Of a stretch of 64,000 nucleotides of DNA, positions 1-64,000 are shown one piece after another. Numbering within the stretch: the stretch's first letter is position 1; every line of letters begins with the position of its first letter. The stretch covers positions 62,001 through 126,000 of the forward strand of contig NC_050728.1 of NCBI RefSeq assembly GCF_014133895.1. Reading direction: 5' to 3'. The notes under the pieces are model-generated. The model was not told the origin of the DNA. It ran no database searches and saw only the letters and a list, made by a program, of their open reading frames with translations. The DNA comes from Torulaspora globosa. Taxonomy: Eukaryota; Ascomycota; Saccharomycetes; Saccharomycetales; Saccharomycetaceae. The translations under genes were made by a program, and so were the position numbers.

Positions 1-1
1 G

Positions 2-517
2 AAGTCGTTGATAAAGGCAATACATTTGGACAGCATCTACCTGCTACAGAAAACTATAGCACAATCCAAATACTCCCTCAGAGATATCGTCACCGAGCAG
101 TCCAGATCCGATTGCGATGTAGTACTACCAACAATATTCCAGTACTCTCTTAAACACCACGAAATGGTTCATGGAAAACCTGTATTCTTCATAACTGAGT
201 TCCTGCTGTACAACGGCCTTCCGGTTGATAGAATTCCAAATAATACATCCAATTGGTCTCCTGCTGTCATCGAATACTGGAAGAGCAAATTCGACATGTA
301 TGGCGTTTTCTCGCCGAATACACACACGTCGAAACCTCCCGAGGGCAGGGAATCTACGCTGGCTCCGCTAAGCATACCAGCAGATAAACAGCCAGGGCGG
401 CGATGGAGCTTGAATCATATGCCAAGCTCTCCGCAGATCAAGTCGCCTACGAATATATTAAATATGCATAAGTCTTTGAAGCTTTCGAAGAGGGGAAACG
501 GAACGAGGAAGTCTTAG
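2..517 (+). CDS. AGE1: AGE1-like ArfGAP, C-terminal part (cut by window edge)
   Basis: An open frame runs in from the left edge with no start in the window and stops at TAG 515-517, leaving about 170 residues. No catalytic domain is visible; the ArfGAP zinc finger would lie upstream. The piece has a helical, leucine-rich start (SIYLLQKTIAQSKYSLRDIV), a central part with FFITEFLLYNGLPVDRIPNN, and a basic Ser/Pro-rich tail. The name rests mainly on gene order: in S. cerevisiae AGE1 (YDR524C), SPS1 and SPS2 are consecutive and transcribed in the same direction, exactly as here. Age1 acts in vesicle transport from the trans-Golgi by stimulating Arf GTP hydrolysis. If the order were broken here it could be another gene, so confidence is moderate. 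Confidence 0.55.
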   Translation, partial: KSLIKAIHLDSIYLLQKTIAQSKYSLRDIVTEQSRSDCDVVLPTIFQYSLKHHEMVHGKPVFFITEFLLYNGLPVDRIPNNTSNWSPAVIEYWKSKFDMYGVFSPNTHTSKPPEGRESTLAPLSIPADKQPGRRWSLNHMPSSPQIKSPTNILNMHKSLKLSKRGNGTRKS

Positions 518-625
518 TAGCGGTTATTGTATCAGTATTATAACAATAATTTTTTTTTTTTTGCAGCAGTTGTTTTTTCTTTAGTTGCCAAGGCGCCTGG
601 CGACACAATATCCGCCATTGACGCT

Positions 626-634
626 TTTTGTGAC
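626..634 (-). promoter_or_regulatory. Middle sporulation element (Ndt80-type) upstream of SPS1
   Basis: Read on the minus strand this is GTCACAAAA, a full match to the MSE consensus gNCRCAAAW. It lies about 310 bp before the SPS1 ATG. Ndt80 sites work in either orientation. The rest of the 518-944 spacer holds a T tract (about 551-561) and no recognisable gene. Confidence 0.55.
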
Positions 635-944
635 ACCGAGCTCGAATAAGCTTTAGAGTCAGGAGGCGGCCCGTTTCTGACTTACTTTGCTGTCCTTCTC
701 ATCAAAGTCTTCCTCGCGGAATATTCACCTCAGCAGATTCGAACTGCTGGTGTGCATCTGTCCCTGGCTTCTGAATACACTTCATCATCGCATTTTTTCC
801 TCAACAACTATTCGATTAAGAGTTGATCTTTTGCTCATCTCCATCGCTTTGATTTAACCTTAACTGCTTTTATCCGATATTGCGTGCATCGCTACACAGT
901 GAACTATTTGCTGTCACAGTTTGGAGCGACTAGTGGTACTGAAA

Positions 945-2342
945 ATGACTATTAACAACCTGAGTTGCTCAGAGCCCTCTGAGCTCTACTCTATACGGCA
1001 ATGTGTTGGGAGGGGCAATTTTGGCGACGTCTATAAAGCCTGTGACAAGAAAACTGGCGAAATCGTCGCCGTCAAAGTTGTCAACTTGGAGCACACCGAT
1101 GAAGACATAAATTTACTGGCTCAAGAAATATTCTTCCTAGCTGAATTAAAGTCGCCCTATATTACTAACTACATAACCACAATGACGGAAGATGCCTCGA
1201 TGTGGATCATCATGGAGTATTGCGGAGGCGGCTCATGTGCCGATTTATTAAAGAACATATACAATAATGGTTTACCAGAGGCAAAAGCTGCATACATTAC
1301 TAGGGAAGTAGTCAAAGGCCTTGTGTATCTACACGAGCAGAAGAAGATTCATCGCGATATAAAAGCGGCAAATATTCTGTTAACCGATGAAGGAAAGGTA
1401 AAATTAGGCGATTTTGGAGTAAGTGGTCAAATCAGGGCGACTTTAAAGAGAGGAACTTTTGTTGGGACTCCGTTTTGGATGGCGCCGGAGGTAGTTTCTA
1501 AGGAATCAGACGGCTATGACGAAAAAGCAGATATATGGTCGCTGGGAATTACGGTCTATGAACTCTTGAAAGGTTCACCTCCGCTTTCGAAGTGTGATCC
1601 AATGAAGGTAATGGCCAATCTTCCCAAAAGAAAACCACCTGTTCTTCATGGCAATTATTCGAGTACGGCGAAGCATTTCATAGCTTCGTGTCTGGTTAAA
1701 ACGCCCAAGAATCGACCATCAGCTGTCAATTTACTTGACACGGATTTTATCAGTAATACGCAATGCGTTGATCTGAAAAGCGATGTTGAAATGCTCAACA
1801 AAAGAAAATCAAAAGATGACTATCGCAGAATGCCTAAATTTCCTTTATGCGAGAAACTGTACGATGGATCTGAGAGCAGCGTACGTTGGGACTTCAGCAC
1901 TACTACGACGGCTGATAGAAACCCCGCCCTCTCTGCATCTGAGGCCAGTAAGATAACCACCAGCACACCTAGAAGTCCACTTTCCTCCAACATCAACAGT
2001 CCCTACCAATCGCAGGATCAAGCTGTCACTCCGGTTACTAATGCTACATCACCGTCCTTTAGAAACTACAACAAGCGATACGATGTGGGAAGCCCTATGG
2101 ACATTGAATATCCCAAGCTTCAGGATATGAAGCTCAAGAGTTTCGACTATTTGAAAAGTGTTATCTCGTACACTTTTAATCGCATGTATGAACGGGCTCA
2201 CGATGATGAGACCAGAATGTATGTTGATGAAATGCTGGACCACTTTGCCTCCACAGAGTCCAAAATTCCAGGTTTTAGTGAGGTCTTTGTAGAGGAAATC
2301 TCATTGCGCTTAGATTCTATAAAAAAGTATCTAGCCAAATAA
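945..2342 (+). CDS. SPS1: Sporulation-specific Ste20/GCK-family protein kinase Sps1
   Basis: 465 residues (S. cerevisiae Sps1 is about 490). The frame is open from a TTG at 921, but the first ATG is at 945 (MTINNLSCSE). The kinase domain fills roughly residues 15-275: glycine loop VGRGNFGDV at 21-29, ATP lysine in VAVK at 44, catalytic IHRDIKAAN around 135-143, LGDFGVSG at 154-161, and the GTPFWMAPE activation segment typical of the germinal-centre kinase group. The tail is Ser/Thr-rich and ends in a short helical, acidic-basic segment. Sps1 acts late in meiosis in prospore membrane and spore wall formation. It is followed in the same direction by SPS2, another sporulation gene, as in S. cerevisiae; an MSE-type site lies upstream. 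Confidence 0.93.
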   Translation: MTINNLSCSEPSELYSIRQCVGRGNFGDVYKACDKKTGEIVAVKVVNLEHTDEDINLLAQEIFFLAELKSPYITNYITTMTEDASMWIIMEYCGGGSCADLLKNIYNNGLPEAKAAYITREVVKGLVYLHEQKKIHRDIKAANILLTDEGKVKLGDFGVSGQIRATLKRGTFVGTPFWMAPEVVSKESDGYDEKADIWSLGITVYELLKGSPPLSKCDPMKVMANLPKRKPPVLHGNYSSTAKHFIASCLVKTPKNRPSAVNLLDTDFISNTQCVDLKSDVEMLNKRKSKDDYRRMPKFPLCEKLYDGSESSVRWDFSTTTTADRNPALSASEASKITTSTPRSPLSSNINSPYQSQDQAVTPVTNATSPSFRNYNKRYDVGSPMDIEYPKLQDMKLKSFDYLKSVISYTFNRMYERAHDDETRMYVDEMLDHFASTESKIPGFSEVFVEEISLRLDSIKKYLAK

Positions 2343-2453
2343 GTAGTCTCATTAAACTACGAAAGTGGTTTACTGAAGCTCTAAGATTAAAGTCCGTTGC
2401 CTCTTTGTTTTTTTCCCTTCCTCTGATCTCGGAGCGTCAGAGTTCTGATTTGT

Positions 2454-2462
2454 GTCACAAAG
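2454..2462 (+). promoter_or_regulatory. MSE-like site upstream of SPS2
   Basis: GTCACAAAG matches the middle sporulation element core at 8 of 9 positions and lies about 165 bp before the SPS2 ATG. A second CACAAA core (2614-2619) lies almost at the ATG. Weaker than the SPS1 site but in keeping with the same meiotic programme. Confidence 0.35.
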
Positions 2463-2624
2463 TTATGGTCCATTATTTAAAGGAAAATCAAAAAACAAAT
2501 GCACTATTTTAGACAGATCTGCACGGCACTGAGCCCTCAATAAACCGACGAAGATATTACTGGACAGTCAAATTGTAAGAAAAATTGACACTTTAAGGAA
2601 AGTGAAACAGTCGCACAAACAATA

Positions 2625-4271
2625 ATGAAGTATTCAAATTTATTATTACCCGTAGCTGCGACAGCAGCCACCATTAATTTGCTTGCGCCCAATCGGCTTG
2701 GCATACGTGACAGAGTGGCAACTGATCGGTTTCGAACATTTGCAAGCAATGAATCTTTTCTTCCTCATTCCGTAAAACCATATTCGATTGATAGCTACAG
2801 GAAGAGAGATAATCATAAGCTCTTGCTTGCTGATGACGGCGGCAATGAAGATAAGGTTTATGACAGTAAGAAAGAGGACTCGAAGAAGGATGAGAACAAG
2901 AAGGATGAGGACAAGAAAGATGAGGACAAGAAAGATGAGGACAAGAAAGATGAGGACAAGAAAGATGAGGACAAGAAAGATGAGGACAAGAAAGATGAGG
3001 ACAAGAAAGATGACTCAAAAGAGATTGATTTCTATGATCCCGAGATGTTTGAAAAGCCTGGTCCAATGTCAGAGCTTTGTAAAAATGATGTTCATATCAT
3101 AGAGACTTCTGGCGACCTCTACCACTTACAAGCCCAATGTGACACTCTTTTGGGCAGTATTCACTTTGCGAACTATGCCGATGCTTTGATCGATTTTGGT
3201 AATATTCAGAGTGTAAAAGGCTCAATTTATGTCGAGAAAAGTTCTCATCTCGTTAAAATTGAAGGAAGCAAATTGCAAGCTGTAGGGGAGACCTTCTCCT
3301 TGCAAAGCTTGACGTCGCTAGTTTCAATCAATCTACCATATCTTAAAGAGGCCAGAGTGATTGACTGGAAAGTCCTTCCAATTTTGAACGAAGCATTAAT
3401 CAATGAAAATCTGGGCGGACTGAAAAGTCTTACCATCTCTGACACATCCTTGTCCACCATTGAGGGTTTTAAAAACGTCGAAGATGTTGAGATTTTTCAA
3501 GTAAACAATAACAGGTTCTTGGAGACAGTCAAGGCAAATATTCAGTATGTCAGACAAAAGCTGAGCGTGCATGCCAACGCTCGAGAGACCGAATTGGAGA
3601 TGCCTAAACTTATCTCAGCAGAGAATATTACCGTCAGAGACACTTCCTTGGCTTATTTCCCAAAGCTCGAGACTGTTGGGAGCTCATTTGAGCTTATTCA
3701 AAATCAGTTCAGTGAAATGCAGGTACCAAATTTGAAAACAATTGGTGGTACTTTAGGCATCATCGATAATGTGAACCTCAAGCTTGCCAACTTTCGCAAT
3801 GTAACTGACATTGAAGGGGGTTTGATGATTGCTAATAACACCAAACTTGAGAAGATTGACTTTTTCACTAGTTTGAAGCAAATAGGCGGAGCCATTTATT
3901 TCGAAGGAAAGTTCAGTGACACTGATTTCCCTCAGTTGAAGTTGGTAAAAGGCAGCGCATTGATTAAAACAAACTCCGGACAGATGGATTGCTCCAAATG
4001 GACGACACCAAAGAATGGGCGTTCCATTGTTAGAGGTGGTAAAATCACCTGCACTTCTGGTCGGAGACAAAAGTCCCAGAGCGTGAGCCAGGATGGTGCT
4101 GTCTTGAGCGAAACAGTTGAAGATCATGAGAGCGATGGGGATTCCGGCAATGACAGCAAAGGCGGTTTTTTTTCCAATAATTCGCGTTCTAGCGATGCTA
4201 AGCTTGAGAAACCAAACCTATCCTGGGTCTTGTGCGTCGCTCTACTTGCTATAGGCCATAACTTTCTGTGA
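2625..4271 (+). CDS. SPS2: Sps2/Ecm33-family GPI-anchored sporulation protein
   Basis: 548 residues starting at ATG 2625. A hydrophobic start (MKYSNLLLPVAATAATINLL) is a plausible signal peptide. Next comes a lineage-specific insert of lysine/aspartate/glutamate repeats (about residues 85-130), then the Ecm33/Sps2 receptor-L-like repeat region (about 150-460), a Ser/Asp-rich spacer and a hydrophobic C-terminus fitting GPI attachment. S. cerevisiae has two relatives from the duplication, SPS2 (YDR522C) and SPS22 (YCL048W), and this gene sits at the shared ancestral position beside SPS1. The family builds the beta-glucan layer of the spore wall. Odd point: the highly charged repeat just after the signal peptide. 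Confidence 0.85.
   Translation: MKYSNLLLPVAATAATINLLAPNRLGIRDRVATDRFRTFASNESFLPHSVKPYSIDSYRKRDNHKLLLADDGGNEDKVYDSKKEDSKKDENKKDEDKKDEDKKDEDKKDEDKKDEDKKDEDKKDEDKKDDSKEIDFYDPEMFEKPGPMSELCKNDVHIIETSGDLYHLQAQCDTLLGSIHFANYADALIDFGNIQSVKGSIYVEKSSHLVKIEGSKLQAVGETFSLQSLTSLVSINLPYLKEARVIDWKVLPILNEALINENLGGLKSLTISDTSLSTIEGFKNVEDVEIFQVNNNRFLETVKANIQYVRQKLSVHANARETELEMPKLISAENITVRDTSLAYFPKLETVGSSFELIQNQFSEMQVPNLKTIGGTLGIIDNVNLKLANFRNVTDIEGGLMIANNTKLEKIDFFTSLKQIGGAIYFEGKFSDTDFPQLKLVKGSALIKTNSGQMDCSKWTTPKNGRSIVRGGKITCTSGRRQKSQSVSQDGAVLSETVEDHESDGDSGNDSKGGFFSNNSRSSDAKLEKPNLSWVLCVALLAIGHNFL
2875..3012 (+). repeat. In-frame 15-bp tandem repeat in SPS2 (KKDED units)
   Basis: About seven copies of gaggacaagaaagat follow one another with almost no differences, giving Lys-Lys-Asp-Glu-Asp units. 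The flanking copies (aagaaggatgagaac and similar) are more diverged, which suggests recent expansion in the middle. Every unit keeps the reading frame. Confidence 0.9.
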
Positions 4272-4954
4272 GAAGACAATCATTCATAGTATTCTATAAT
4301 ATAGTTTCTCAATTGCTAATTATGTCATGATAAATGTTAACCATAACAAACTATCCATACGGCTTGGATTGAATATACGCAATGTTAAGATCATAAATAT
4401 GGAATTGATGCACAAAGTTTGCATCAGGCAATCGTTTTCCTGTTGAGAACCCTTGTGGAACCTTCTTTTCCAGTAGTTTAAAATTAAATTCAGGGGACAT
4501 ACCAACACAACCGCTCAGCCTCACAAGCGACCACCGCTAATCGCCTCAACCAATCACCAGAGAATTTTCAATCGTTGATTACAAAGCATTCTGGCCAAAA
4601 GGCGCATTCAATGCAGTAGGTGTGTTTTTTGCCATAACTTTTGAGCTATTGTTGGCTGAAATAGCAGCTAGGAATAAAAATACACGAGGACTACAAAGTC
4701 ATCATTTCCATTTTGGAGTCAATCACTGGAATGCTGTCGTTTTCTTGAGTTGATGTCGCATTTGGCAAGGTTGGCTTCGTAAGGTTTCTATCAACCTTTT
4801 CGCGCCGCTTATCTTGACCTTCTTACCCAAGAAAGCAGCATCTTGCGAAGTAACCTTAGAGAACAGTCAAAGATCCCTCAAAGTACGTCTGGTTTGCCTG
4901 CTCGATGAGCTATTTGATGGAATTGAAAGGTTCGCTGCTGTTGGCCCTAGTACA
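4272..4954 (+). other. Intergenic region SPS2-URC2, no gene seen
   Basis: 683 bp. Only short chance open frames on both strands. The frame of URC2 is open back to a TTG at 4814 but has no ATG before 4955, so the last 140 bp are more likely 5' untranslated sequence. Confidence 0.5.
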
Positions 4955-7210
4955 ATGAATGAGAAGGAAGAAGATAACCAAGATCGCTCTGATAATGCTC
5001 TACTGAAGAAAACAACTGAAGATTCCACTCAAAATCAATATGAGAAATTTCACTCAGAAAATGCTAGCAACAAGAGGGGAGAAGCTTTGAATATCAAAAA
5101 GACTCGCAAGAAAAGACGTACGTTTAGTTGCGAATTGTGCAGAAAATTCAAGACTAGATGCGACTTCGAGCCTCTTACTGGCAAGTGTCACCGCTGTAAC
5201 GTTCTTCAACTTGATTGTTCTCTGACCGAAGAGCGTGAGTGTGAAATTATAGCAGCAGTTAGAGACAAATCTGGTTCAATAGGGCTCAGAGACGGAAGCA
5301 GTGATACTAACGAAGCCCTACATGCTTCCGACCATTCCCAGTTGGTTATATCGAGCATCCGTCTCACAGAACAGCTGGAGAGACGTCTAAGCAAAGTCGA
5401 AAGTCACTTTGAAAGTCTGGATAACAAACTAGACCTTGTTCTAGGACTCCTACGAGAGCCCTCCGATGGTAGTGTCAAAACGATGACCAAGCTGGACCCT
5501 CATTTACCGGGCTTCGATGACTTTTCGAAAGGAATGTCCCCACTAACCGCATCTAAATATGGCAGTCAGTTTAGAAGAGCCAGTCATTCGCTTACCGACC
5601 GAGTGTTGAAGGACCCTCCGCTGAAACTTATTGGCAATATTGACAATAGATTATTTCCAAGAGAAGCCAGATCAAAACAAGATCAGTATGCAAAACAGCA
5701 ACGGCCGTTCGTGGTAGCAAGAGTCAACTTTTTGCACTTTTATGAAAAGCATGAAGAATTATGCCTTAAGCTATCAAAGGAGTTTTTAATCAGATCTCAC
5801 TTTTGGATTGTACCAGGAGGCATCAAAGAAATCGACGATGATTATGTTCGGAAACATGTTTTCATCACCAGCGTCTTCACCATAATAGCAATGAGTTTTG
5901 ATGATAACGAGAAATATGCTAGCGAACAGGAAATGCTCTATCCCTTGGTAGAGAGATTTCTGACAAACACTCTTACGATGTTTGAAAACCTGATAGCTCA
6001 TGACATTGAGGCCATATTGTATTGCTGCATGTTTCACATCTCGCGAAAAGCTAAAAGACACCGGCAGCTACAATTCAACTCGTTGGTTCTTAGCGATTTT
6101 GCTCTTAATTCATTTTTGAGCATCTTTAATTTTAATAAACTCAAGAAGAGAGTTGTAGTGGAAGAAATTTATGACCCGACAGACCTCTATTATCTCAGGA
6201 TTTTAAATTCTCTCACTGCATGCAAGCTTGAATATGCCGTGAGCTATGGATGCTATTCGACTCTTGATGATTCAACAAAGGAGCTGAACAACTTGACTGC
6301 TAAATTTCCTCAGTCGAACTTTGGTGACGATATCAAGATCAGCGAGATTAACTTGGGAGATATAGTTAACAGCATATTCGTCAATTTCGAGGAGTTCTAC
6401 GAAACTGCTAGAGATAGGCTTCATGACACCTTAGAAATCTCAGATGCTACACAAAATTCTGATTTATTGGCTTTTTCAGAGCTTACCTATTGGGTTACCA
6501 ACTGGAAAGAATTACTGAGTAAGGATGGTGCAGGTGTCTTGCTTTTCACGTTTGATTACTATTATATCATGATTTGCCGATCGTTTATATCCGAATTCCT
6601 TAGCGACATAAGGACCAACCCAGCTTTTATGGCTCGCACTCTCAACACCATGAAAGAGCATGCTTTTTCACTAATCAAAGGCTTTCTCAGGTTACCACCA
6701 TCGTTGATCAAAGGTGCTCCCATTTTGACGTCACATCAGTTGGTGTATGCTTGTCTTGCACTCTGCGACTTTCTCGACTGGTTTCCCTCGTCAGAGAGGC
6801 AGTCAGTGCTAAACATCTGCACTAGAGTTTACTGGCACCTAAACACCATCGGTGAGAAGAAGAACGAGGCGACAGATAATGTTGGCAAGATTATAAAGTC
6901 TATCATCGATACGAGCAGATATAGAGTAAGCAAGGGCCAGCAGATATCTTCATTACCCTCAACAGGCCCGACGAGAGAAAGAACAAGCAGCAACAAAATC
7001 AATTTTACAACCGACCCACCAAAAGCTGATCCTCAAGTAAGTGTCCACTCTCGGAATAGTCCTTCCGAAACCACGTCGACTGCAGGAAATTTCATGATGC
7101 CAGACGTAGACCAATTCAACTCGTTTGAAGAGTTTTTCCAAGACTTCTTCGAGAATCTTAAACCTACCACTCAGCAGATCTTTTCCTCTCAGAAGAATCT
7201 GGTCCCATGA
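4955..7210 (+). CDS. URC2: Zn(II)2Cys6 transcription factor Urc2-like
   Basis: 751 residues from the first ATG (MNEKEEDNQD). A basic stretch (KKTRKKRR) leads into a binuclear zinc cluster with cysteines at 59, 62, 69, 78, 81 and 88 (spacing 2-6-8-2-6), the DNA-binding module of this fungal family. A short helical linker around 145-165 (EQLERRLSKVESHFESLDNK) probably dimerises. The middle (about 250-600) is the long, weakly conserved regulatory region; the tail is Ser/Thr-rich. Position between SPS2 and POF1/FPR2 matches YDR520C, named URC2 for its role in uracil catabolism in other yeasts. Regulator and location in the nucleus are firm; the exact pathway is by orthology. Confidence 0.8.
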   Translation: MNEKEEDNQDRSDNALLKKTTEDSTQNQYEKFHSENASNKRGEALNIKKTRKKRRTFSCELCRKFKTRCDFEPLTGKCHRCNVLQLDCSLTEERECEIIAAVRDKSGSIGLRDGSSDTNEALHASDHSQLVISSIRLTEQLERRLSKVESHFESLDNKLDLVLGLLREPSDGSVKTMTKLDPHLPGFDDFSKGMSPLTASKYGSQFRRASHSLTDRVLKDPPLKLIGNIDNRLFPREARSKQDQYAKQQRPFVVARVNFLHFYEKHEELCLKLSKEFLIRSHFWIVPGGIKEIDDDYVRKHVFITSVFTIIAMSFDDNEKYASEQEMLYPLVERFLTNTLTMFENLIAHDIEAILYCCMFHISRKAKRHRQLQFNSLVLSDFALNSFLSIFNFNKLKKRVVVEEIYDPTDLYYLRILNSLTACKLEYAVSYGCYSTLDDSTKELNNLTAKFPQSNFGDDIKISEINLGDIVNSIFVNFEEFYETARDRLHDTLEISDATQNSDLLAFSELTYWVTNWKELLSKDGAGVLLFTFDYYYIMICRSFISEFLSDIRTNPAFMARTLNTMKEHAFSLIKGFLRLPPSLIKGAPILTSHQLVYACLALCDFLDWFPSSERQSVLNICTRVYWHLNTIGEKKNEATDNVGKIIKSIIDTSRYRVSKGQQISSLPSTGPTRERTSSNKINFTTDPPKADPQVSVHSRNSPSETTSTAGNFMMPDVDQFNSFEEFFQDFFENLKPTTQQIFSSQKNLVP

Positions 7211-7230
7211 ATACGCGTGCAGTCACTGTA

Positions 7231-8124
7231 CTAAAACATTTGGTCCTTCGATGAAAGTATGTAATCCACAATTGGCAAGGGCAGTAGTTTGCTCAACTTC
7301 TCCGAGGTTTGGCCTTCCGCAATCGCTTTACGTATAGCCGAAGAGGAAATAGATTCAAATATCTTGTCATTTTCCATCATATGGATTTTCGCGCCCCAGG
7401 ACTTTGGTATATTAGGTTCATACACGCCATTTGAGATATCTGAAGAGTACTTCATCTGCTCCTCAAGGTTGTGATTGCCCTCCCGCGTTAGGCAACACAG
7501 CTCGGTAGAAGCCATGAAGCTTTCCAAAGCCTCAGAGGGAAGTCTTGGATAGTAATACTTGGGAGCGAATATTCTCACAATCGTATCGAATCCCACTAGG
7601 AAGGATATTGTCCGGGCGTCTTTATAATGCTTCCTTAGAATAATATCCTTGTCGACATATTTAGCATAATCTGTAATCCCTACAGAAACTGCAGAGCCAT
7701 TTTTATGCAGCAGGTCTGCCATTAGACACATCATTTCCATACGCTTATCGAACGAAGCAGGAGCTGCTGCCTTGTCAGCGTTATTAACAGCTAACAGCAG
7801 AAGGACCTGGGTAGACCTTCCATCGTAGAGTCGCAAACCTTTTTCAATCAGGGCATGATGACCCCAATGGGGAGGATTGAACGAAGAATCGAGGACTAAA
7901 AGAACCTCGGGTTTCGGTATAACTTGAGTGTTGTACACTATCTTGAAATGAAGCTTGTCATCAGCGCAGAATGCCTTATAGGCGTCGGCTAGGCCATTAT
8001 GAAGCGGCTGCATCAATGTTCGAAACGCAACGTCCAGTATTCCAGATTTGTACATGATATCTGGATAACATACAAAGTGAACTATTTTACAGCGTACTTT
8101 TTGATCGTATAAATCGAAAGCCAT
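7231..8124 (-). CDS. POF1: Pof1-type nicotinamide mononucleotide adenylyltransferase
   Basis: 297 residues from the ATG at 8124; the frame is open further up only from a GTG. The nucleotidyltransferase signature FNPPHWGHH (about residue 103) contains the HxGH motif that binds ATP, and SSSAIRKAI near the C-terminus is the second family motif (ISSTxIR type). This fits NMN adenylyltransferases, which make NAD from NMN and ATP. In S. cerevisiae YCL047C (POF1, about 258 residues) lies between SPS22 and EMC1, as here between URC2 and FPR2/EMC1. The 3' end nearly meets that of URC2 (20 bp apart, convergent). Longer N-terminus than S. cerevisiae; a start at a later Met is possible. Confidence 0.85.
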   Translation of the reverse strand: MAFDLYDQKVRCKIVHFVCYPDIMYKSGILDVAFRTLMQPLHNGLADAYKAFCADDKLHFKIVYNTQVIPKPEVLLVLDSSFNPPHWGHHALIEKGLRLYDGRSTQVLLLLAVNNADKAAAPASFDKRMEMMCLMADLLHKNGSAVSVGITDYAKYVDKDIILRKHYKDARTISFLVGFDTIVRIFAPKYYYPRLPSEALESFMASTELCCLTREGNHNLEEQMKYSSDISNGVYEPNIPKSWGAKIHMMENDKIFESISSSAIRKAIAEGQTSEKLSKLLPLPIVDYILSSKDQMF

Positions 8125-8197
8125 AACGAACAGCACATCTTTAATCCGCAGTATCACTTTTAAAGCATTATATAACAATGTCACAGAACAGCGTAGC

Positions 8198-8596
8198 TTA
8201 GCTTATACTAACTAACTTCACATCGAAGATCATATCGGCGTTTTTTGGTATGACGCCAGGAATACCTCTCTCGCCATATGCTAAGTCGCTGGGGATTTGT
8301 ATCTTACGTTCCTCTCCTATGCACATTCCTAGCAGGCCCTGGTCCCAGCCCTTGATAACTTGGCCGCTCCCGAGCTTGAACGAAATGGGCACTCCTCTTC
8401 CATAACTTGAGTCAAACTTCTCCAGACTATCTCTCAAGTAACCAGTGTAGTGGACTTCCACAGTGTGACCAGCTTTGGCCTTGATATGGCATTGATCCTG
8501 CGGGATCCTTTTGGTAACGCCAATCTGCAGCTCTTTGAGCGAGCCTGCGGCAGTCAAGCCTGCCAAGAAAGCTATAAACCAATAGTATAAAAACAT
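8198..8596 (-). CDS. FPR2: FKBP-type peptidyl-prolyl isomerase of the ER, Fpr2
   Basis: 132 residues from the ATG at 8596 (the open frame begins at a TTG 66 bp further up). Residues 1-20 form a signal peptide (MFLYYWFIAFLAGLTAAGS). A single FKBP domain follows: VEVHYTGYL, FDSSYGRG, ikGWDQGLLGMCIGE and AYGERG are all conserved FK506-binding segments. The enzyme speeds proline isomerisation of folding proteins in the ER lumen. Length and order match S. cerevisiae FPR2 (YDR519W, 135 residues). It starts a minus-strand run with EMC1, MGR1 and PDI1; FPR2, EMC1 and PDI1 all serve the ER. Confidence 0.93.
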   Translation of the reverse strand: MFLYYWFIAFLAGLTAAGSLKELQIGVTKRIPQDQCHIKAKAGHTVEVHYTGYLRDSLEKFDSSYGRGVPISFKLGSGQVIKGWDQGLLGMCIGEERKIQIPSDLAYGERGIPGVIPKNADMIFDVKLVSIS

Positions 8597-8865
8597 AATG
8601 GATTCTATATGCGGTAGGTCTGAGCCAATTCCGCACCAATTGCTTGGACGTTGTCGCTTCAATACTGCTGAAGTTTAACAATATTCAAGCTCTGCCAGTG
8701 GGAAGATCCCAGACTTATGAAATTTGGAAAAAACGGATTGCAATTAAAAAATCATCTTCTGGGAAGCTTCCATTCGAGGAATTGGGTATTTAGCATTGAG
8801 CTTCGTATATGACTTTGAATTTCAACCTATAGTCTTCTATGTATGATTTTGATGCGATGCAAAAA

Positions 8866-11076
8866 TTACCTGACCAACCATGATCTCTTGAGTTTTGCAG
8901 CTTCAACTGAAGGTCGCAAGAAGTAGCAGACTATGACCAAAATAGCTATTGTCGCTATCAGCTTGCCCTTTTCGAAGCTGGGGCTCATGATGTCGAACTG
9001 GCCTGAGGGATAAATCTTACTGCAGAAAATGTCATGGCCGATGTCGCATACTACACTTGTAGACTCCAGGTTTGTTGCAGTTGACACTAACTTTGCATTA
9101 TCACCCAGTAGCAAAGTTCTTGAATGCGATATGACGAAATGATCGTTCAATGGGATCATGCTAATGTAAGGCATAGCCATGAATTCCTTCTTGTCGTCGT
9201 TCGTCATCTTGGACTCTTCGACACGTCGTGCACTCAGGATATCTTTCGATAAAAATGTTATCTGGCCGTTCTTTAGCTCGAGAATAATGGTCTTCGATGT
9301 GATGCCAAAGATGGTCTGCGAAAGCGACATTCTTTGAATGATCTCTGGGAAAAAATAAGCCTTCGATATGACCGCAGGTTTGTGATGGCTTCTGAGCGGA
9401 TTGATCTGCTCACTATCAGTGGATATTCTTTCATTCGCTTCTAACGATTCGTATAGTTCTACCGTCACCAATTTTTGCTCTGGGACTGGCTCGGTGCTGA
9501 AATATGAGTAGACAAACCAGTATTCCCCGAAGACCATGTTTATAGGCTGATCGGCATCTATTTTGTCCTCATGCATCTGGGAGTACAAAAGCTCGCCAGT
9601 TATCGTGTCAATAAGGTTGACGTACATCGTGGACGTTTGCTTATTCACCGTGATATAACTTGCCATGTTTGGATACAAGTATTTGTACAACACAGTCCTA
9701 TTACCGAGGGTTTGACCTAGCGTAACAATTGGGGCCTCCTTCCTACCTGCAAAAGCAGCCAGGTCCTCAAACTCAGGGAACTTGATTATCCAGGTATCCT
9801 CTAAGCTTTGATTTGCATCAATTGCGTGGCCATAAACACCCTTGGAATCGTGATTGCAAATAAATGTTCTTGGGTGGTCGGAACCCCTTTTAAAAGTGAC
9901 GACTTTCTTCTCACCGTCGAGGAACTCGATAAACAGCTCCCTTGAATCCAGAAGAGACACGGACTTTACACTTTTTTGACCAACGCTACGTTCTTCCCTC
10001 AAAACGGGTACTTTCCCATCTTCAATTCTGTAGATAAAGTAGGAGCCCTCTTCGGCAAAAACCAATAGCTCGTGAGAATCACTAATGTATTCGACTAGTA
10101 AAATGTTCTTCAATCCAGAATCAAAATTCCAAATTTTCTTACCATCTTGTATGTCCAAGGCCTGAATCACACCATACTTTGTAGCTACCACCAGATATTT
10201 CACACCAATCAAGTTTGCATCTTGACCAGCGGTTAAAGATGCACTGTCCAGCTTAAATAATTTGGTTAAGAATTTTCCGACCGAATAGCCAGATTCCCTA
10301 AAGCTGTCCCTGAGTCTATTCCAATTGGTTGTGACTCTAAACACGTAGGCCTGCCATGCATTTGGAAAGCTATTTTCCTTCAAAATTTCTTCAGATACCA
10401 CGTCAAGATTACTGTCGCCGATATCTATAAAGGTGTGAGCAACAATGTCGTGATTCGATTCGTCCCTAATCCATGATCTTTCCATCGTATTATTTTTCAT
10501 CAGCTGGAAAAAATACTCATCATCAGTGGTGTGGACCAGCAGTTGCAGTTCTGAGACATAGTCAGTCTCAATGAAAGCAATAGATTCAAACTTGGGAGGT
10601 AGATCGCTCTCAAATATCAACAATCCCGTCTCTGAATCTAGAACCTGAACGGTTCCGTCAATCAGCTTAATATTGGATAAATCAGGCTTGCATCCCGAAC
10701 GGAATTCACTGGCGGGGAAGTCTAAGTCGTTTTTAAGCAATCCCGAATAGCTGTCAAAAGCCATGAACTCGTTCTCGACTGTTTTCAATACAATATGTTT
10801 CCGGTCTGCAGTCATCATGGCATCGGTAGCTTGAAGATCTAGCACATGTCTAGACAACAGCTGCCCATCGGTTTCGTTAACATAAGATAAAAGAGTCTTC
10901 GATCCAAAATCAGATAGCACTATGAAGGAACCCTGCTCTTGATTTTTTAGAACACAATTGTAGATACCGATATTTTGTAGTTGCCAATCGGTTTCGAAAG
11001 CGTCCTCAATGAAAATAGCCCTCACCGCAGCAATTTCCAACCAAAAGCCCAGTAGAGCTATCAACAGCGAGCGCAT
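8866..11076 (-). CDS. EMC1: ER membrane complex subunit 1
   Basis: 736 residues from the ATG at 11076 (open from a GTG at 11157, but the ATG gives a clean signal peptide: MRSLLIALLGFWLEIAAVRA). The long lumenal part resembles a PQQ-like beta-propeller (for example KYLVVATKYGVIQALDIQDG). A single transmembrane segment near the C-terminus (KLIATIAILVIVCYFL) is followed by a short basic tail. Emc1 is the largest subunit of the EMC, which inserts tail-anchored and multi-pass proteins into the ER membrane. S. cerevisiae Emc1 (YCL045C) has 760 residues; order POF1-EMC1-MGR1-PDI1 is conserved. Confidence 0.92.
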   Translation of the reverse strand: MRSLLIALLGFWLEIAAVRAIFIEDAFETDWQLQNIGIYNCVLKNQEQGSFIVLSDFGSKTLLSYVNETDGQLLSRHVLDLQATDAMMTADRKHIVLKTVENEFMAFDSYSGLLKNDLDFPASEFRSGCKPDLSNIKLIDGTVQVLDSETGLLIFESDLPPKFESIAFIETDYVSELQLLVHTTDDEYFFQLMKNNTMERSWIRDESNHDIVAHTFIDIGDSNLDVVSEEILKENSFPNAWQAYVFRVTTNWNRLRDSFRESGYSVGKFLTKLFKLDSASLTAGQDANLIGVKYLVVATKYGVIQALDIQDGKKIWNFDSGLKNILLVEYISDSHELLVFAEEGSYFIYRIEDGKVPVLREERSVGQKSVKSVSLLDSRELFIEFLDGEKKVVTFKRGSDHPRTFICNHDSKGVYGHAIDANQSLEDTWIIKFPEFEDLAAFAGRKEAPIVTLGQTLGNRTVLYKYLYPNMASYITVNKQTSTMYVNLIDTITGELLYSQMHEDKIDADQPINMVFGEYWFVYSYFSTEPVPEQKLVTVELYESLEANERISTDSEQINPLRSHHKPAVISKAYFFPEIIQRMSLSQTIFGITSKTIILELKNGQITFLSKDILSARRVEESKMTNDDKKEFMAMPYISMIPLNDHFVISHSRTLLLGDNAKLVSTATNLESTSVVCDIGHDIFCSKIYPSGQFDIMSPSFEKGKLIATIAILVIVCYFLRPSVEAAKLKRSWLVR

Positions 11077-11263
11077 CTCGTCCCGGATAACTTGAATCGA
11101 ATGCAATAGCGAGTTGCTTTGTATATAGCACCAATAATTCGACCTTTGACTAGGCACCTTCAGGTTGTCGAATGCAAGTTATTTAAATATCAAGTTATAC
11201 GATATCGAACAGATAGAAGCGATCTGTCAAAGCTATGAGGGCTGTATCTGTCTTGGAATCGCT

Positions 11264-12523
11264 TCATTTTGTGCTGCTTTCAGGTTCATCAATCGATTCC
11301 CGCAGTTCATCTGAACTATGATCACCAGCCTCGACTGGGGCCGTGATAGTGGGCAGGAACTTAATACTGAGAGATGTTTCGAGGGCAAGGCTCATCCACG
11401 GATCGTATAACTTCCATATTTCCTGGAGATCAAAGTCTTCTGGGGTCTCGCAGTCTGCATCCATCAAGATGCCCCTTGCAGGATACGTCAGCGTTCTATC
11501 TCTTCTTGGAATACTTCCCTTTGGAGCATCAGAGACCAGTTCATAGGCTTTCTTCCGGAGTTCCCGATTCTTGGTCGCTAATTGTTCCGCCTCAGTGCTT
11601 GAATGTGAAATCTTCTGCATGACTTCGACAGATCCCTTTTTCAGCTTTCTCTTCTCCTGCAAGAAAACGAGCATATCAAGATGATACTCCAACTTGTCCA
11701 GATATTCAGAGAAAGACATTGGCTTGTACTCCAGGGGACCGTACCACTTGATTATTGGGTTTTCAGCCTCCGATTGGGCCCTTACAAGGGCTACACTTTG
11801 CTTCACCTCGGGAATATTTGTAGGCATGACATTACCGCTAGATGCATCTTTAACTCTAACTTTCGTAGGATCAATGCCCTCGTGGTAGAAACGTATTATA
11901 TCGTTGAAAAATTTCTTGTCACGAACACTTTTGGCTTCTTCACACCAGGGATCATATTTTAGAAGTTTCAATCGACATATTTCGAGAAGGGATTGCGACA
12001 ATAAAAGCGTGCCAGTAAGAAGATATATCACTTGGCGGAAGGTGCTGAAGCGGCCAAACCTCCCCCCGGAGCCGCCTTCTTGGCTTGAACTTTTGAAAAA
12101 TGAAGAGGCTCCAAATGCTGCACCACTATAGGATGCCTTTTGAACGCCCTTTTTGACGGACATGGACGTAGCTTTGCTCGGTGTTATCGCGACTGGCGAG
12201 ATTAGCAGTTCACCATGAGTTGTAGAGAATCGATTTAAACTTGGGAAATCCGCTATATCTTTCCGGACTGTTTTCAACGAAGCACGTAACCTTTTGATTC
12301 TGTACATGCATAGCAATCCAATAGCACTCTGTATGCCAATCAGTGTCCAGAGCCCAGCTTTATTATCTGACGCAGGAACTAGTGGTCCCCAAAGCCTAAG
12401 ACCGATACTGGGTCGCACGTAGAACTTGTTGAGGTCATCCTCAGTATCTTCCCTCTTATCATTCGCTCTTTCACCAGCAGCTGGTCGTGCCGGAGACTTC
12501 CCAGGTGGTGTGTACAACGCCAT
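11264..12523 (-). CDS. MGR1: Mgr1, substrate adaptor of the mitochondrial i-AAA protease
   Basis: 419 residues, starting at an ATG; S. cerevisiae Mgr1 (YCL044C) has 417. Two hydrophobic segments, about 56-75 (GLWTLIGIQSAIGLLCMYRI) and 166-186 (QVIYLLTGTLLLSQSLLEI), fit the known two-span inner-membrane topology; the C-terminal half is soluble and charged. Mgr1 partners with Mgr3 to feed substrates to Yme1 in the inner membrane. The name rests on length, topology and the conserved position between EMC1 and PDI1. Confidence 0.88.
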   Translation of the reverse strand: MALYTPPGKSPARPAAGERANDKREDTEDDLNKFYVRPSIGLRLWGPLVPASDNKAGLWTLIGIQSAIGLLCMYRIKRLRASLKTVRKDIADFPSLNRFSTTHGELLISPVAITPSKATSMSVKKGVQKASYSGAAFGASSFFKSSSQEGGSGGRFGRFSTFRQVIYLLTGTLLLSQSLLEICRLKLLKYDPWCEEAKSVRDKKFFNDIIRFYHEGIDPTKVRVKDASSGNVMPTNIPEVKQSVALVRAQSEAENPIIKWYGPLEYKPMSFSEYLDKLEYHLDMLVFLQEKRKLKKGSVEVMQKISHSSTEAEQLATKNRELRKKAYELVSDAPKGSIPRRDRTLTYPARGILMDADCETPEDFDLQEIWKLYDPWMSLALETSLSIKFLPTITAPVEAGDHSSDELRESIDEPESSTK

Positions 12524-12778
12524 AGGGCTATACGAATTTGAATGTGGTCAATTATGTTTGAATTGGTTTTACCGTAGAAACCTTTTGCCACTACTTATTA
12601 AACATTAAGCTTGCGAAAATGCGCGGTGCACGGGTGTACCGTTCAACACTTGAAGACTAAAGAGACTTTGAAGATGGTTTGGAAACCTACAACTTTTGTA
12701 TATACTAGATCCAGATGTATGTAGCCATCAAAGCTGGTTCCAAGGACTTGAAAACGAAGCAGTACAGGCTCGAGGACT

Positions 12779-14329
12779 TCACAATTCGTCATGCTCAGTA
12801 CCCTCATCTTCCGCCTGGACCTCCTCCTTCTTGGCCTGCTCTTTCTCGTAGGCCTCACGAACAGACTTAGTATCGATCTTGTTGCCAGCATTCTCCTCAA
12901 TAAAGGCTAGGAAAGAATCCAGGTCTCTTTGGGAGTTAAACACGACTGGTTCGGCATTCTTACCTGCAGGGTAAAGAATGATCGTTGGGTAACCTTCGAT
13001 CACAACGTCCTGGATATCATTTAGAGTAGCATCGACTTCACCGATGATGAAGTCATTCTCAGCGGCTAAGATATCAGCCAACTCCTCATAGATTGGAGCC
13101 AATCTCTTGCAGTGACCACACCATGGGGCATAGTACTTGACTAAAACATCCTTCTTGTTGTTCTTGACCAAGTCATCATGGGTCTTACCGACAATCTTGT
13201 ATACATTTGATTCTTGGACTTCAGGAATGTCTTCAGATTTTACAATAGGCTCGGCTTTACCAGAGAGTAGGTCACTGACCAATGTTTTAATATGCTTGGT
13301 TTCCAATTTCACGGCATCAGTTAACTTCTCGAATTCTTCCTCAGCTAATTGTGGGAGCCCATACTTCAAGTTACTAGTAATGTTGTGGATAGCGAACAAT
13401 GGGAATTGTTGGCGCATGTTCAAGCTTTCAGCGTGTCTACCAAATTTTCTTGAATCCAAACCGGCGAAGTTCAGCTTACCACGGTGTTTTTTAGCCAATT
13501 CGGTAAAAAATGGAGTGAATTCCTTCAACTCATCTTCGTTAGTATAGAAGAAGTAAGCCAAGGGCAGACCACTCTCCATGTAGGAAGCGAACGTGTCACC
13601 GTTAACTTCACCGAAGTATGGAAGAGCTTCGACCTTGAGCCAATTTTCCAAGACCTCAGGTGAGTCTTCAATCTTCTTGACATCGCCGTTGTAAACAATT
13701 GGCTCGGGGACACCAGGCAATTGCAAAGATAGCTCAGACTTGGACCCAGGATAAGTGACAAAAGAATATTCATCTGAATACTTGTTTGCAGTTTGGTAGA
13801 AAGTTTCGTTTAATGCCGCTGCGCCATTTGAAATGATGACAGGAAGAGTAGCGTTTGCCAAGAATTCCTTCAATGGCTCTTCAGAGTCAAAAACCTGTAC
13901 TACAGGTAAAGTCTGTTTCAGCATGTAGTTTATAATTGCCTCGGCAGATCTTGCACCCTCGTAGTCTTTTGGATTCTCCACATCATGATCCCTGAAAGTC
14001 TTCAATGAAGGATAACCTCTGATCCCCTGGGCCATACAGAGTTCCTGTTGCTCCGTACAGTCCACTTGAGCCAAAGGTATGCCTTTGTCCTGCAAAGCGT
14101 CAGCAGCCTTTACAAACTGAGGACCCAGCGTTTTACAGTGACCACACCATGGCGCGAAAAACTCCACCAAAGCCAAAGGATTCTCTTTGATGAAGTCCTC
14201 AAAGGTTTCAGACGTAAGCTTGACCACAGCTGAGTCTTCTGGAGCAACGGCTCCTTCTTGTGCCGCGACTCCCAACGCAGATGCCAAGAGGGTGGCAAAA
14301 TGAAAAACAGTCTTCTTGTCTAACAACAT
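12779..14329 (-). CDS. PDI1: Protein disulfide isomerase
   Basis: 516 residues, with a signal peptide of about 23 residues, two thioredoxin active sites CGHC (62-65 and 404-407), two inactive thioredoxin-fold domains between them, an acidic C-terminal stretch and the ER retrieval signal HDEL. It forms and shuffles disulfides in the ER lumen. S. cerevisiae has two copies from the duplication, PDI1 (YCL043W) and EUG1 (YDR518W); both CGHC sites being intact marks this as the full enzyme. A perfect unfolded-protein-response element lies about 155 bp upstream. Confidence 0.97.
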   Translation of the reverse strand: MLLDKKTVFHFATLLASALGVAAQEGAVAPEDSAVVKLTSETFEDFIKENPLALVEFFAPWCGHCKTLGPQFVKAADALQDKGIPLAQVDCTEQQELCMAQGIRGYPSLKTFRDHDVENPKDYEGARSAEAIINYMLKQTLPVVQVFDSEEPLKEFLANATLPVIISNGAAALNETFYQTANKYSDEYSFVTYPGSKSELSLQLPGVPEPIVYNGDVKKIEDSPEVLENWLKVEALPYFGEVNGDTFASYMESGLPLAYFFYTNEDELKEFTPFFTELAKKHRGKLNFAGLDSRKFGRHAESLNMRQQFPLFAIHNITSNLKYGLPQLAEEEFEKLTDAVKLETKHIKTLVSDLLSGKAEPIVKSEDIPEVQESNVYKIVGKTHDDLVKNNKKDVLVKYYAPWCGHCKRLAPIYEELADILAAENDFIIGEVDATLNDIQDVVIEGYPTIILYPAGKNAEPVVFNSQRDLDSFLAFIEENAGNKIDTKSVREAYEKEQAKKEEVQAEDEGTEHDEL

Positions 14330-14482
14330 ATCAGTACCAGTGTGACTTTATGAGCTGTTTCCCTTAACACTTGCAATAACAGAGGAAGTCCTTGAAGCGT
14401 CACCGATAAGTTGCAATGTTAAGGATCCCTATATAGTGCAAAGTAATCGTCCTTTATACATTTGTATACGCGTCTCAGACAG

Positions 14483-14494
14483 AACACGCTGTCC
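14483..14494 (-). promoter_or_regulatory. Unfolded protein response element (Hac1 site) of PDI1
   Basis: On the minus strand the sequence is GGACAGCGTGTT, which contains CAGCGTG and matches the KAR2-type UPRE (GGACAGCGTGTC) at 11 of 12 positions. It lies about 155 bp upstream of the PDI1 ATG. A CACGTG E-box is at 14518-14523. Confidence 0.75.
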
Positions 14495-14696
14495 ACTAAC
14501 TGAAAGAGCAAATGGGTCACGTGAAATTAGCACATACGATGACAGTAAATACATTAATGATTAGAAATCCAGATATCGGAAGCAGTGTAGCTTGAGAAGC
14601 TCGGGACCACCATCGTGTGGTCCGTAACATTTAAGAGTACCTCATCTTTCGTTTGTCAAGCCGAGCGAGATTTTCTTCTCATGGTTCTGTTCGGTT

Positions 14697-15827
14697 TTAG
14701 GAGGGTGGTGGGGGAACTGCAGATTCATCGCCATTGTGCTGCATTGTCGACACTGCAGATTCATCCTTGCCCTCACTGAAATAGTCACTCATCAGGGCAT
14801 CTTTTGGCGGCGCTCCAGAATGCTTTTTCTTGCCTTTAGTACCGGTCTTTTTGGCGGACGCCGGAGCCACTAGCGAGCTGGGGACAAAAGTGGAGCTTGA
14901 AACAGGTTCCAAATCCGCCGCTGGGCTTGAAGGTTCCAGTGGACCATGCTCATGGTTCGGTTTTATCACAGTGGGAATCCGGTGCAGAAATCCATATCCC
15001 ACGTTGCACCCCAGCCTCCCATCGCCTCCGATATGGACGGTTATAGGCCTAACACAGTCGTGGACCACGTTGTAAACGTAAAGTGAAAGGTCATGGTTGG
15101 CACGCGACCTCACAATATCCTGCAATAGGGTCTCGCCTCCCGTGGCCAGCAGCCCGTCCTGGCACCCTATGATGTAATCTTCGTCTGGTATCAAGCCTGC
15201 CAGCGCAGCGGGGCCTCTCTCAAGATTGATGTTCAGGACGTGATAGGTGAAAGTAGACGCGATTAAAGGTGTCCATTGCACCTTGAATCCCAGAGGCTGG
15301 AAAACATGTTCCGATTCCCTCATTGAGTTTGAAGATAGCGAAACGTCTTCCAGATTTGTTCCGTCTTTAGAGACCACTGAAATGTACTCGTCCCTAAAAA
15401 TGCCGCCCTTGGCGGACCAGATATTCAGCTTTATCGTGTTGTTATTATGGGCGTTGAAGATCTGTGTTATTTGATTATAATCCGGGTAGAAATAGCCATG
15501 CTGATTGCTTATCAGTGGTATAGCGTCGTCATTGATCCCTACAATATAATCAAAGTACGATTGAAGTTGCCGTTGGGTTTCGCTCACGTATACAACTCGC
15601 AGACCCGAAACAACTTCGTTGAAGCGGCGGGGATGGTGATGTTGTTCTACGGAATGTTGCGGTTGCTCTTGGTCCTGCTGCGAATGAGAATGTGTCTGAG
15701 GTAACAATAGATTTGGTGGGATTGACTGAAAGAAAGCATCCAACTGACTTGAGCTCTGAGAAAGGGACAATGTCTCTTGGACGCTCTGTTCCAACGTCTT
15801 GACTAGATTTTTCGCTATTCTGAACAT
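14697..15827 (-). CDS. GRH1: GRASP-family protein Grh1
   Basis: 376 residues (S. cerevisiae Grh1 has 372). The N-terminus is an amphipathic helix (MFRIAKNLVKTLEQSV) of the kind used for membrane attachment. Two PDZ-like GRASP domains span about 70-290, with LNINLERGPAALAGLIPDED and GRLGCNVGYGFLHRIP as recognisable segments. The tail is Pro/Ser-rich. Grh1 works at early Golgi and ER exit sites and in unconventional secretion. The position between PDI1/EUG1 and GLK1/EMI2 matches YDR517W. Confidence 0.9.
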   Translation of the reverse strand: MFRIAKNLVKTLEQSVQETLSLSQSSSQLDAFFQSIPPNLLLPQTHSHSQQDQEQPQHSVEQHHHPRRFNEVVSGLRVVYVSETQRQLQSYFDYIVGINDDAIPLISNQHGYFYPDYNQITQIFNAHNNNTIKLNIWSAKGGIFRDEYISVVSKDGTNLEDVSLSSNSMRESEHVFQPLGFKVQWTPLIASTFTYHVLNINLERGPAALAGLIPDEDYIIGCQDGLLATGGETLLQDIVRSRANHDLSLYVYNVVHDCVRPITVHIGGDGRLGCNVGYGFLHRIPTVIKPNHEHGPLEPSSPAADLEPVSSSTFVPSSLVAPASAKKTGTKGKKKHSGAPPKDALMSDYFSEGKDESAVSTMQHNGDESAVPPPPS

Positions 15828-15999
15828 CGCAATTGTCCGTCAGCGGCTGCCTCTACAGTGATATTCGTCTCAACCCAATCATGCAAGTAAGTCTTCAGTA
15901 TGAATCGTTTAGCGGTAGAGTGCTCTCGGCCTCGTGACCTTTGCTGGCGCATCTCAAGGTCGCTTTCAACGACAGAACATCATCTTTAAATGACGTAAT

Positions 16000-16079
16000 T
16001 TCTCCGCAATTATTCCCTAATTATTCCGCACTTAATCCGCAATTATTCCGTTGTGTTTTTCCGCTCCTATATTGTTCCG
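16000..16079 (-). promoter_or_regulatory. Cluster of six Rgt1-type sites (CGGANNA) in the glucokinase promoter
   Basis: Reading the plus strand, TNNTCCG occurs at 16000, 16022, 16033, 16044, 16057 and 16073; on the minus strand each is CGGANNA, the Rgt1 consensus. All six have the same orientation, with spacings of 11-22 bp, 205-285 bp before the GLK1 ATG. A 7-mer with five fixed bases should occur about 0.08 times in 80 bp, so this is not chance. Rgt1 represses hexose transporter and hexokinase genes when glucose is absent. Use by Rgt1 in this species is inferred. Confidence 0.6.
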
Positions 16080-16283
16080 GTGTGAGCGAATGCAGGGGGT
16101 TACAATGTGAATGTTGTGAGCGACAAATGGCAAATTATAGGAGACAGCATGTCGTTGATCATTTCACCCCTTGGTCAATTGTTACATATTTATTCAGCTA
16201 ATTCCGTCGATTGAAGCGAATTAGCACGAAATTGTAGCCTGTAATCGTAAATAAGTTCTACCTCTCTAGCAACATTTACAAGG

Positions 16284-17792
16284 ATGTCGTTCGATGATTT
16301 CCACAAGGCCACTGCTAGAGCTCTGAGTGAGAAAGTTGATGAAATTTGTGAAGAGTTTACTATTGATGCCACTAAATTGAAGGAACTGACAGAGTATTTC
16401 ATAGAGTCTATGGAAAAAGGCTTGCAGCCATTGGAAGCGGGCCAGAGCGAAGAAACATCAAAGGGTCTGCCTATGATCCCATCATTTGTCACCGGGAAGC
16501 CAAACGGGACTGAAAAAGGTGTGCTACTTGCAGCTGACCTCGGGGGCACCAATTTCAGGGTATGTTCCGTGGACCTGAGCGGTGATTGCTCTTTTACGCT
16601 CCAGCAGATGAAGTCCAAGATTCCTGAAGAATTGCTCGAAGACGAGACAGTGTCCAGTCGAGACTTATTCAGTTATCTTGCACGCCGCACTGTCGCCTTC
16701 ATGAAGAAATATCATCCCGAGCTGCTGGAGGAACATGCCAAGGACACTGCGAAACCATTGAAAATGGGATTTACCTTCTCGTATCCTGTCGACCAAAAGT
16801 CGCTAGGTTCTGGTACCTTGATTAGATGGACAAAAGGTTTCAAAATTAAAGACACCATCGGAAAAGATGTGGTTCAGCTGTACCAGGAGCAATTGAATGC
16901 AGTAAACTTGAATATGATCAATGTAGTGGCTCTAACCAATGACACAGTCGGAACATTTTTATCCCATTGCTACTCTTCAGGTAGCGCTGACTCTCTCTCT
17001 TCTGGTGAGATCTCAGAGCCGGTTATCGGTTGCATCTTTGGAACTGGGACCAACGGCTGCTACATGGAAGAGATACAGAACATTACCAAGCTGCCCGAAG
17101 AAGTGAAGACTGCATTACTGCGGGAAGGCAAAACCCACATGGTGATAAATACAGAATGGGGCTCTTTTGATAATGAATTAAAGCATCTACCTACGACCAA
17201 ATATGACGTAGAGATTGACCAGAAACTCTCTGCCAATCCTGGATTCCATCTATTCGAAAAGCGCGTTTCTGGTATGTTCCTCGGTGAATTGCTAAGAAAT
17301 ATTCTGGTGGACTTGCATTCCATGGGCCTGATTTTGAATCAATACCGAACCTACGCCAATCTCCCACACCGTCTGAGAACTCCATTTGAATTATCAAGCG
17401 AGGTGCTCTCCCACATCGAAATTGATGACTCCACTGGACTGCGTGAAACGGAGCTTTCACTTTTGCAAAGTTTGCGGCTCCCAACCACACCCAGCGAGCG
17501 AGTCGAGATTCAAAAGCTGGTTCGTGCCATTTCCCGCAGATCAGCTTATCTGGCAGCCGTTCCCATCGCCGCCATCTTAATAAAGACCGGAGCCCTCAAC
17601 AAAAGATATCACGGTGAGGTTGAGATCGGCTGTGACGGATCCGTGGTAGAATACTACCCAGGTTTCAGATCCATGTTGAGACATGCATTGTCCCTGAGTC
17701 CCATCGGATCTGAGGGAGAACGGAAGGTGCATTTGCGCATCGCCAAGGATGGCTCCGGTGTCGGTGCAGCTCTGTGTGCTCTTGTGGCTTGA
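16284..17792 (+). CDS. GLK1: Glucokinase (Glk1/Emi2)
   Basis: 502 residues (S. cerevisiae Glk1 is 500). Hexokinase-family signatures are all present: phosphate-1 loop LAADLGGTNFRV (about 83-94), the sugar-binding stretch TFSYPVDQKS, TNDTVGT with the catalytic Asp, and GTGTNGCYME. It phosphorylates glucose in the cytosol at the entry to glycolysis. This one gene stands for both YCL040W (GLK1) and YDR516C (EMI2), which flank the same neighbours in the two sister regions. Its promoter carries a dense run of Rgt1-type sites. Immediately downstream lies the WHO-A remnant. Confidence 0.96.
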   Translation: MSFDDFHKATARALSEKVDEICEEFTIDATKLKELTEYFIESMEKGLQPLEAGQSEETSKGLPMIPSFVTGKPNGTEKGVLLAADLGGTNFRVCSVDLSGDCSFTLQQMKSKIPEELLEDETVSSRDLFSYLARRTVAFMKKYHPELLEEHAKDTAKPLKMGFTFSYPVDQKSLGSGTLIRWTKGFKIKDTIGKDVVQLYQEQLNAVNLNMINVVALTNDTVGTFLSHCYSSGSADSLSSGEISEPVIGCIFGTGTNGCYMEEIQNITKLPEEVKTALLREGKTHMVINTEWGSFDNELKHLPTTKYDVEIDQKLSANPGFHLFEKRVSGMFLGELLRNILVDLHSMGLILNQYRTYANLPHRLRTPFELSSEVLSHIEIDDSTGLRETELSLLQSLRLPTTPSERVEIQKLVRAISRRSAYLAAVPIAAILIKTGALNKRYHGEVEIGCDGSVVEYYPGFRSMLRHALSLSPIGSEGERKVHLRIAKDGSGVGAALCALVA

Positions 17793-17969
17793 TTACCGGA
17801 TTCTATAAGACTCTTCTGAGAAGCAGATGTACGGCCAAGAATTCTACAGTTCGTCCCAAGTCGTCTCGTTTAATCGTCTCATAAATGTGTAATTTTATCA
17901 GGAGTTATATGCTCTTGTTGATTAGCCGCGCTGTGTGCCCACGGTCGCACGTTCGAGAGCGAAGGCCGT

Positions 17970-18668
17970 GTCTGCTTTGTCTTGGCATCGTTTCATATTG
18001 CTCGGATCCAGATGTTGAAGGCGAAACTTCAAAGGCATCCAGGAACATCGACAGAGTTCGCTACCGAGATGCTGTGTGCTGTTTCAAGCTGTCACAGATA
18101 TTGCGAACGATCGAGGCTTGACTGGCTCCCCCGGTTCTTCCATCAAAGTGAGAGATAATCGGATGTTTCATCATTATCGATAACTTAGAATAGCACAAAT
18201 AGTGACAGGGCAAAATGGCCTGGCAATCTGCCCCTCACGATCTTGTGGCATTGTTTGATCATTTGAAACCATTTTGACGCTCAAGCTCTGCACCAATTTT
18301 GAAACAACGTACCACTACATTTGCACCATCCCTGTGGTGTGTAAAAGAGCGACTGATTTCGTCTCAATGCAGACCAATGAACGGTGATCCAGAACTCATT
18401 GGTGGTTTGGTACCAGGTACAAAGGTTTTCCTAGCCAACTGGAAGACCGTGCCAATAGAAAACATCAAAGTTGGTGATGAAGTTCTCACATCTAATGGCG
18501 GCAAAAGTCGAGGCTGTGTTAAGAGGTGACCATGATTTGGTCACAATTCAACAAAAGACCAACCACTACGCACACCTGCAAGATCCCTCGGTGGGAAAAC
18601 CTTGGGGCATAATCGAAATGACATGCTCCAAGAGACAACCACTGATTTTGAGCACAAACAGCAAGCTG
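17970..18668 (+). mobile_element. WHO-A: truncated WHO-type homing element remnant
   Basis: From about 18105 to 18665 the sequence is about 90-95% alike to 27090-27660 (WHO-B), in the same orientation, covering the upstream control region, the TATA-like gtgtaaaagag and the first third of the endonuclease reading frame. Patchier likeness (ctttgtcttggca and nearby) begins near 17970. Similarity stops at about 18665, in the middle of the Hint domain; no LAGLIDADG part, zinc finger or FBA1 tail follows. It lies between GLK1 and GID7, which are neighbours in related yeasts. Left edge is approximate. Confidence 0.75.
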
Positions 18669-18737
18669 ATACTTAGATTTCTCCAAAGTGTGAACACAAT
18701 AAAGGATAAAGATTTCAGCCAAATACTCTCTATCTAA
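18377..18737 (+). pseudogene. WHO-A endonuclease fragment (Hint-domain part only)
   Basis: The frame opens with MNGDPELIGGLVPGTKVFLA, the start of a Hint/intein-like domain of HO/VDE type, and breaks near 18495. There a 5-nt deletion, relative to copies B and C (aatggcggcaaaag instead of aatggaggtgcggcaaaag), shifts the frame. It then continues as DHDLVTIQQKTNHYAHLQDP and IIEMTCSKRQPLILST before running into unrelated sequence and a stop at 18735-18737. It keeps 11 nt (around 18588-18600) that B and C have lost. Not functional: no nuclease domain. Confidence 0.8.
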
Positions 18738-19117
18738 ACATCAGCCGAAGGAATCAAATGTGGAGTTATCAGGTAAACGTTTTTATACCATTCCAAAAAC
18801 TCATCGTCTATAGCCTTGAGCCCGATGGCCATAGGGTCTCCAGGCCCCGAGCCATATTCGAAAACTTGAGAGAGTGTCAGCTTCTCAGCTCTGTAGGTCT
18901 CATGCACCACACGGTGAGCTCCACGTTTAGTTTCTCCCAGATAAGCTCACTCAGTTGCCGTTGCGTCGCACAACCGCTCATTATATAATCTCGGTCGCGC
19001 ATTCGCTCCTTGTAGCGACCCTTAAAGCTATAACATTTGGAAGGTCCAAAAACTTGGCCTAAAGCTAACCGATATATAGAATTAGTTGGCTTAGAAACTC
19101 TGAAGAAGCTGCTGATA

Positions 19118-21394
19118 ATGCCCTTGACTTTTGGCTCTCCTTTGGATTCAGAGTCTAGCGAAGTATTCATGCCATTATACACAGGTAAGAGGAAAAGAAC
19201 ACGGACAATACCTGCCAATGGGAAACCATACTTGAGTGGACCTTCGGAGCAGGATAATTTAGATATGTTTGATAGGGAGCAATTAGTGAAGCTGCTGATT
19301 CACGCATTAAAAGAGCTCGGCTACAATTTTTCCGCACAAGCATTGCAAGAAGAGACTGGAGGAATACAGGTCGAATCCACTGTAGTTCAAAAGTTGTTCA
19401 ATATCATACGCCGAGGGAACTTTGAAAGTATCACTCTTCAATTGCTATCACAGCTACCTTTGAAATATGGATCTTTAGGTCTACAAGACGTCATTGAGGA
19501 TCTACAGGTTGGCAACGATTCGTCTTCCGATTTAACGGAGCAGAATTCGATGAAGAATGGAAATGTTGTATCAGAATCGACAGATTGGGACAAAGTGGTA
19601 CACCAAATGGAGCAACAGCTGAAGGCTTTCGAAAATTTTGTGCCATTGTCAGGCAGAAACTTTAGCTCTCAAACACTCCTTCAGTTGACCACTCTAGTGG
19701 AAGTGATGGTATTGATCAACAAGGAAATATTTCTGGAACTGCTTTTTGATCAAAGAGATTCTCATATGGCTGTAGCATTTTTACGCAACTGTCTGCGGAA
19801 GTTTATCGAAATATGGGATTCGCTCCTCGCTCTAAGGAATGATATGCTTGATGAAGACGCCCCATTCACACCAGAAAAGTTATTAAAGGACATGACGACA
19901 ATTTTGACAAGCCCAGAAACCTCAATTTTGCAATCTTCCACATGGCAGGGTTCTGCTGCTAAGTCCCGAGACTTACTACTAGAGGAAATTTCGAATTACA
20001 TTAATCCGAACGATTTAGTGCCTCGAAACCGACTTTTAACTTTATTGAAACAAGCTATAAAATACCAGCGCTCTCAGGATGTTCTTTACATATCAGACGA
20101 TGGAGAGAACTTAATTATGGATGACGGGGAAGATGGAGAAAGAAGCACTGGCCTGTTCAATCATAAGTTCAACTTATTACAAGACAATTCATCGAATTTC
20201 CAGCAGATTAAATTTACAGAAGAGAAGACTTTGGTGCAAAACGTGGACGAGATATGGTTCTTACAATTTTCCCCTAATGGCAGATATTTAGCGAGCGCCA
20301 CCGCAGATTCTCTCACCGATCGTAAAATTATGATTTACGATGTTAAGAATGACTTTCAGGTCTACAAAGTTCTGGCTGGAATAGACCTCTGCGTACTTTA
20401 TCTTTCATTTTCGCCTGACAGTCGCTACATTGTTTCCTGTCCGTTCAACAAGAAGGCGAACATTTATGATATTCACTCAAAAGGAGAACCCACGTTCATC
20501 AATCCAACAGTAGAAGGTGCCATTGTTGCTGAGATTATTCAGCCCATCGATTCTTTTCAAATACCTGCAAGTACTCCTTCGACGTCAAACAATAGCAGCG
20601 AACCTCCCAGGATATGGTGTTGTGACTGGTTTCACACGCCTGAGCATGAAGGGAGATTCATCGTAGGATCGCCTGATCGCGAAGTGGTAGTGTACGACCT
20701 AAAGAGCAAAACAATACTAATGAAGTTGTCTTCCTCAACATCTACCTCTCCGAACGGCATAGCCAGCGTGAACCAAGGAGCAGCGGAGCAGTTTCCCAGA
20801 GTTCATGATTTGAAGATAACTGCTGATGATAAGTACCTAATTCTGATGCCCCATCAAGGAAACATTGATGTTTACGACTTATCAGATTTCCCAAATAATG
20901 AAAAGATTGAAAAAAATGAAGTCGCTATAGACAAAGTTATACTGCCAAGAGTTTCTAGGTTTAACATCCCTAATAGGATGACTTGCATTTCTCTCCCGCA
21001 GGTCAAGGATCCCAACAGCCCATTAGCCTCCCTTATGCTTGTCAGTCTAAAATCAAATGAGCTACAGCTCTGGGATTTTCGTGAGCAAATCTTGATCCAG
21101 AAGTATTTTGGTCAGAAACAGGAGCAATTTATCATACGGTCATGTTTTGGTTATAACGATAAACTGATAGCTAGCGGATCAGAAGATGGGAAAATATACA
21201 TTTGGGATAGGATCAACGGAAATATCATTGGTGTCTTGACGGCTCACGTCGCTGAAAGGCCCGCAACAAGTGGGAATAATAAGAAATCTACAAAGACTTG
21301 TAACACAGTCGTGTGGAGCCCAACTGACAAAAAGCTTTTTGCGTCTGGGGGTGACGATGGTTATATAAAGATATGGAGGGTTGAGAAGGAGTAA
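19118..21394 (+). CDS. GID7: Gid7, WD40 subunit of the GID/CTLH ubiquitin ligase
   Basis: 758 residues from the ATG at 19118 (MPLTFGSPLD); upstream the frame starts at TTG only. A LisH-like helix pair is at about 50-90 (VKLLIHALKELGYNFSAQAL) followed by CTLH (FNIIRRGNFESITLQLL), then WD40 repeats from about 385 to the end (FSPNGRYLASATADS, FSPDSRYIVS, ASGSEDGKIYIWDR, FASGGDDGYIKIWR). Gid7 helps assemble the GID complex that marks gluconeogenic enzymes for destruction when glucose returns; sitting one gene from glucokinase is ancestral order (YCL040W-YCL039W). S. cerevisiae Gid7 has 745 residues. Confidence 0.93.
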   Translation: MPLTFGSPLDSESSEVFMPLYTGKRKRTRTIPANGKPYLSGPSEQDNLDMFDREQLVKLLIHALKELGYNFSAQALQEETGGIQVESTVVQKLFNIIRRGNFESITLQLLSQLPLKYGSLGLQDVIEDLQVGNDSSSDLTEQNSMKNGNVVSESTDWDKVVHQMEQQLKAFENFVPLSGRNFSSQTLLQLTTLVEVMVLINKEIFLELLFDQRDSHMAVAFLRNCLRKFIEIWDSLLALRNDMLDEDAPFTPEKLLKDMTTILTSPETSILQSSTWQGSAAKSRDLLLEEISNYINPNDLVPRNRLLTLLKQAIKYQRSQDVLYISDDGENLIMDDGEDGERSTGLFNHKFNLLQDNSSNFQQIKFTEEKTLVQNVDEIWFLQFSPNGRYLASATADSLTDRKIMIYDVKNDFQVYKVLAGIDLCVLYLSFSPDSRYIVSCPFNKKANIYDIHSKGEPTFINPTVEGAIVAEIIQPIDSFQIPASTPSTSNNSSEPPRIWCCDWFHTPEHEGRFIVGSPDREVVVYDLKSKTILMKLSSSTSTSPNGIASVNQGAAEQFPRVHDLKITADDKYLILMPHQGNIDVYDLSDFPNNEKIEKNEVAIDKVILPRVSRFNIPNRMTCISLPQVKDPNSPLASLMLVSLKSNELQLWDFREQILIQKYFGQKQEQFIIRSCFGYNDKLIASGSEDGKIYIWDRINGNIIGVLTAHVAERPATSGNNKKSTKTCNTVVWSPTDKKLFASGGDDGYIKIWRVEKE

Positions 21395-21450
21395 ATTCAT
21401 GCATAAGATTGGGAAAGCGTTCTGTAAATCTAAATATTTGATCAGCTGTT

Positions 21451-23010
21451 CTACGATATGTCATTCGAGTCATCCTCGATTAGTCTCTCAATGCGACTGA
21501 GTTCTTCGGCTTCATGTTTGCCTCTGGCTACGTCTAACATGTTGATGATAGGTAAGGAGAACATTAGGAGAGCAAACAACAGATAAAAGGAATACCTAAT
21601 GTTGTGTGTTCTGTCAGTGAGAAAACCAACTAACACAGGACCAACGATTGACGATCCTTTATCTGTTATACTAAAAAGACTGAAGAAGGTAGACTCATTA
21701 CCTTTGGGAATAATCAAACTGAATACGGAACGCGAAACCGCCGACAGACCACCTAACGAGATACCGTACCACACAGCCATAATGTACATTTCAAACGGAT
21801 GTTTCAGTCCTATATTGTTAAAAATAAAACCCAGCATACCATACAGAGGGATCACACTTGCCCAACATATGATGTACTTCAATGTTGACTGAGCTGACCA
21901 GTTGAACTTAGATGAAACGTGGCGCGGAATCAGATATGCGCCTACGATGGCATTTAGCATTGTCAGTATGCTGATGACGATCAAACTCAAAGTACTCATT
22001 TTCAGCTCTGTTTTGGAGAAAAGAATTGCTGTAGAATTGATTGTGGTTACAGAGTCACTGATAATGAACCAGCTAATCAAAAAGATTACCACATCCCTTA
22101 GCAGGCTAGCGTGCTTCAAGGCTTTGAAGAGTGAACTCCAGCCGTATTTCATATAATGCCACCTAAAGCCGGAATTGGCGTCTCTTTCATGGTTCAAAGT
22201 TTCATCAGCAAGAATGGGGTCCACATCCTGCAACAACCAGGCCATTGGAGACTGCCATGTTACCCACCAGAGTCCAACAAATAATACGGCCCATTGGACG
22301 TTATCATGAGATTCGCTCTTCCTCACTAGCAGGACAGAAATTATCTGCACAAGTAAAGCACTGCAGTACCCAATGCTAGCTCCGCATCCACTAAGTGCGC
22401 TTGTAAGAGCATCAGGATCAGTTGCTGTCTCAACAGGATCAATTTTGATAAGATCAGAGACAAAGACAGGCAAAAGAGAGTTCCCAACCACATTCACCAC
22501 GCCGTAGCTAGAATTAGCTACGACGCAAAGAATTGGCAGCAAGTAATATTGATCGACTCTGAGTTGAGACAAAAGGACTAGCGATAGGGAACCAATAAAA
22601 CCAAAGAATAGAAGAATTTTTCTCTTGAATCTCACTGTCTTCCAAACATCAACGAGACCAGAAACTGTAATAACTAACAGAGTTTGAAATAGCACACTAA
22701 GGGAGAACGTGTATAGCGCAAAACTAGAGGTATCAATGTAAACAGAATTGTTGAATAGACCTAGCACACATTTGTCGTGACTCGTTGAGCACTTAACCGA
22801 ATGATCATCCACAGAAACGCCATTTATTCTAGCAAACTGCTCTAACAATAGAGGGATATAAGTTGCGACGGCAGAGACAGTGAAAGGCTCACTAGAAAAC
22901 GAGTAAAAGTACCAGCCTTTTACATTGTTCCTCGCTCTTTGTATGAGAAACATTGTTTCTAGGGAATTAGCTGCAGTATTCATAACGTCCGGTAAACTAC
23001 CATAGGACAT
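21451..23010 (-). CDS. ATG22: Atg22, vacuolar amino-acid effluxer
   Basis: 519 residues (S. cerevisiae 528), starting at an ATG. The start contains the family's NVKGWYFYSFSSEPFTVSAVATYIPLLLEQFA, here broken by nothing, and the protein has about twelve hydrophobic segments of the major facilitator fold with a charged loop near 250-290. Atg22 exports amino acids from the vacuole after autophagic bodies are broken down. Convergent with GID7 (56 bp between stops); order GID7-ATG22-SRO9 is ancestral (YCL039W, YCL038C, YCL037C). Confidence 0.93.
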   Translation of the reverse strand: MSYGSLPDVMNTAANSLETMFLIQRARNNVKGWYFYSFSSEPFTVSAVATYIPLLLEQFARINGVSVDDHSVKCSTSHDKCVLGLFNNSVYIDTSSFALYTFSLSVLFQTLLVITVSGLVDVWKTVRFKRKILLFFGFIGSLSLVLLSQLRVDQYYLLPILCVVANSSYGVVNVVGNSLLPVFVSDLIKIDPVETATDPDALTSALSGCGASIGYCSALLVQIISVLLVRKSESHDNVQWAVLFVGLWWVTWQSPMAWLLQDVDPILADETLNHERDANSGFRWHYMKYGWSSLFKALKHASLLRDVVIFLISWFIISDSVTTINSTAILFSKTELKMSTLSLIVISILTMLNAIVGAYLIPRHVSSKFNWSAQSTLKYIICWASVIPLYGMLGFIFNNIGLKHPFEMYIMAVWYGISLGGLSAVSRSVFSLIIPKGNESTFFSLFSITDKGSSIVGPVLVGFLTDRTHNIRYSFYLLFALLMFSLPIINMLDVARGKHEAEELSRIERLIEDDSNDIS

Positions 23011-23466
23011 GGTGGTTCTGCCGTTGTCAGACTGAATTCGTTATTGCTTTTAACAAACTGACGTCCTATCCTTCGAGAAGCGTTAAACTGAATCTGACAA
23101 GGGTCAGCACTAACTAACGTACGAAATAGCAAGACCACATGGCAGTCGACATAAAATTTCAAAAATTGGATTTTGAAGCTGGACTGAAGTCCTTGGCATG
23201 CCAGAATAATCTGACTCAAGTTTGAGCTATTACAAAGAGTTGCTGGAATGAGTTCCTTGAATCTAATAGCATGTAGTTCTGAGAAGAAAAAAAAAATTGT
23301 ATATCAAAAAATCTACATATGATGATCAGCTTACCGAGGTATGATGTTGTGGCAATGAGGACCTTGGATGCTAACCTTATTGACTTAGTTTACAAGCATT
23401 TTGAGATCATTCTTCAATGATAATTATGATAATGTTGATGATAATGATGGCGACATTAATATTAAG

Positions 23467-23493
23467 AAAAAAAAAAAAAAAAAAAAAAAAAAA
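23467..23493 (+). repeat. A27 homopolymer in the SRO9-ATG22 intergenic region
   Basis: An uninterrupted run of 27 A, lying about 80 bp beyond the SRO9 stop. Just before it is a gat/aat-rich simple repeat (about 23415-23465). The rest of the 561-bp spacer (23011-23571) shows no gene. Long A runs vary in length between isolates and are prone to sequencing error. Confidence 0.85.
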
Positions 23494-23571
23494 GCCTGCT
23501 GGGAGAATGCATTGAGATGGTGAGTCCAATCACTACGAGCTAGTCTGCGGTGTGCCAAAGCATCGGGTGGA

Positions 23572-24927
23572 TTACTGAGCCTCTACCTGGGGATCTCCAG
23601 CACTGCTCGTTGGTTCCGATTCTTCCTCTGACTTTTCAGGTATAGCACCCACTGGAAGCGATTCCTGTGGCTCAGCGATGGGGGCTTTTTCCTGCATGGA
23701 TGCGGCGCTGATCATGAACTCATCTAGAGCGTCGTTTTCCAAAATTTTCTCTATCTTGATGACAGTTGAATATTCTTCTGGCAGTAGTGCTTCCCATTGT
23801 TTCGAACGGACAAAATAATTTGCCAAAATGGCATGATCTTCTTGTTTTGAGCCAGCGTCATCGGCATTTTCAATCGTACCGTAGCAGACGTCGACAGTGC
23901 TGTTTTGGTTAAATACGATCTCCCTCAAAGCGGCAAGGATCAAGCTGGGGTCCCCACCGAACGACATGTTCACAATTCTGTAAAACCTAGCGACCAATGA
24001 CAGTGGAGCATAACCCTCTTTCGATAGTTTGGATCTTAGGTACTTGTCGTTAGCTAAGTTTTCTGGGCTGAAATAATATTCAATCTGTCTTGCAATGCTG
24101 TTGACAGCCATCAGAATAGGTTGCATCGAGTAGAACTGTTGATACATGGGGACCATATACGGAGCTTTCTGCATGTGGCCATTTATTAGATGGGGATCGT
24201 GTCCCAGAGGACGAGGTACCCGTCCCTGATAGGGGGACATGGCTTTCGAGTGCATATAGCGCTGCTGTCTGGAGAGGTCGTTATTGTTGTAATTGCTGTG
24301 GTATCTTCTTCTCTGAAACCCGTTTTGCTGATGAGCAGAATGCTGGAATTGATTGCTGTGGTTGTGTTTTCTCCTTTGATATGCTGGACGCCCACCTTGC
24401 CCAGCGGTCGGTTGCAGTTCACCGACCGTAGAGTATTCGCTTTGAACGTCTGCCTTGGAGTCTGCGATGCTTTGCTCTTCACCTTCCTTGTGCCTCGACG
24501 ACTCATCTTTCGCCTCCTCATCGCCGCCGGACGACCTGGGTGAGTGTCTTCTGGCAGGTTGCTGCGACTGTTGCTTCTTCTTCTTGGAGCCCGCAGCACT
24601 GGTGGTTTTGTTGTTGCCCTTTCTGGCGCCATTTCCCGCCTTCTTAGGGCTCGAAACCACGATTGACGCCTTCATTGGAACCCACTTCGTCGAAGAACTG
24701 ATAGTAGGAGTGCCAGCTTTGTTTTTCTTCTTCTTCTTCCCCGATTCTAACGACTCCATCGAGATGCTAGACACCGGGATGTCAGCCGATACCGCTTTCC
24801 ATGGCGATTTAGTTGGCAAAGGAGCCGGTGCCAACACCGGCTCCTTTTTAACTTCAGCTTGAGCCTCGACTTCAACAACGGGAGCCCTTGCTTCGGAAGC
24901 AGCTGCACTGTCACTCTCAACAGCCAT
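23572..24927 (-). CDS. SRO9: La-motif RNA-binding protein Sro9/Slf1
   Basis: 451 residues from the ATG at 24927. The N-terminal half is low-complexity: KSPWKAVSADIPVSS, basic blocks (GKKKKKNKAG, GSKKKKQQSQQ) and a Gln/Asn/His/Arg-rich region. The La motif is at about 270-345 (IARQIEYYFSPENLANDKYL, LRSKLSKEGYAPLSLVARF). It binds mRNA and polysomes in the cytoplasm and affects translation and mRNA stability. S. cerevisiae has the pair SRO9 (YCL037C, 434 residues) and SLF1 (YDR515W); this is the single pre-duplication gene. Divergent from GFD2. Confidence 0.92.
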   Translation of the reverse strand: MAVESDSAAASEARAPVVEVEAQAEVKKEPVLAPAPLPTKSPWKAVSADIPVSSISMESLESGKKKKKNKAGTPTISSSTKWVPMKASIVVSSPKKAGNGARKGNNKTTSAAGSKKKKQQSQQPARRHSPRSSGGDEEAKDESSRHKEGEEQSIADSKADVQSEYSTVGELQPTAGQGGRPAYQRRKHNHSNQFQHSAHQQNGFQRRRYHSNYNNNDLSRQQRYMHSKAMSPYQGRVPRPLGHDPHLINGHMQKAPYMVPMYQQFYSMQPILMAVNSIARQIEYYFSPENLANDKYLRSKLSKEGYAPLSLVARFYRIVNMSFGGDPSLILAALREIVFNQNSTVDVCYGTIENADDAGSKQEDHAILANYFVRSKQWEALLPEEYSTVIKIEKILENDALDEFMISAASMQEKAPIAEPQESLPVGAIPEKSEEESEPTSSAGDPQVEAQ

Positions 24928-25285
24928 GATCAACTCTTTCAAAAAGACTAAACGCAAGCAGAACCGCTATACCTGAAATTCAACGAAGCTGGATCTAACG
25001 TTCTGATCCCAAAGCTAACAAACGAACAGTAATGGATCAACAATGCCCTATTACGGTGCTCGATCTACTAACTAACTGCCAATAAGAAGCTCATCGACCA
25101 AAATTTTTACAGCGTAAAGTTTCGCTTGGGTACACCCGTACATTTCTTGAAAAATTTCGAGCTGTCGCCAGATGAGATGTCAGTAATTGGACGCTGACAC
25201 CAGGCAAGATGAGCTTAGATCAGCAGGAATTGGGCGCTAGGAGAGTGCTGTATACGTTACTACATTATTGTGGGGGAGTGGTTGC
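24928..25285. promoter_or_regulatory. Divergent SRO9/GFD2 promoter with two RRPE-like motifs
   Basis: 358 bp. AAATTTTT near 25100 and AAAAATTT at 25150-25157 match the ribosomal-RNA-processing element; GATGAG follows at 25171, a partial PAC-like motif. These fit a translation-related gene such as SRO9. No gene seen in the spacer. Confidence 0.35.
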
Positions 25286-26869
25286 ATGAAGCGAGCTACA
25301 TTGGTGAGAATGTTTACAGAAGGGGGCATGAAGATACCAAATAGCGAGGCAGGTTTTAGTACAGTGCCGGTGCGAACGCAATCTGGCGCGATCAGCAGTA
25401 GAGTGAGGGGCCTTCCGTATCGTATGAAGACTGGAATTGGCATGTACAAGAGTGCGTGTTCTTCAGTGCCGAATAAGGGCGGAAAGAAGAAGACGTGGGT
25501 GGATGAGTTTGATCATTTTGGACAGCTGCGCAAACTGCGGTGGCCTGGCTTGGCGGATTCGCACTCTTGCTTTAGAGATGTGGTCGAGAAATACCTGGCA
25601 GATGTGGAGGTGCTATATCGGGAACTGAACGCTGTCAGCGCTCGGAGTCTGAACGAAAAACTCGATGCCGTCAAGGAACGATGGGTTGCAGAGCATGGCT
25701 CTTTGCCAGAAGTGTCTACAGGTAAGGAGAGAAAACGGGAAAAAGTGCGGAAGCAAGAGAGAGTCAAGGCAAGAGACGGCAAGCAATTGGGGGTCGCCTC
25801 GGAGGTCCAACTGACCGTGGAAGCAAACAAACAGCTATTAGAGCAGGAGGACGAAAAGAAAATGCGTAAACAGTACGACCAGGCCCTGAGGCAGGTGAAG
25901 GAAAACCACTGTCCTACAGTTTATGCAAACCCCGGTACGTCGAATTTTGATTATCTCACAAACAGCATCCGCCTAATGAGTACCAAAAAGACAATTTGTT
26001 TCTCGCTGGACGTTGAGGCGTATGAGTTCGATAATGATGTTGTCACAGAAATTGGTATTGCCGTTTATGATCCCAGAGAAAACATCAATCCCCTGGTGCC
26101 GCTCACGAGAAACTATCATCTGATCATATCGGAAGCGCTGCATCTGAGAAACAGGAAGTGGGTGTGCGACTTCAAGGACTGCTTTCTACTGGGCGAGAGC
26201 TTCGTGCTGAGTCTACATGAGTGTGTGGAGTTCGTGCAAGCGCTGGTCGACTACTACATGACGCCTCAAACTGCGGAAGACAGATCCTGGTCGCGAGCGT
26301 TTGTCGGTCACAACTTGCAGGGAGACTTGCGCTGGTTGAGGAAAATGGGCGTCAAGGTCCCAGCTGACGGAGACCTCGACTACACCCTACAAAAGGCTGA
26401 TCTGAAGGCAGACGTCGAGAAGGAAGAGCCTATCTTCGTACTGGACACAGAGAAGCTTTACAGACTGTGCTATGGAAGCAAAGGCAGCAACTTGGGGCGC
26501 CTGCTTAGGTTGTTCCGCATCCCGCATGCCTTTTTGCACAACGCGGGAAATGATGCTCACTACACGCTTAAACTACTGATGCATATGTGCGATGTGAATT
26601 TTAGGAAACAGTATGGGATGGACAATCTCGAGGACATGTCCAGGAAGATCAATCAATGGATCGATCGCGAAAAAGAAGAGCCCAAGGTTTTGCCGATGTC
26701 GTATGCCGTTTCGGTGGTAGATGCCACCAGAAAACGTCATGCGGTGTCCAAGAACGACAATACTGCACGAAGGAAGCAAGCCAAGGATCTCGTCCCGCAG
26801 ACTGAGTTCGGGGGGTCGCGATATTTCGACTCTGCCCGCGAGGCATTCAGCAGTACACTTTGTAAGTGA
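25286..26869 (+). CDS. GFD2: Gfd2/YDR514C-family RNase H-fold protein; C-terminus possibly altered by WHO-B
   Basis: 527 residues from the ATG at 25286 (MKRATLVRMF); the frame is open from a TTG at 25268. A charged coiled-coil region is at about 140-205. The C-terminal half is a DEDD-type exonuclease-like fold: FSLDVEAYEFDNDVVTEIGI, FVGHNLQGDLRWL and LHNAGNDAHYTLKLL carry the acidic and histidine positions. Gfd2 was found as a dosage suppressor of an mRNA-export mutant; its activity is not settled. The last codons (ACA CTT TGT AAG TGA) lie within a sequence that closely matches the FBA1 stop-codon region seen in WHO-B and WHO-C, read in another frame, so the native C-terminus may have been replaced. 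Confidence 0.87.
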   Translation: MKRATLVRMFTEGGMKIPNSEAGFSTVPVRTQSGAISSRVRGLPYRMKTGIGMYKSACSSVPNKGGKKKTWVDEFDHFGQLRKLRWPGLADSHSCFRDVVEKYLADVEVLYRELNAVSARSLNEKLDAVKERWVAEHGSLPEVSTGKERKREKVRKQERVKARDGKQLGVASEVQLTVEANKQLLEQEDEKKMRKQYDQALRQVKENHCPTVYANPGTSNFDYLTNSIRLMSTKKTICFSLDVEAYEFDNDVVTEIGIAVYDPRENINPLVPLTRNYHLIISEALHLRNRKWVCDFKDCFLLGESFVLSLHECVEFVQALVDYYMTPQTAEDRSWSRAFVGHNLQGDLRWLRKMGVKVPADGDLDYTLQKADLKADVEKEEPIFVLDTEKLYRLCYGSKGSNLGRLLRLFRIPHAFLHNAGNDAHYTLKLLMHMCDVNFRKQYGMDNLEDMSRKINQWIDREKEEPKVLPMSYAVSVVDATRKRHAVSKNDNTARRKQAKDLVPQTEFGGSRYFDSAREAFSSTLCK

Positions 26870-26885
26870 GTTTTATGACAAATGA
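26852..26885 (+). repeat. FBA1-like stop-codon region at the left edge of WHO-B
   Basis: The stretch acactttgtaagtgagtt (26853-26870) and the following ttatgacaaat match the FBA1 stop region at the right end of the same element (29388-29425, acactctgtaagtgagtt then tattatgactaaat) and, inverted, in WHO-C (61862-61895). About 28 of 32 positions agree, allowing a 3-4 nt gap. In FBA1 frame it would read Thr-Leu-stop. It forms the join between GFD2 and the element. Confidence 0.6.
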
Positions 26886-27121
26886 ATAGCTTAAGTAAAC
26901 TGTCGGTTAAGTGATAAGTGATTGAAATGCAAGCTTCAAAGGTCGTCAGTTGAGCATGTTCGGGTAAAAGTCATGGGTGTCTCAGCTTTGTCTTGGCAAC
27001 GATCCAAATTCAATCCTGACGTTGGGCAATAATAAAACGATGAAACCCAAACGCCTTGGCGAGCACAGTGATAGGTCGCTTCCGCATCAGATGTTGCAAA
27101 ACGATCGAGGCTTATTTGACT

Positions 27122-27345
27122 CTCTCGGTTCTTCCATCAAAGTGAGAGATAATCGGATGTTTCATCATTATCGATAACTTAGAATAACAGAAATAGTGAC
27201 AGGGCAAAATGGCCTGCCAATCTGCCTCTCACGATCTTGTGGCATTGTTTGATCATTTGAAACAATTTTGACGCTCAAGCACCAATTTTGAAACAATCTA
27301 CTACTGCATTGCACCATCTCAGTGGTGTATAAAAGAGCGACTGAT
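27122..27345 (+). promoter_or_regulatory. Conserved upstream control block of WHO-A and WHO-B
   Basis: Nearly identical to 18138-18365 of WHO-A. It contains gtgagagataatcggatgtt, the pheromone-response-like heptamer TGTTTCA, atcattatcgataacttaga, a TTTGATCATTTGAAAC segment and TATAAAAG at 27328. WHO-C keeps only the TATA-proximal part (gtgtaaaagagcgactgatt, minus strand near 63160-63180). Strong sequence retention in non-coding DNA may reflect recency rather than function. Confidence 0.45.
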
Positions 27346-27373
27346 TTCGTCTCATTCGGCCAGCCAGGGTTAA

Positions 27374-29140
27374 ATGAAGCAATACAGAACAATGAACGGT
27401 GATCCAAAATTCATTGGTGGTTTGGTACCAGGTGCAAAGATTTTCCTAGCCAACTGGAAGACCGTGCCAATTGAAGACATCAAAGTTGGCGATGAAGTTC
27501 TCACATTTAATGGAGGTGCGGCAAAAGTCGAGGCTGTGTTAAGAGGTGACCATGATTTGGTCACAATTAGACAAAAGACCAAGCACCGCGCACACTTGCA
27601 AGATCCCTCGGTGGGGCATAATCGAAATGACATGTTCCAAGAGACAACCACTGATTTTGAGCACGAAGCAGAGGATCAGGATAGCCAAGGGGCGTGGAGG
27701 TAGGAACGTTAACGTGTCTCAGCTGGCTGATCATCAAACAGCGGATGGTCGAATTATCAAGATCATCAAGGAAAAATCGAGACGATTCCGTAGCCAATGG
27801 TACTGCGGAGCGACGGAAGATGCTTTAATTGGCAATGTGAGGCAGACGACTTGTCCGGCTACTTCTACGATGATCTCACAACCTATATCGATAGAGATAC
27901 CTGTCTTGGGCCATGCTTGGAACAATGTTTCGAAAGGAAAATTACTGCAGGGCAGCTTGAAGCCATGGCATGGTTGTTAGGGTTCTGGATTGGTGATGGT
28001 TGCAGAGAAGGAGCAAGATTCGCTTTGCACTCTGAAGACCATGATGTGAACACCAGACTTGAGAAGAATGCAGACGTTTGGGGTATGACTCTCAGAATCG
28101 AGCGTCAGAAGGAGGGCTTGGGGGAAGTAGGATTCCTTCACACCTATAATGGCGCGGTACGTTATTGGAACGTAAACAACCCGCTTGTGAAGGTTCTGGA
28201 AGGATTAAAATTCTACGAAAATGGACAACGAAATGGTCTGAAGAGCGTTCCACTATTCATGCAAACAGAGCAAATAGTGGTGCGTGAAGCCTTTCTCGCA
28301 GGATTGATTGATTCGGACGGCCATTGCCGTATCCGTTACGGATGTATTTCTGTGCAAATTGCAACTGTCTACCGGCCTATTAGAGACGGGATAACCTTCA
28401 TAGGTCGTTCTCTTGGTTTGACTGTCTCCACCCATTTCTGTGGCGCTCACTTTTATGAACGTCATGGACAAAATAGGAGTGATACATGGTATTTCCACTT
28501 ATATGGTAGGACAAATGATGAAACACTCTGGTCGATACTGAACAGATGCTCTTGTGAAAGGAAGCGAAACCCGCAAATCCAGCACTGCAGGGACAGAGAT
28601 TTTGAAGAATTTGACTCCGATTACCAAGCGGAGGAAAATGAAAATGATCCTGAGGACAATGACGATTTATCAGGTATAAGGGAGAGCTTTGAAGATGATC
28701 TTGAAGATGATCCGGAAGAACAACAAGATGGCACACTCAATTTTGGCAAGTTCAGGTTTGAAATTATCCCAGGTCGTAAAGATGCTGTCATAGGACTGGT
28801 ACTGTCGGGTACCTCTAACCGAACTTTTGTCACGGATGATCAGATTGTATGTGCAGCTGCCGAATTGGTTACGGAAAGACTTGAATTGAGTACGGAAAGA
28901 CTTGAATCAAGACCGTATTTCAGAAGGAGGTGCCTATCATGCCGTACAGAAACAGCATCAAAGTGGTACAAGGTTCCCTGGTTGGGGGATGTTCTAGACA
29001 GGTTATGCAGGGCCTGTTGGGTTGCTTATTCGCGCACTCACATGCGTTGTAGCAACGATCTTTGCAACTGGGTCTTCAGGAGAAGGGAAGTTGCTCCTCG
29101 CCGGTGTAAGCGATGTAGGAGTAGTCCACTGCAGGGATGA
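27374..29140 (+). pseudogene. WHO-B: HO/VDE-like LAGLIDADG homing endonuclease, frameshifted
   Basis: Three overlapping frames together cover an HO-like protein. The first (from MKQYRTMNGDPKFIGG, also Met 27392) is an intein-like Hint domain with DHDLVTIRQKTKHRAH. A shift near 27605 (11-nt deletion relative to WHO-A) leads to IIEMTCSKRQPLILST and TADGRIIKIIKEKSRRFR. A second shift at about 27785-27800 leads to the main 447-codon frame with both LAGLIDADG motifs, LLGFWIGDG and LAGLIDSDG, each with its catalytic Asp. An acidic insert and a C-terminal zinc-finger region with CLSC, CRAC, CSNDLC and CKRC pairs follow, as in HO. The position of the intein's first Cys is not Cys, in line with a non-splicing HO/WHO protein. 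Confidence 0.85.
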
Positions 29141-29148
29141 AATTGAAT

Positions 29149-29262
29149 GTACCATCCTGTTGATCTTCCAGATCATCTTCAAAGCTCTACATTATACCTG
29201 ATAAATCGTCATTGCTTCATTTCACAAGAACATCTATTCAGTATCGACCTGAGTGGTTCATG
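29149..29262 (-). repeat. Inverted duplication of internal WHO-B sequence
   Basis: 29149-29212 is the reverse complement of 28660-28737 (acidic-insert region, minus one 15-bp unit), for example tatacctgataaatcgtcat. 29213-29262 is the reverse complement of about 28512-28562 (tcacaaga-catct-ttcagtat). The roughly 95 bp that separate the two source pieces are missing. The inverted block joins directly to FBA1 coding sequence at 29263. Confidence 0.8.
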
Positions 29263-29400
29263 GGAGGAAATCCCTCGGGAGAAGACAGTCCAAACAAGAA
29301 GTACTTTGACCCAAGAGTCTGGGTCAGAGAGGGCGAAAAGACCATGTCCAAGAGAATTGCCGTTGCCTTGGAAGACTTCAGAACCACCAACACTCTGTAA
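29263..29400 (+). pseudogene. FBA1: FBA1 3' coding fragment (last 45 codons)
   Basis: Reads GGNPSGEDSPNKKYF then DPRVWVREGEKTM and ends FRTTNTL-stop, matching the C-terminus of class II fructose-bisphosphate aldolase of yeast (S. cerevisiae ends with DPRVWVREGEKTMGAKI and FRTTNTL). The frame is intact through the TAA stop at 29398-29400. No promoter or aldolase body is attached; upstream is antisense WHO sequence. In known WHO elements such a piece serves to replace the end of the FBA1 target gene after cleavage. Confidence 0.92.
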
Positions 29401-29435
29401 GTGAGTTTTTATTATGACTAAATAAGTTTACTTTT

Positions 29436-30077
29436 GTTGAAATATTTTACTGAATGATTGACGTTTAAGCAAAGGTGTCTCCACCTCCGCAGGACAGCTC
29501 GCTAACGCGTTCCACATCGCATCAAACACACGCGAGTACCCTGTTGCCACAGACCTGCGACGATGGGCCGGCGCCCCCTGGGGGCATTGTGGCATTATGA
29601 CCCCTGGTGGCCCCCTGGTCAACATGAGCACCCGCATATTAGCTTGTCGTATGCTAATACGCGGCATTTAACCTTACATGATCGTTCCTGGCAACTGCAG
29701 GAGACAGGAAACTGAAAAGCGGCTTCCCGAAAGGAGCACTTTTTCCCTTTTCGTACATTACAACCTGCAAAGGGAAAGAAGATCTTCAATTTAGGTGCGT
29801 GCCTCCCAACAAAGTTGAAACTATACACTCTAAAAAGCTAGCCACTCCATATACGGTCTATTCATGCCAAAAGAGGAAAGAGTTGGTGCCTACAGGGATG
29901 CCAACAGGAAAATCACCAGGTGAAATGCAGTACGACAGAGTTCAAGGATCTGGCGCGGATGCTGGCAATCAGGTGGTAAACACCCGCATCGTTTCCTGGG
30001 CTCGATAATACCATATAAAGAGTAGGGAGAACTTATGATAACTTCAGAGAACTAGTGTGAAAAGAACCAAGTTCAAA
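29436..30077 (+). other. Intergenic region before the GPI protein gene
   Basis: About 640 bp with no gene recognised. It has a GC-rich patch of C and G runs (29565-29620, for example ggcgccccctgggggcattg). A TATA-like catataaaga (30012-30021) lies about 60 bp before the ATG at 30078. Chance ORFs only. Confidence 0.45.
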
Positions 30078-31706
30078 ATGGTGTCTAAAACTATCTTTGG
30101 ATTATTGGCATTGGCCACCGCTTCTGTGGCTAATGCTGCTTACACTTTCACTGTCCCCATCCAGTATCAAAGCGAAATTGTCGTTTCTTCCTACTTTAGA
30201 AACGGTAATGACAAAGTATCCGTGACCGCTAGTAATGACGGTTTGCAAATTACTGTTGATGCGGACACTAGCCAGGTCTGTAACATTTTGGAGTCAGGTA
30301 TGGTTGTCTATGCTGTTGATGGCGCTACCGCGAACACCTTGTTGTCGTGGAATCAATACGACGTTTTCCACTTGGTTGATGGCAACGGAAACAATGTGCA
30401 ATGGACCTCCACCAATGCGCAGACTTGCCCAGTGGCTGGTAGCTCCGTTGCAGGTGGCTCCTCTGTGACCGGCTCTTTTAGCGCTACTGCATCTCAAGGC
30501 GGTTTTTCAGTTAGTGGCTCATCTCAAGGTGGTTTTTCAGTTAGTGGCTCATCTCAAGGAACCGTTTCTACTGCCTCTTCTCAAGCAGGCTCGGCAATAA
30601 TCAAATCTTCGGGTGCCTCTTCCGCTGTCAGTTCCTCTCAGCTAACTGGTGCCGCATCCCTCACTCAGCTTATCACATCTTCCTCGTTTCCTTTGGCTCC
30701 TTCTACTACCATGTCTGTTACCACCAAGACAATCAACGGAGTTGTCTCTGAGTACACTACCTATTGCCCATTCACCACCGCTGGTAAGATGGAATCTGTT
30801 GTGACTTATGCTAACGTGTTCACTACTACCATCAGCGGCAAAGAGTCTGTCTACACTACTTTCTTCCCGGTTTCGACCCAATTGAAAGCCTCCGCCACTG
30901 CTACTGGTATCAAGGCTACTGCAGCACCAGCACTGACGACAGTGACCACGACGATCAACGGCATCGAGACTGTGTACACTACCACATGTCCTTTGTCCAA
31001 GGGTTCGTATGTCACCAGCGCTGAAGGTTCAACCAGTGTGATTACCACCACCATCAACGGAAAGGAGACTGTTTTCACCTCAGTCTTCCCAGTGGCAACT
31101 ATCACAGGCTCGAAGTCAAGTACTACTTCTGTCGTCACTACCACCGTTAACGGCCAAGAGACTATCTACACCACTGTTTGCCCAGTGGGAGCTGCTTCTG
31201 GTTCTCAACTAGTTCCAAGTACTACCTCCGTCGTTACCACCACTGTCAACGGTCAGCAGTCCATTTACACCACTGTCTGCCCAATCCAGACTTCCGCAGT
31301 CGGAAAGACCACGGTTGTTGTAACCACTTCCGAAAACGGTTCGAAGACTGTTTACACTAGCGTTTATCTGGTCACCTCGAAGGGTCAAGCTGCCCAGCAG
31401 ACCTCCGCTGTCGCCATCACCTCAAACAGTCAAAAGGCTGTCTACAGCAGTGTGGTTCCAGCCAACTCCGTTGCTACTGGGCAGGTTACTACCGTGATCA
31501 CCACCACTCAAAACGGTTCCAAGACAGCTTACACCACCACTGCACAAGCTACAGCTGGTGCTGGCTCGTCTATCGCTGTGCAGTCCTCTGGCCACTCATC
31601 TTCGCTAACCGCCTTGATCAGCACCTACCAAGGTGCCGCTGCTGCAGCCTCGAGTCCAATGCTGACAATCTTGGCTCTGATTGCTGGTTCCGTCTTCTTG
31701 GCTTAA
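30078..31706 (+). CDS. GPI-anchored, Thr/Ser-rich cell-wall protein with repeated YTTxCP units
   Basis: 542 residues from the ATG at 30078. A signal peptide (MVSKTIFGLLALATASVANA) is followed by a compact N-terminal domain of about 110 residues (AYTFTVPIQYQSEIVV... with two cysteines) that I do not recognise. Ser/Gly repeats QGGFSVSGSS follow, then nine imperfect units of the form TTTxNGxxxxYTTxCP. The C-terminus is hydrophobic (SSPMLTILALIAGSVFLA), as for GPI attachment. The YTTxCP motif occurs in yeast wall proteins such as Ccw12, Sed1 and Egt2. It has no counterpart at this position in S. cerevisiae and stands directly after WHO-B. Wall location is well supported; an adhesin role is only possible. 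Confidence 0.75.
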   Translation: MVSKTIFGLLALATASVANAAYTFTVPIQYQSEIVVSSYFRNGNDKVSVTASNDGLQITVDADTSQVCNILESGMVVYAVDGATANTLLSWNQYDVFHLVDGNGNNVQWTSTNAQTCPVAGSSVAGGSSVTGSFSATASQGGFSVSGSSQGGFSVSGSSQGTVSTASSQAGSAIIKSSGASSAVSSSQLTGAASLTQLITSSSFPLAPSTTMSVTTKTINGVVSEYTTYCPFTTAGKMESVVTYANVFTTTISGKESVYTTFFPVSTQLKASATATGIKATAAPALTTVTTTINGIETVYTTTCPLSKGSYVTSAEGSTSVITTTINGKETVFTSVFPVATITGSKSSTTSVVTTTVNGQETIYTTVCPVGAASGSQLVPSTTSVVTTTVNGQQSIYTTVCPIQTSAVGKTTVVVTTSENGSKTVYTSVYLVTSKGQAAQQTSAVAITSNSQKAVYSSVVPANSVATGQVTTVITTTQNGSKTAYTTTAQATAGAGSSIAVQSSGHSSSLTALISTYQGAAAAASSPMLTILALIAGSVFLA

Positions 31707-31762
31707 ATAGACTGACGTGTTTAAGATATACAGTTCTAAGACTAACTATTATAGCAACAGAT

Positions 31763-32497
<735 letters not shown>

Positions 32498-33511
32498 ATG
32501 GGGTTGTTGTCGGATCATCCGCACACTGCCATCACAGATACGATAGATCGGGTTGTTTCGACGAAGGAGTACGCTTTGGAGGTGGATCTGGGGACAGTGG
32601 TGGGGCTAATCAGGAACGGAGCGAGTGATTATGAGTATATTACCAACCAGCGGGAGGCAGCCAGGGTTTTGAGGAAGAAGCTGAAGTACGGAAATCGGCT
32701 GCAGCAGTCGCGGTCGCTGGACTTGTTGGACTTGTTTGTTTCACAAGGGATCAGGTTTGGAGCACTGTACAACGACGACAAGCTGGTCGACAGACTGAGC
32801 GGGATTGCGTTGAACAGGGTGCCAGACTCCCGGGGCAGCCGATACAATAGCAAGATTGTGAAGAAGTGTGCAAACTATGTGTTGAGTTGGTGCAATTATA
32901 TCGAGGAATCGGGACAGCAGTCGAATCGCAGTTATGCTAGTTTTGTGGAGCTCGGAAGGAGCGTCAAGAGACGCTACTCGAACGCTCAGCAGAGGCGCGG
33001 AAGGTCGAACTTTATGGATGACCAGGCGGATGAATCTATCCACGCCTCGCAGCAGAGCGATCCGGATCAGCTCTATGGAATCCCGCGGATCGACATCAAG
33101 AAGTCCGCGCCAGCGATGCGTGTGGTGATCAGCGATGCATTGGCCGCGGCCGTTGCGTTAAAGAACGCGCTGATGGTGTTGCCCCAGGGCAAGAGCTCCA
33201 CGGACGACGAGGAAGCCACCGCCAGGTTCATCCAAGCGAGAGCCCTTAGACGGAAGATCCTCAGATACTTGCAACTGGTCACCGAGGGAGAATTTTTGGG
33301 CAGTCTCATCCACGCCAACGACGAGCTTGTCAGCGCATTGGCAGAGTACGATGAGAAGAGCGCTGAATCCGCGGAGTCGAGCAGCGAGGAGCTTTATTCT
33401 GATGAAGATGGGGACGGCAGAAGCAGCGAAGATGACTACGATAGCCGCTCGCTTGCTTCTACACAGCCATCTACCGCTTCCAACCCTTTTGGAGACCATA
33501 ACAAGATATGA
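32498..33511 (+). CDS. LSB5: Lsb5, VHS/GAT-domain actin and endocytosis adaptor
   Basis: 337 residues (S. cerevisiae 354). The N-terminal VHS/ENTH-like domain covers about 1-150 (AARVLRKKLKYGNRLQQSRS, LDLLDLFVSQG); a GAT-like three-helix region is at about 200-290 (ARFIQARALRRKILRYLQLV). The tail is acidic and serine-rich and contains NPFGDH, an NPF motif that EH-domain proteins bind. Lsb5 links Las17/WASP, Sla1 and Arf3 with ubiquitin at endocytic sites. Order GRX-LSB5-MXR2 is conserved. Confidence 0.9.
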   Translation: MGLLSDHPHTAITDTIDRVVSTKEYALEVDLGTVVGLIRNGASDYEYITNQREAARVLRKKLKYGNRLQQSRSLDLLDLFVSQGIRFGALYNDDKLVDRLSGIALNRVPDSRGSRYNSKIVKKCANYVLSWCNYIEESGQQSNRSYASFVELGRSVKRRYSNAQQRRGRSNFMDDQADESIHASQQSDPDQLYGIPRIDIKKSAPAMRVVISDALAAAVALKNALMVLPQGKSSTDDEEATARFIQARALRRKILRYLQLVTEGEFLGSLIHANDELVSALAEYDEKSAESAESSSEELYSDEDGDGRSSEDDYDSRSLASTQPSTASNPFGDHNKI

Positions 33512-33574
33512 ACGGAACAATCCCGAGCTCAACCCAAATTTGTAAACACTAACACTCCATATGTAATATTATAA

Positions 33575-34057
33575 CTAATTTTTTGCAAATTTCAACGATG
33601 CACTGTTCACACAGTGTCTGGCATCAGTAGGATGGTTGAACATTTTCTGCCATCCCTCGCCTTCAAATACGTGGCCCAGATGGCCGCCGCACCTGCCGCA
33701 GCATATCTCGACTCTCTCCATGCCCAGCGACGAGTCTCGGTGGTATGTCAACGCATCCTTCGACACCTCCTGGTAGAAAGCTGGCCAGCCGCAGCCAGAG
33801 TCGAACTTGGCGCCGCTTGAATATAGCGGAGCATCACAGTTAGCACAGTGGTACGTTCCCTCCTCCTTGTTGTTTAGATAGGTCCCTGTATAGGGTCTCT
33901 CAGTGCCCTTATCCCTAAGCACCGACAACTGTTCGGGAGTCAGGTCGGGATTCCACTTGGTCGTCATGATGGCTTTGGTAACGTGAAATTGTCTAGTCCT
34001 CAGGCAGCTCAGGGCTCTGGAACCTCCATGAGACAGCGAGCGAACGCTTCTGAACAT
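33575..34057 (-). CDS. MXR2: Mitochondrial methionine-R-sulfoxide reductase
   Basis: 160 residues. The first 30 are basic and serine/arginine-rich (MFRSVRSLSHGGSRALS), a likely mitochondrial presequence. The MsrB domain follows: structural zinc cysteines in CANC and CGRCGG, GCGWPAFY, GHLGHVF, and the catalytic RHCVNSASL near the C-terminus. It reduces the R form of methionine sulfoxide. S. cerevisiae Mxr2 (YCL033C) has 168 residues. Divergent from EMI1 with only 134 bp between start codons. Confidence 0.95.
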   Translation of the reverse strand: MFRSVRSLSHGGSRALSCLRTRQFHVTKAIMTTKWNPDLTPEQLSVLRDKGTERPYTGTYLNNKEEGTYHCANCDAPLYSSGAKFDSGCGWPAFYQEVSKDALTYHRDSSLGMERVEICCGRCGGHLGHVFEGEGWQKMFNHPTDARHCVNSASLKFAKN

Positions 34058-34191
34058 CTTTCCTGTAGCACACGCAGCTTATATAGGCAGAATTTTCGCC
34101 CATCTTCCTTGTAGAAAACCATCGCAAAGCCATCGTTGCTGAGCAAAGACCCATTGCAAGTGCCATACGCCTTCTAGCGCACCATTTAACC

Positions 34192-34449
34192 ATGTCCACG
34201 AAGTATCCCAGCACGATGAAGTGTATGGAGGCGTTTGATCAGTTGACAGTCTGCTACTCCGTAGGCGGACAGTTCCGCAGCTACTACAGATACGGTGAGT
34301 TCGATGCGTGCCAGAAACCGCTGGCCAAGCTGAAGTTCTGTCTAATGCACGGCAGAGATCCTGTGAAGGTTCAAGAGTGGCATAAACAGCAGATAGAGTA
34401 CAACAAGAGCCACAGAGGAACGTCGGACGACATATGGAAAGAACGCTGA
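34192..34449 (+). CDS. EMI1: Emi1, small twin-CX9C protein (DUF3128)
   Basis: 85 residues, much shorter than the 187 given for S. cerevisiae Emi1 (YDR512C). It carries a twin CX9C arrangement: Cys-MEAFDQLTV-Cys and Cys-QKPLAKLKF-Cys, separated by SVGGQFRSYYRYGEFDA. Twin CX9C proteins are usually folded in the mitochondrial intermembrane space by Mia40. EMI1 was found as needed for early meiotic induction; the molecular role is unclear. The short form looks complete (ATG at 34192, stop TGA), so the extra S. cerevisiae residues may be a later extension. Confidence 0.85.
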   Translation: MSTKYPSTMKCMEAFDQLTVCYSVGGQFRSYYRYGEFDACQKPLAKLKFCLMHGRDPVKVQEWHKQQIEYNKSHRGTSDDIWKER

Positions 34450-34540
34450 GCGGCGCTCTTAGCAAATACGCGAATCGATGGAATCCCAGGCACTACCCAG
34501 CTCCTGAGATCTGCCTGGCATTGTTGCGCTAGGTCGGGTT

Positions 34541-34653
34541 CGTCGTAGCGTTACGACGACCGCTCTCCTGTCAGAGCGGTCGCTGGCTGTCAAGAATCTA
34601 GCGATGGGGTCGCAAACAGTCAATTGATCCCTGGAGGGCTCCTCCAGCGCTAG
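34541..34653 (+). other. Run of perfect hairpins between EMI1 and STE50
   Basis: Three stems in a row: CGTCGTA/TACGACG (34541-34558, 7 bp, loop gcgt), GACCGCTCT/AGAGCGGTC (34558-34581, 9 bp, 6-nt loop) and CTGGAGG/CCTCCAG (34631-34647, 7 bp, loop gct). The last lies within a CTAGCG...CGCTAG pair (about 34598 to 34653). None has mismatches. It may be a structured 3' UTR of EMI1, a 5' leader of STE50 or an unannotated RNA. No tRNA or known snoRNA pattern fits. Confidence 0.5.
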
Positions 34654-34788
34654 TAAGCCCATTCTTATGGTTTATAGTAGAACGTATATAGTTATTTAGG
34701 AAGGTCCGTCCTAATATAAGCTTCGATGGGCTAGGTCAGAACCGGATCATTATGGAAGATCAGCGGATGCTGAAGGTTGCTCGAATCT

Positions 34789-35736
34789 ATGTCTAGTAAT
34801 CAAGAGCATCCAGTGGAAAGTCTGGAAGCCGCAGACGCGCCATTGATCACGGATGATTTCACTAAGTGGACGGTAGACGAAGTGACCTCTTGGTGCGTTT
34901 CTTCGCTGGAAATTGCTACAGATGATCCTGTTATCGAGCGAATGAGGGAAAATGGCGTCTCTGGAGAATTGCTTCCTGAGCTGACGTTTGATGATTGCAA
35001 GGAATTATGCGGTGAAGATTTGAACAAAGCAGTACGACTGAAAGTGCTCCTGAATAGGCTTCAGAATGATGCTGACAGGGAATCCAAGCTGGAAGAACAA
35101 CAGCAGCATATGGTGGTAACGCTCAGAAACTTATACTCTACGGTTTCGCAGAAATTGCAAGAATATCAGACGCAGTACGCTAAGCTGAGATTGGACGTGT
35201 TGGAACTAGTGAAAACCTCGAACGTAAGTCCTAAGATTCCGGCACATGAAACGCCATCCCACGCAGTGCAGCCATCGGAGGATTATTTCGGCGGTCCACA
35301 TCAGCCGGCGGACTACATCAGCACAAACTTCGCAACTCCGGTCCCACTTTCATCGATGCCCCGTAAGTCGAGCAGTCTATCAACCAGGCCGCCTCCAAAC
35401 AGGTCTGCATCGTCGCATTTGAATGACACACCTGCTGGCGCAATTTCCAACGAACCACTGAAGCAATTGCGGGCGTCAAAGGAAGATTCCTGTGAGAAAA
35501 TACTGAAGAACGCAATGAAAAGACATAATTTGGCCGATCACGACTGGAGACAATACGTGCTGGTCATATGCTATGGTGACCAAGAGCGAATCTTAGAGTT
35601 GGAGGAAAAACCAGTAGTTATTTTCAAGAACCTGAAGCAACAAGGGCTGCATCCAGCCATCATGTTGAGAAGAAGAGGCGACTTCGAAGAATTGAATATG
35701 GGTGGCGAGAGCGCCACACCGGGAGGTAGATTGTGA
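34789..35736 (+). CDS. STE50: Ste50, SAM- and RA-domain MAP kinase adaptor
   Basis: 315 residues from the ATG at 34789 (MSSNQEHPVE; the frame is open from a TTG 12 bp upstream). SAM domain at about 20-90 (FTKWTVDEVTSWCVSSLEI), a coiled coil at about 90-145 (EEQQQHMVVTLRNLYSTVSQ), a Ser/Pro-rich linker, and a Ras-association domain at about 230-305 (CEKILKNAMKRHNLADHDWR). It tethers Ste11 to Cdc42/Opy2 in the mating, filamentation and osmotic pathways. S. cerevisiae Ste50 (YCL032W) has 346 residues, the difference being mostly in the linker. Confidence 0.94.
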   Translation: MSSNQEHPVESLEAADAPLITDDFTKWTVDEVTSWCVSSLEIATDDPVIERMRENGVSGELLPELTFDDCKELCGEDLNKAVRLKVLLNRLQNDADRESKLEEQQQHMVVTLRNLYSTVSQKLQEYQTQYAKLRLDVLELVKTSNVSPKIPAHETPSHAVQPSEDYFGGPHQPADYISTNFATPVPLSSMPRKSSSLSTRPPPNRSASSHLNDTPAGAISNEPLKQLRASKEDSCEKILKNAMKRHNLADHDWRQYVLVICYGDQERILELEEKPVVIFKNLKQQGLHPAIMLRRRGDFEELNMGGESATPGGRL

Positions 35737-35750
35737 CATTATTACGTAAT

Positions 35751-36638
35751 TTAGGTATATGGATTGAATTTTTTCTTGGCCTTCATGATCTTTATCTTTT
35801 CTTGGTCATCTTTGAACTTTCTCAACAGCTCATTAATCTCCTGCTTCTTTCTCTCTCTAATCTGAAACCTGTAAAAATCTTTCTTGGCTTTCTTATCGAC
35901 TGCCGTCGGTGTCCTTATTTTAGTTTCATGCTTGGACAACGGATTTTTCTTCAAGATCTTCTTCTTGATCGAATTCAACGATTTTGTGTTCTTACCGACC
36001 ACCAGCGTGAAGCCGTCCTCATCCACAATCGAACTCTGTACAGCCTCTTGAGCTTCCTGCTCGCGCTGTTCAAAAAGCTTCATGTGCGTGTATATGTCCT
36101 CCTTCAGATGCTCGATGTCTATAGGTTTGTAGAAATTCAGAAACGTTTCAATCGAAGGTGATTGGTATTGCCATTCTATAATCTGGGCCCGTTTACTTGA
36201 GCAATATTTCCTCAGTGCGTTCCAGCAGTTCTCGACACTTGCCTCATCGACAAACTTCAGAAGCGCCGTATTTCTCGGCGTATACCTTACCTCGCTCGAA
36301 TCTTCCGTCTTCATCAGATCAGAAGTTAATGCAGATAAATCGACCTCTTGTAATCCAAACTCATCGTTATAAAGCAGATCTTCTATGTGAGAAACCGTAT
36401 TCGCCTGTGAGCATATTTTTTTAAAAGCGGACCTCATACTCTCCAAATTAGTCAGCAGCGGGAGATTTACTATGAATAAGCTATTCTGCTCCTTATTTAG
36501 CTTCGTTTGGTGCTTTCTAACAAACATGTAATGGTAACCGGCCATATCATCCTTTAAAAGTTTACTTTCCGGCAGCATAAAAGGCACCACAAGGAACCCA
36601 TTTTTCATGGACTCAACACCGCTAGGTTGCACCACCAT
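35751..36638 (-). CDS. RRP7: Rrp7, ribosome small-subunit assembly factor
   Basis: 295 residues (S. cerevisiae 297). An N-terminal RRM-like fold is followed by an insertion (NSLFIVNLPLLTNLESMRSA; TALLKFVDEASVENCWNALR) and the C-terminal Rrp7 helical domain with very basic repeats (FRFQIRERKKQEINELLRKF type). It belongs to the 90S pre-ribosome and is needed for 18S rRNA processing in the nucleolus. Convergent with STE50 (15 bp apart). An RRPE motif lies upstream. Confidence 0.95.
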   Translation of the reverse strand: MVVQPSGVESMKNGFLVVPFMLPESKLLKDDMAGYHYMFVRKHQTKLNKEQNSLFIVNLPLLTNLESMRSAFKKICSQANTVSHIEDLLYNDEFGLQEVDLSALTSDLMKTEDSSEVRYTPRNTALLKFVDEASVENCWNALRKYCSSKRAQIIEWQYQSPSIETFLNFYKPIDIEHLKEDIYTHMKLFEQREQEAQEAVQSSIVDEDGFTLVVGKNTKSLNSIKKKILKKNPLSKHETKIRTPTAVDKKAKKDFYRFQIRERKKQEINELLRKFKDDQEKIKIMKAKKKFNPYT

Positions 36639-36720
36639 AACAGATCAATTTGAAGCTCTCAACTGCAGTTGGCATCGTTTGCATCTTGCCATTAACTTGC
36701 TTACAATGATAAGTTAAGTC

Positions 36721-36728
36721 AAAAATTT
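36721..36728 (+). promoter_or_regulatory. RRPE motif upstream of RRP7
   Basis: AAAAATTT, the ribosomal-RNA-processing element, lies 83 bp before the RRP7 ATG, in accord with a ribosome-biogenesis gene. No clear PAC (GCGATGAG) was seen nearby. Confidence 0.5.
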
Positions 36729-36880
36729 CAGCTAAGCGTCTTCGTGCGGCGTGATGCTATATACAAGGGCCTTCTAACAAGGCCATAGGAGTCCTATAAA
36801 AAGAGGCCTGAAGTTGACGATTTGAAGCCATTGGGCTCTCAGTCTAGTGTCTTTGCGTCTCCAAACATGGCTGAGGAAGA

Positions 36881-37291
36881 TCAGTTGTTGTCGTCGTCCG
36901 CAACTTTGCCGTCGCGGACCTGCTGGGTCTCCTTCATCAGCTCGTAGAGTTGAACCACTTGCTCCGGTGACAGCTTCTCGAGCACTTCGGAGGTCAGTGT
37001 GCCCTCCAGCCAGTCACCTTTGCTGATAAGGTGCAAATAATCTTGCCAGCTGGCAAGAAATCCAACGATATGAAGCGGGTTGTCGATACCTTTATGTAGC
37101 TTGAATTCATTCTTCACGTAGTTATCCCCAAGCTCTCTCTGCAGTACGGGCAGGTTCTTGTGCTCTCGTAAGATTCTTCTGTATAGATGCAGCGGTGGGA
37201 GTAATGGTTGGCTTTCAGTCGCTCTTCTTCCCCGGCGTGCAGCCTGCAGCACCGAACTTGCTCTCTGTAACTGTGTACAATTGGCTCTCAT
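36881..37291 (-). CDS. SDH7: Sdh7/Acn9, succinate dehydrogenase assembly factor
   Basis: 136 residues. An arginine- and alanine-rich mitochondrial presequence (about 1-30) precedes the LYR-family signature [10 protein letters not shown], then [11 protein letters not shown] and [12 protein letters not shown], all typical of SDHAF3/Acn9. The protein protects the iron-sulfur subunit Sdh2 during assembly in the mitochondrial matrix. Same length as S. cerevisiae Acn9 (YDR511W). Position between RRP7 and HIS4 is the interleaved ancestral order. Confidence 0.93.
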
Positions 37292-37480
37292 TTGAACCGG
37301 ACGGCTTCGAAATCCTCTGTCTCGAAGGGGTCTGTTCCGATAGAAACGTTTAAACTATACTTGTATTTGATACACTCGGACCCGCTACGCTGCTGTGTCC
37401 GTAGGCCAGAAAAGCCGACTTTCTATCGGATGGTAAGACATTATTTCATACATGCGGGTCTATCTAATTCTTGGGCAGGA

Positions 37481-39910
37481 CTAGTGGAATCCCTCAGGCA
37501 ATAAGCCTAGTTTGTTCATTCTTATCTTGACGGCATTCCTGTGACCATCTAGACCTTCAACCTTGGCGACACACATCACGGCCTTGCCGATGTTTTCCAG
37601 ACCCTCTGGGGTAACGATCTGGGAGGTGATGAACTTCTGGAAGGTGGTGGTATTCACGCCGCTGTACTGTCTGGCGTAACCGTAAGTGGGCAGAGTGTGG
37701 TTGGTACCACTAGAGTAGTCGCCGCAGGATTCAGGAGTGTAGGCACCAACAAATATGCTGCCCGCGTTGTCGACTAGCTTAACATAATCTTGGGCATTCG
37801 CAATTTGAAGGATCAAATGCTCAGGAGCGTATTTGTTGGAGATGTGGAATGCCTCCTTGTGGTCCTTGCAATTGATGATGGCACTGTGGGCAATGCACTT
37901 GCGCACGATCTCCACTCTAGGAAGTTTCAAGGCCTGCTCGTGAACAGCATCCTGCACTTGCTTGATCTTTTCCTCGCTTATGTTGACACCAAGCAGGATA
38001 ACTTGTGAGTCAACGCCGTGTTCAGCTTGAGATAGAAGGTCACTTGCGACAAAATCGACATCGGCTTGTTCATCACAGATGACAAGGACCTCGCTCGGGC
38101 CTGCTGGCATGTCAATAGAACACAAAGCCTGTGTGTCATTTTGAACATACATCTTAGCAGCGGTAACAAATTGATTACCTGGACCCAGGATCTTGTCGAC
38201 CTTGGGAACTGATTCAGTACCGTATGCCATGGCAGCAACTGCCTGTGCACCACCAGCCAAAACGATCTTGGAAGCACCTACTTTATCGGCAACATAGACG
38301 ACTTCAGGAGAAACTTTACCGTCAGATTTACGTGGTGGGGAAGCGAAGATAATCTCCTTACAGTTGGCAACCTGTGCTGGGACACCCAACATTAGCGCGG
38401 TACTTGGCAAGATAGCAGTACCACCCGGGATATAAAGCCCGACTTTCTCGATCGGACGAGGGAATCTCGAGCATAGAACACCCGGTTGGGTCTCCACCTC
38501 TAGAACTTCAGTTTGCAACTGAGCAGCGTGAAACTTGCGGACATTTTCAATGGACAGGTCCAGAGATTCTTTCATTTCGTCGGTAAGGCCCTCGAAGTAC
38601 TCCTCAGGGAAAGGAGCGTTCAAAACGGGACTCCTCAGATTAACTCCATCAAATTTCGCTGTGTATTCGATAAGTGCCTTGTCCCCCTTGTTTTTGACAT
38701 TTTCGACTATTGGGTTGACCAGATTCATAATCTCTGAGGTTTTTTGGATTGGTCTCGCCAAAGCTTTCTCAACGCCAACGGTATTTTCTGAGGAGAGAAC
38801 GTTTAGGGAAATTTTTACATTAGATTGATCTTCAGGGGCCTTTGCAACCTCTGCTTCTTTTTTCTGAGTGATGAATTTTGGTTTAGCGTCACCTTTCCGC
38901 CTAGTGACCTTCAAGTGTTTTTTCTGCAAATTTTGTTCAACATCTGCTAAACTGACCCCGTTAGCTACAAGTTTAGTCATGGCGAAGTAGAAAAGATCCG
39001 CTGCCTCCCATGCCAATTCGGATTTACTTTCGGCCTCGGTCAGTTCCTCTGCTTCCTCCTTGATCTTAGCAGTTAAAAGCTCTGGATCAGAAAACAATCT
39101 ACGGGTATATGATCCCTCTGGCGCGTTATCCAGCCTCTCCTTCAGTAGCTTTTCCAACTCAACGAGGCCATGGTTGAATTCTCCGAAACAGGATACAGTA
39201 TCCAAGTGACAGAAATCTGAGGTCTTACCACAGGGCTCAACAACAAATTTCAAAGCATCTCCGTCACAGTCCAACTGAATGGAGATAAGCTTTTGAGTGT
39301 TTCCCGAGGTAAGGCCCTTTTCCCAGATCTCATTGCGGGAACGTGAGTAGTACACGCCGGCCTTCTTTTCAATGGCTACCTTCACCGAAGCTGCAGAAGA
39401 GTACACTAAGCCTAGGCATCTTTCGTTAGCGTCCACCACCAACGTGGTATACAATTTATCTTCACGGTCTGTCTTGATGCTAGAGATCACGGCTTCACTG
39501 AAAGAATCAACTGTAATCTGGTCAACAGGAACAATGTCGTTCAGACGGAAATCTGTCTTGATAGAAAACCTGTTCTTGTACGCAGAATCTTTTAGAACAC
39601 TAAGTCTCTCTTCTGGAATACCAACGTTTTGGCAAAGATGATCAACGTAACTCTGTTGGTCGACGAACAACGTAGAAACACCGTTATTCAGCAAATCAAC
39701 TATCTTTTCATCATCAAATGCGGAAGAATCCTTCAACAAAACAGAGATAAACTTAATTTCCGAGCCGAATTCATCGACAAACTTCTTGATTTGTTCGGCA
39801 TTCAAAACTGAGCTATCAATAAGGGCTTGGTCGGCTAAAGTCAGAAAAGGTTTAGCTGCTATGGCGCTGGAGAAATCTTTGCCATAGAGAGGCAAAACCG
39901 GGAATACCAT
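37481..39910 (-). CDS. HIS4: Trifunctional histidine biosynthesis enzyme His4
   Basis: 809 residues (S. cerevisiae 799). In order: phosphoribosyl-AMP cyclohydrolase (about 150-235; DGDALKFVVEPCGKTSDFCH), phosphoribosyl-ATP pyrophosphohydrolase (about 245-335; KIKEEAEELTEAESKSELAW with the acidic metal ligands) and histidinol dehydrogenase (about 370-805; PGGTAILPSTALMLGVPA, AGPSEVLVICDEQAD, QAEHGVDSQVILL). These carry out the second, third and last steps of histidine synthesis in the cytosol. A perfect Gcn4 site lies 141 bp upstream. Confidence 0.98.
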   Translation of the reverse strand: MVFPVLPLYGKDFSSAIAAKPFLTLADQALIDSSVLNAEQIKKFVDEFGSEIKFISVLLKDSSAFDDEKIVDLLNNGVSTLFVDQQSYVDHLCQNVGIPEERLSVLKDSAYKNRFSIKTDFRLNDIVPVDQITVDSFSEAVISSIKTDREDKLYTTLVVDANERCLGLVYSSAASVKVAIEKKAGVYYSRSRNEIWEKGLTSGNTQKLISIQLDCDGDALKFVVEPCGKTSDFCHLDTVSCFGEFNHGLVELEKLLKERLDNAPEGSYTRRLFSDPELLTAKIKEEAEELTEAESKSELAWEAADLFYFAMTKLVANGVSLADVEQNLQKKHLKVTRRKGDAKPKFITQKKEAEVAKAPEDQSNVKISLNVLSSENTVGVEKALARPIQKTSEIMNLVNPIVENVKNKGDKALIEYTAKFDGVNLRSPVLNAPFPEEYFEGLTDEMKESLDLSIENVRKFHAAQLQTEVLEVETQPGVLCSRFPRPIEKVGLYIPGGTAILPSTALMLGVPAQVANCKEIIFASPPRKSDGKVSPEVVYVADKVGASKIVLAGGAQAVAAMAYGTESVPKVDKILGPGNQFVTAAKMYVQNDTQALCSIDMPAGPSEVLVICDEQADVDFVASDLLSQAEHGVDSQVILLGVNISEEKIKQVQDAVHEQALKLPRVEIVRKCIAHSAIINCKDHKEAFHISNKYAPEHLILQIANAQDYVKLVDNAGSIFVGAYTPESCGDYSSGTNHTLPTYGYARQYSGVNTTTFQKFITSQIVTPEGLENIGKAVMCVAKVEGLDGHRNAVKIRMNKLGLLPEGFH

Positions 39911-40050
39911 GATGGAATTAACTGCAAGTTATTTTTCCACTGCTCTGAGGTCGGAATGTAAGACCAACAGAATAATATGAAGGCTCAATTACCAATATAT
40001 ATATCAATTGAGCTCGTTTGAAAAATCAACTGCTTCTTTCTGTAGTTTCT

Positions 40051-40057
40051 TGACTCA
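40051..40057 (+). promoter_or_regulatory. Gcn4 site of HIS4
   Basis: TGACTCA, the optimal Gcn4 binding site (followed by TC, as in the strongest HIS3 and HIS4 elements), lies 141 bp before the HIS4 ATG. The remaining 39911-40253 spacer shows AT-rich tracts (atatatatatcaat, 40003-40012) and no gene. Confidence 0.8.
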
Positions 40058-40253
40058 TCATCGTGGTGTGGAAAAAATCACCCAAGTAAGACCTGTCATT
40101 TAGTACGTTTGCAGCACAGGCCTTAGTAGGATGTGAATCACCTCGTTCCAGCTGCTTAATGGCCTCTACACTTGCAATGCAGCGCTGAGAATTTGCCGTA
40201 TCTTCCTAACTGCCGGGCTATGGCTTGGTCCTCTTTCCGAGCTGAGGCGAAAG

Positions 40254-41687
40254 CTAGAAAAGAAGCTGATCGTTCGACGGCGAGCGCAGGTCCTCTTGCC
40301 TTTCGGAGGCCAGTGGAAGTTCGTTGGGACACTCGATGCTCTGGTGGCCATCTCTCTCACATAACGCGCACCATGCTTCTTTGCCGGCTGCGGCTTCTAT
40401 CTTTGTCTTGGATCTTGAAAGCGCTAAGGAATCGACAGTGTCCGAGCGGTAATTGTGAATATTTGTGTCATCTCGATAAGTCGGCGATCTCATATGTCTC
40501 TGCTGTTGCAAAAGGTCCTCCAGTTGCGCAATCTTCACATTGGCGTTGTAAAGCTTTTGTTGAAGCATCTGCGTATCCGCATCCACGTTAGCATGGCTAT
40601 TACCTTGAGCCCTAAGATACTCGCCGCTCAAGGAGCTGTACTCTTTGCTCAGAGATTCGTTCTGCAGTTTCAACTGTTCTTTTTCCTTAAGCCATTTCGT
40701 CTGAGCCGCCTCCAAAAAGTTAACTCTCTCCATCAGCTCGCTGATTGTCTTTCTAAGCTGCGGCACTGATTCGGAACCATTATTTTGGCTCGTTTGAGCC
40801 ATTATTACTCTCTCTTCGTTAGCTTTGATTTCTTCATGCAGCTCCTCTACCACCGCCAACAGTTGTTCATGTTCGGTTTCGAAAAACTGTTTTTGTTTCT
40901 GTTGTTGTTCCTGTTCTATCTTCAGTCGACGCCGCAGTGTGTCCATTTCTTTCTCCATTTCTCGCAGACTAGATTCGTAGTGATCAATGGTGGGTTGAAT
41001 ATCCTCCAGTACCATTCTTTGATCGTCCAGCAATCTCTTGAACTGTAGAATTTCTCTATCCTGTCTCTCGATCTTGTGTTGATATTCTTTTAGAAGGTGG
41101 GACGATGGATCTCCTGAGCCTGTTCGACGACCGGGCACTGACGAAGGAGGAACCATGTCAAGATCCCGCTCATGATCAACGTTCTCTTCCAAGTCTGGGA
41201 TGTTCCCATTCCTCGTCGCAGTTCGTTGCTTCGGCAACCCGGACTGACTGCCGTTCTCTAGAACGCTGTTGCCAGACATTCCCCTGACTGGAGTCGGGGA
41301 CAGCGGGTCAGACGAGATCTGCCGTCTGACAACCGTGCTTTCCGTGCTCTCTGAGCTGCTCACTCGATTCCACACGCGCGTAGCAGAATCGAACGTCAAA
41401 TCTGGTGCCATAGTACTTCGTCGGGACGCCGTTGGTTGTCCCGGCTGTGCAGAATCTAGTAGCGAAGCTATCTTTTGCAGCTGAATGAATAGCCCGCTTT
41501 GCGGATACTCAGTATTGAAATATCGCTTGCTCCTGAAACTACCATCATTCTTGCCAATGTTAGCCAACAAATCAACACCGACATATATCCCAGGTTTCGT
41601 ATCGACCGGTCCTATGTATTTCAGCTGTCCTCGGCCAACGTTCGGGATGTGAACGAAACAGCCTATTTTGTCCTGGTATCTATTCAT
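40254..41687 (-). CDS. BIK1: Bik1, CLIP-170 family microtubule plus-end protein
   Basis: 477 residues (S. cerevisiae 440). CAP-Gly domain at 1-70 with VGVDLLANIGKNDGSF (the GKNDG groove that binds EEY/F tails). A Ser-rich linker is followed by a coiled coil at about 200-410 (KIERQDREILQFKRLLDDQ and on) and a C-terminal zinc knuckle (CALCERDGHQSIECP). Bik1 tracks microtubule plus ends and works in spindle positioning and nuclear fusion. The downstream neighbour RNQ1 is divergent. Order HIS4-BIK1-RNQ1-FUS1 is that of chromosome III. Confidence 0.95.
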   Translation of the reverse strand: MNRYQDKIGCFVHIPNVGRGQLKYIGPVDTKPGIYVGVDLLANIGKNDGSFRSKRYFNTEYPQSGLFIQLQKIASLLDSAQPGQPTASRRSTMAPDLTFDSATRVWNRVSSSESTESTVVRRQISSDPLSPTPVRGMSGNSVLENGSQSGLPKQRTATRNGNIPDLEENVDHERDLDMVPPSSVPGRRTGSGDPSSHLLKEYQHKIERQDREILQFKRLLDDQRMVLEDIQPTIDHYESSLREMEKEMDTLRRRLKIEQEQQQKQKQFFETEHEQLLAVVEELHEEIKANEERVIMAQTSQNNGSESVPQLRKTISELMERVNFLEAAQTKWLKEKEQLKLQNESLSKEYSSLSGEYLRAQGNSHANVDADTQMLQQKLYNANVKIAQLEDLLQQQRHMRSPTYRDDTNIHNYRSDTVDSLALSRSKTKIEAAAGKEAWCALCERDGHQSIECPNELPLASERQEDLRSPSNDQLLF

Positions 41688-41951
41688 AGCCTACACGCCC
41701 TAGAGCGCTCAAATAACCCAGCAGCAATGCAATTGAGCCCTTCCAATCGTCGTTCTAGCAAGAATCTTGGTCTTACTACTCATCTTTCATCATAAGTAAG
41801 CTTCCTTTAACAGGGTTACCCGCTTCAAGATGCGAGGCGAGGCTGTAACAGTTAGCTAGTATCCTGTACTTAAGGGACTTCAGATTCGCCATTGAAGATC
41901 TACAGTTTCAACCATCTTCCTGAAGTCATTTGGACACTAGCAGTTACGACG

Positions 41952-43253
41952 ATGGACGTCGATAGGCTAATTACAGAGGCTGAAAGGTGTTTCAATGATA
42001 GTAACCATGATGATGCGGTTGCTAAGTTGACTACGGCTGCAAGAAGTGATCCTACTGAAGAGCAGCAGTCTTATATTGAGTCTTTGATTCATCGGATCTC
42101 CGAGCACGTTGTTCAGAACGGGAACGAGGGTGAGGGTGAACGTGGGATCGGTAGCAGTTTGATGAACACAATGATGTCCAATAATAACGGATCTTCCCAG
42201 TCGCAATTAGGGAAACTGGCGCTGCTTTCTACAATTCTCGGCAGCAGCAAGAACTCTAACGGCTTCAATCTGCAGTCTGTTGTTTCTTTGCTTGGGAGTG
42301 GCAAGAACAACCAGCAGCCGAATCAAGGGTCCATGGGTAGCTCCGGTCTTGCTTCCTTGGCTGCCCAGTTCTTTGGATCGAGCTCGCGGCCCCAACAGCA
42401 GCAGCAATCTCACCAGTCAGGATCCTTTTCAACTCTTGCCTCTATGGCCTCGTCTTATATGGGCAATTCCGGCTCTCAGGGAAGACCTCAGCAGCAATAT
42501 CAGAGCGACTATAATCCTTCGGGGACTCAAGGTGGCCAGGGATACGGTGGCTACAGCGAAGGGCACGGTCGCCCTCAGTCGCAAGGCTACCAAAACAATC
42601 AAAGCCAAGGCGGTTCCGGAACATTTTCGACTTTGGCCTCTATGGCTGGGTCATATTTAAGTGGGTCCCAGAAGCCTCAGGGACAGCACCAAGGGAACCA
42701 AGGATATCAGCATAATCAAAGCGGCAGTCAAGGCTATCAAAACAACCAAGGCTATCAAAATAACCAAGGTTACCAAGGAGGCCAGGGCTACCAAGGAGGC
42801 CAGGGCTACCAAGGAGGTCAGGGCTATCAAGGAGGTCAGGGCTACCAAGGAGGTCAGGACTATCAAGGAGGTCAGGGCTATCAAGGAGGTCAGGGCTATC
42901 AAGGAGGTCAGGGCTATCAAGGAGGTCAGGGCTATCAAGGAGGCCAGGGCTATCAAAACAACCAAGGTTACCCAGGAGGTCAGAACTCTCAAGGAGGCCA
43001 AGGTTATCACGGAGGTCAAGGCTATCAAGGAGGCCAAGGTTATCAAAGTGACAACCAGTCACAAAATGATGGACAGTCTAAAATGTCTGGTTTCATGTCA
43101 ATGGCTGGGTCACTACTAGGTCAAGATAAACCCCAGAGTAACTCGAATTACCAAGGCGGTCCATCACCTCAAGGTAGACCATCTCACGGTGGCGAGCAAC
43201 AAGGCGGTGGTAATTTCCAGTTCTCTGGTAACTTCGTCCCTAATAGATACTGA
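41952..43253 (+). CDS. RNQ1: Rnq1, Q/N-rich prion-like protein
   Basis: 433 residues from ATG 41952: MDVDRLITEAERCFNDSNHD aligns with the known Rnq1 start, so I reject the upstream TTG at 41892. The N-terminal helical domain (1-150; SQSQLGKLALLSTIL) binds the Hsp40 Sis1 in S. cerevisiae. Then come repeated FSTLASMASSYMG-type modules separated by Gln/Gly/Ser/Tyr/Asn-rich prion-like sequence, and the conserved end NFQFSGNF...NRY. The second half is dominated by GGQGYQ hexapeptides. S. cerevisiae Rnq1 (405 residues) forms [PIN+]. Whether this Gly/Tyr-rich version forms a prion cannot be told from sequence. Confidence 0.93.
   Translation: MDVDRLITEAERCFNDSNHDDAVAKLTTAARSDPTEEQQSYIESLIHRISEHVVQNGNEGEGERGIGSSLMNTMMSNNNGSSQSQLGKLALLSTILGSSKNSNGFNLQSVVSLLGSGKNNQQPNQGSMGSSGLASLAAQFFGSSSRPQQQQQSHQSGSFSTLASMASSYMGNSGSQGRPQQQYQSDYNPSGTQGGQGYGGYSEGHGRPQSQGYQNNQSQGGSGTFSTLASMAGSYLSGSQKPQGQHQGNQGYQHNQSGSQGYQNNQGYQNNQGYQGGQGYQGGQGYQGGQGYQGGQGYQGGQDYQGGQGYQGGQGYQGGQGYQGGQGYQGGQGYQNNQGYPGGQNSQGGQGYHGGQGYQGGQGYQSDNQSQNDGQSKMSGFMSMAGSLLGQDKPQSNSNYQGGPSPQGRPSHGGEQQGGGNFQFSGNFVPNRY
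42766..42957 (+). repeat. 18-bp tandem repeat in RNQ1 (GGQGYQ units)
   Basis: About ten copies of ggaggtcagggctatcaa, each giving Gly-Gly-Gln-Gly-Tyr-Gln, with synonymous changes (ggc/ggt, tac/tat) and one aspartate variant. Looser copies continue to about 43050. Such repeats commonly vary in copy number between strains. Confidence 0.9.
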
Positions 43254-43378
43254 GTTACATATTCGCTAACGCAGTGTTTATTTCCTTGTCCTTATATCAA
43301 TAAGTAGTATACTACAACTGTAAAATGAGAGAAGGGATAGTGAACAGATTATTCCTTAAGGTTAAGTGTAGCCATTGT

Positions 43379-44530
43379 TTACTCCGGTATCAAAGGCAAA
43401 ACATTCGTTCTGAATAGTTGGAAAGTATCGACAGAATTGCCAACGTACACGTTACCAGCGGGCGTGTACTCACACAATAAGTACAACCCGTTGTTTGCAG
43501 GACACTCAATGGCTGCACAACCAACTTCAGTCGTAGAGGCCCATACCAGCTGGGTGAAGTGGCCAACGTCATAACCGTCATGAACAATACCGGTGACGTT
43601 GTTGAAATCATAATATCTAATTTCATTGTACCAAAAGTCCACTAACGCAGTTGCACTAGAGTAAGTACCGAAGGCGATGTTCTCACCCTGGTTATTCCTA
43701 GTAGAAGAATGCAATAAGTTACCTGAGCAGGGATCGTAGTTTGTACCCTTCAGAGAGTTTGCATAGTTATAAGCCCAAGCGGAAAGATCGTCACTCCAAG
43801 TCAATGGCGGGGTGTTTATATGTAGAGCTCTCTTGGCATTGTGCTCAGCCAACACGAGATTAGCCGTGGCACTATCTAGCGTGGTTGGCTGAGCAGTGGA
43901 GCTAGAGCTGCTTGGCGTTTCGCTTGAGATCTCACTGGGAGCGGCAGCGCTGGTGACCTGTGAACTTGAGGTGGCCTGCTGGGAGGAGTCCCAGGATGAG
44001 CTTGGTGTGGCCTGCTGGGAGGAGTCCCAGGATGAACTTGAGAGAGAACCGGTGCTTGAAGCCTGATCGGTAGCGGAGGAGTCGGAAGTGGACGCTTCGG
44101 ACATTGAGTCAGCGCTGCTGGATGCAGCTTGCGAGGAGTCAGTCGAGACGATTTCCACGTAGCTCGAGGAACTGTAAGGACTTCTCACGTCGACGCTGGT
44201 AGAGTTCGAGTAGCGGAACGACGAGCTGCCGGTAGGAGACCCGATCGAAGATCTGCCAGAGGAAGTCGACGAAATCCCAGGAACAGAGCTTGTCACAACG
44301 GGACCCGTGATCTCCGGGCGCCCCGACGAGCTTGGCGACGATGAACTCTTCAAAGAAGGGGAACTGATTGGTGTCGAACTGATCTCTGCAGAGGTCGAGA
44401 TTCCCGATTTGAAAAAGGTTTGCGCCGTAACAGTGGCAGTAAAGTCTTCCCAGACAGTGGTTTGTGCAGCAGCACTAGAAACAGCGGCCAGCAGCGACAG
44501 CGAAACTGCAATAGACTTCATTGCAGGCAT
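43379..44530 (-). CDS. PRY-type secreted CAP-superfamily protein
   Basis: 383 residues from ATG 44530; a second ATG (44521, MKSIAVSLSLLAAVSSAAAQ) gives a cleaner signal peptide. A long Ser/Thr-rich spacer (about 25-215, with tandem SWDSSQQATPSS) leads to the CAP domain at about 225-370: LAEHNAKRALHINTPPLTWS, GENIAFGT, GHFTQLVW (CAP1) and YLLCEYTPAGN (CAP2). Yeast Pry proteins bind and export sterols and fatty acids. In S. cerevisiae no PRY gene lies between RNQ1 and FUS1, so this is a lineage-specific insertion or a loss elsewhere; I cannot say which PRY it matches. Confidence 0.88.
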   Translation of the reverse strand: MPAMKSIAVSLSLLAAVSSAAAQTTVWEDFTATVTAQTFFKSGISTSAEISSTPISSPSLKSSSSPSSSGRPEITGPVVTSSVPGISSTSSGRSSIGSPTGSSSFRYSNSTSVDVRSPYSSSSYVEIVSTDSSQAASSSADSMSEASTSDSSATDQASSTGSLSSSSWDSSQQATPSSSWDSSQQATSSSQVTSAAAPSEISSETPSSSSSTAQPTTLDSATANLVLAEHNAKRALHINTPPLTWSDDLSAWAYNYANSLKGTNYDPCSGNLLHSSTRNNQGENIAFGTYSSATALVDFWYNEIRYYDFNNVTGIVHDGYDVGHFTQLVWASTTEVGCAAIECPANNGLYLLCEYTPAGNVYVGNSVDTFQLFRTNVLPLIPE

Positions 44531-45340
44531 TTTTTCTCCAAGATTTGAGCTTCAGTTTCTCACACTGCCAGTAAACCCCCCCGTCAAATGTTTCACGTTA
44601 AATTCCCATATCTTAAACGCCATATATACACTTTTTTCCCACAAACCCACAACCAAGCACGATTTAGCTCCACATGGCTTGTGTAAACAGCACAATCTCA
44701 CCACTCCAATCAAGAAAGCCAAAGTAGCAGGGAGCAAACAATAGAATCTCTCTAACAGTTAACCAAAAACCTCCTTCATAAACCATACGCTACAACCAGT
44801 TGTCATCCCAATTAACCTTACCGATTGCCTTGATGCTTGTTTAGGATTTAGACTTTCGTATATTTCTCCTAATCCGGCTAATCTCCGTTTGGGTATTTCC
44901 CAAACCGGAAACTCCTCCCATCAGGCAAGCGCATCTTGAACCCGCATCCCTTTCAGGAAAACCCAGCAAGTCAAAATCTGAGATCCTCGGCAAAATTGCA
45001 TCGTCGGCCTGTAGAGTGCGAGCGCTCATGCCCCTGATATGCCGATCGCTGGATGTTACCACGGTTGCGCCGTGCCCGCACGGCGCTGTGCGCAACCTTA
45101 ACAACCTCGCCCACACAAAGCGCGCGATTAGTTACGGAGTGTCGTATTTCCCGAATTGAATGCAGGTCTCCTTGAAACCTGCTACTTTCGTGTTGGCAAA
45201 TTCAACAAAAATCGCTGTCGACCTTCTGGGACACTCTCCTGGCATCTGAAGGGGTGAGATGGCGGTCTTGATCGCTGAAAGCACACCATGAGTTGGAATC
45301 GAAGAAGCGTAAGCTTGTGTCACGTGACTTGAATCTTGGA
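44531..45340. other. Intergenic region PRY-FUS1, no gene seen
   Basis: About 810 bp. A gtaaacccccccg C-run (44571-44583), TCACGTGA at 45320-45327 (a Cbf1-type E-box) and only short chance frames. No tRNA, centromere elements or LTR pattern found. Confidence 0.4.
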
Positions 45341-45367
45341 CGTTTCATATAGAGGGTAGATGAAACA
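45341..45367 (+). promoter_or_regulatory. Pheromone response elements of FUS1
   Basis: TGAAACA at 45361-45367 is a perfect Ste12 site, and CGTTTCA at 45341-45347 is an inverted 6-of-7 match, 14 bp apart, about 105-130 bp before the FUS1 ATG. A weaker TGAAACC is near 45171. FUS1 is the classic pheromone-induced gene in S. cerevisiae. Confidence 0.65.
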
Positions 45368-45471
45368 TAGTGTAGCAGTGCTGGGGAGTATTTAAGCCTA
45401 GCTCGGTGATGTGGTGCGGTGTGGGCCAGTAGTGCTGGGCTAATGAGTGGTGGTAATATTTGGTGTCTTTC

Positions 45472-46926
45472 ATGACCACTTTGATCGCGACCACTGTGAC
45501 GTTATACCCGTCGCCGGCGAGCTCGAGCCTTAACAGCTCGCTGGCCAGCCCGTCGAGGGCTCCCACTACTGTAACTCATCTGGTAACTAGAACGTTGGCG
45601 TCTGACGAGCCGACAGGCGTTCCGCTGGGGACTTTTGACTCGAACGCGACGTCGGCGTCTGGACTCACGATCGGCCTTGCGATAGGGCTGCCTGTGGGGC
45701 TGTTCTGCCTTGGGCTCCTGGTGTTTCTGTTCTACTTCTATTGGAGAGGCAGTGTCCTGGAGTCGAGTGCTGTTGCGAGCGGGTCCCGAGAGGCGGAGAA
45801 TCACATGAATGAGAAGAGCTGGCTGCCAAATCTGATATATGGCGGCAGGGATGCCGACGACAATTCCAGCTATCTGAACGTCAAGCGTCTGCCTTCCGTG
45901 TCGTCCAAGATACAGTACAGGATCTCGCGAGCTGCGCCGCAGCATATCTTGACTCCGAAGGCGCCCTTGTGTCGAGAGTCGCACGGTGATCCGCTGGCGG
46001 TGAACGACGAGGTCGATACTTTCCTCTACTCGCGGCCCCCCAACATCTACCACATCGATTCGAAGATGCCCTCTACGAACAATCTTGCGAATGGAAGCAA
46101 GGTGTCGGTCAATGGTCCGCATTCCATATCCTCCTCGACTGGAGAGGTCAACCCATTGCGAAGAGCATCGCGGAAGTGGAGCTACCAGTCTCCCTTGTCC
46201 AGATGGTTTCTCAGGAGTTCGACGTATTTGCAAGATGGTCTGACACTTCCGATGTCCATAAAGACGCCAACTGTGCAACTAAAGCAGCTGAAAATCCTCT
46301 CTCGGATCAACAAAGAGTATGCCAACTCTTGGCAATTCGTCGACGATGAAAAGTCTCCAATACTCGATAGGATGGACGATTGCTCTGACGAGCAGGGCAG
46401 CCTCCCTTCGGCTATGGACGGGGACGGCTGTGCTATTCAGAAGCCTTCTTCAGGGATTTACGGCACGATTGATCCGCAAACATTCGAAGTACGAGACGAA
46501 GCGATGGGAGGCGACAGGTCTCTGAAGCTGGGCCCCGCGCCGAGTAATATCGAGAAAGGCGGGAAGAACCGGCGACAGAGAAGGCAAAGCCGCCTCAGGC
46601 AGCATCTGCAGCAAATTTCAAATGTGAAGCCCCTGCCGGTTATCCCGAAAAGCACGTCCGGATCCCATGGCAGGTTCCAGATCGGTCGTGTGTATAAAGT
46701 GGTTCAAGAGTACAAAGCAAGGCTTACGGACGAAATCTGTATCGAGGCTGGTGAATTTGTAAAGATGCTGGCGACTCACACCGACGGCTGGTGTCTCGTT
46801 GAAAAGTGCACAAAAGACGGAGTCACGGAATCTATCTGCGAAGACAGGAAGGATATAAACGACAAAAGTTACTTAAATGATGACAGGGGCATAATACCTG
46901 GCGACTGCTTGCAGCAAGCCAAATAA
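45472..46926 (+). CDS. FUS1: Fus1, cell-fusion membrane protein with SH3 domain
   Basis: 484 residues from ATG 45472 (MTTLIATTVTLYPSP; the frame is open from a TTG at 45460). A short Ser/Thr-rich outer part (no cleaved signal, as in S. cerevisiae) is followed by one transmembrane segment at about 70-92 (GLTIGLAIGLPVGLFCLGLL), a long cytoplasmic linker, and an SH3 domain at about 405-480 (VYKVVQEYKARLTDEICIEA; DDRGIIPGDCL). Fus1 localises to the mating projection and is needed for fusion. S. cerevisiae Fus1 (YCL027W) has 512 residues. Pheromone elements lie upstream. Confidence 0.93.
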   Translation: MTTLIATTVTLYPSPASSSLNSSLASPSRAPTTVTHLVTRTLASDEPTGVPLGTFDSNATSASGLTIGLAIGLPVGLFCLGLLVFLFYFYWRGSVLESSAVASGSREAENHMNEKSWLPNLIYGGRDADDNSSYLNVKRLPSVSSKIQYRISRAAPQHILTPKAPLCRESHGDPLAVNDEVDTFLYSRPPNIYHIDSKMPSTNNLANGSKVSVNGPHSISSSTGEVNPLRRASRKWSYQSPLSRWFLRSSTYLQDGLTLPMSIKTPTVQLKQLKILSRINKEYANSWQFVDDEKSPILDRMDDCSDEQGSLPSAMDGDGCAIQKPSSGIYGTIDPQTFEVRDEAMGGDRSLKLGPAPSNIEKGGKNRRQRRQSRLRQHLQQISNVKPLPVIPKSTSGSHGRFQIGRVYKVVQEYKARLTDEICIEAGEFVKMLATHTDGWCLVEKCTKDGVTESICEDRKDINDKSYLNDDRGIIPGDCLQQAK

Positions 46927-46960
46927 TATAGGGAAATGAACTCAGAGACAACTCGCACGT

Positions 46961-47539
46961 CTAAGAATAGATTTTGACGGGGTTTTCTTCGAAGGTCTTC
47001 TCTCCGGGTTCGGCAGCAGGAACACCAAACACCAATTGGGCGTGAACGTTCCAGGTTGCTGGGATTTCCTTGGGAAGAGCCGCCTTGACATAGCCGTTGT
47101 AGTGCTGCAAGTGTGCGCCCAGTCCCAATTCTCTGAGAGCAGTCCAGGTATGAATTTGAGCAGCACCGGAGGAGTGGTCTGCAAATTGAGGGAAAGCTGC
47201 TGCAAAAGCAGCAAACTTGGCCTGCAATTGTTCGGTCACGACGTCATCAGTGAAGAAGATGACTGAACCGTAAGCCTCGTCCCTGGCTGATTGAGGTCTT
47301 TTCTTGCCAGATTCGCCAGGAATGCTCTCGACTACGCGGTCCCAAACTTCTTTGTGGGCTTTACCGGTCAGGATGATTGCACGGTTCACCTGCGAGTTGA
47401 AACTTGTTGGAGTGTCTCTGATAATAGCTTGAACCACCGCCTGTACGTCGTTAATGTTGACACCTGAAGGTAATTCAGGTTTTAAAGCATAGACGGTACG
47501 ACGGGAAGCCACGGCTTTCAAGTAGTTTGCGGCAGTCAT
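46961..47539 (-). CDS. FRM2: Frm2/Hbn1-family nitroreductase
   Basis: 192 residues from ATG 47539 (MTAANYLKAVASRRTVYALK); S. cerevisiae Frm2 has 193. The SRRTVYAL start, PTSFNSQVNRAIILTGKAH and LGLGAHLQHYN are typical of the fungal FMN nitroreductase-like group. Frm2 and its paralogue Hbn1 are tied to fatty-acid signalling and oxidative stress. Position FUS1-FRM2-AGP1 is conserved. Convergent with FUS1, 34 bp between stops. Confidence 0.92.
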   Translation of the reverse strand: MTAANYLKAVASRRTVYALKPELPSGVNINDVQAVVQAIIRDTPTSFNSQVNRAIILTGKAHKEVWDRVVESIPGESGKKRPQSARDEAYGSVIFFTDDVVTEQLQAKFAAFAAAFPQFADHSSGAAQIHTWTALRELGLGAHLQHYNGYVKAALPKEIPATWNVHAQLVFGVPAAEPGEKTFEENPVKIYS

Positions 47540-48057
47540 AATTATCAAAACGAATTGGGATCTGGTGTATCTTGAGAGATTCTCACAGATTTTACAAGGA
47601 AAATATTATGAAAGAACTCGTCTTGGAAAACACGGTATGTAAGCGTCCTTTATAGATTCAAAACTGGGTGCTGCCTGGTCAAATTTGTCATCCTGGCTTT
47701 TCAGAATGCCGCCCACCAGATCTCAATACCATGCCGAAAATCTCAGCTATGCGATGTTCGCTTACACACCGCTTACTAAAACTGACACATCTAAGCGATG
47801 GAATGGTAAAAAAGCTTCGTGAAAAGGCTTATTTCGTAAGTAAAAATTCGTTAGTAAGAGAATGGCTATTTGGCTTTGGAAAATAACTAAGATAGAATAT
47901 TCTTATCGATTCATTAGGCAAATTTTCTGCTCTGACTTTTATTGAGAGCCGAAATATAATACTAATACACTTTTACATATCTGTGACCAGCAGCTGAATG
48001 ATTTAGAGTGATGAAATAATGGTGATTATATGATGCAAGTGGTATTAAGCTGTAGGT
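47540..48057. other. Intergenic region FRM2-AGP1, no gene seen
   Basis: 518 bp covering the FRM2 promoter and AGP1 3' flank. A 72-codon plus-strand frame (47668-47886) has no recognisable features and is taken as chance. AT-rich towards 47900-48050. Confidence 0.4.
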
Positions 48058-49992
48058 TCAACACCAGAAAGCAACAGCACGCTTCCAGAATGGTCCATTT
48101 CTTAGCTTTTCCTTCGTCTCTTCGTCCTCTTGTCTTAGTAGGTCCTCATCGAAAATTTGTCTATGCGAATCCACATCGATGTCCTTGGCTCTGATGAATA
48201 GTTTCCAATCCTTCTTCCAGATTGCATAGCCTATGTAGAATGCAATCAGGATTGGCATCGCAAGGTAGTTTTGGAAAAAGTTTTGCACATCCAATTTGTT
48301 AGTGCCGATCGGTGCAATTGCGACCCAGAACTGAGCAATTAGTGCAAGCATCAACATCATGAATGAATACCATGAACCCCAAACACCCGTTTGGGATCTG
48401 AAGCCAATTTCTCCGACGGATCTGCCCTGGACTGCCATCGCCCTTCTGAATCTGATGTGAGATAAGCAGATACTTGCCCAAGTGAAAATCTGGGACAGAC
48501 CGGAGATGGCAAGCAGCCAGGTAAAAACGTCTTCCTCCTTGGGGGAGGCTGCACAGAATGCAATGACACCAAACAGGGCTGATACTATCATGGCTCTTGC
48601 TGGTCTACCGCTTCTGTCAATATAATTGAAGAACTTTGGAGCGAGGCCTTGCTGTGATAGCGACAGCAAAATACGGGAGCTGGAATAGAAAGCTGAGTTA
48701 GCGACAGATAGAACAGATAGAAGAATAACTGCATTGATGAAGTGAGGAACAACTTTAATACCATGAGAAGCGACGGCAATAACGTATGGAGATGCTTTCA
48801 CCTTGCTACTACCAGAACCCATTAACTGCGGGGAGTTGTAAGGCACCAGGAAACCAACCATGGCAATTGAACCCAAGAAAATGCACATAATCCTGTAAAT
48901 AACCTTCTTTGCGGCGGATGGAATGGATCTTCTTGGATTAGATTGCTCGCTTGCAGTCAGAGCGATGAACTCACTACCACCAAAAGCGAAAGCGGCAGTG
49001 ACAAAGGTAGCAACGACACCCTTGAATCGATCAATGGCTTTGTCACCTCTGAACGCACCTGGGTCATGCCAGTACTTTGCTCCGATGTAACCGTCATTAC
49101 CGGCACCACCCGAAGCAATGATGATACCCAATATGAAGAAACCAATCATCATGAGCACCTTGCAACAGTTGAAGAAAAACTCAGCTTCAGCGTAACCACG
49201 AGCACCAAAAACGTTAATAACAATAATCAAGAAATAAAAGATGACAACGAAAACGTCAGAGTTCACCTTTGTTGTCCAGTATTGAATTGTCATGGACGCC
49301 GTGACCAATTCTAACGGACAGACAGTCAGCCATTGCAAACAGTAGACCCAGGCAACAGAGAACCCAAACGCGGGACTCACTAGCATGGAAGGATATGCGT
49401 TGAATCCACCAATCAAATTACTGTAAACGACAGCCATCTCACCGGCTGACTGGATAATACAGTAGATACAAGTACCCATGATGGCATAACCGACAAGCAG
49501 ACCGGCGGGACCGGCGTTGACTAACGCTCTACCGTTACCCACCAGCAGACCGGTACCCACACCTGTCCCTAGAGAGATCATCACCACATGACGAGGCTTG
49601 ATGCTTTTCTTCAAAGATTCTTTCTTCGCAGGCGCTAGTTCGCTGGCAGATTTAGAACCGCTCTTCGTGTATCCGTTCAACGTTGCTGGGGAAATACAGG
49701 TAGTCAGTTCATTTTCCAGATCCTCCTCGGCAGAGCTGCTGTGCTGCTGTCTACGGAACGAGTCCACAAAGTGCCGCAACGCACCTCTGGCTTCACCGGA
49801 GCCCCGACTCATATGTGCGTTTGCAATTTCATCGGCATCATTACTACCATTCTGAGCGTCCATCCCACTATCGAAATACTCAACTTCGTTGTCTAGTTCT
49901 TTATTCGTCACTGCCTGCTCCCCGGCCTTCTTCATATCCTCCATCTCATATGGAGGAATAATATTCGAATTGAACGATGATGAAGATGGCAT
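48058..49992 (-). CDS. AGP1: Amino-acid permease Agp1/Gnp1
   Basis: 644 residues from ATG 49992 (MPSSSSFNSN; an upstream GTG gives five more codons). A long hydrophilic N-terminus (about 1-140) carries lysines suited to ubiquitin-driven endocytosis. Twelve membrane spans of the AAT/YAT family follow, with SLGTGVGTGLLVGNGRAL at the first span and FAFGGSEFIALTASEQSNPR in the middle. It ends with the family's FWKRAVAFWC. S. cerevisiae has AGP1 (YCL025C) and GNP1 (YDR508C) from this ancestor: broad amino-acid and glutamine uptake at the plasma membrane. Its promoter, shared with SMT3, holds two strong inverted repeats. Confidence 0.94.
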   Translation of the reverse strand: MPSSSSFNSNIIPPYEMEDMKKAGEQAVTNKELDNEVEYFDSGMDAQNGSNDADEIANAHMSRGSGEARGALRHFVDSFRRQQHSSSAEEDLENELTTCISPATLNGYTKSGSKSASELAPAKKESLKKSIKPRHVVMISLGTGVGTGLLVGNGRALVNAGPAGLLVGYAIMGTCIYCIIQSAGEMAVVYSNLIGGFNAYPSMLVSPAFGFSVAWVYCLQWLTVCPLELVTASMTIQYWTTKVNSDVFVVIFYFLIIVINVFGARGYAEAEFFFNCCKVLMMIGFFILGIIIASGGAGNDGYIGAKYWHDPGAFRGDKAIDRFKGVVATFVTAAFAFGGSEFIALTASEQSNPRRSIPSAAKKVIYRIMCIFLGSIAMVGFLVPYNSPQLMGSGSSKVKASPYVIAVASHGIKVVPHFINAVILLSVLSVANSAFYSSSRILLSLSQQGLAPKFFNYIDRSGRPARAMIVSALFGVIAFCAASPKEEDVFTWLLAISGLSQIFTWASICLSHIRFRRAMAVQGRSVGEIGFRSQTGVWGSWYSFMMLMLALIAQFWVAIAPIGTNKLDVQNFFQNYLAMPILIAFYIGYAIWKKDWKLFIRAKDIDVDSHRQIFDEDLLRQEDEETKEKLRNGPFWKRAVAFWC

Positions 49993-50327
49993 CGTGATCG
50001 GAGCCACTGATTTATATTCTCACTTCTTGACTAGAGAGAAATCGTACTCTACTCACAAGTCTCCTAAGAAACAAGCTACCACCGAAATTTCATTGCTTTG
50101 ATAATTATGAATATATATAGTCATCCTTCCACATACCCAGACGAAAGTTTCTCTAAAGCCGTAAAGAAACTTCCCCGTAGTGATTACTGATTACTGATTG
50201 CTTAATCAAAAATTTTCTTTTCTATCCCGCATCCATCCCTCGCAGACGATCTGATCTTGGCATATGTGACTAAACCAATGAATTTCCTCCATCCTCGTCT
50301 GATGGAACGGCATAAAGACCATACCAG

Positions 50328-50365
50328 TTATCGAGAGGCAAAAAACCGTATTGCCGTCTCGATAA
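50328..50365. repeat. Inverted repeat 1 in the AGP1/SMT3 intergenic region
   Basis: TTATCGAGAGGCAA (50328-50341) pairs with TTGCCGTCTCGATAA (50351-50365), 14 bp of pairing with one bulged base and a 9-nt loop. About 335 bp upstream of the AGP1 ATG. Confidence 0.7.
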
Positions 50366-50483
50366 TACTTCTCTCTACGGCTGATTTCTCTGTCGCCTGT
50401 CGCGCCGAAGTTCCATGCGGCGAAAAAGCTTCGATAAAGGAAATCTTAGAGGAAAAAGAAATTCTAATGCCTTTCGAGATTTC

Positions 50484-50511
50484 ACTTCGGATAAACTAGT
50501 TTATCCGAAGT
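50484..50511. repeat. Perfect 28-bp palindrome upstream of SMT3 and AGP1
   Basis: The half acttcggataaact (50484-50497) is followed with no spacer by its exact reverse complement (50498-50511). It contains CGG and CCG triplets facing inward, 14 bp apart, the layout of a Zn2Cys6 dimer site. Each half also contains CGGATAA, a fit to the Rgt1 consensus CGGANNA. An A7 run follows. About 200 bp before SMT3. Confidence 0.75.
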
Positions 50512-50529
50512 TGAAAAAAAGTGGGTAGG

Positions 50530-50571
50530 TTACCCGGCCCTCAGCATTCCGATATTATTTGTGTCGGGTAA
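50530..50571. promoter_or_regulatory. Two Reb1-type sites upstream of SMT3
   Basis: TTACCCG at 50530-50536 and its reverse complement CGGGTAA at 50565-50571, about 140-175 bp before the SMT3 ATG. Reb1 is a general regulatory factor that keeps promoters free of nucleosomes; paired sites suit a constitutive gene. Confidence 0.6.
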
Positions 50572-50708
50572 CAGCACTCTTTTTTTTCCTCACTTCCGTC
50601 CCCTGGAACGTACCAGTTGAAGGTTCATTCTGGTTCTTAGATGCGGCTTACTGGCAGAGACTGGTTTGGCTGCGAAAAGGGTCAGCGTCTCAAGCTGCAA
50701 CTGATACC

Positions 50709-51002
50709 ATGTCTGAGAGTCCACCAGAAGCAAAACCAGAGGCCAAGTCAGAAGTTAAGCCGGAAACACATATCAACTTGAAAGTCACCGACGGTTCGTC
50801 CGAGATTTTTTTCAAGATTAAAAGAACGACGCCTCTGAGGAGGTTGATGGATGCGTTTGCCAAGAGGCAAGGCCGCGAGATGGATTCTCTGAGATTCTTG
50901 TACGACGGTGTGCGGATCCAGCCAGATCAGACCCCGGACGATCTGGATATGGAGGATAACGATATCATAGAGGCCCACAGGGAGCAAATCGGAGGTTGTT
51001 AG
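50709..51002 (+). CDS. SMT3: SUMO, Smt3
   Basis: 97 residues from ATG 50709 ([20 protein letters not shown]); the frame is open further upstream from a TTG-like codon region but this ATG matches the known Smt3 start. The flexible acidic/Lys N-terminus is followed by the ubiquitin fold ([38 protein letters not shown]) and the EQIGG end. After the di-glycine only one residue, Cys, precedes the stop, against ATY in S. cerevisiae; Ulp1 would need to remove just that. Smt3 is attached to lysines of many nuclear and septin proteins. YDR510W lies beside GNP1 and GIN4 in S. cerevisiae as well. Confidence 0.97.
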
Positions 51003-51041
51003 TCACAGTATATGGTCCTTTGTAGTGTTCTGTTAGGTTGT

Positions 51042-51145
51042 CACGTGCATGTCACGTGGTTATCTTTCTATCTTTTTCGTTCTTTTTAAATTTGGCGCTT
51101 TTGCCGCTTCTGGCGTCTGGACGCGTAAGCTTCAGCTTGACGCGT
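51042..51145. promoter_or_regulatory. Paired E-boxes and paired MluI cell-cycle boxes upstream of GIN4
   Basis: CACGTG at 51042-51047 and 51053-51058 are Cbf1/Pho4-type sites. ACGCGT at 51121-51126 and 51140-51145 are perfect MCBs, bound by MBF (Mbp1-Swi6) for G1/S expression, 100-125 bp before the GIN4 start. GIN4, a septin-organising bud-neck kinase, is a sensible G1/S target. Confidence 0.65.
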
Positions 51146-51245
51146 CTGGCATTCTTAAAGGTGAAAAGTTTTGGTGTCGAGCATATATAAACATAAATGG
51201 ACCGTGTGGTGAGCGAGTAGGCGTGTGAAGACCAAACGAAGGGCA

Positions 51246-54200
51246 ATGAGGATGAGTAATAGGAGTGTGGCGACTATCAAAGGCAACAAGATAGGTCCTT
51301 GGAAGTTGGGGGAGACGCTTGGGCTCGGTAGCACGGGCAAAGTGCAGCTGGCCCATAACGAAGCCACAAACCAACAGGCTGCTATCAAGGTAATATCAAA
51401 GGCAATTTTTAACACAAAGGTTAGCTCCAAGGAGAGTGCGCTTGCTGCAGCGACGCCTGATTCTTTGCCCTACGGCATCGAAAGGGAGATCATCATAATG
51501 AAATTGCTGAATCATCCCAACGTATTGAGACTTTACGACGTTTGGGAGACAAATTCCAATCTATATATGGTGCTTGAATATGCCGAGAAAGGTGAGCTTT
51601 TCAATTTACTTGTCGAGCGTGGGCCGCTACCTGAAAACGAGGCTATCAGATTCTTCAGGCAGATCGTCATCGGTATCTCGTATTGCCATGCGCTGGGGAT
51701 TGTACATCGTGACTTGAAGCCCGAGAACCTACTACTAGATCACAAATTCAACATCAAGATAGCGGATTTTGGTATGGCCGCTTTGGAGACGGAGGACAAG
51801 CTATTAGAGACGTCGTGCGGATCTCCGCATTATGCGGCTCCGGAAATCGTGTCTGGTATACCGTATCATGGTTTTGCCAGTGATGTGTGGTCTTGTGGTG
51901 TCATTCTGTTCGCTCTCTTAACCGGTAGGCTTCCTTTCGATGACGAAGATGGTAATATCAGAAACTTGCTTCTACAGGTCCAGAGTGGTAAATTTCAGAT
52001 GCCCGATGATGACGAGATCTCCAAAGATGCTCAGGATCTGATAGCAAGAATCCTGACAGTGGATCCGGAGAAGAGAATTAAAGCAAGAGATATCCTCAAG
52101 CACCCGCTCCTGCAGAAGTACCCAAGCATCAATGACTCAAAAAGCATTAGGAATCTACCTCGTGAAGATACGTATCTACATCCGCTTGCGGAGGGAGATT
52201 CGGCCCCAATAGACGAAACTATTTTACAAAACTTGGTTGTTCTGTGGCATGGTCGTAGTGAAGCTGATATCACTACAAAACTGAGGGAGCCAGGTGCTAA
52301 CGCTGAGAAGACTTTATACGCATTGCTAGATCGGTTCCGGAGCGATTCCGAGAGGGATAGTTTGAAACAAACCCAAGTGAGGAAGAGGCAATCTCAAACT
52401 TCGGCGGCTACTCAAGCGACAAACAGAAAAGCCGCCCCTAAGCTTCAAGCGAATAATTCACCAAAGAAAAGAAACCGCAACTCTGTGATAAGCGTATCTT
52501 CATCGCATAAAAGGCCAGTCTCATTCAATAGATTATCGAACGTTGCCAGCTCGAACAGCGTTCCTTCCAGCAATTCTAATACACCCTCCAAGAGGCTATC
52601 AATGAATCTCTCCTCCAATAAAAGGTTATCTGCAGTTTATACCAATAATAGCTCTCCTACTCCGGCATCCCGCCATAAGAGAGTCTCAGTGATTGATTTG
52701 GAGAAAAGCGGTGATACTCCTCCCGTTCCGATAGAGATGCTGAAGGATTATAGCACAAACACAAAAAATAAAAGGCTGTCGAGAAACAGTATGAGACTAT
52801 CTTTTAAGCCAACCAACAAACGTGGCTCGATTACGACCAAATTGATTTCCACCTACGCTAAGCTCTCGGAGGATGACGACTGGGAGTATATTGAACAGGA
52901 AACCAAGAGAACGAGCTCGGACTTCGCAACGCTATGTGATCAAATCTTCGAGCATGAGAAGTTCGAGCAGATTAGAAGAGAGAAGGAAGAATTGGAAAGA
53001 AAGGTCAGGGAGGCAAAGGAACGTGAAGAGAGGGAGCGAAAGGAGCGAGAAGAGGAGGAGAAGAGGAAAATTAAAGAGAAGCAAGAGATGGAGATGAGGC
53101 AACTCGAAATTCAGCAACAGATGGAGAAAGAAGTCGAAGCCTTGAAGAAGGAATTGCAAAATGAAACATTCAAAGACGAACACCTTGAAAGTAATAATGA
53201 CGATGGAATTGCTAATGGTAGATCGGTCTCTGCTCCAGTTGACAAAAAAATAGAAGACGCCTTTGCTGATATACAGACCAATATCGACGACTTGCTTCGT
53301 CAACGAACTCTTTCCTTACAGACAAGACCAGTTTCCAGACTTGATCCTGGCGTCTTTTATTCTGATTCCGCCAAAGGAAGTTACGGTAACACTTCTGCAG
53401 ATGAACAAAGGCTCAACAGTGATAGGATCATATTGGAAACAATAAGAAGATCTAAGTTTTTGGGTTCTTCCTTTGACATTAAAGAGGAGTTGGAGTTAGC
53501 GAAGAAGGAAGAAGGCAAAACCCACAAGCACTTGGCTGATGCATCTGAAAGGGTTATCTCTATGACTAATGAAAAATATGAAACTCAAGTTTTGCCTAAG
53601 AATACTACTGCCACGGTCATTTTAGATGATCTTGATTACGAATCGCAGCCTAGAAAGATTTCAGATATTAAGGTTCCACAGTTCACGCGGAAATCCCGTC
53701 ATTTCAGTGATTCCAACAAAAGGCTTTCCGTCTTGTCGCTATACTCCACTAAGCAATCGTACAACAACCTTGCAAATATTCTGAATGATGACAAATCGAA
53801 TTCTAAGGGAACCCATGATTCACCAGCTGATAATAGCGGCCAAGAACCGGAATTCCTATTCGAGACAGCGCAAGAAGAGGGAGAGTACACTGGAGATAGT
53901 TCTAACGACGGGCGGTTATACGAGGTCCCTGAGGAATCTGTTGTTACGAAAGATAGGTTAAAGCTGAATTTTGCAGATAGATTTAAGAGCTCCGAGCCCG
54001 AAAGCAAGCGAGCCAAGGATGGGAATATTAAACTGCCGTCACTTCCGCCATTAAATTCAACGGAAGCCAGTGGGTTAGGAATTTATAAGTCATCGAGCGA
54101 ATCTATTGAGGAACCTGCCAAGTCAGCGCCGTCAAATCAACAAGAAGTATTGGAGCCTAAAAAGGAATTGAAACCTGTTGCTTCAAACAAAGAGAAAAAA

Positions 54201-54674
54201 GATTCTTTGAATAATATCATGCCAAAACTGCGGCCAGAAGAAGCAAAGACAGCCGATCAGTCACAAAGAAAGCCGCTTACCGAAGTGCCTGAGAAGAAGA
54301 GAAACACTTCCTTCTTCCGGAAATTCTCGAAATCATCTAATAATGAGAAGAAAGATACTGGCTACGACGCTGAGCTGTATGCAAGCGTCTCCTCCAAGCA
54401 ACTATTTAATGGTCTGCGAAACTTAATGCAAGGATGGACCAAATACGGTCTAAAGGATGTTAAGGCGGTGCCTGAGAAATTAACGCTAACAGGAAAGCTT
54501 TCAAGCGACAATATTTTGTCCCTAAGGTCTACGCTGTTTGAGATGGTTGTGTGGTCAAGAGGTAATGCCAGCGTTGTTGGCTTCAAAAAGAAGAGTGGGT
54601 CTACGAAAACATTGAAGAGACTGGTCAATGAAATTGAGAAGGTTCTGGTCAAGGAGGGAGTTTTGACAAAATAG
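51246..54674 (+). CDS. GIN4: Bud-neck kinase Gin4/Kcc4
   Basis: 1142 residues from ATG 51246 (a second ATG follows two codons later; upstream only GTG). The Nim1/Snf1-like kinase domain spans about 15-290: LGLGSTGKV, AAIKVI (Lys48), VHRDLKPEN, IADFGMAALE and the SCGSPHYAAPE activation loop. A long Ser/Asn/Lys-rich middle holds a charged coiled coil at about 570-650 (blocks of Glu/Arg/Lys). The C-terminal 100 residues (about 1040-1142; LFNGLRNLMQGWTKYGLKDV) resemble a lipid-binding KA1 domain. It organises septins and helps relieve Swe1 control of mitosis. S. cerevisiae has GIN4 (YDR507C, 1142 residues) and KCC4 (YCL024W). Confidence 0.95.
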   Translation: MRMSNRSVATIKGNKIGPWKLGETLGLGSTGKVQLAHNEATNQQAAIKVISKAIFNTKVSSKESALAAATPDSLPYGIEREIIIMKLLNHPNVLRLYDVWETNSNLYMVLEYAEKGELFNLLVERGPLPENEAIRFFRQIVIGISYCHALGIVHRDLKPENLLLDHKFNIKIADFGMAALETEDKLLETSCGSPHYAAPEIVSGIPYHGFASDVWSCGVILFALLTGRLPFDDEDGNIRNLLLQVQSGKFQMPDDDEISKDAQDLIARILTVDPEKRIKARDILKHPLLQKYPSINDSKSIRNLPREDTYLHPLAEGDSAPIDETILQNLVVLWHGRSEADITTKLREPGANAEKTLYALLDRFRSDSERDSLKQTQVRKRQSQTSAATQATNRKAAPKLQANNSPKKRNRNSVISVSSSHKRPVSFNRLSNVASSNSVPSSNSNTPSKRLSMNLSSNKRLSAVYTNNSSPTPASRHKRVSVIDLEKSGDTPPVPIEMLKDYSTNTKNKRLSRNSMRLSFKPTNKRGSITTKLISTYAKLSEDDDWEYIEQETKRTSSDFATLCDQIFEHEKFEQIRREKEELERKVREAKEREERERKEREEEEKRKIKEKQEMEMRQLEIQQQMEKEVEALKKELQNETFKDEHLESNNDDGIANGRSVSAPVDKKIEDAFADIQTNIDDLLRQRTLSLQTRPVSRLDPGVFYSDSAKGSYGNTSADEQRLNSDRIILETIRRSKFLGSSFDIKEELELAKKEEGKTHKHLADASERVISMTNEKYETQVLPKNTTATVILDDLDYESQPRKISDIKVPQFTRKSRHFSDSNKRLSVLSLYSTKQSYNNLANILNDDKSNSKGTHDSPADNSGQEPEFLFETAQEEGEYTGDSSNDGRLYEVPEESVVTKDRLKLNFADRFKSSEPESKRAKDGNIKLPSLPPLNSTEASGLGIYKSSSESIEEPAKSAPSNQQEVLEPKKELKPVASNKEKKDSLNNIMPKLRPEEAKTADQSQRKPLTEVPEKKRNTSFFRKFSKSSNNEKKDTGYDAELYASVSSKQLFNGLRNLMQGWTKYGLKDVKAVPEKLTLTGKLSSDNILSLRSTLFEMVVWSRGNASVVGFKKKSGSTKTLKRLVNEIEKVLVKEGVLTK

Positions 54675-55217
54675 GCTGCATAAACCGCTGAAATACTCTA
54701 ATTGCATTTGTTGTCTTTTATAAACTAGAAGTGAATTTTAATCAGTATCACGCTGTAATATAAACCAACTGCCCTGTGAATCAGCAACATGTTCTACCAC
54801 TGAAGTTGTTGGATTTGCCCCCAGTTTGTATAATGTTAGTTTTATGTTTTGCTATTATAAGCTTCATTTAATGGCTGCCAATGAGAAGGCAATTTAAACA
54901 GGAAGTAGCATAAGTTTATGAAGTCCGAGATAGACGATAATTCAAGAGAAGCTGATACTATTTCAATGTTATTATTACATCCGCAGCTTTGTTCCTTCTC
55001 TTGACTTTAACTGAGCAGCAAATTCATCTTGGCTTCGACTTCAAAGTCATTGATAGAGTTGGAGCCATAAACGAGAAACTCTAAAAGGATCCGGAGGATT
55101 CACTGCGATCAATTCTGCTCTGGTGGCGTGGCTTTACATTACCGATAAGTAATGAACTAATTTGTCATTACTTCAACAAATTATATGGCTTGTAGCAGAT
55201 CAAGATGAACATACCTC
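54675..55217. other. AT-rich intergenic region after GIN4
   Basis: About 540 bp with no gene seen. It leads into an LTR-like sequence. A tgtcattac word at 55162 recurs at the presumed LTR end (55427), which could mean a second, decayed LTR edge. Confidence 0.35.
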
Positions 55218-55435
55218 TGTTGAAGTACGGACGCCTAAGAGGACGCCAGATGTGGCCAGGCTCGAGGCTGAGCAATACCCTGGAATCCTCTAGCCCACCA
55301 GACCAACATCGTCGGAATTGGTATAAAAGGTCCCGAGTGACACAGTTAAGTGGTTGAATAACTACTCTAAAGAACCAGGATTAATTGAGCTAAAAGCAAG
55401 AGCCTAGTCACTTAACACCAGAACGTGTCATTACA
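55218..55435 (+). mobile_element. LTR-like sequence of a Ty-type retrotransposon remnant
   Basis: About 218 bp beginning TGTTGAAGTAC and ending GTCATTACA, so it has the TG...CA ends expected of a yeast LTR. A TATA box (ggtataaaagg, 55319-55329) lies inside. Two bases after the 3' end is a tRNA-iMet primer-binding site. The element lies about 0.9 kb upstream of a tRNA gene, the usual landing zone of Ty1-copia and Ty3-gypsy elements. The 5' edge is a best guess. No gag-pol of useful length follows on this strand. Confidence 0.5.
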
Positions 55436-55437
55436 CT

Positions 55438-55447
55438 TGGTAGCGCC
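55438..55447 (+). other. Retrotransposon primer-binding site (initiator tRNA-Met)
   Basis: TGGTAGCGCC is the exact complement of the last ten bases of yeast initiator tRNA-Met including CCA, the primer used by Ty1 and Ty3. It lies 2 bp after the presumed LTR end, as in Ty3. A 10-mer like this is expected about 0.1 times in 64 kb on both strands. From ATG 55454 a short frame opens but stops within about 35 codons. Confidence 0.6.
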
Positions 55448-55687
55448 GCTCGAATGACACCTATGCCCTCGTCACCAGTAAAGCACGCAGTGTTTCAGCC
55501 AACTGACGTCGAAGCCACCGCAGTTCTTACACTTTGTGTTACCTTGACGACAGTCGGGTGATCTACCGCAAAAGCTACCGCAGTTACTTATCATTGGTGT
55601 TGGAGGCAGTTCCCGGCGGTATATGTCGGCCTCGCCCTGACTGGGGACTGGCGACAGAGTGCTGGCAGGACATGAACTATCTACAGA

Positions 55688-55978
55688 CTAGGTCGCTGTA
55701 ATAATAGCCGAGCCTTTCATGTTATCAATATCCCCATACATGTCTGCCTTAGCAGCTTCCCACCATTCGTGTGCTTGACCGGTGAGCTGTACTGTGAAGC
55801 TACAATGAAGTGTCTTATTGACCCAATGTGCATCAACTGGGAGCAGATTAGTGTCTAGTGCCGGCTCCGGGCAGTTGAGAAAGGTATCGTCAGGTAGTGC
55901 GTCTGCCCACTCATGAAACTCATCTGAGTTGATAGCCGTTATATTCACTGCCAAAGCAGCTGCAGTAAATATCGCCAT
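55688..55978 (-). CDS. Small ORF of unknown function, possibly secreted
   Basis: 96 residues from ATG 55978. The start MAIFTAAALAVNITAINS is weakly signal-peptide-like. It has two NxT sites (NIT, NKT), two cysteines and two Trp-containing segments (EFHEWADALPDD, QLTGQAHEWWEAAKADM). I do not recognise it. It lies antisense to the LTR remnant, between it and a tRNA gene. It may be a decayed gag-like piece, an orphan secreted protein or chance. Confidence 0.3.
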   Translation of the reverse strand: MAIFTAAALAVNITAINSDEFHEWADALPDDTFLNCPEPALDTNLLPVDAHWVNKTLHCSFTVQLTGQAHEWWEAAKADMYGDIDNMKGSAIITAT

Positions 55979-56298
55979 CAAAAATACTTAAAGAGTGTTC
56001 ATCGTCTCTAGTATTTTTCGCAATGCCAGATGTTGTAATACAGGACAGCATAATCGAAAGGTTACTATTACAATTCAAATAAATCCAATGTTGGAATTGA
56101 ACCGTATGAATAGGAGGCCAGCTAAGTTAGATCCAAGTTGTGCTTCGCTCGATATTTAGCTCAGGGCTAGAAAATAGGTAGGTAATAATAGATTCGTTCA
56201 TTGTCTTGATAACTTACCTTCAGGTTACTTCAAGATATTCTGATGGAATGACTATGTTATCATCGGCTTATTTTCAGAAAAAAGACACCAAACTATAT

Positions 56299-56426
56299 GG
56301 TTGTTTGGCCGAGCGGTCTAAGGCGCCTGATTCAAGAGTCGGTTCGATTCTTGTGTGCAGCAAAACTGTGCACCCCGGAATTCTCAGGTATCGTAAGATG
56401 CAAGAGTTCGAATCTCTTAGCAACCA
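56299..56426 (+). tRNA. tRNA-Leu(CAA) with intron
   Basis: The 5' half GGTTGTTTGGCCGAGCGG... and the 3' half ending in AGCAACC pair as a 7-bp acceptor stem, and GTTCGAATC forms the T loop. Both exons match S. cerevisiae tL(CAA). The anticodon CAA is at 56333-56335. An intron of about 46 nt (56337-56382) lies one base after the anticodon, at the canonical place, and is longer than the 32-33 nt in S. cerevisiae. A T7 run at 56430-56436 ends transcription. A long variable arm marks the leucine class. Confidence 0.95.
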
Positions 56427-56534
56427 TAATTTTTTTGTATTTGCAACCTCTTACTGCTTCTGTATCTAGATAAATAAAGCTCTCCCTTGTTGAGCTGATC
56501 AGTCAAATTGATGACAGTGCTGCTATAGTATTTC

Positions 56535-58322
56535 ATGATATTTCAAGTGGTGTTTGCAATAGTACTGTTTCTCCAAGATACGGTAGCTGGACCAGCTACG
56601 GAGGACGAAAAATCGACTCACTTGCTAGATTTCGATATCACAAGCTCTTTCAATGAGGCTGGTAGAAGAATAATCTCAATCAACGATCATGCCAATACTT
56701 ACGGGCCGACCATCAGGGTTAAGGCGGGAGAGGAAATTAACCTTAAAGTACAGAACCATATTTGCACAGCCGAAGAGGCTCTACTAGGCGACCAGGACCT
56801 CTTATGGCGTGAATTCTGCGATACTGCTCTGCATTTCCATGGGCTGGTTCCTATAGGAAATGAAAATGATGGCGTACCTGGACTGGTTCAAGCTGCCATC
56901 AAGACTGGGGATACCTACTGGTATAATTTCACCATACCTGCGAACGCCTGTGGCACGTTTTGGTACCACTCACACTCTAGCGTTCAGTATGGTGACGGCC
57001 TCAGAGGTGTCGTGGTTGTAGAATGCCCTGAGTATGACTCCTTGGCAAGATCAATCGCCAGTAGTGCAGGAATAGACGAGGCTGAAACGCCCGGCCCATT
57101 CGAAATAGATGAAACAGAGACTAGCCGCTCGGGCCTGGCGATAGAGGAGCAAATAATAACTCTCTCCGATTGGTACACCGAGTTTGATCTCGATGTTATG
57201 CGCGATGAAGTTATGGCATATGATGGGACCACTGATCCGCATATAGACGGCTCGCTAATCAATGGTTCCGGGGAACAAGACATGGAGATCACACTCAGAG
57301 AAGATACAGAGGTCATAGTACTGAGAATAATAAATTCCGGCATGTCTGGAACGCAGGTTTTCCACCTCGAGGATCACAAAATGATCATTATGGAAACCGA
57401 TGGGATATTGGTGAAGCCATACGTTGTAGAAACAGTGAGCATGGCGGTGGGGCAGAGGCTCACTGTAATGGTCCATCTGAGTCAAGACGTCATAAACGGC
57501 AATAAGGCTCTGAAAATTGTGAACGGTTGTAACAAGATGATGGGCTACATCACAAAGACAGCCTGGTTTGTGAAACAGAAGGGTGCTAACGCTAAAAATA
57601 ATGCGGAAGTCAACATCAAATATCTCCCTGGGCTCAATAAGCACGAGCTGTATCGCGAACTCGAGCCCCACGACAGCGAAGAAATCACTGGTCTCTGGGG
57701 AGACGACGATATCCAGAGAGTTGAATTGGAATACTCCTACCACTCCGACAAGGAGACCAAGCACAGGTTCCAAACCGGGATGTACAAGGTCAACGGCAAA
57801 GTCTTCGACGAGTACTACGCAGACCCCGTCATCCTGAAAAGTGGCCAGGTGGCGGAGCTCATAATAAATGCCAGAGACCACATGAGACACCCATGGCATC
57901 TCCATGGCCAACCGTTCCAGGTTGTGTCCCTTGGTGCCGGCCGTGAGGGCCCTCTAAGCTTACGCTCCCCCGACACTGCCGCTGGCCGCAGATACCAAGA
58001 GGATCTACAGTTTTGGCGAGACAACAAGCGCACTCCCATGACCAGAGACAGCATCAACATCCCCGGCAACTCCTACGCGGCCCTCAGAATAAAGTCCGAG
58101 TTTGAAGGCAAGTGGCTACTCCATTGTCATGTCGACTGGCACATGGCGAAAGGCCTCGGCGTCGTGCTAGAAATACTCCCCGGCAACGCAACGAACAGCG
58201 CTCAAACTCCTACAGGGAAACCAGAGGCCCCGACGCATCCTACACATCGATTCAAGGTCCTCCTGATCTACTTCCTCGTCATGGTTGCCATCAACGCTGC
58301 TCTCTATAGGCTGCTGATGTGA
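56535..58322 (+). CDS. GMC1: Multicopper oxidase-like membrane protein Gmc1
   Basis: 595 residues (S. cerevisiae YDR506C has 608). A signal peptide (about 1-18) is followed by three cupredoxin domains. The copper ligands are in place: ALHFHGL, FWYHSHSSVQ, HPWHLHGQPFQ and HCHVDWHMAKG. A C-terminal transmembrane segment (KVLLIYFLVMVAINAALYRL) anchors it. It resembles Fet3 but GMC1 is linked to meiotic progression in S. cerevisiae, and its substrate is unknown. Order GIN4-GMC1-PSP1 is conserved. I see the full His/Cys set, so oxidase activity is plausible. Confidence 0.9.
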   Translation: MIFQVVFAIVLFLQDTVAGPATEDEKSTHLLDFDITSSFNEAGRRIISINDHANTYGPTIRVKAGEEINLKVQNHICTAEEALLGDQDLLWREFCDTALHFHGLVPIGNENDGVPGLVQAAIKTGDTYWYNFTIPANACGTFWYHSHSSVQYGDGLRGVVVVECPEYDSLARSIASSAGIDEAETPGPFEIDETETSRSGLAIEEQIITLSDWYTEFDLDVMRDEVMAYDGTTDPHIDGSLINGSGEQDMEITLREDTEVIVLRIINSGMSGTQVFHLEDHKMIIMETDGILVKPYVVETVSMAVGQRLTVMVHLSQDVINGNKALKIVNGCNKMMGYITKTAWFVKQKGANAKNNAEVNIKYLPGLNKHELYRELEPHDSEEITGLWGDDDIQRVELEYSYHSDKETKHRFQTGMYKVNGKVFDEYYADPVILKSGQVAELIINARDHMRHPWHLHGQPFQVVSLGAGREGPLSLRSPDTAAGRRYQEDLQFWRDNKRTPMTRDSINIPGNSYAALRIKSEFEGKWLLHCHVDWHMAKGLGVVLEILPGNATNSAQTPTGKPEAPTHPTHRFKVLLIYFLVMVAINAALYRLLM

Positions 58323-58631
58323 AATATCAAATCACGTGACGCTTTTCTTTTCGGTCCCCGCGAAAAGTTTGTCGGGGCAAGCAGGGGGACTAGCCATAGC
58401 AGCTAAGAAAGGTTCACAAGGGGCTCAGTATAAGAAGGGTCGTCAAGTTGGTAGATGAACTATCGATGAGCAGTTAGCAAATTCTGGAGTCCTGTTTGCA
58501 AAGATCTCGTGCGAAATTTCCTATTAACCATTTGTATTGCTGGAATCTTATACATTTTTTGATACAATTTTTGATACAGGGCTAAGTTATAGATTTGGGC
58601 TTTCGACGTTCGTTCATTTGCGATAATTACG
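58323..58631 (+). promoter_or_regulatory. PSP1 upstream region with a Cbf1-type palindrome
   Basis: 309 bp. TCACGTGA at 58332-58339 directly after the GMC1 stop is an 8-bp E-box palindrome. A tacattttttgatacaattt stretch with two ttttgataca copies (58555-58580) precedes the start. No gene. Confidence 0.4.
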
Positions 58632-60959
58632 ATGACTGCCGAGCTTCCTTCGATCAATAGTACAACAAGCATCTCGGATAATGTTGACCTGAGGAACTAC
58701 TATGACAACCTGTTGTTCAAAAACGGCAGTGGCAAATCACTCACGGACTTGCCTAGGAAGGCGGCAGCCGCCGCCTCCGGCGTGCCACCTTCGGGGAAGA
58801 GCGCTCACGCTTTGAGCAACGAAGTTATGGCAGGCAGCGAGGCCGGGAACAACGAAAAGGGTGAGAAAAAGATTGATTTTATAACCGGTTTCGAGAATGC
58901 GCATGGAATGCGGTCTGTCGCAGCTCATGGACCGCCTTTCACGTCTTTGCAGATGACGCCATCGAACTCCGAGCCTATACCGCTTTCGGCGACGCCGCCG
59001 CTGATGTCTTCGCATGGTTTGTTACGTCCTTCACAGCAGAGCTTCTTTAATGTTTCCAATCAGACCCCAGTGGTATACCAGTCTAGTGAGCCTGCAAACG
59101 TCCTGCCGTTCTCGTTTAATTTTGATAGAAATAATGAACAACAGGCCTACTACTCGAACAACCTGGCCCAAGGTTTTACGTCAAACTCAATGATGCCACC
59201 TATGGGCTCTTCTCAGACACAGTTTGTGGAGCAGCAACAGGCAAATTTGCAAGGCGATCTGCTGTTGCCTCAAGGTCAGTTCCATTCTCAGCAGCCGCAT
59301 TCCGGGACAAGGAGATCGTCTTACATCTCAGATACACTAATACATGGTCATCTGGGGTCGCTTCCAAACCCAGAGACTGTGAGTGCGATGAATGGCCAGG
59401 TGATGAAACCCGCTGGCTTTTCAGCTTCTGCAAGTGAGATGGCTCCGCCAACTACAGCACCCGCTGCACCATATAAGAATATGATACCCCAGCATTATCC
59501 TCCTCGGAGAAATACGCAACCAGTAAGCTCCATAGGATCTTCTACGATGCCTTTTAGCCCACCACATCTAGCCAACAGCAACGTGAGAAACAGATACTTG
59601 AGCCATTCGAAGCAGCAACAGCAGCCACATCACGCAAAACCACTTGCAAGAGAAGATTCGAAGGGAGAGGTGCTTTTGGAGAACGGGTTACTTCTTGTCA
59701 ATGCACATCAAATTGTTTCTTCTCCTGATCTGCAGGCGCTTTACGCGGATTGTGGTGGAAATTATTTCTCAAGCCGCCAAGTCTACGAATTTGCCGACCG
59801 CATTAAATCAATGATGCGACCTACCAATGGCTCTTATGAAAGCAAGAAATCTCAGGCGATCGCCAAATTTTTAACATTTTTGAAAAGCTGTAACTTGAAC
59901 TATAATCCTCAATCCGATGCGTTCATGTCGGAGAAGCGGTTCTCGAAGAGCCCCATTGAGCGCAAGGCAGGCCTACCTGAGGACAGCAACCATGGTGGGA
60001 AGCAAAGCCCCCCCGAGAAAAGGTCCGGTTCCACTTCGTCATACTTGCACTACAAGCCGCTTGTGCTAGTGGCTCTGAAGAACGGTAAATTAGAATTGCT
60101 GTCAACCCCGCAAAACACCAACATTTTAATGAAGCGGGACGATTTGGTCATTATCGATGGTGACCGTGGGAAAGATCTCGCGCTTGTCGTTGAGCCCTCC
60201 GTGGATCTCGACTTGGCATTGTTCATCAATTTTTTGAAGAAGAAAATCCATTTCGATTCGTTGATCACAACTAAATCCCAGCATCATGCAAACGGCACGT
60301 TTATCGAGGCACTGATAGATTCTACCAAGGGCCAAAACGAGATACTGAACTCCAAACTGTATGACGTGATAGAGCTTACTCAGTTGATAGTTCCTTCAAA
60401 GCAGGTTCTTCGGTTTGCCACCCCTTGGGAGGTCACAACCAATCTTCACAACAAGTTCCAGGATGAACTGAAAGCTCTCCACATTGCACAACTCAAGCTC
60501 AAGTCTCTGAACAGCGGGTTCTCGCACCACCACCACAGCGTCATGAGCAACGGCGCGGCGCCTGCTGGACAACCAGCGAACCGGCCGCAGTTGAATATCA
60601 AGATCCTCAACGCGGAGTTCCAATTCGACAGAAAAAAATTGACTTTCTACTACGTGTGCGAGGAGAGAAACGACTTCAGGGAGCTAATCAAGGAACTGTT
60701 CAAGTTCTACAAGACGAGAATCTGGCTATGCGCGATTCCCAACAACCTGGGGATTGACGCCAAGTACTACGACGCGCAGCGCAAGGAGCTCAAGATGTAC
60801 CAAGACATGATGCAACACTACGCGACCGACGATCTCGCGGACGCCAACGCGCAGCAAGGCGGCGGCTTCATCATCGCGCCTCCGCTGAACAAGATAGAGC
60901 TGGACAACTTCCAAATTGGCGTGTACAACGAGCTAGTCGACGAATTGTTTAGTTCGTAA
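58632..60959 (+). CDS. PSP1: Psp1-family low-complexity protein
   Basis: 775 residues (S. cerevisiae Psp1 has 841). The first 450 residues are Ser/Asn/Gln/Pro-rich and disordered, with a short conserved patch at about 340-430 (GEVLLENGLLLVNAHQIVSS; FADRIKSMMRPTNGSYESKK). The PSP1 domain fills about 480-775: LVLVALKNGKLELLS, IDGDRGKDLALVVEPSVDLD, FQFDRKKLTFYYVCEERNDF and RELIKELFKFYKTRIWLC. PSP1 in high copy suppresses DNA polymerase alpha mutants; its relative YLR177W lies beside TFS1 in the sister region, as this gene does here. Confidence 0.92.
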   Translation: MTAELPSINSTTSISDNVDLRNYYDNLLFKNGSGKSLTDLPRKAAAAASGVPPSGKSAHALSNEVMAGSEAGNNEKGEKKIDFITGFENAHGMRSVAAHGPPFTSLQMTPSNSEPIPLSATPPLMSSHGLLRPSQQSFFNVSNQTPVVYQSSEPANVLPFSFNFDRNNEQQAYYSNNLAQGFTSNSMMPPMGSSQTQFVEQQQANLQGDLLLPQGQFHSQQPHSGTRRSSYISDTLIHGHLGSLPNPETVSAMNGQVMKPAGFSASASEMAPPTTAPAAPYKNMIPQHYPPRRNTQPVSSIGSSTMPFSPPHLANSNVRNRYLSHSKQQQQPHHAKPLAREDSKGEVLLENGLLLVNAHQIVSSPDLQALYADCGGNYFSSRQVYEFADRIKSMMRPTNGSYESKKSQAIAKFLTFLKSCNLNYNPQSDAFMSEKRFSKSPIERKAGLPEDSNHGGKQSPPEKRSGSTSSYLHYKPLVLVALKNGKLELLSTPQNTNILMKRDDLVIIDGDRGKDLALVVEPSVDLDLALFINFLKKKIHFDSLITTKSQHHANGTFIEALIDSTKGQNEILNSKLYDVIELTQLIVPSKQVLRFATPWEVTTNLHNKFQDELKALHIAQLKLKSLNSGFSHHHHSVMSNGAAPAGQPANRPQLNIKILNAEFQFDRKKLTFYYVCEERNDFRELIKELFKFYKTRIWLCAIPNNLGIDAKYYDAQRKELKMYQDMMQHYATDDLADANAQQGGGFIIAPPLNKIELDNFQIGVYNELVDELFSS

Positions 60960-60970
60960 ATAATAAGTAT

Positions 60971-61609
60971 TCATTTGTGCTCTGCAAAGAAGAAGTTCGC
61001 AGCGATGGGCTGCAGCCCGTTCTCGCTCGCCCACCTGTGGACGCCCGTGGCGGGCGTCCCGTACCCCCAGTTGGGGCGGTCCGCGATCCGGGTGAACTGG
61101 CTGCTTGTTGCGCCCTGCGGCTGCTTCAGCAGCAGAAACACGTACCGGTGCTTGCCGGTGCCCCTAGGGGGCGCCGGCCCCATGTACGGCTGCAACACCG
61201 TGCCGTTCCCGACCGCGGCGCACACAAACTGCGGTTCCACATGGCCCGTCCCCGCGGTCTGCGACCTGTCGAGGATTCTTATATCCGCCTCCACGTAGTG
61301 ACAGTACTCCGACCACTTCTTGTCCGTTCTCGACGGCGCGTCCGGGTCGGTCACCACCAGCGTGAACAGGTCGCTGTCGGTGATCCGCGGAGCACCCCGC
61401 TCGGGGTTAAGGTTGAACTGCACCGACGGCTTTGACTGCGCCTTGTCGACGGCCAGAGTGTTGCCCATTGCCACGGGGGCGTCACTTGAGTACTGCACCG
61501 CCAGTACCCCCCACGGCTTGAACTCGCCGTCTTTCAGGACATCCTTCAGAATCTCATGCTTGGCCAGCGCCTCGCTTGTCGCGCCCGTAAAGCTGAACGC
61601 GGAAGCCAT
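60971..61609 (-). CDS. TFS1: Tfs1, PEBP-family carboxypeptidase Y inhibitor
   Basis: 212 residues from ATG 61609 (MASAFSFTGATSEALAKHEI); the frame is open upstream only from a TTG. The phosphatidylethanolamine-binding fold is clear: LVVTDPDAPSRTDKKWSEYC (ligand-pocket DPDAPSR), YMGPAPPRGTGKHRYVFLL, and WGYGTPATGVHRWASENGL. S. cerevisiae Tfs1 (YLR178C, 219 residues) inhibits carboxypeptidase Y and also restrains the Ras-GAP Ira2. Neighbours PSP1-like and SAM1 are the same as around YLR177W-YLR180W. Stop codons of PSP1 and TFS1 are 11 bp apart. Confidence 0.94.
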   Translation of the reverse strand: MASAFSFTGATSEALAKHEILKDVLKDGEFKPWGVLAVQYSSDAPVAMGNTLAVDKAQSKPSVQFNLNPERGAPRITDSDLFTLVVTDPDAPSRTDKKWSEYCHYVEADIRILDRSQTAGTGHVEPQFVCAAVGNGTVLQPYMGPAPPRGTGKHRYVFLLLKQPQGATSSQFTRIADRPNWGYGTPATGVHRWASENGLQPIAANFFFAEHK

Positions 61610-61716
61610 CTTGCCGCCTTGTCCGCTGCGGCCCGTAACCGGCTGCGGCGGCGTCTCCTTATATACGTGCCGGCCAACAAAATAGCAAAACCTCCCCGAT
61701 CGCAAAGACAGGTAGA

Positions 61717-61824
61717 ATGTCCCGCCTGCGCCTGCTGATCGAGTACCTTCGCAAGTACACCGCGCACTACGTTCCGCTGGCAGCGGCGGTCCTGGTCGCC
61801 GTCGCGAGCGGGCAGCGCGCGTAG
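61717..61824 (+). CDS. Possible 35-residue membrane micro-ORF upstream of TFS1
   Basis: ATG 61717 to TAG 61822: a basic, aromatic start (MSRLRLLIEYLRKYTAHY) is followed by one short hydrophobic stretch (VPLAAAVLVAVASG) and a basic end. It begins 107 bp from the TFS1 ATG, divergently, and stops about 40 bp before the WHO-C element. The look is that of a tail-anchored or mitochondrial micro-protein. The region is GC-rich, which makes chance frames longer, and I know no homologue. Confidence 0.25.
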   Translation: MSRLRLLIEYLRKYTAHYVPLAAAVLVAVASGQRA

Positions 61825-61884
61825 ATCGCCTGATCTTCTCAAACGACGTGAAAGTAAGTTTACTTTAGTCATAATAAAAGTCAC

Positions 61885-61993
61885 CTACAAAGTGTTGGTG
61901 GCTCTGAAGTCTGCCAAGGCAACGGCAATTCTCTTGGACATGGTCTTTTCGCCCTCTCTGACCCAGGCTCTTGGGTCAAAAAGTACTTCTTGT
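61885..61993 (-). pseudogene. FBA1: FBA1 3' coding fragment in WHO-C
   Basis: On the minus strand, after a one-base frame error near 61975, it reads the aldolase end: REGEKTMSKRIAVALADF and TNTL-stop (TAG at 61887-61885). About 35 codons, shorter than the 45 in WHO-B, and joined to endonuclease sequence at the NKKYF codons. The stop is TAG rather than TAA as in WHO-B, so the two FBA1 tails have diverged. Confidence 0.88.
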
Positions 61994-63149
61994 TAATTCG
62001 TCAAAGTCTCTGTCCCTGAGGTACACCAATTTCTGGTTTCGCTTCGTTTCACAAGAGCATCTGTTCAGGATCGATCTGAGTGTTTCATGATTTGTCCCAC
62101 TATACAAGTGGAGAATCCATATATCACGCTCGTTTAATCCATTACGCTCATTAGACTTAGCGCCACGGAAATTGGTGGAGACAGTCAAACCAAGAGAACG
62201 ACATGAAGTCTATACCGTCTCGCAATAGCCATCAGAATCTATTAAGCCTGCGAGAAAAGCTTCACGCACCACTATTTGCTCTGTTCGCATGAATAGAGGA
62301 ACGCTCTTGGGCCATTTTTTTTTTCCATTTCCCAGGAATCTTAGTCCTTCGAGAAACTTAACTAGCGGGTTGTTTTTGTTCAAATTACGTACCGCGCCAT
62401 TATAGGTGTGAAGGTATCCTGTTGCCTTAAAGCCCTCCCGAAGCTCGATTCTGAGACTCATACCCCAAACTTTTGCATTCTCCCGAAGTCTGGTGTTGAC
62501 ATCGTCATCTTCAGAGTGCAAAGCGAAGGCTGCTCCTTTTCTGTAACCATCACCAATCCAGAACCTTAACAACCATGCCATGGCTTCAAGCTGCCCTGCA
62601 GTAATTTTCCTTTCGAAACATTGTTCCAAGCATGGCCCAAGACAGGTATCTCTATCGATATAGGTTGCAAAATCATACTAGAAGTAGCCGGACAAGTCGT
62701 CTGCCTCACATTGCCAATTAAAGCATCTTCCGTCGCTCCGCAGTACCATTGGCTACGGAATCGTCTCGATTTTTCCTTGATGATCTTGATAATTCGACCA
62801 TCCGTTGTTTGATGATCAGCCAGCTGAGACACGGAAACCTCCACGCCCTTTCTTGGCTATCTGGATCCTCTGTTTCGTCCTCAAAGTCAGTTGTTGTCTC
62901 TTGGAACATGTCATTTCGATTATGCCCCACCGAGGGATCTTGCAAGGGATCTTGCAAGTGTGCGTGGTTGGTCTTTTGTCGAATTGTGACCAAATCATGG
63001 TCACCTCTTAACACAGCCTCGACTTTTGCCGCACCTCCATGAGATGTCAGAACTTCATCGCCAACTTTGATGTTTCAATTGGCACAGCCAACCTTTGTAC
63101 CTGGTACCAAACCACCAATGAACGGTGGTTCACCGCTGATGCTCTGCAT
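61994..63149 (-). pseudogene. WHO-C endonuclease remnant
   Basis: Starts at ATG 63149 (MQSISGEPPFIGGLVPGTKV) and is soon broken by a deletion of about 20 nt relative to A and B. DHDLVTIRQKTNHAHLQDP follows with a 12-nt tandem duplication (agatcccttgca, near 62940). The 11-nt deletion and the second frame error seen in WHO-B are both present. The LAGLIDADG part keeps LLRFWIGDG and LAGLIDSDG, then an about 60-nt deletion after the second motif breaks it. The last recognisable piece is CSCETKRNQKLVYLRDRDFD before the FBA1 join. No zinc finger. Confidence 0.83.
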
Positions 63150-63423
63150 TGAGACGAAATCAGTCGCTCTTTTACACACCACAGGGATGGTGCAATGTAG
63201 TGGTACGTTGATTCAATTGGGGCTACGAAGACGGATGGTGCCAAAGAGACGAGTGATTGATGAAGAGGTTAGTTTATCGGTAAGATGAGAGGAAGGATGG
63301 GTGTAGCCAAGACACCCATAACTTTTACCCGAACATCCTCAAGCTTTGCACGTTTCAACCACTTATCGGGCCTCGCGCTGCCGACGACGTACTGAGGCAG
63401 CAGGTGCTGGCCGCCAGCTTCCG

Positions 63424-63450
63424 CCACAGTTCAGCGGCGTCGCCACAGTT
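63424..63450 (-). promoter_or_regulatory. Two Met31/Met32-type sites upstream of the SAM synthetase gene
   Basis: CCACAGTT at 63424-63431 and 63443-63450, i.e. AACTGTGG on the minus strand, the core bound by Met31/Met32 in sulfur-amino-acid genes. They lie 210-240 bp before the ATG at 63661. A tatatata-like box (tatatatagcg) is at 63575-63585. Confidence 0.6.
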
Positions 63451-63660
63451 GTGAAAAATTTGGTATACGATCGTAAAGCTGACTTCTCTGGCTAGTGGCA
63501 GCTGCAGCGCAAGCGGTGGTAAAAGAGCACATGGAACACAACCACGTTGGCCAATGCATCGGCCGCGAGAAGCAGTATATATAGCGAAGAGAACGCTAGT
63601 GTAGTGCGTGTGTAACGGCCAGATTAGAAGCAGCAGTGAACCAACTGAGCTACACAGGCA

Positions 63661-64000
63661 ATGGCAGGCACTTTCCTTTTCACTTCAGAGTCCGTGGGTG
63701 AGGGCCACCCAGACAAGATCTGCGACCAGGTGTCGGATGCGATCCTGGACGCGTGTCTCGCGGAGGACCCGCTGTCCAAGGTTGCGTGCGAGACGGCAGC
63801 CAAGACCGGTATGATCATGGTGTTCGGCGAGATCACGACGCGCGCAAAGCTCGACTACCAGAAGATCGTCAGAGAGACGATCAAGAAGATCGGGTACGAC
63901 TCGTCGGACAAGGGGTTCGACTACAAGACGTGCAACGTGCTGGTGGCCGTGGAGCAGCAGTCGCCGGACATCGCGCAGGGCCTGCACTACGAAAAGGCGA
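63661..64000 (+). CDS. SAM2: S-adenosylmethionine synthetase, N-terminal part (cut by window edge)
   Basis: The first 113 residues are present and the frame is open to the right edge. [20 protein letters not shown] is the ATP/Met-binding start of MAT enzymes, and [20 protein letters not shown] and [16 protein letters not shown] follow in register with yeast Sam1/Sam2. It makes S-adenosylmethionine from methionine and ATP. S. cerevisiae has SAM1 (YLR180W) and SAM2 (YDR502C), both next to the relatives of TFS1 and PSP1 found here; this is the single ancestor of both. Met31/32-type sites lie upstream. Confidence 0.96.

Follow-up and report, generated by a model that had tools for sequence, protein, structure and literature searches.

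The window analysed here is a stretch of 64,000 nucleotides on contig C2 of the Torulaspora globosa genome, and directly behind its GFD2 gene it contains a dead WHO10 element of approximately 2.7 kb (26855-29573, the right end being approximate). The features of this element and of two related relics in the window, WHO-A and WHO-C, are collected in Table 1. The initial annotation had already placed an element here, at 26852..29435; its presence was borne out, and both edges were moved to the positions given above, of which the left one lies inside the GFD2 reading frame. Between the element and GRX lies a gene of cell-wall type (30078-31706), which has flocculin type 3 repeats.

Table 1. Features of the WHO10 element behind GFD2 and of related relics in the window.
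Feature	Position	Strand	Basis or remark
WHO-A: truncated relic of WHO10 (dispersed), flanked by GLK1 and GID7	17947..18658 (approximate)	+	gene names by eye
GFD2, host gene, 527 aa	25286..26869	+	ORF; DEDDh_C domain 3.5e-42; name by eye and synteny
Element left end: last FBA1 codons, stop, 3' spacer	26855..27255	+	matches to the C7 FBA1 region
WHO10 gene, 5' part, Hint-like start	27374..27703	+	stop closes the frame after a frame-breaking deletion
WHO10 gene, 3' open part, 447 aa	27797..29140	+	homing endonuclease domain and zinc finger
Founder junction: inverted WHO gene pieces (28657-28743, 28518-28565) joined to the FBA1 fragment	29140..29262	+	
FBA1 3' fragment: last 45 codons and stop, frame open	29263..29400	+	92% to C7 FBA1
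FBA1 3' flank	29401..29478	+	match to the FBA1 locus stops at 29478
Captured scrap, like C1:733492-733579	29477..29573	+	part of a macro-domain gene; present in the RKM5 copy too
WHO-C: relic of WHO10 (dispersed) that has an FBA1 tail, next to TFS1	61851..63342	-	gene name by eye

At the left edge, the segment 26855-26876 is identical to the FBA1 stop region on contig C7 (22/22 nucleotides, C7:163199-163178), and positions 26860-27255 are 92% identical to spacer DNA of the FBA1 cluster (C7:161539-161140). The final five codons of GFD2, stop codon included, consist of this FBA1-like sequence, and one or two codons at their start may be native too; the GFD2 frame crosses the FBA1 stop region in a different phase and terminates at the next TGA. 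At C4:169642-169777, 136 bases of FBA1 3' flank are found without a WHO gene, and they supply the last codons and the stop of another gene's frame (262 codons), much as at GFD2. At the right edge, the segment 29477-29564 matches the interior of a macro-domain gene (C1:733203-733973; Macro_2, 4.8e-79) at 90% identity. A duplicated 3' end of GFD2 was also sought to the right of the element (29381-30077), where only matches of 9-16 bases were obtained, one of them being the FBA1 stop region.

The HO/VDE-type endonuclease sequence between these ends (27374-29140), which had been described as HO/VDE-like from the start, was confirmed by several lines of evidence. The open part of the frame has a Pfam Hom_end match (2e-22), its best solved relatives are PI-SceI/VDE (1.3e-25), and both LAGLIDADG motifs are present (LLGFWIGDG and LAGLIDSDG). 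Additionally, three CxxC motifs of a C-terminal zinc finger can be read by eye in the translation, and no Pfam zinc-finger match was found for the window WHO frame; WHO elements are described as having a C-terminal zinc finger with three to five CxxC motifs (PMC7282813). The combination of Hint and LAGLIDADG parts that marks WHO elements is also found, the Hint part of the window copy being disrupted by deletions and Hom_end being scored in the open frame; the intact copy at RKM5 matches both Hom_end_hint (4.1e-26) and Hom_end (2.8e-23). Against that RKM5 copy, the window gene has four frame-breaking deletions, of 11, 37, 23 and 1 bases, as well as in-frame gaps, and is thus dead. The intact endonuclease frame expected of an active mobile element is thus missing from the window copy, and the frame is open in three other copies. 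A protein search of the genome with the window frame listed 29 pieces, the query among them; three of these, 74-78% identical to it, lie in open frames of 614-625 aa. This rules out a chance resemblance.

An FBA1 3'-end fragment stands beside the WHO gene, as is characteristic of WHO elements, and the FBA1 tail proposed in the initial annotation was thereby verified, codons, stop and flank alike. No FBA1 gene exists in the 64-kb window, as had been stated earlier: when FBA1 was located genome-wide, the aldolase family gave a single match, at C7:163198-164220, whose 3' end is 92% identical to the tail in the window. Downstream of it lie a WHO10-like pseudogene and another WHO piece, which is 47% identical. 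Because the only FBA1 found is on contig C7 with a WHO cluster of its own, the GFD2 copy is away from home, and it does not have the location downstream of a full-length FBA1 that is typical of WHO elements. A former presence of FBA1 at the GFD2 site was considered and rejected as unsupported, given that the single match to FBA1 is on C7, next to a separate WHO cluster, and that GFD2 and GRX1 are neighbours in S. cerevisiae as well (YCL036W-YCL035C).

Besides FBA1, at least 14 dispersed places hold a WHO10 element or pieces of one, namely the GFD2 copy and 13 further places; protein, FBA1-tail and spacer matches were merged by hand by place, and the count is a lower bound. WHO sequence is present at eleven of them: C1:941k, C1:1517k, C2:80k (WHO-A), C2:89k (the GFD2 copy), C2:124k (WHO-C), C2:650k, C2:709k, C2:1065k, C2:1264k, C3:226k and C6:248k. 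The remaining three, C2:287k, C4:169k and C8:565k, have a tail, flank or spacer piece only, that on C8 being an isolated stretch of 58 bases from the spacer upstream of WHO10 (C8:565511-565568). Weak protein matches at C3:1002k, C4:102k, C4:36k and C5:368k were excluded from the count; the second of these is likely the HO gene of the genome (C4:101400-103600, 581 aa, 37% identical over the matched part, assigned by eye). The genome matches confirm that WHO-A and WHO-C belong to the same dispersed family as the GFD2 copy, as had been supposed. Contig C2 carries 8/14 places on 14% of the genome (binomial, 2.2e-4, or 1.8e-3 after allowing for eight contigs), and 6/12 when the three window copies are counted as one (0.0035). 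Both MATalpha1 matches are on this contig too, one at 25 kb and the other at 251 kb. WHO-A adjoins GLK1 (name by eye), as does a published WHO12-family gene in Naumovozyma castellii (PMC7282813); a GLK1 fragment was looked for in the gap holding WHO-A, and only 10-19-base matches were found.

Three cassettes of approximately 2.5 kb in the genome have open endonuclease frames, of 614, 622 and 625 aa, at sites that we read as CMC4, RKM5 and MIN6. These intact copies are 76-79% identical to one another, with pairwise dN/dS values of 0.56-0.66. When the flanks at CMC4 were joined by eye, they gave a CMC4 domain covering 2-62 of its 62 positions (Pfam 2.4e-21), which indicates a clean insertion that split the gene without apparent loss. 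The RKM5 site has a Methyltransf_16 match (2.8e-5) beside a gene of the aspartate-semialdehyde dehydrogenase type, and to the right of this copy an open frame (C3:229108-229617) resembles, by eye, the end of a Ty3/gypsy integrase. The MIN6 site was named by eye and has no Pfam match; nearby are a SOD1-like gene (by eye) and a gene with a glutamine-amidotransferase domain that resembles CTP synthase (5.7e-36).

In the main text of Coughlan et al. (eLife 2020, PMC7282813), the WHO10 insertions of T. globosa CBS764 are likewise given as CMC4, RKM5 and MIN6, and since the three intact copies sit at this published trio, the genome analysed here is very likely that of CBS764. According to the same source, T. 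globosa WHO10 has lost its specificity for FBA1 and is called a more general mobile element. Intact WHO10 is reported there at five non-FBA1 loci in two strains, with an FBA1 fragment immediately downstream of each; the five copies are 72-80% identical and strain-specific, and most insertions carry scraps of other genes, possibly fossils of earlier host sites. The dispersal that the initial annotation had presented as new for a one-locus system had therefore been published already in 2020, as the escape of WHO10 from FBA1. By title and abstract, WHO elements are the subject of just two of the literature matches listed, this paper and its Insight (PMC7282806), and the main text of the former does not mention GFD2. 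As in the WHO10 family, the window frame is 74-78% identical to the three intact copies, the loci are dispersed, and an FBA1 fragment lies immediately downstream; the assignment to WHO10 is based on these loci and this anatomy. The location away from FBA1 is no bar to it, because the paper makes WHO10 the known exception (PMC7282813). The GFD2 copy is thus a real, dead, dispersed WHO10 element.

The dispersed copies share several features with one another. The founder junction, an inverted WHO piece joined to FBA1, is present in seven of the nine dispersed copies that have an FBA1 tail (the window, C3:229k, C2:709k, C1:1517k, C1:941k, C2:1065k and C2:287k copies, whose matches start at 29201-29214), and the tails of the other two, C2:650k and C2:124k, are cut off within the FBA1 fragment. 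This junction is absent from the C7 FBA1, whose match begins only at 29266. Moreover, end sequence is common to four pairs of copies: window/RKM5, WHO-A/CMC4, C1:941k/C2:650k and WHO-C/C2:287k. The first pair shares the macro-domain-like scrap, which terminates the RKM5 copy as well and is common to both up to 29573; this end also matches the macro-domain gene. For the other three pairs, no third place was listed in a genome search (E up to 1). In that search, the left 150 bases of WHO-A were found elsewhere only in the CMC4 copy and the right flank of WHO-C only at C2:287 kb; the sequence shared by WHO-A and CMC4 is, by eye, in part similar to the spacer of the element itself and may be a spacer variant rather than a foreign scrap. 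Scraps that resemble the neighbourhood of other copies were also identified: in the CMC4 copy, 85 bases match (88%) a PDI-like gene (by eye) that adjoins the MIN6 copy, and in the RKM5 copy, 87 bases match (97%) the 3' end of TFS1 (by eye), the neighbour of WHO-C. At C6:249154, C2:1067559 and C8:565568, sequences with differing flanks start within two bases of element position 26918-26919.

The copies at C1:941k and C2:650k have an identical internal deletion that removed both LAGLIDADG motifs, the deletion junction joining the same two WHO10 points (C1:941940/941935 and C2:650358/650353); a non-autonomous derivative is a possible explanation of this form. Additionally, the C1:941142-942798 relic and the RKM5 copy (C3:226493-228946) have identical runs of 660 and 380 bp with divergent DNA between them, whereas identical runs reach at most 126 bp in the remaining 44 pairs (ten copies, 45 pairs in all). 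Such runs could in principle be artefacts of assembly or polishing, and gene conversion between resident copies, in either direction and without a new insertion, can also account for the deletion in common and for the 660-bp run. In a tree of the ten copies, two of seven inner branches are strong and four are open, and the WHO10 pseudogene of the FBA1 locus is placed beside C2:650k, within the dispersed copies. This position is no proof of a single founder, as it could reflect several escapes or a return to FBA1. The tree is unreliable because the copies are mosaics, and phylogeny was abandoned as proof of the direction of copying.

These features bear on where the copies came from. Each dispersed copy might have arisen straight from a WHO10-bearing FBA1 locus by mis-homing, the shared features then being those of the FBA1 allele present at the time; homing at FBA1 would be expected to produce the observed order (spacer, WHO10, FBA1 fragment), and the FBA1 cluster retains a WHO10 pseudogene that groups among the dispersed copies in the tree. 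We regard this origin as unlikely, however, given that pairs of dispersed copies have end sequence in common that is not from FBA1, that the founder junction is absent from FBA1 in this genome, and that the deleted form is present twice. Taken together, the junction, the shared ends, the scraps, the deletion form and the identical runs lead us to favour copying between dispersed copies, by insertion, conversion or both. The earlier proposal that the cassette had been moved or copied to a new place accordingly stands as far as its distance from FBA1 is concerned, and the evidence leans to copying between dispersed copies and not to a direct move from FBA1.

For the GFD2 element itself, we think it probable from the sequence features that a WHO10 cut at the end of GFD2 was followed by filling of the break through copying of another dispersed WHO10 copy. 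One founder would have left FBA1 after a homing event, since the order spacer, WHO10, FBA1 fragment is the one predicted by the published homing model. The endonuclease would then have cut DNA at the GFD2 end, a candidate site, with an intact WHO10 protein presumably making the break in trans; the break would have been filled from another dispersed copy, as would those of later copies, and short templated patches may have been added at the ends during this later copying. The break at CMC4 has a WHO/HO-like core, CGC next to ACACTTTG (by eye), and the 8-mer ACACTTTG, with one change in one copy, also begins the FBA1-like left ends of the window, C1:941k and C2:650k copies. A common target motif is kept as no more than a lead, as the MIN6 break has no CGC plus ACACTTTG core of the kind seen at CMC4 (by eye).

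It is also conceivable, though improbable, that WHO10 DNA spread passively as filler at breaks of any origin, with no cutting of the new site by WHO10. Very short pieces without a WHO gene, such as the 58 bases at C8:565k and the 136 bases of FBA1 flank at C4:169k, would fit such a course, and scraps of unrelated genes at the ends are likewise expected from passive filling, whatever the origin of the break. However, three cassettes of approximately 2.5 kb with open endonuclease frames, as well as five published intact copies that are strain-specific (PMC7282813), are more than expected of filler, and the CMC4 gene was split without apparent loss. An assembly chimera at GFD2 is very improbable: repeats of mostly 82-93% identity could mislead an assembler, but the same anatomy recurs at several loci with end joins that differ from copy to copy, and the published T. 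globosa genomes were built from PacBio and Illumina reads (PMC7282813), which applies here if this genome is among them.

A wider reading of cut-and-fill spread, which we put forward tentatively and with some doubt, is that WHO10, once a homing element, has become a transposon-like family: an intact protein would cut new sites, any dispersed copy could serve as template with template switching, deleted non-autonomous copies would spread in trans, and hosts such as GFD2 would gain FBA1-derived ends. The main text of PMC7282813 leaves the route of WHO10 integration unclear, as homologous flanks are absent, and break repair templated by dispersed copies is a concrete suggested answer to how WHO10 enters non-homologous sites. 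Should this be true, it would illustrate how an element of the homing type, the type that gave rise to the mating-type switch HO, can become a general mobile element. To the published picture, the present analysis adds the at least 14 places, the C2 bias, the founder junction, the paired end sequence, the scraps resembling the surroundings of other copies, the deletion form at two loci and the 660- and 380-bp runs.

Compared with known systems, the family described here is like published WHO10 in the identity of its intact copies (76-79%, published 72-80%), its non-FBA1 loci, its downstream FBA1 fragment and its end scraps (PMC7282813). Unlike the intact WHO10 copies of that paper, the GFD2 copy is a pseudogene, located at GFD2, with its left edge in the host reading frame. 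With the FBA1-linked WHOs of Torulaspora and Lachancea it has in common the Hint, LAGLIDADG and zinc-finger parts and the FBA1 3' sequence on either side. It is not beside a full-length FBA1, as they are, and therefore cannot home by swapping the FBA1 3' end; its FBA1 fragment begins at codon 316 of 360, whereas many published fragments begin near base 670-680 (PMC7282813). Like HO, it combines an intein-like endonuclease with a zinc finger, although HO, in contrast to WHO, is immobile (PMC7282813). The VDE/PI-SceI intein provides the closest solved structures to the window endonuclease, but it lacks a zinc finger, resides within VMA1 and is removed by splicing (PMC7282813).
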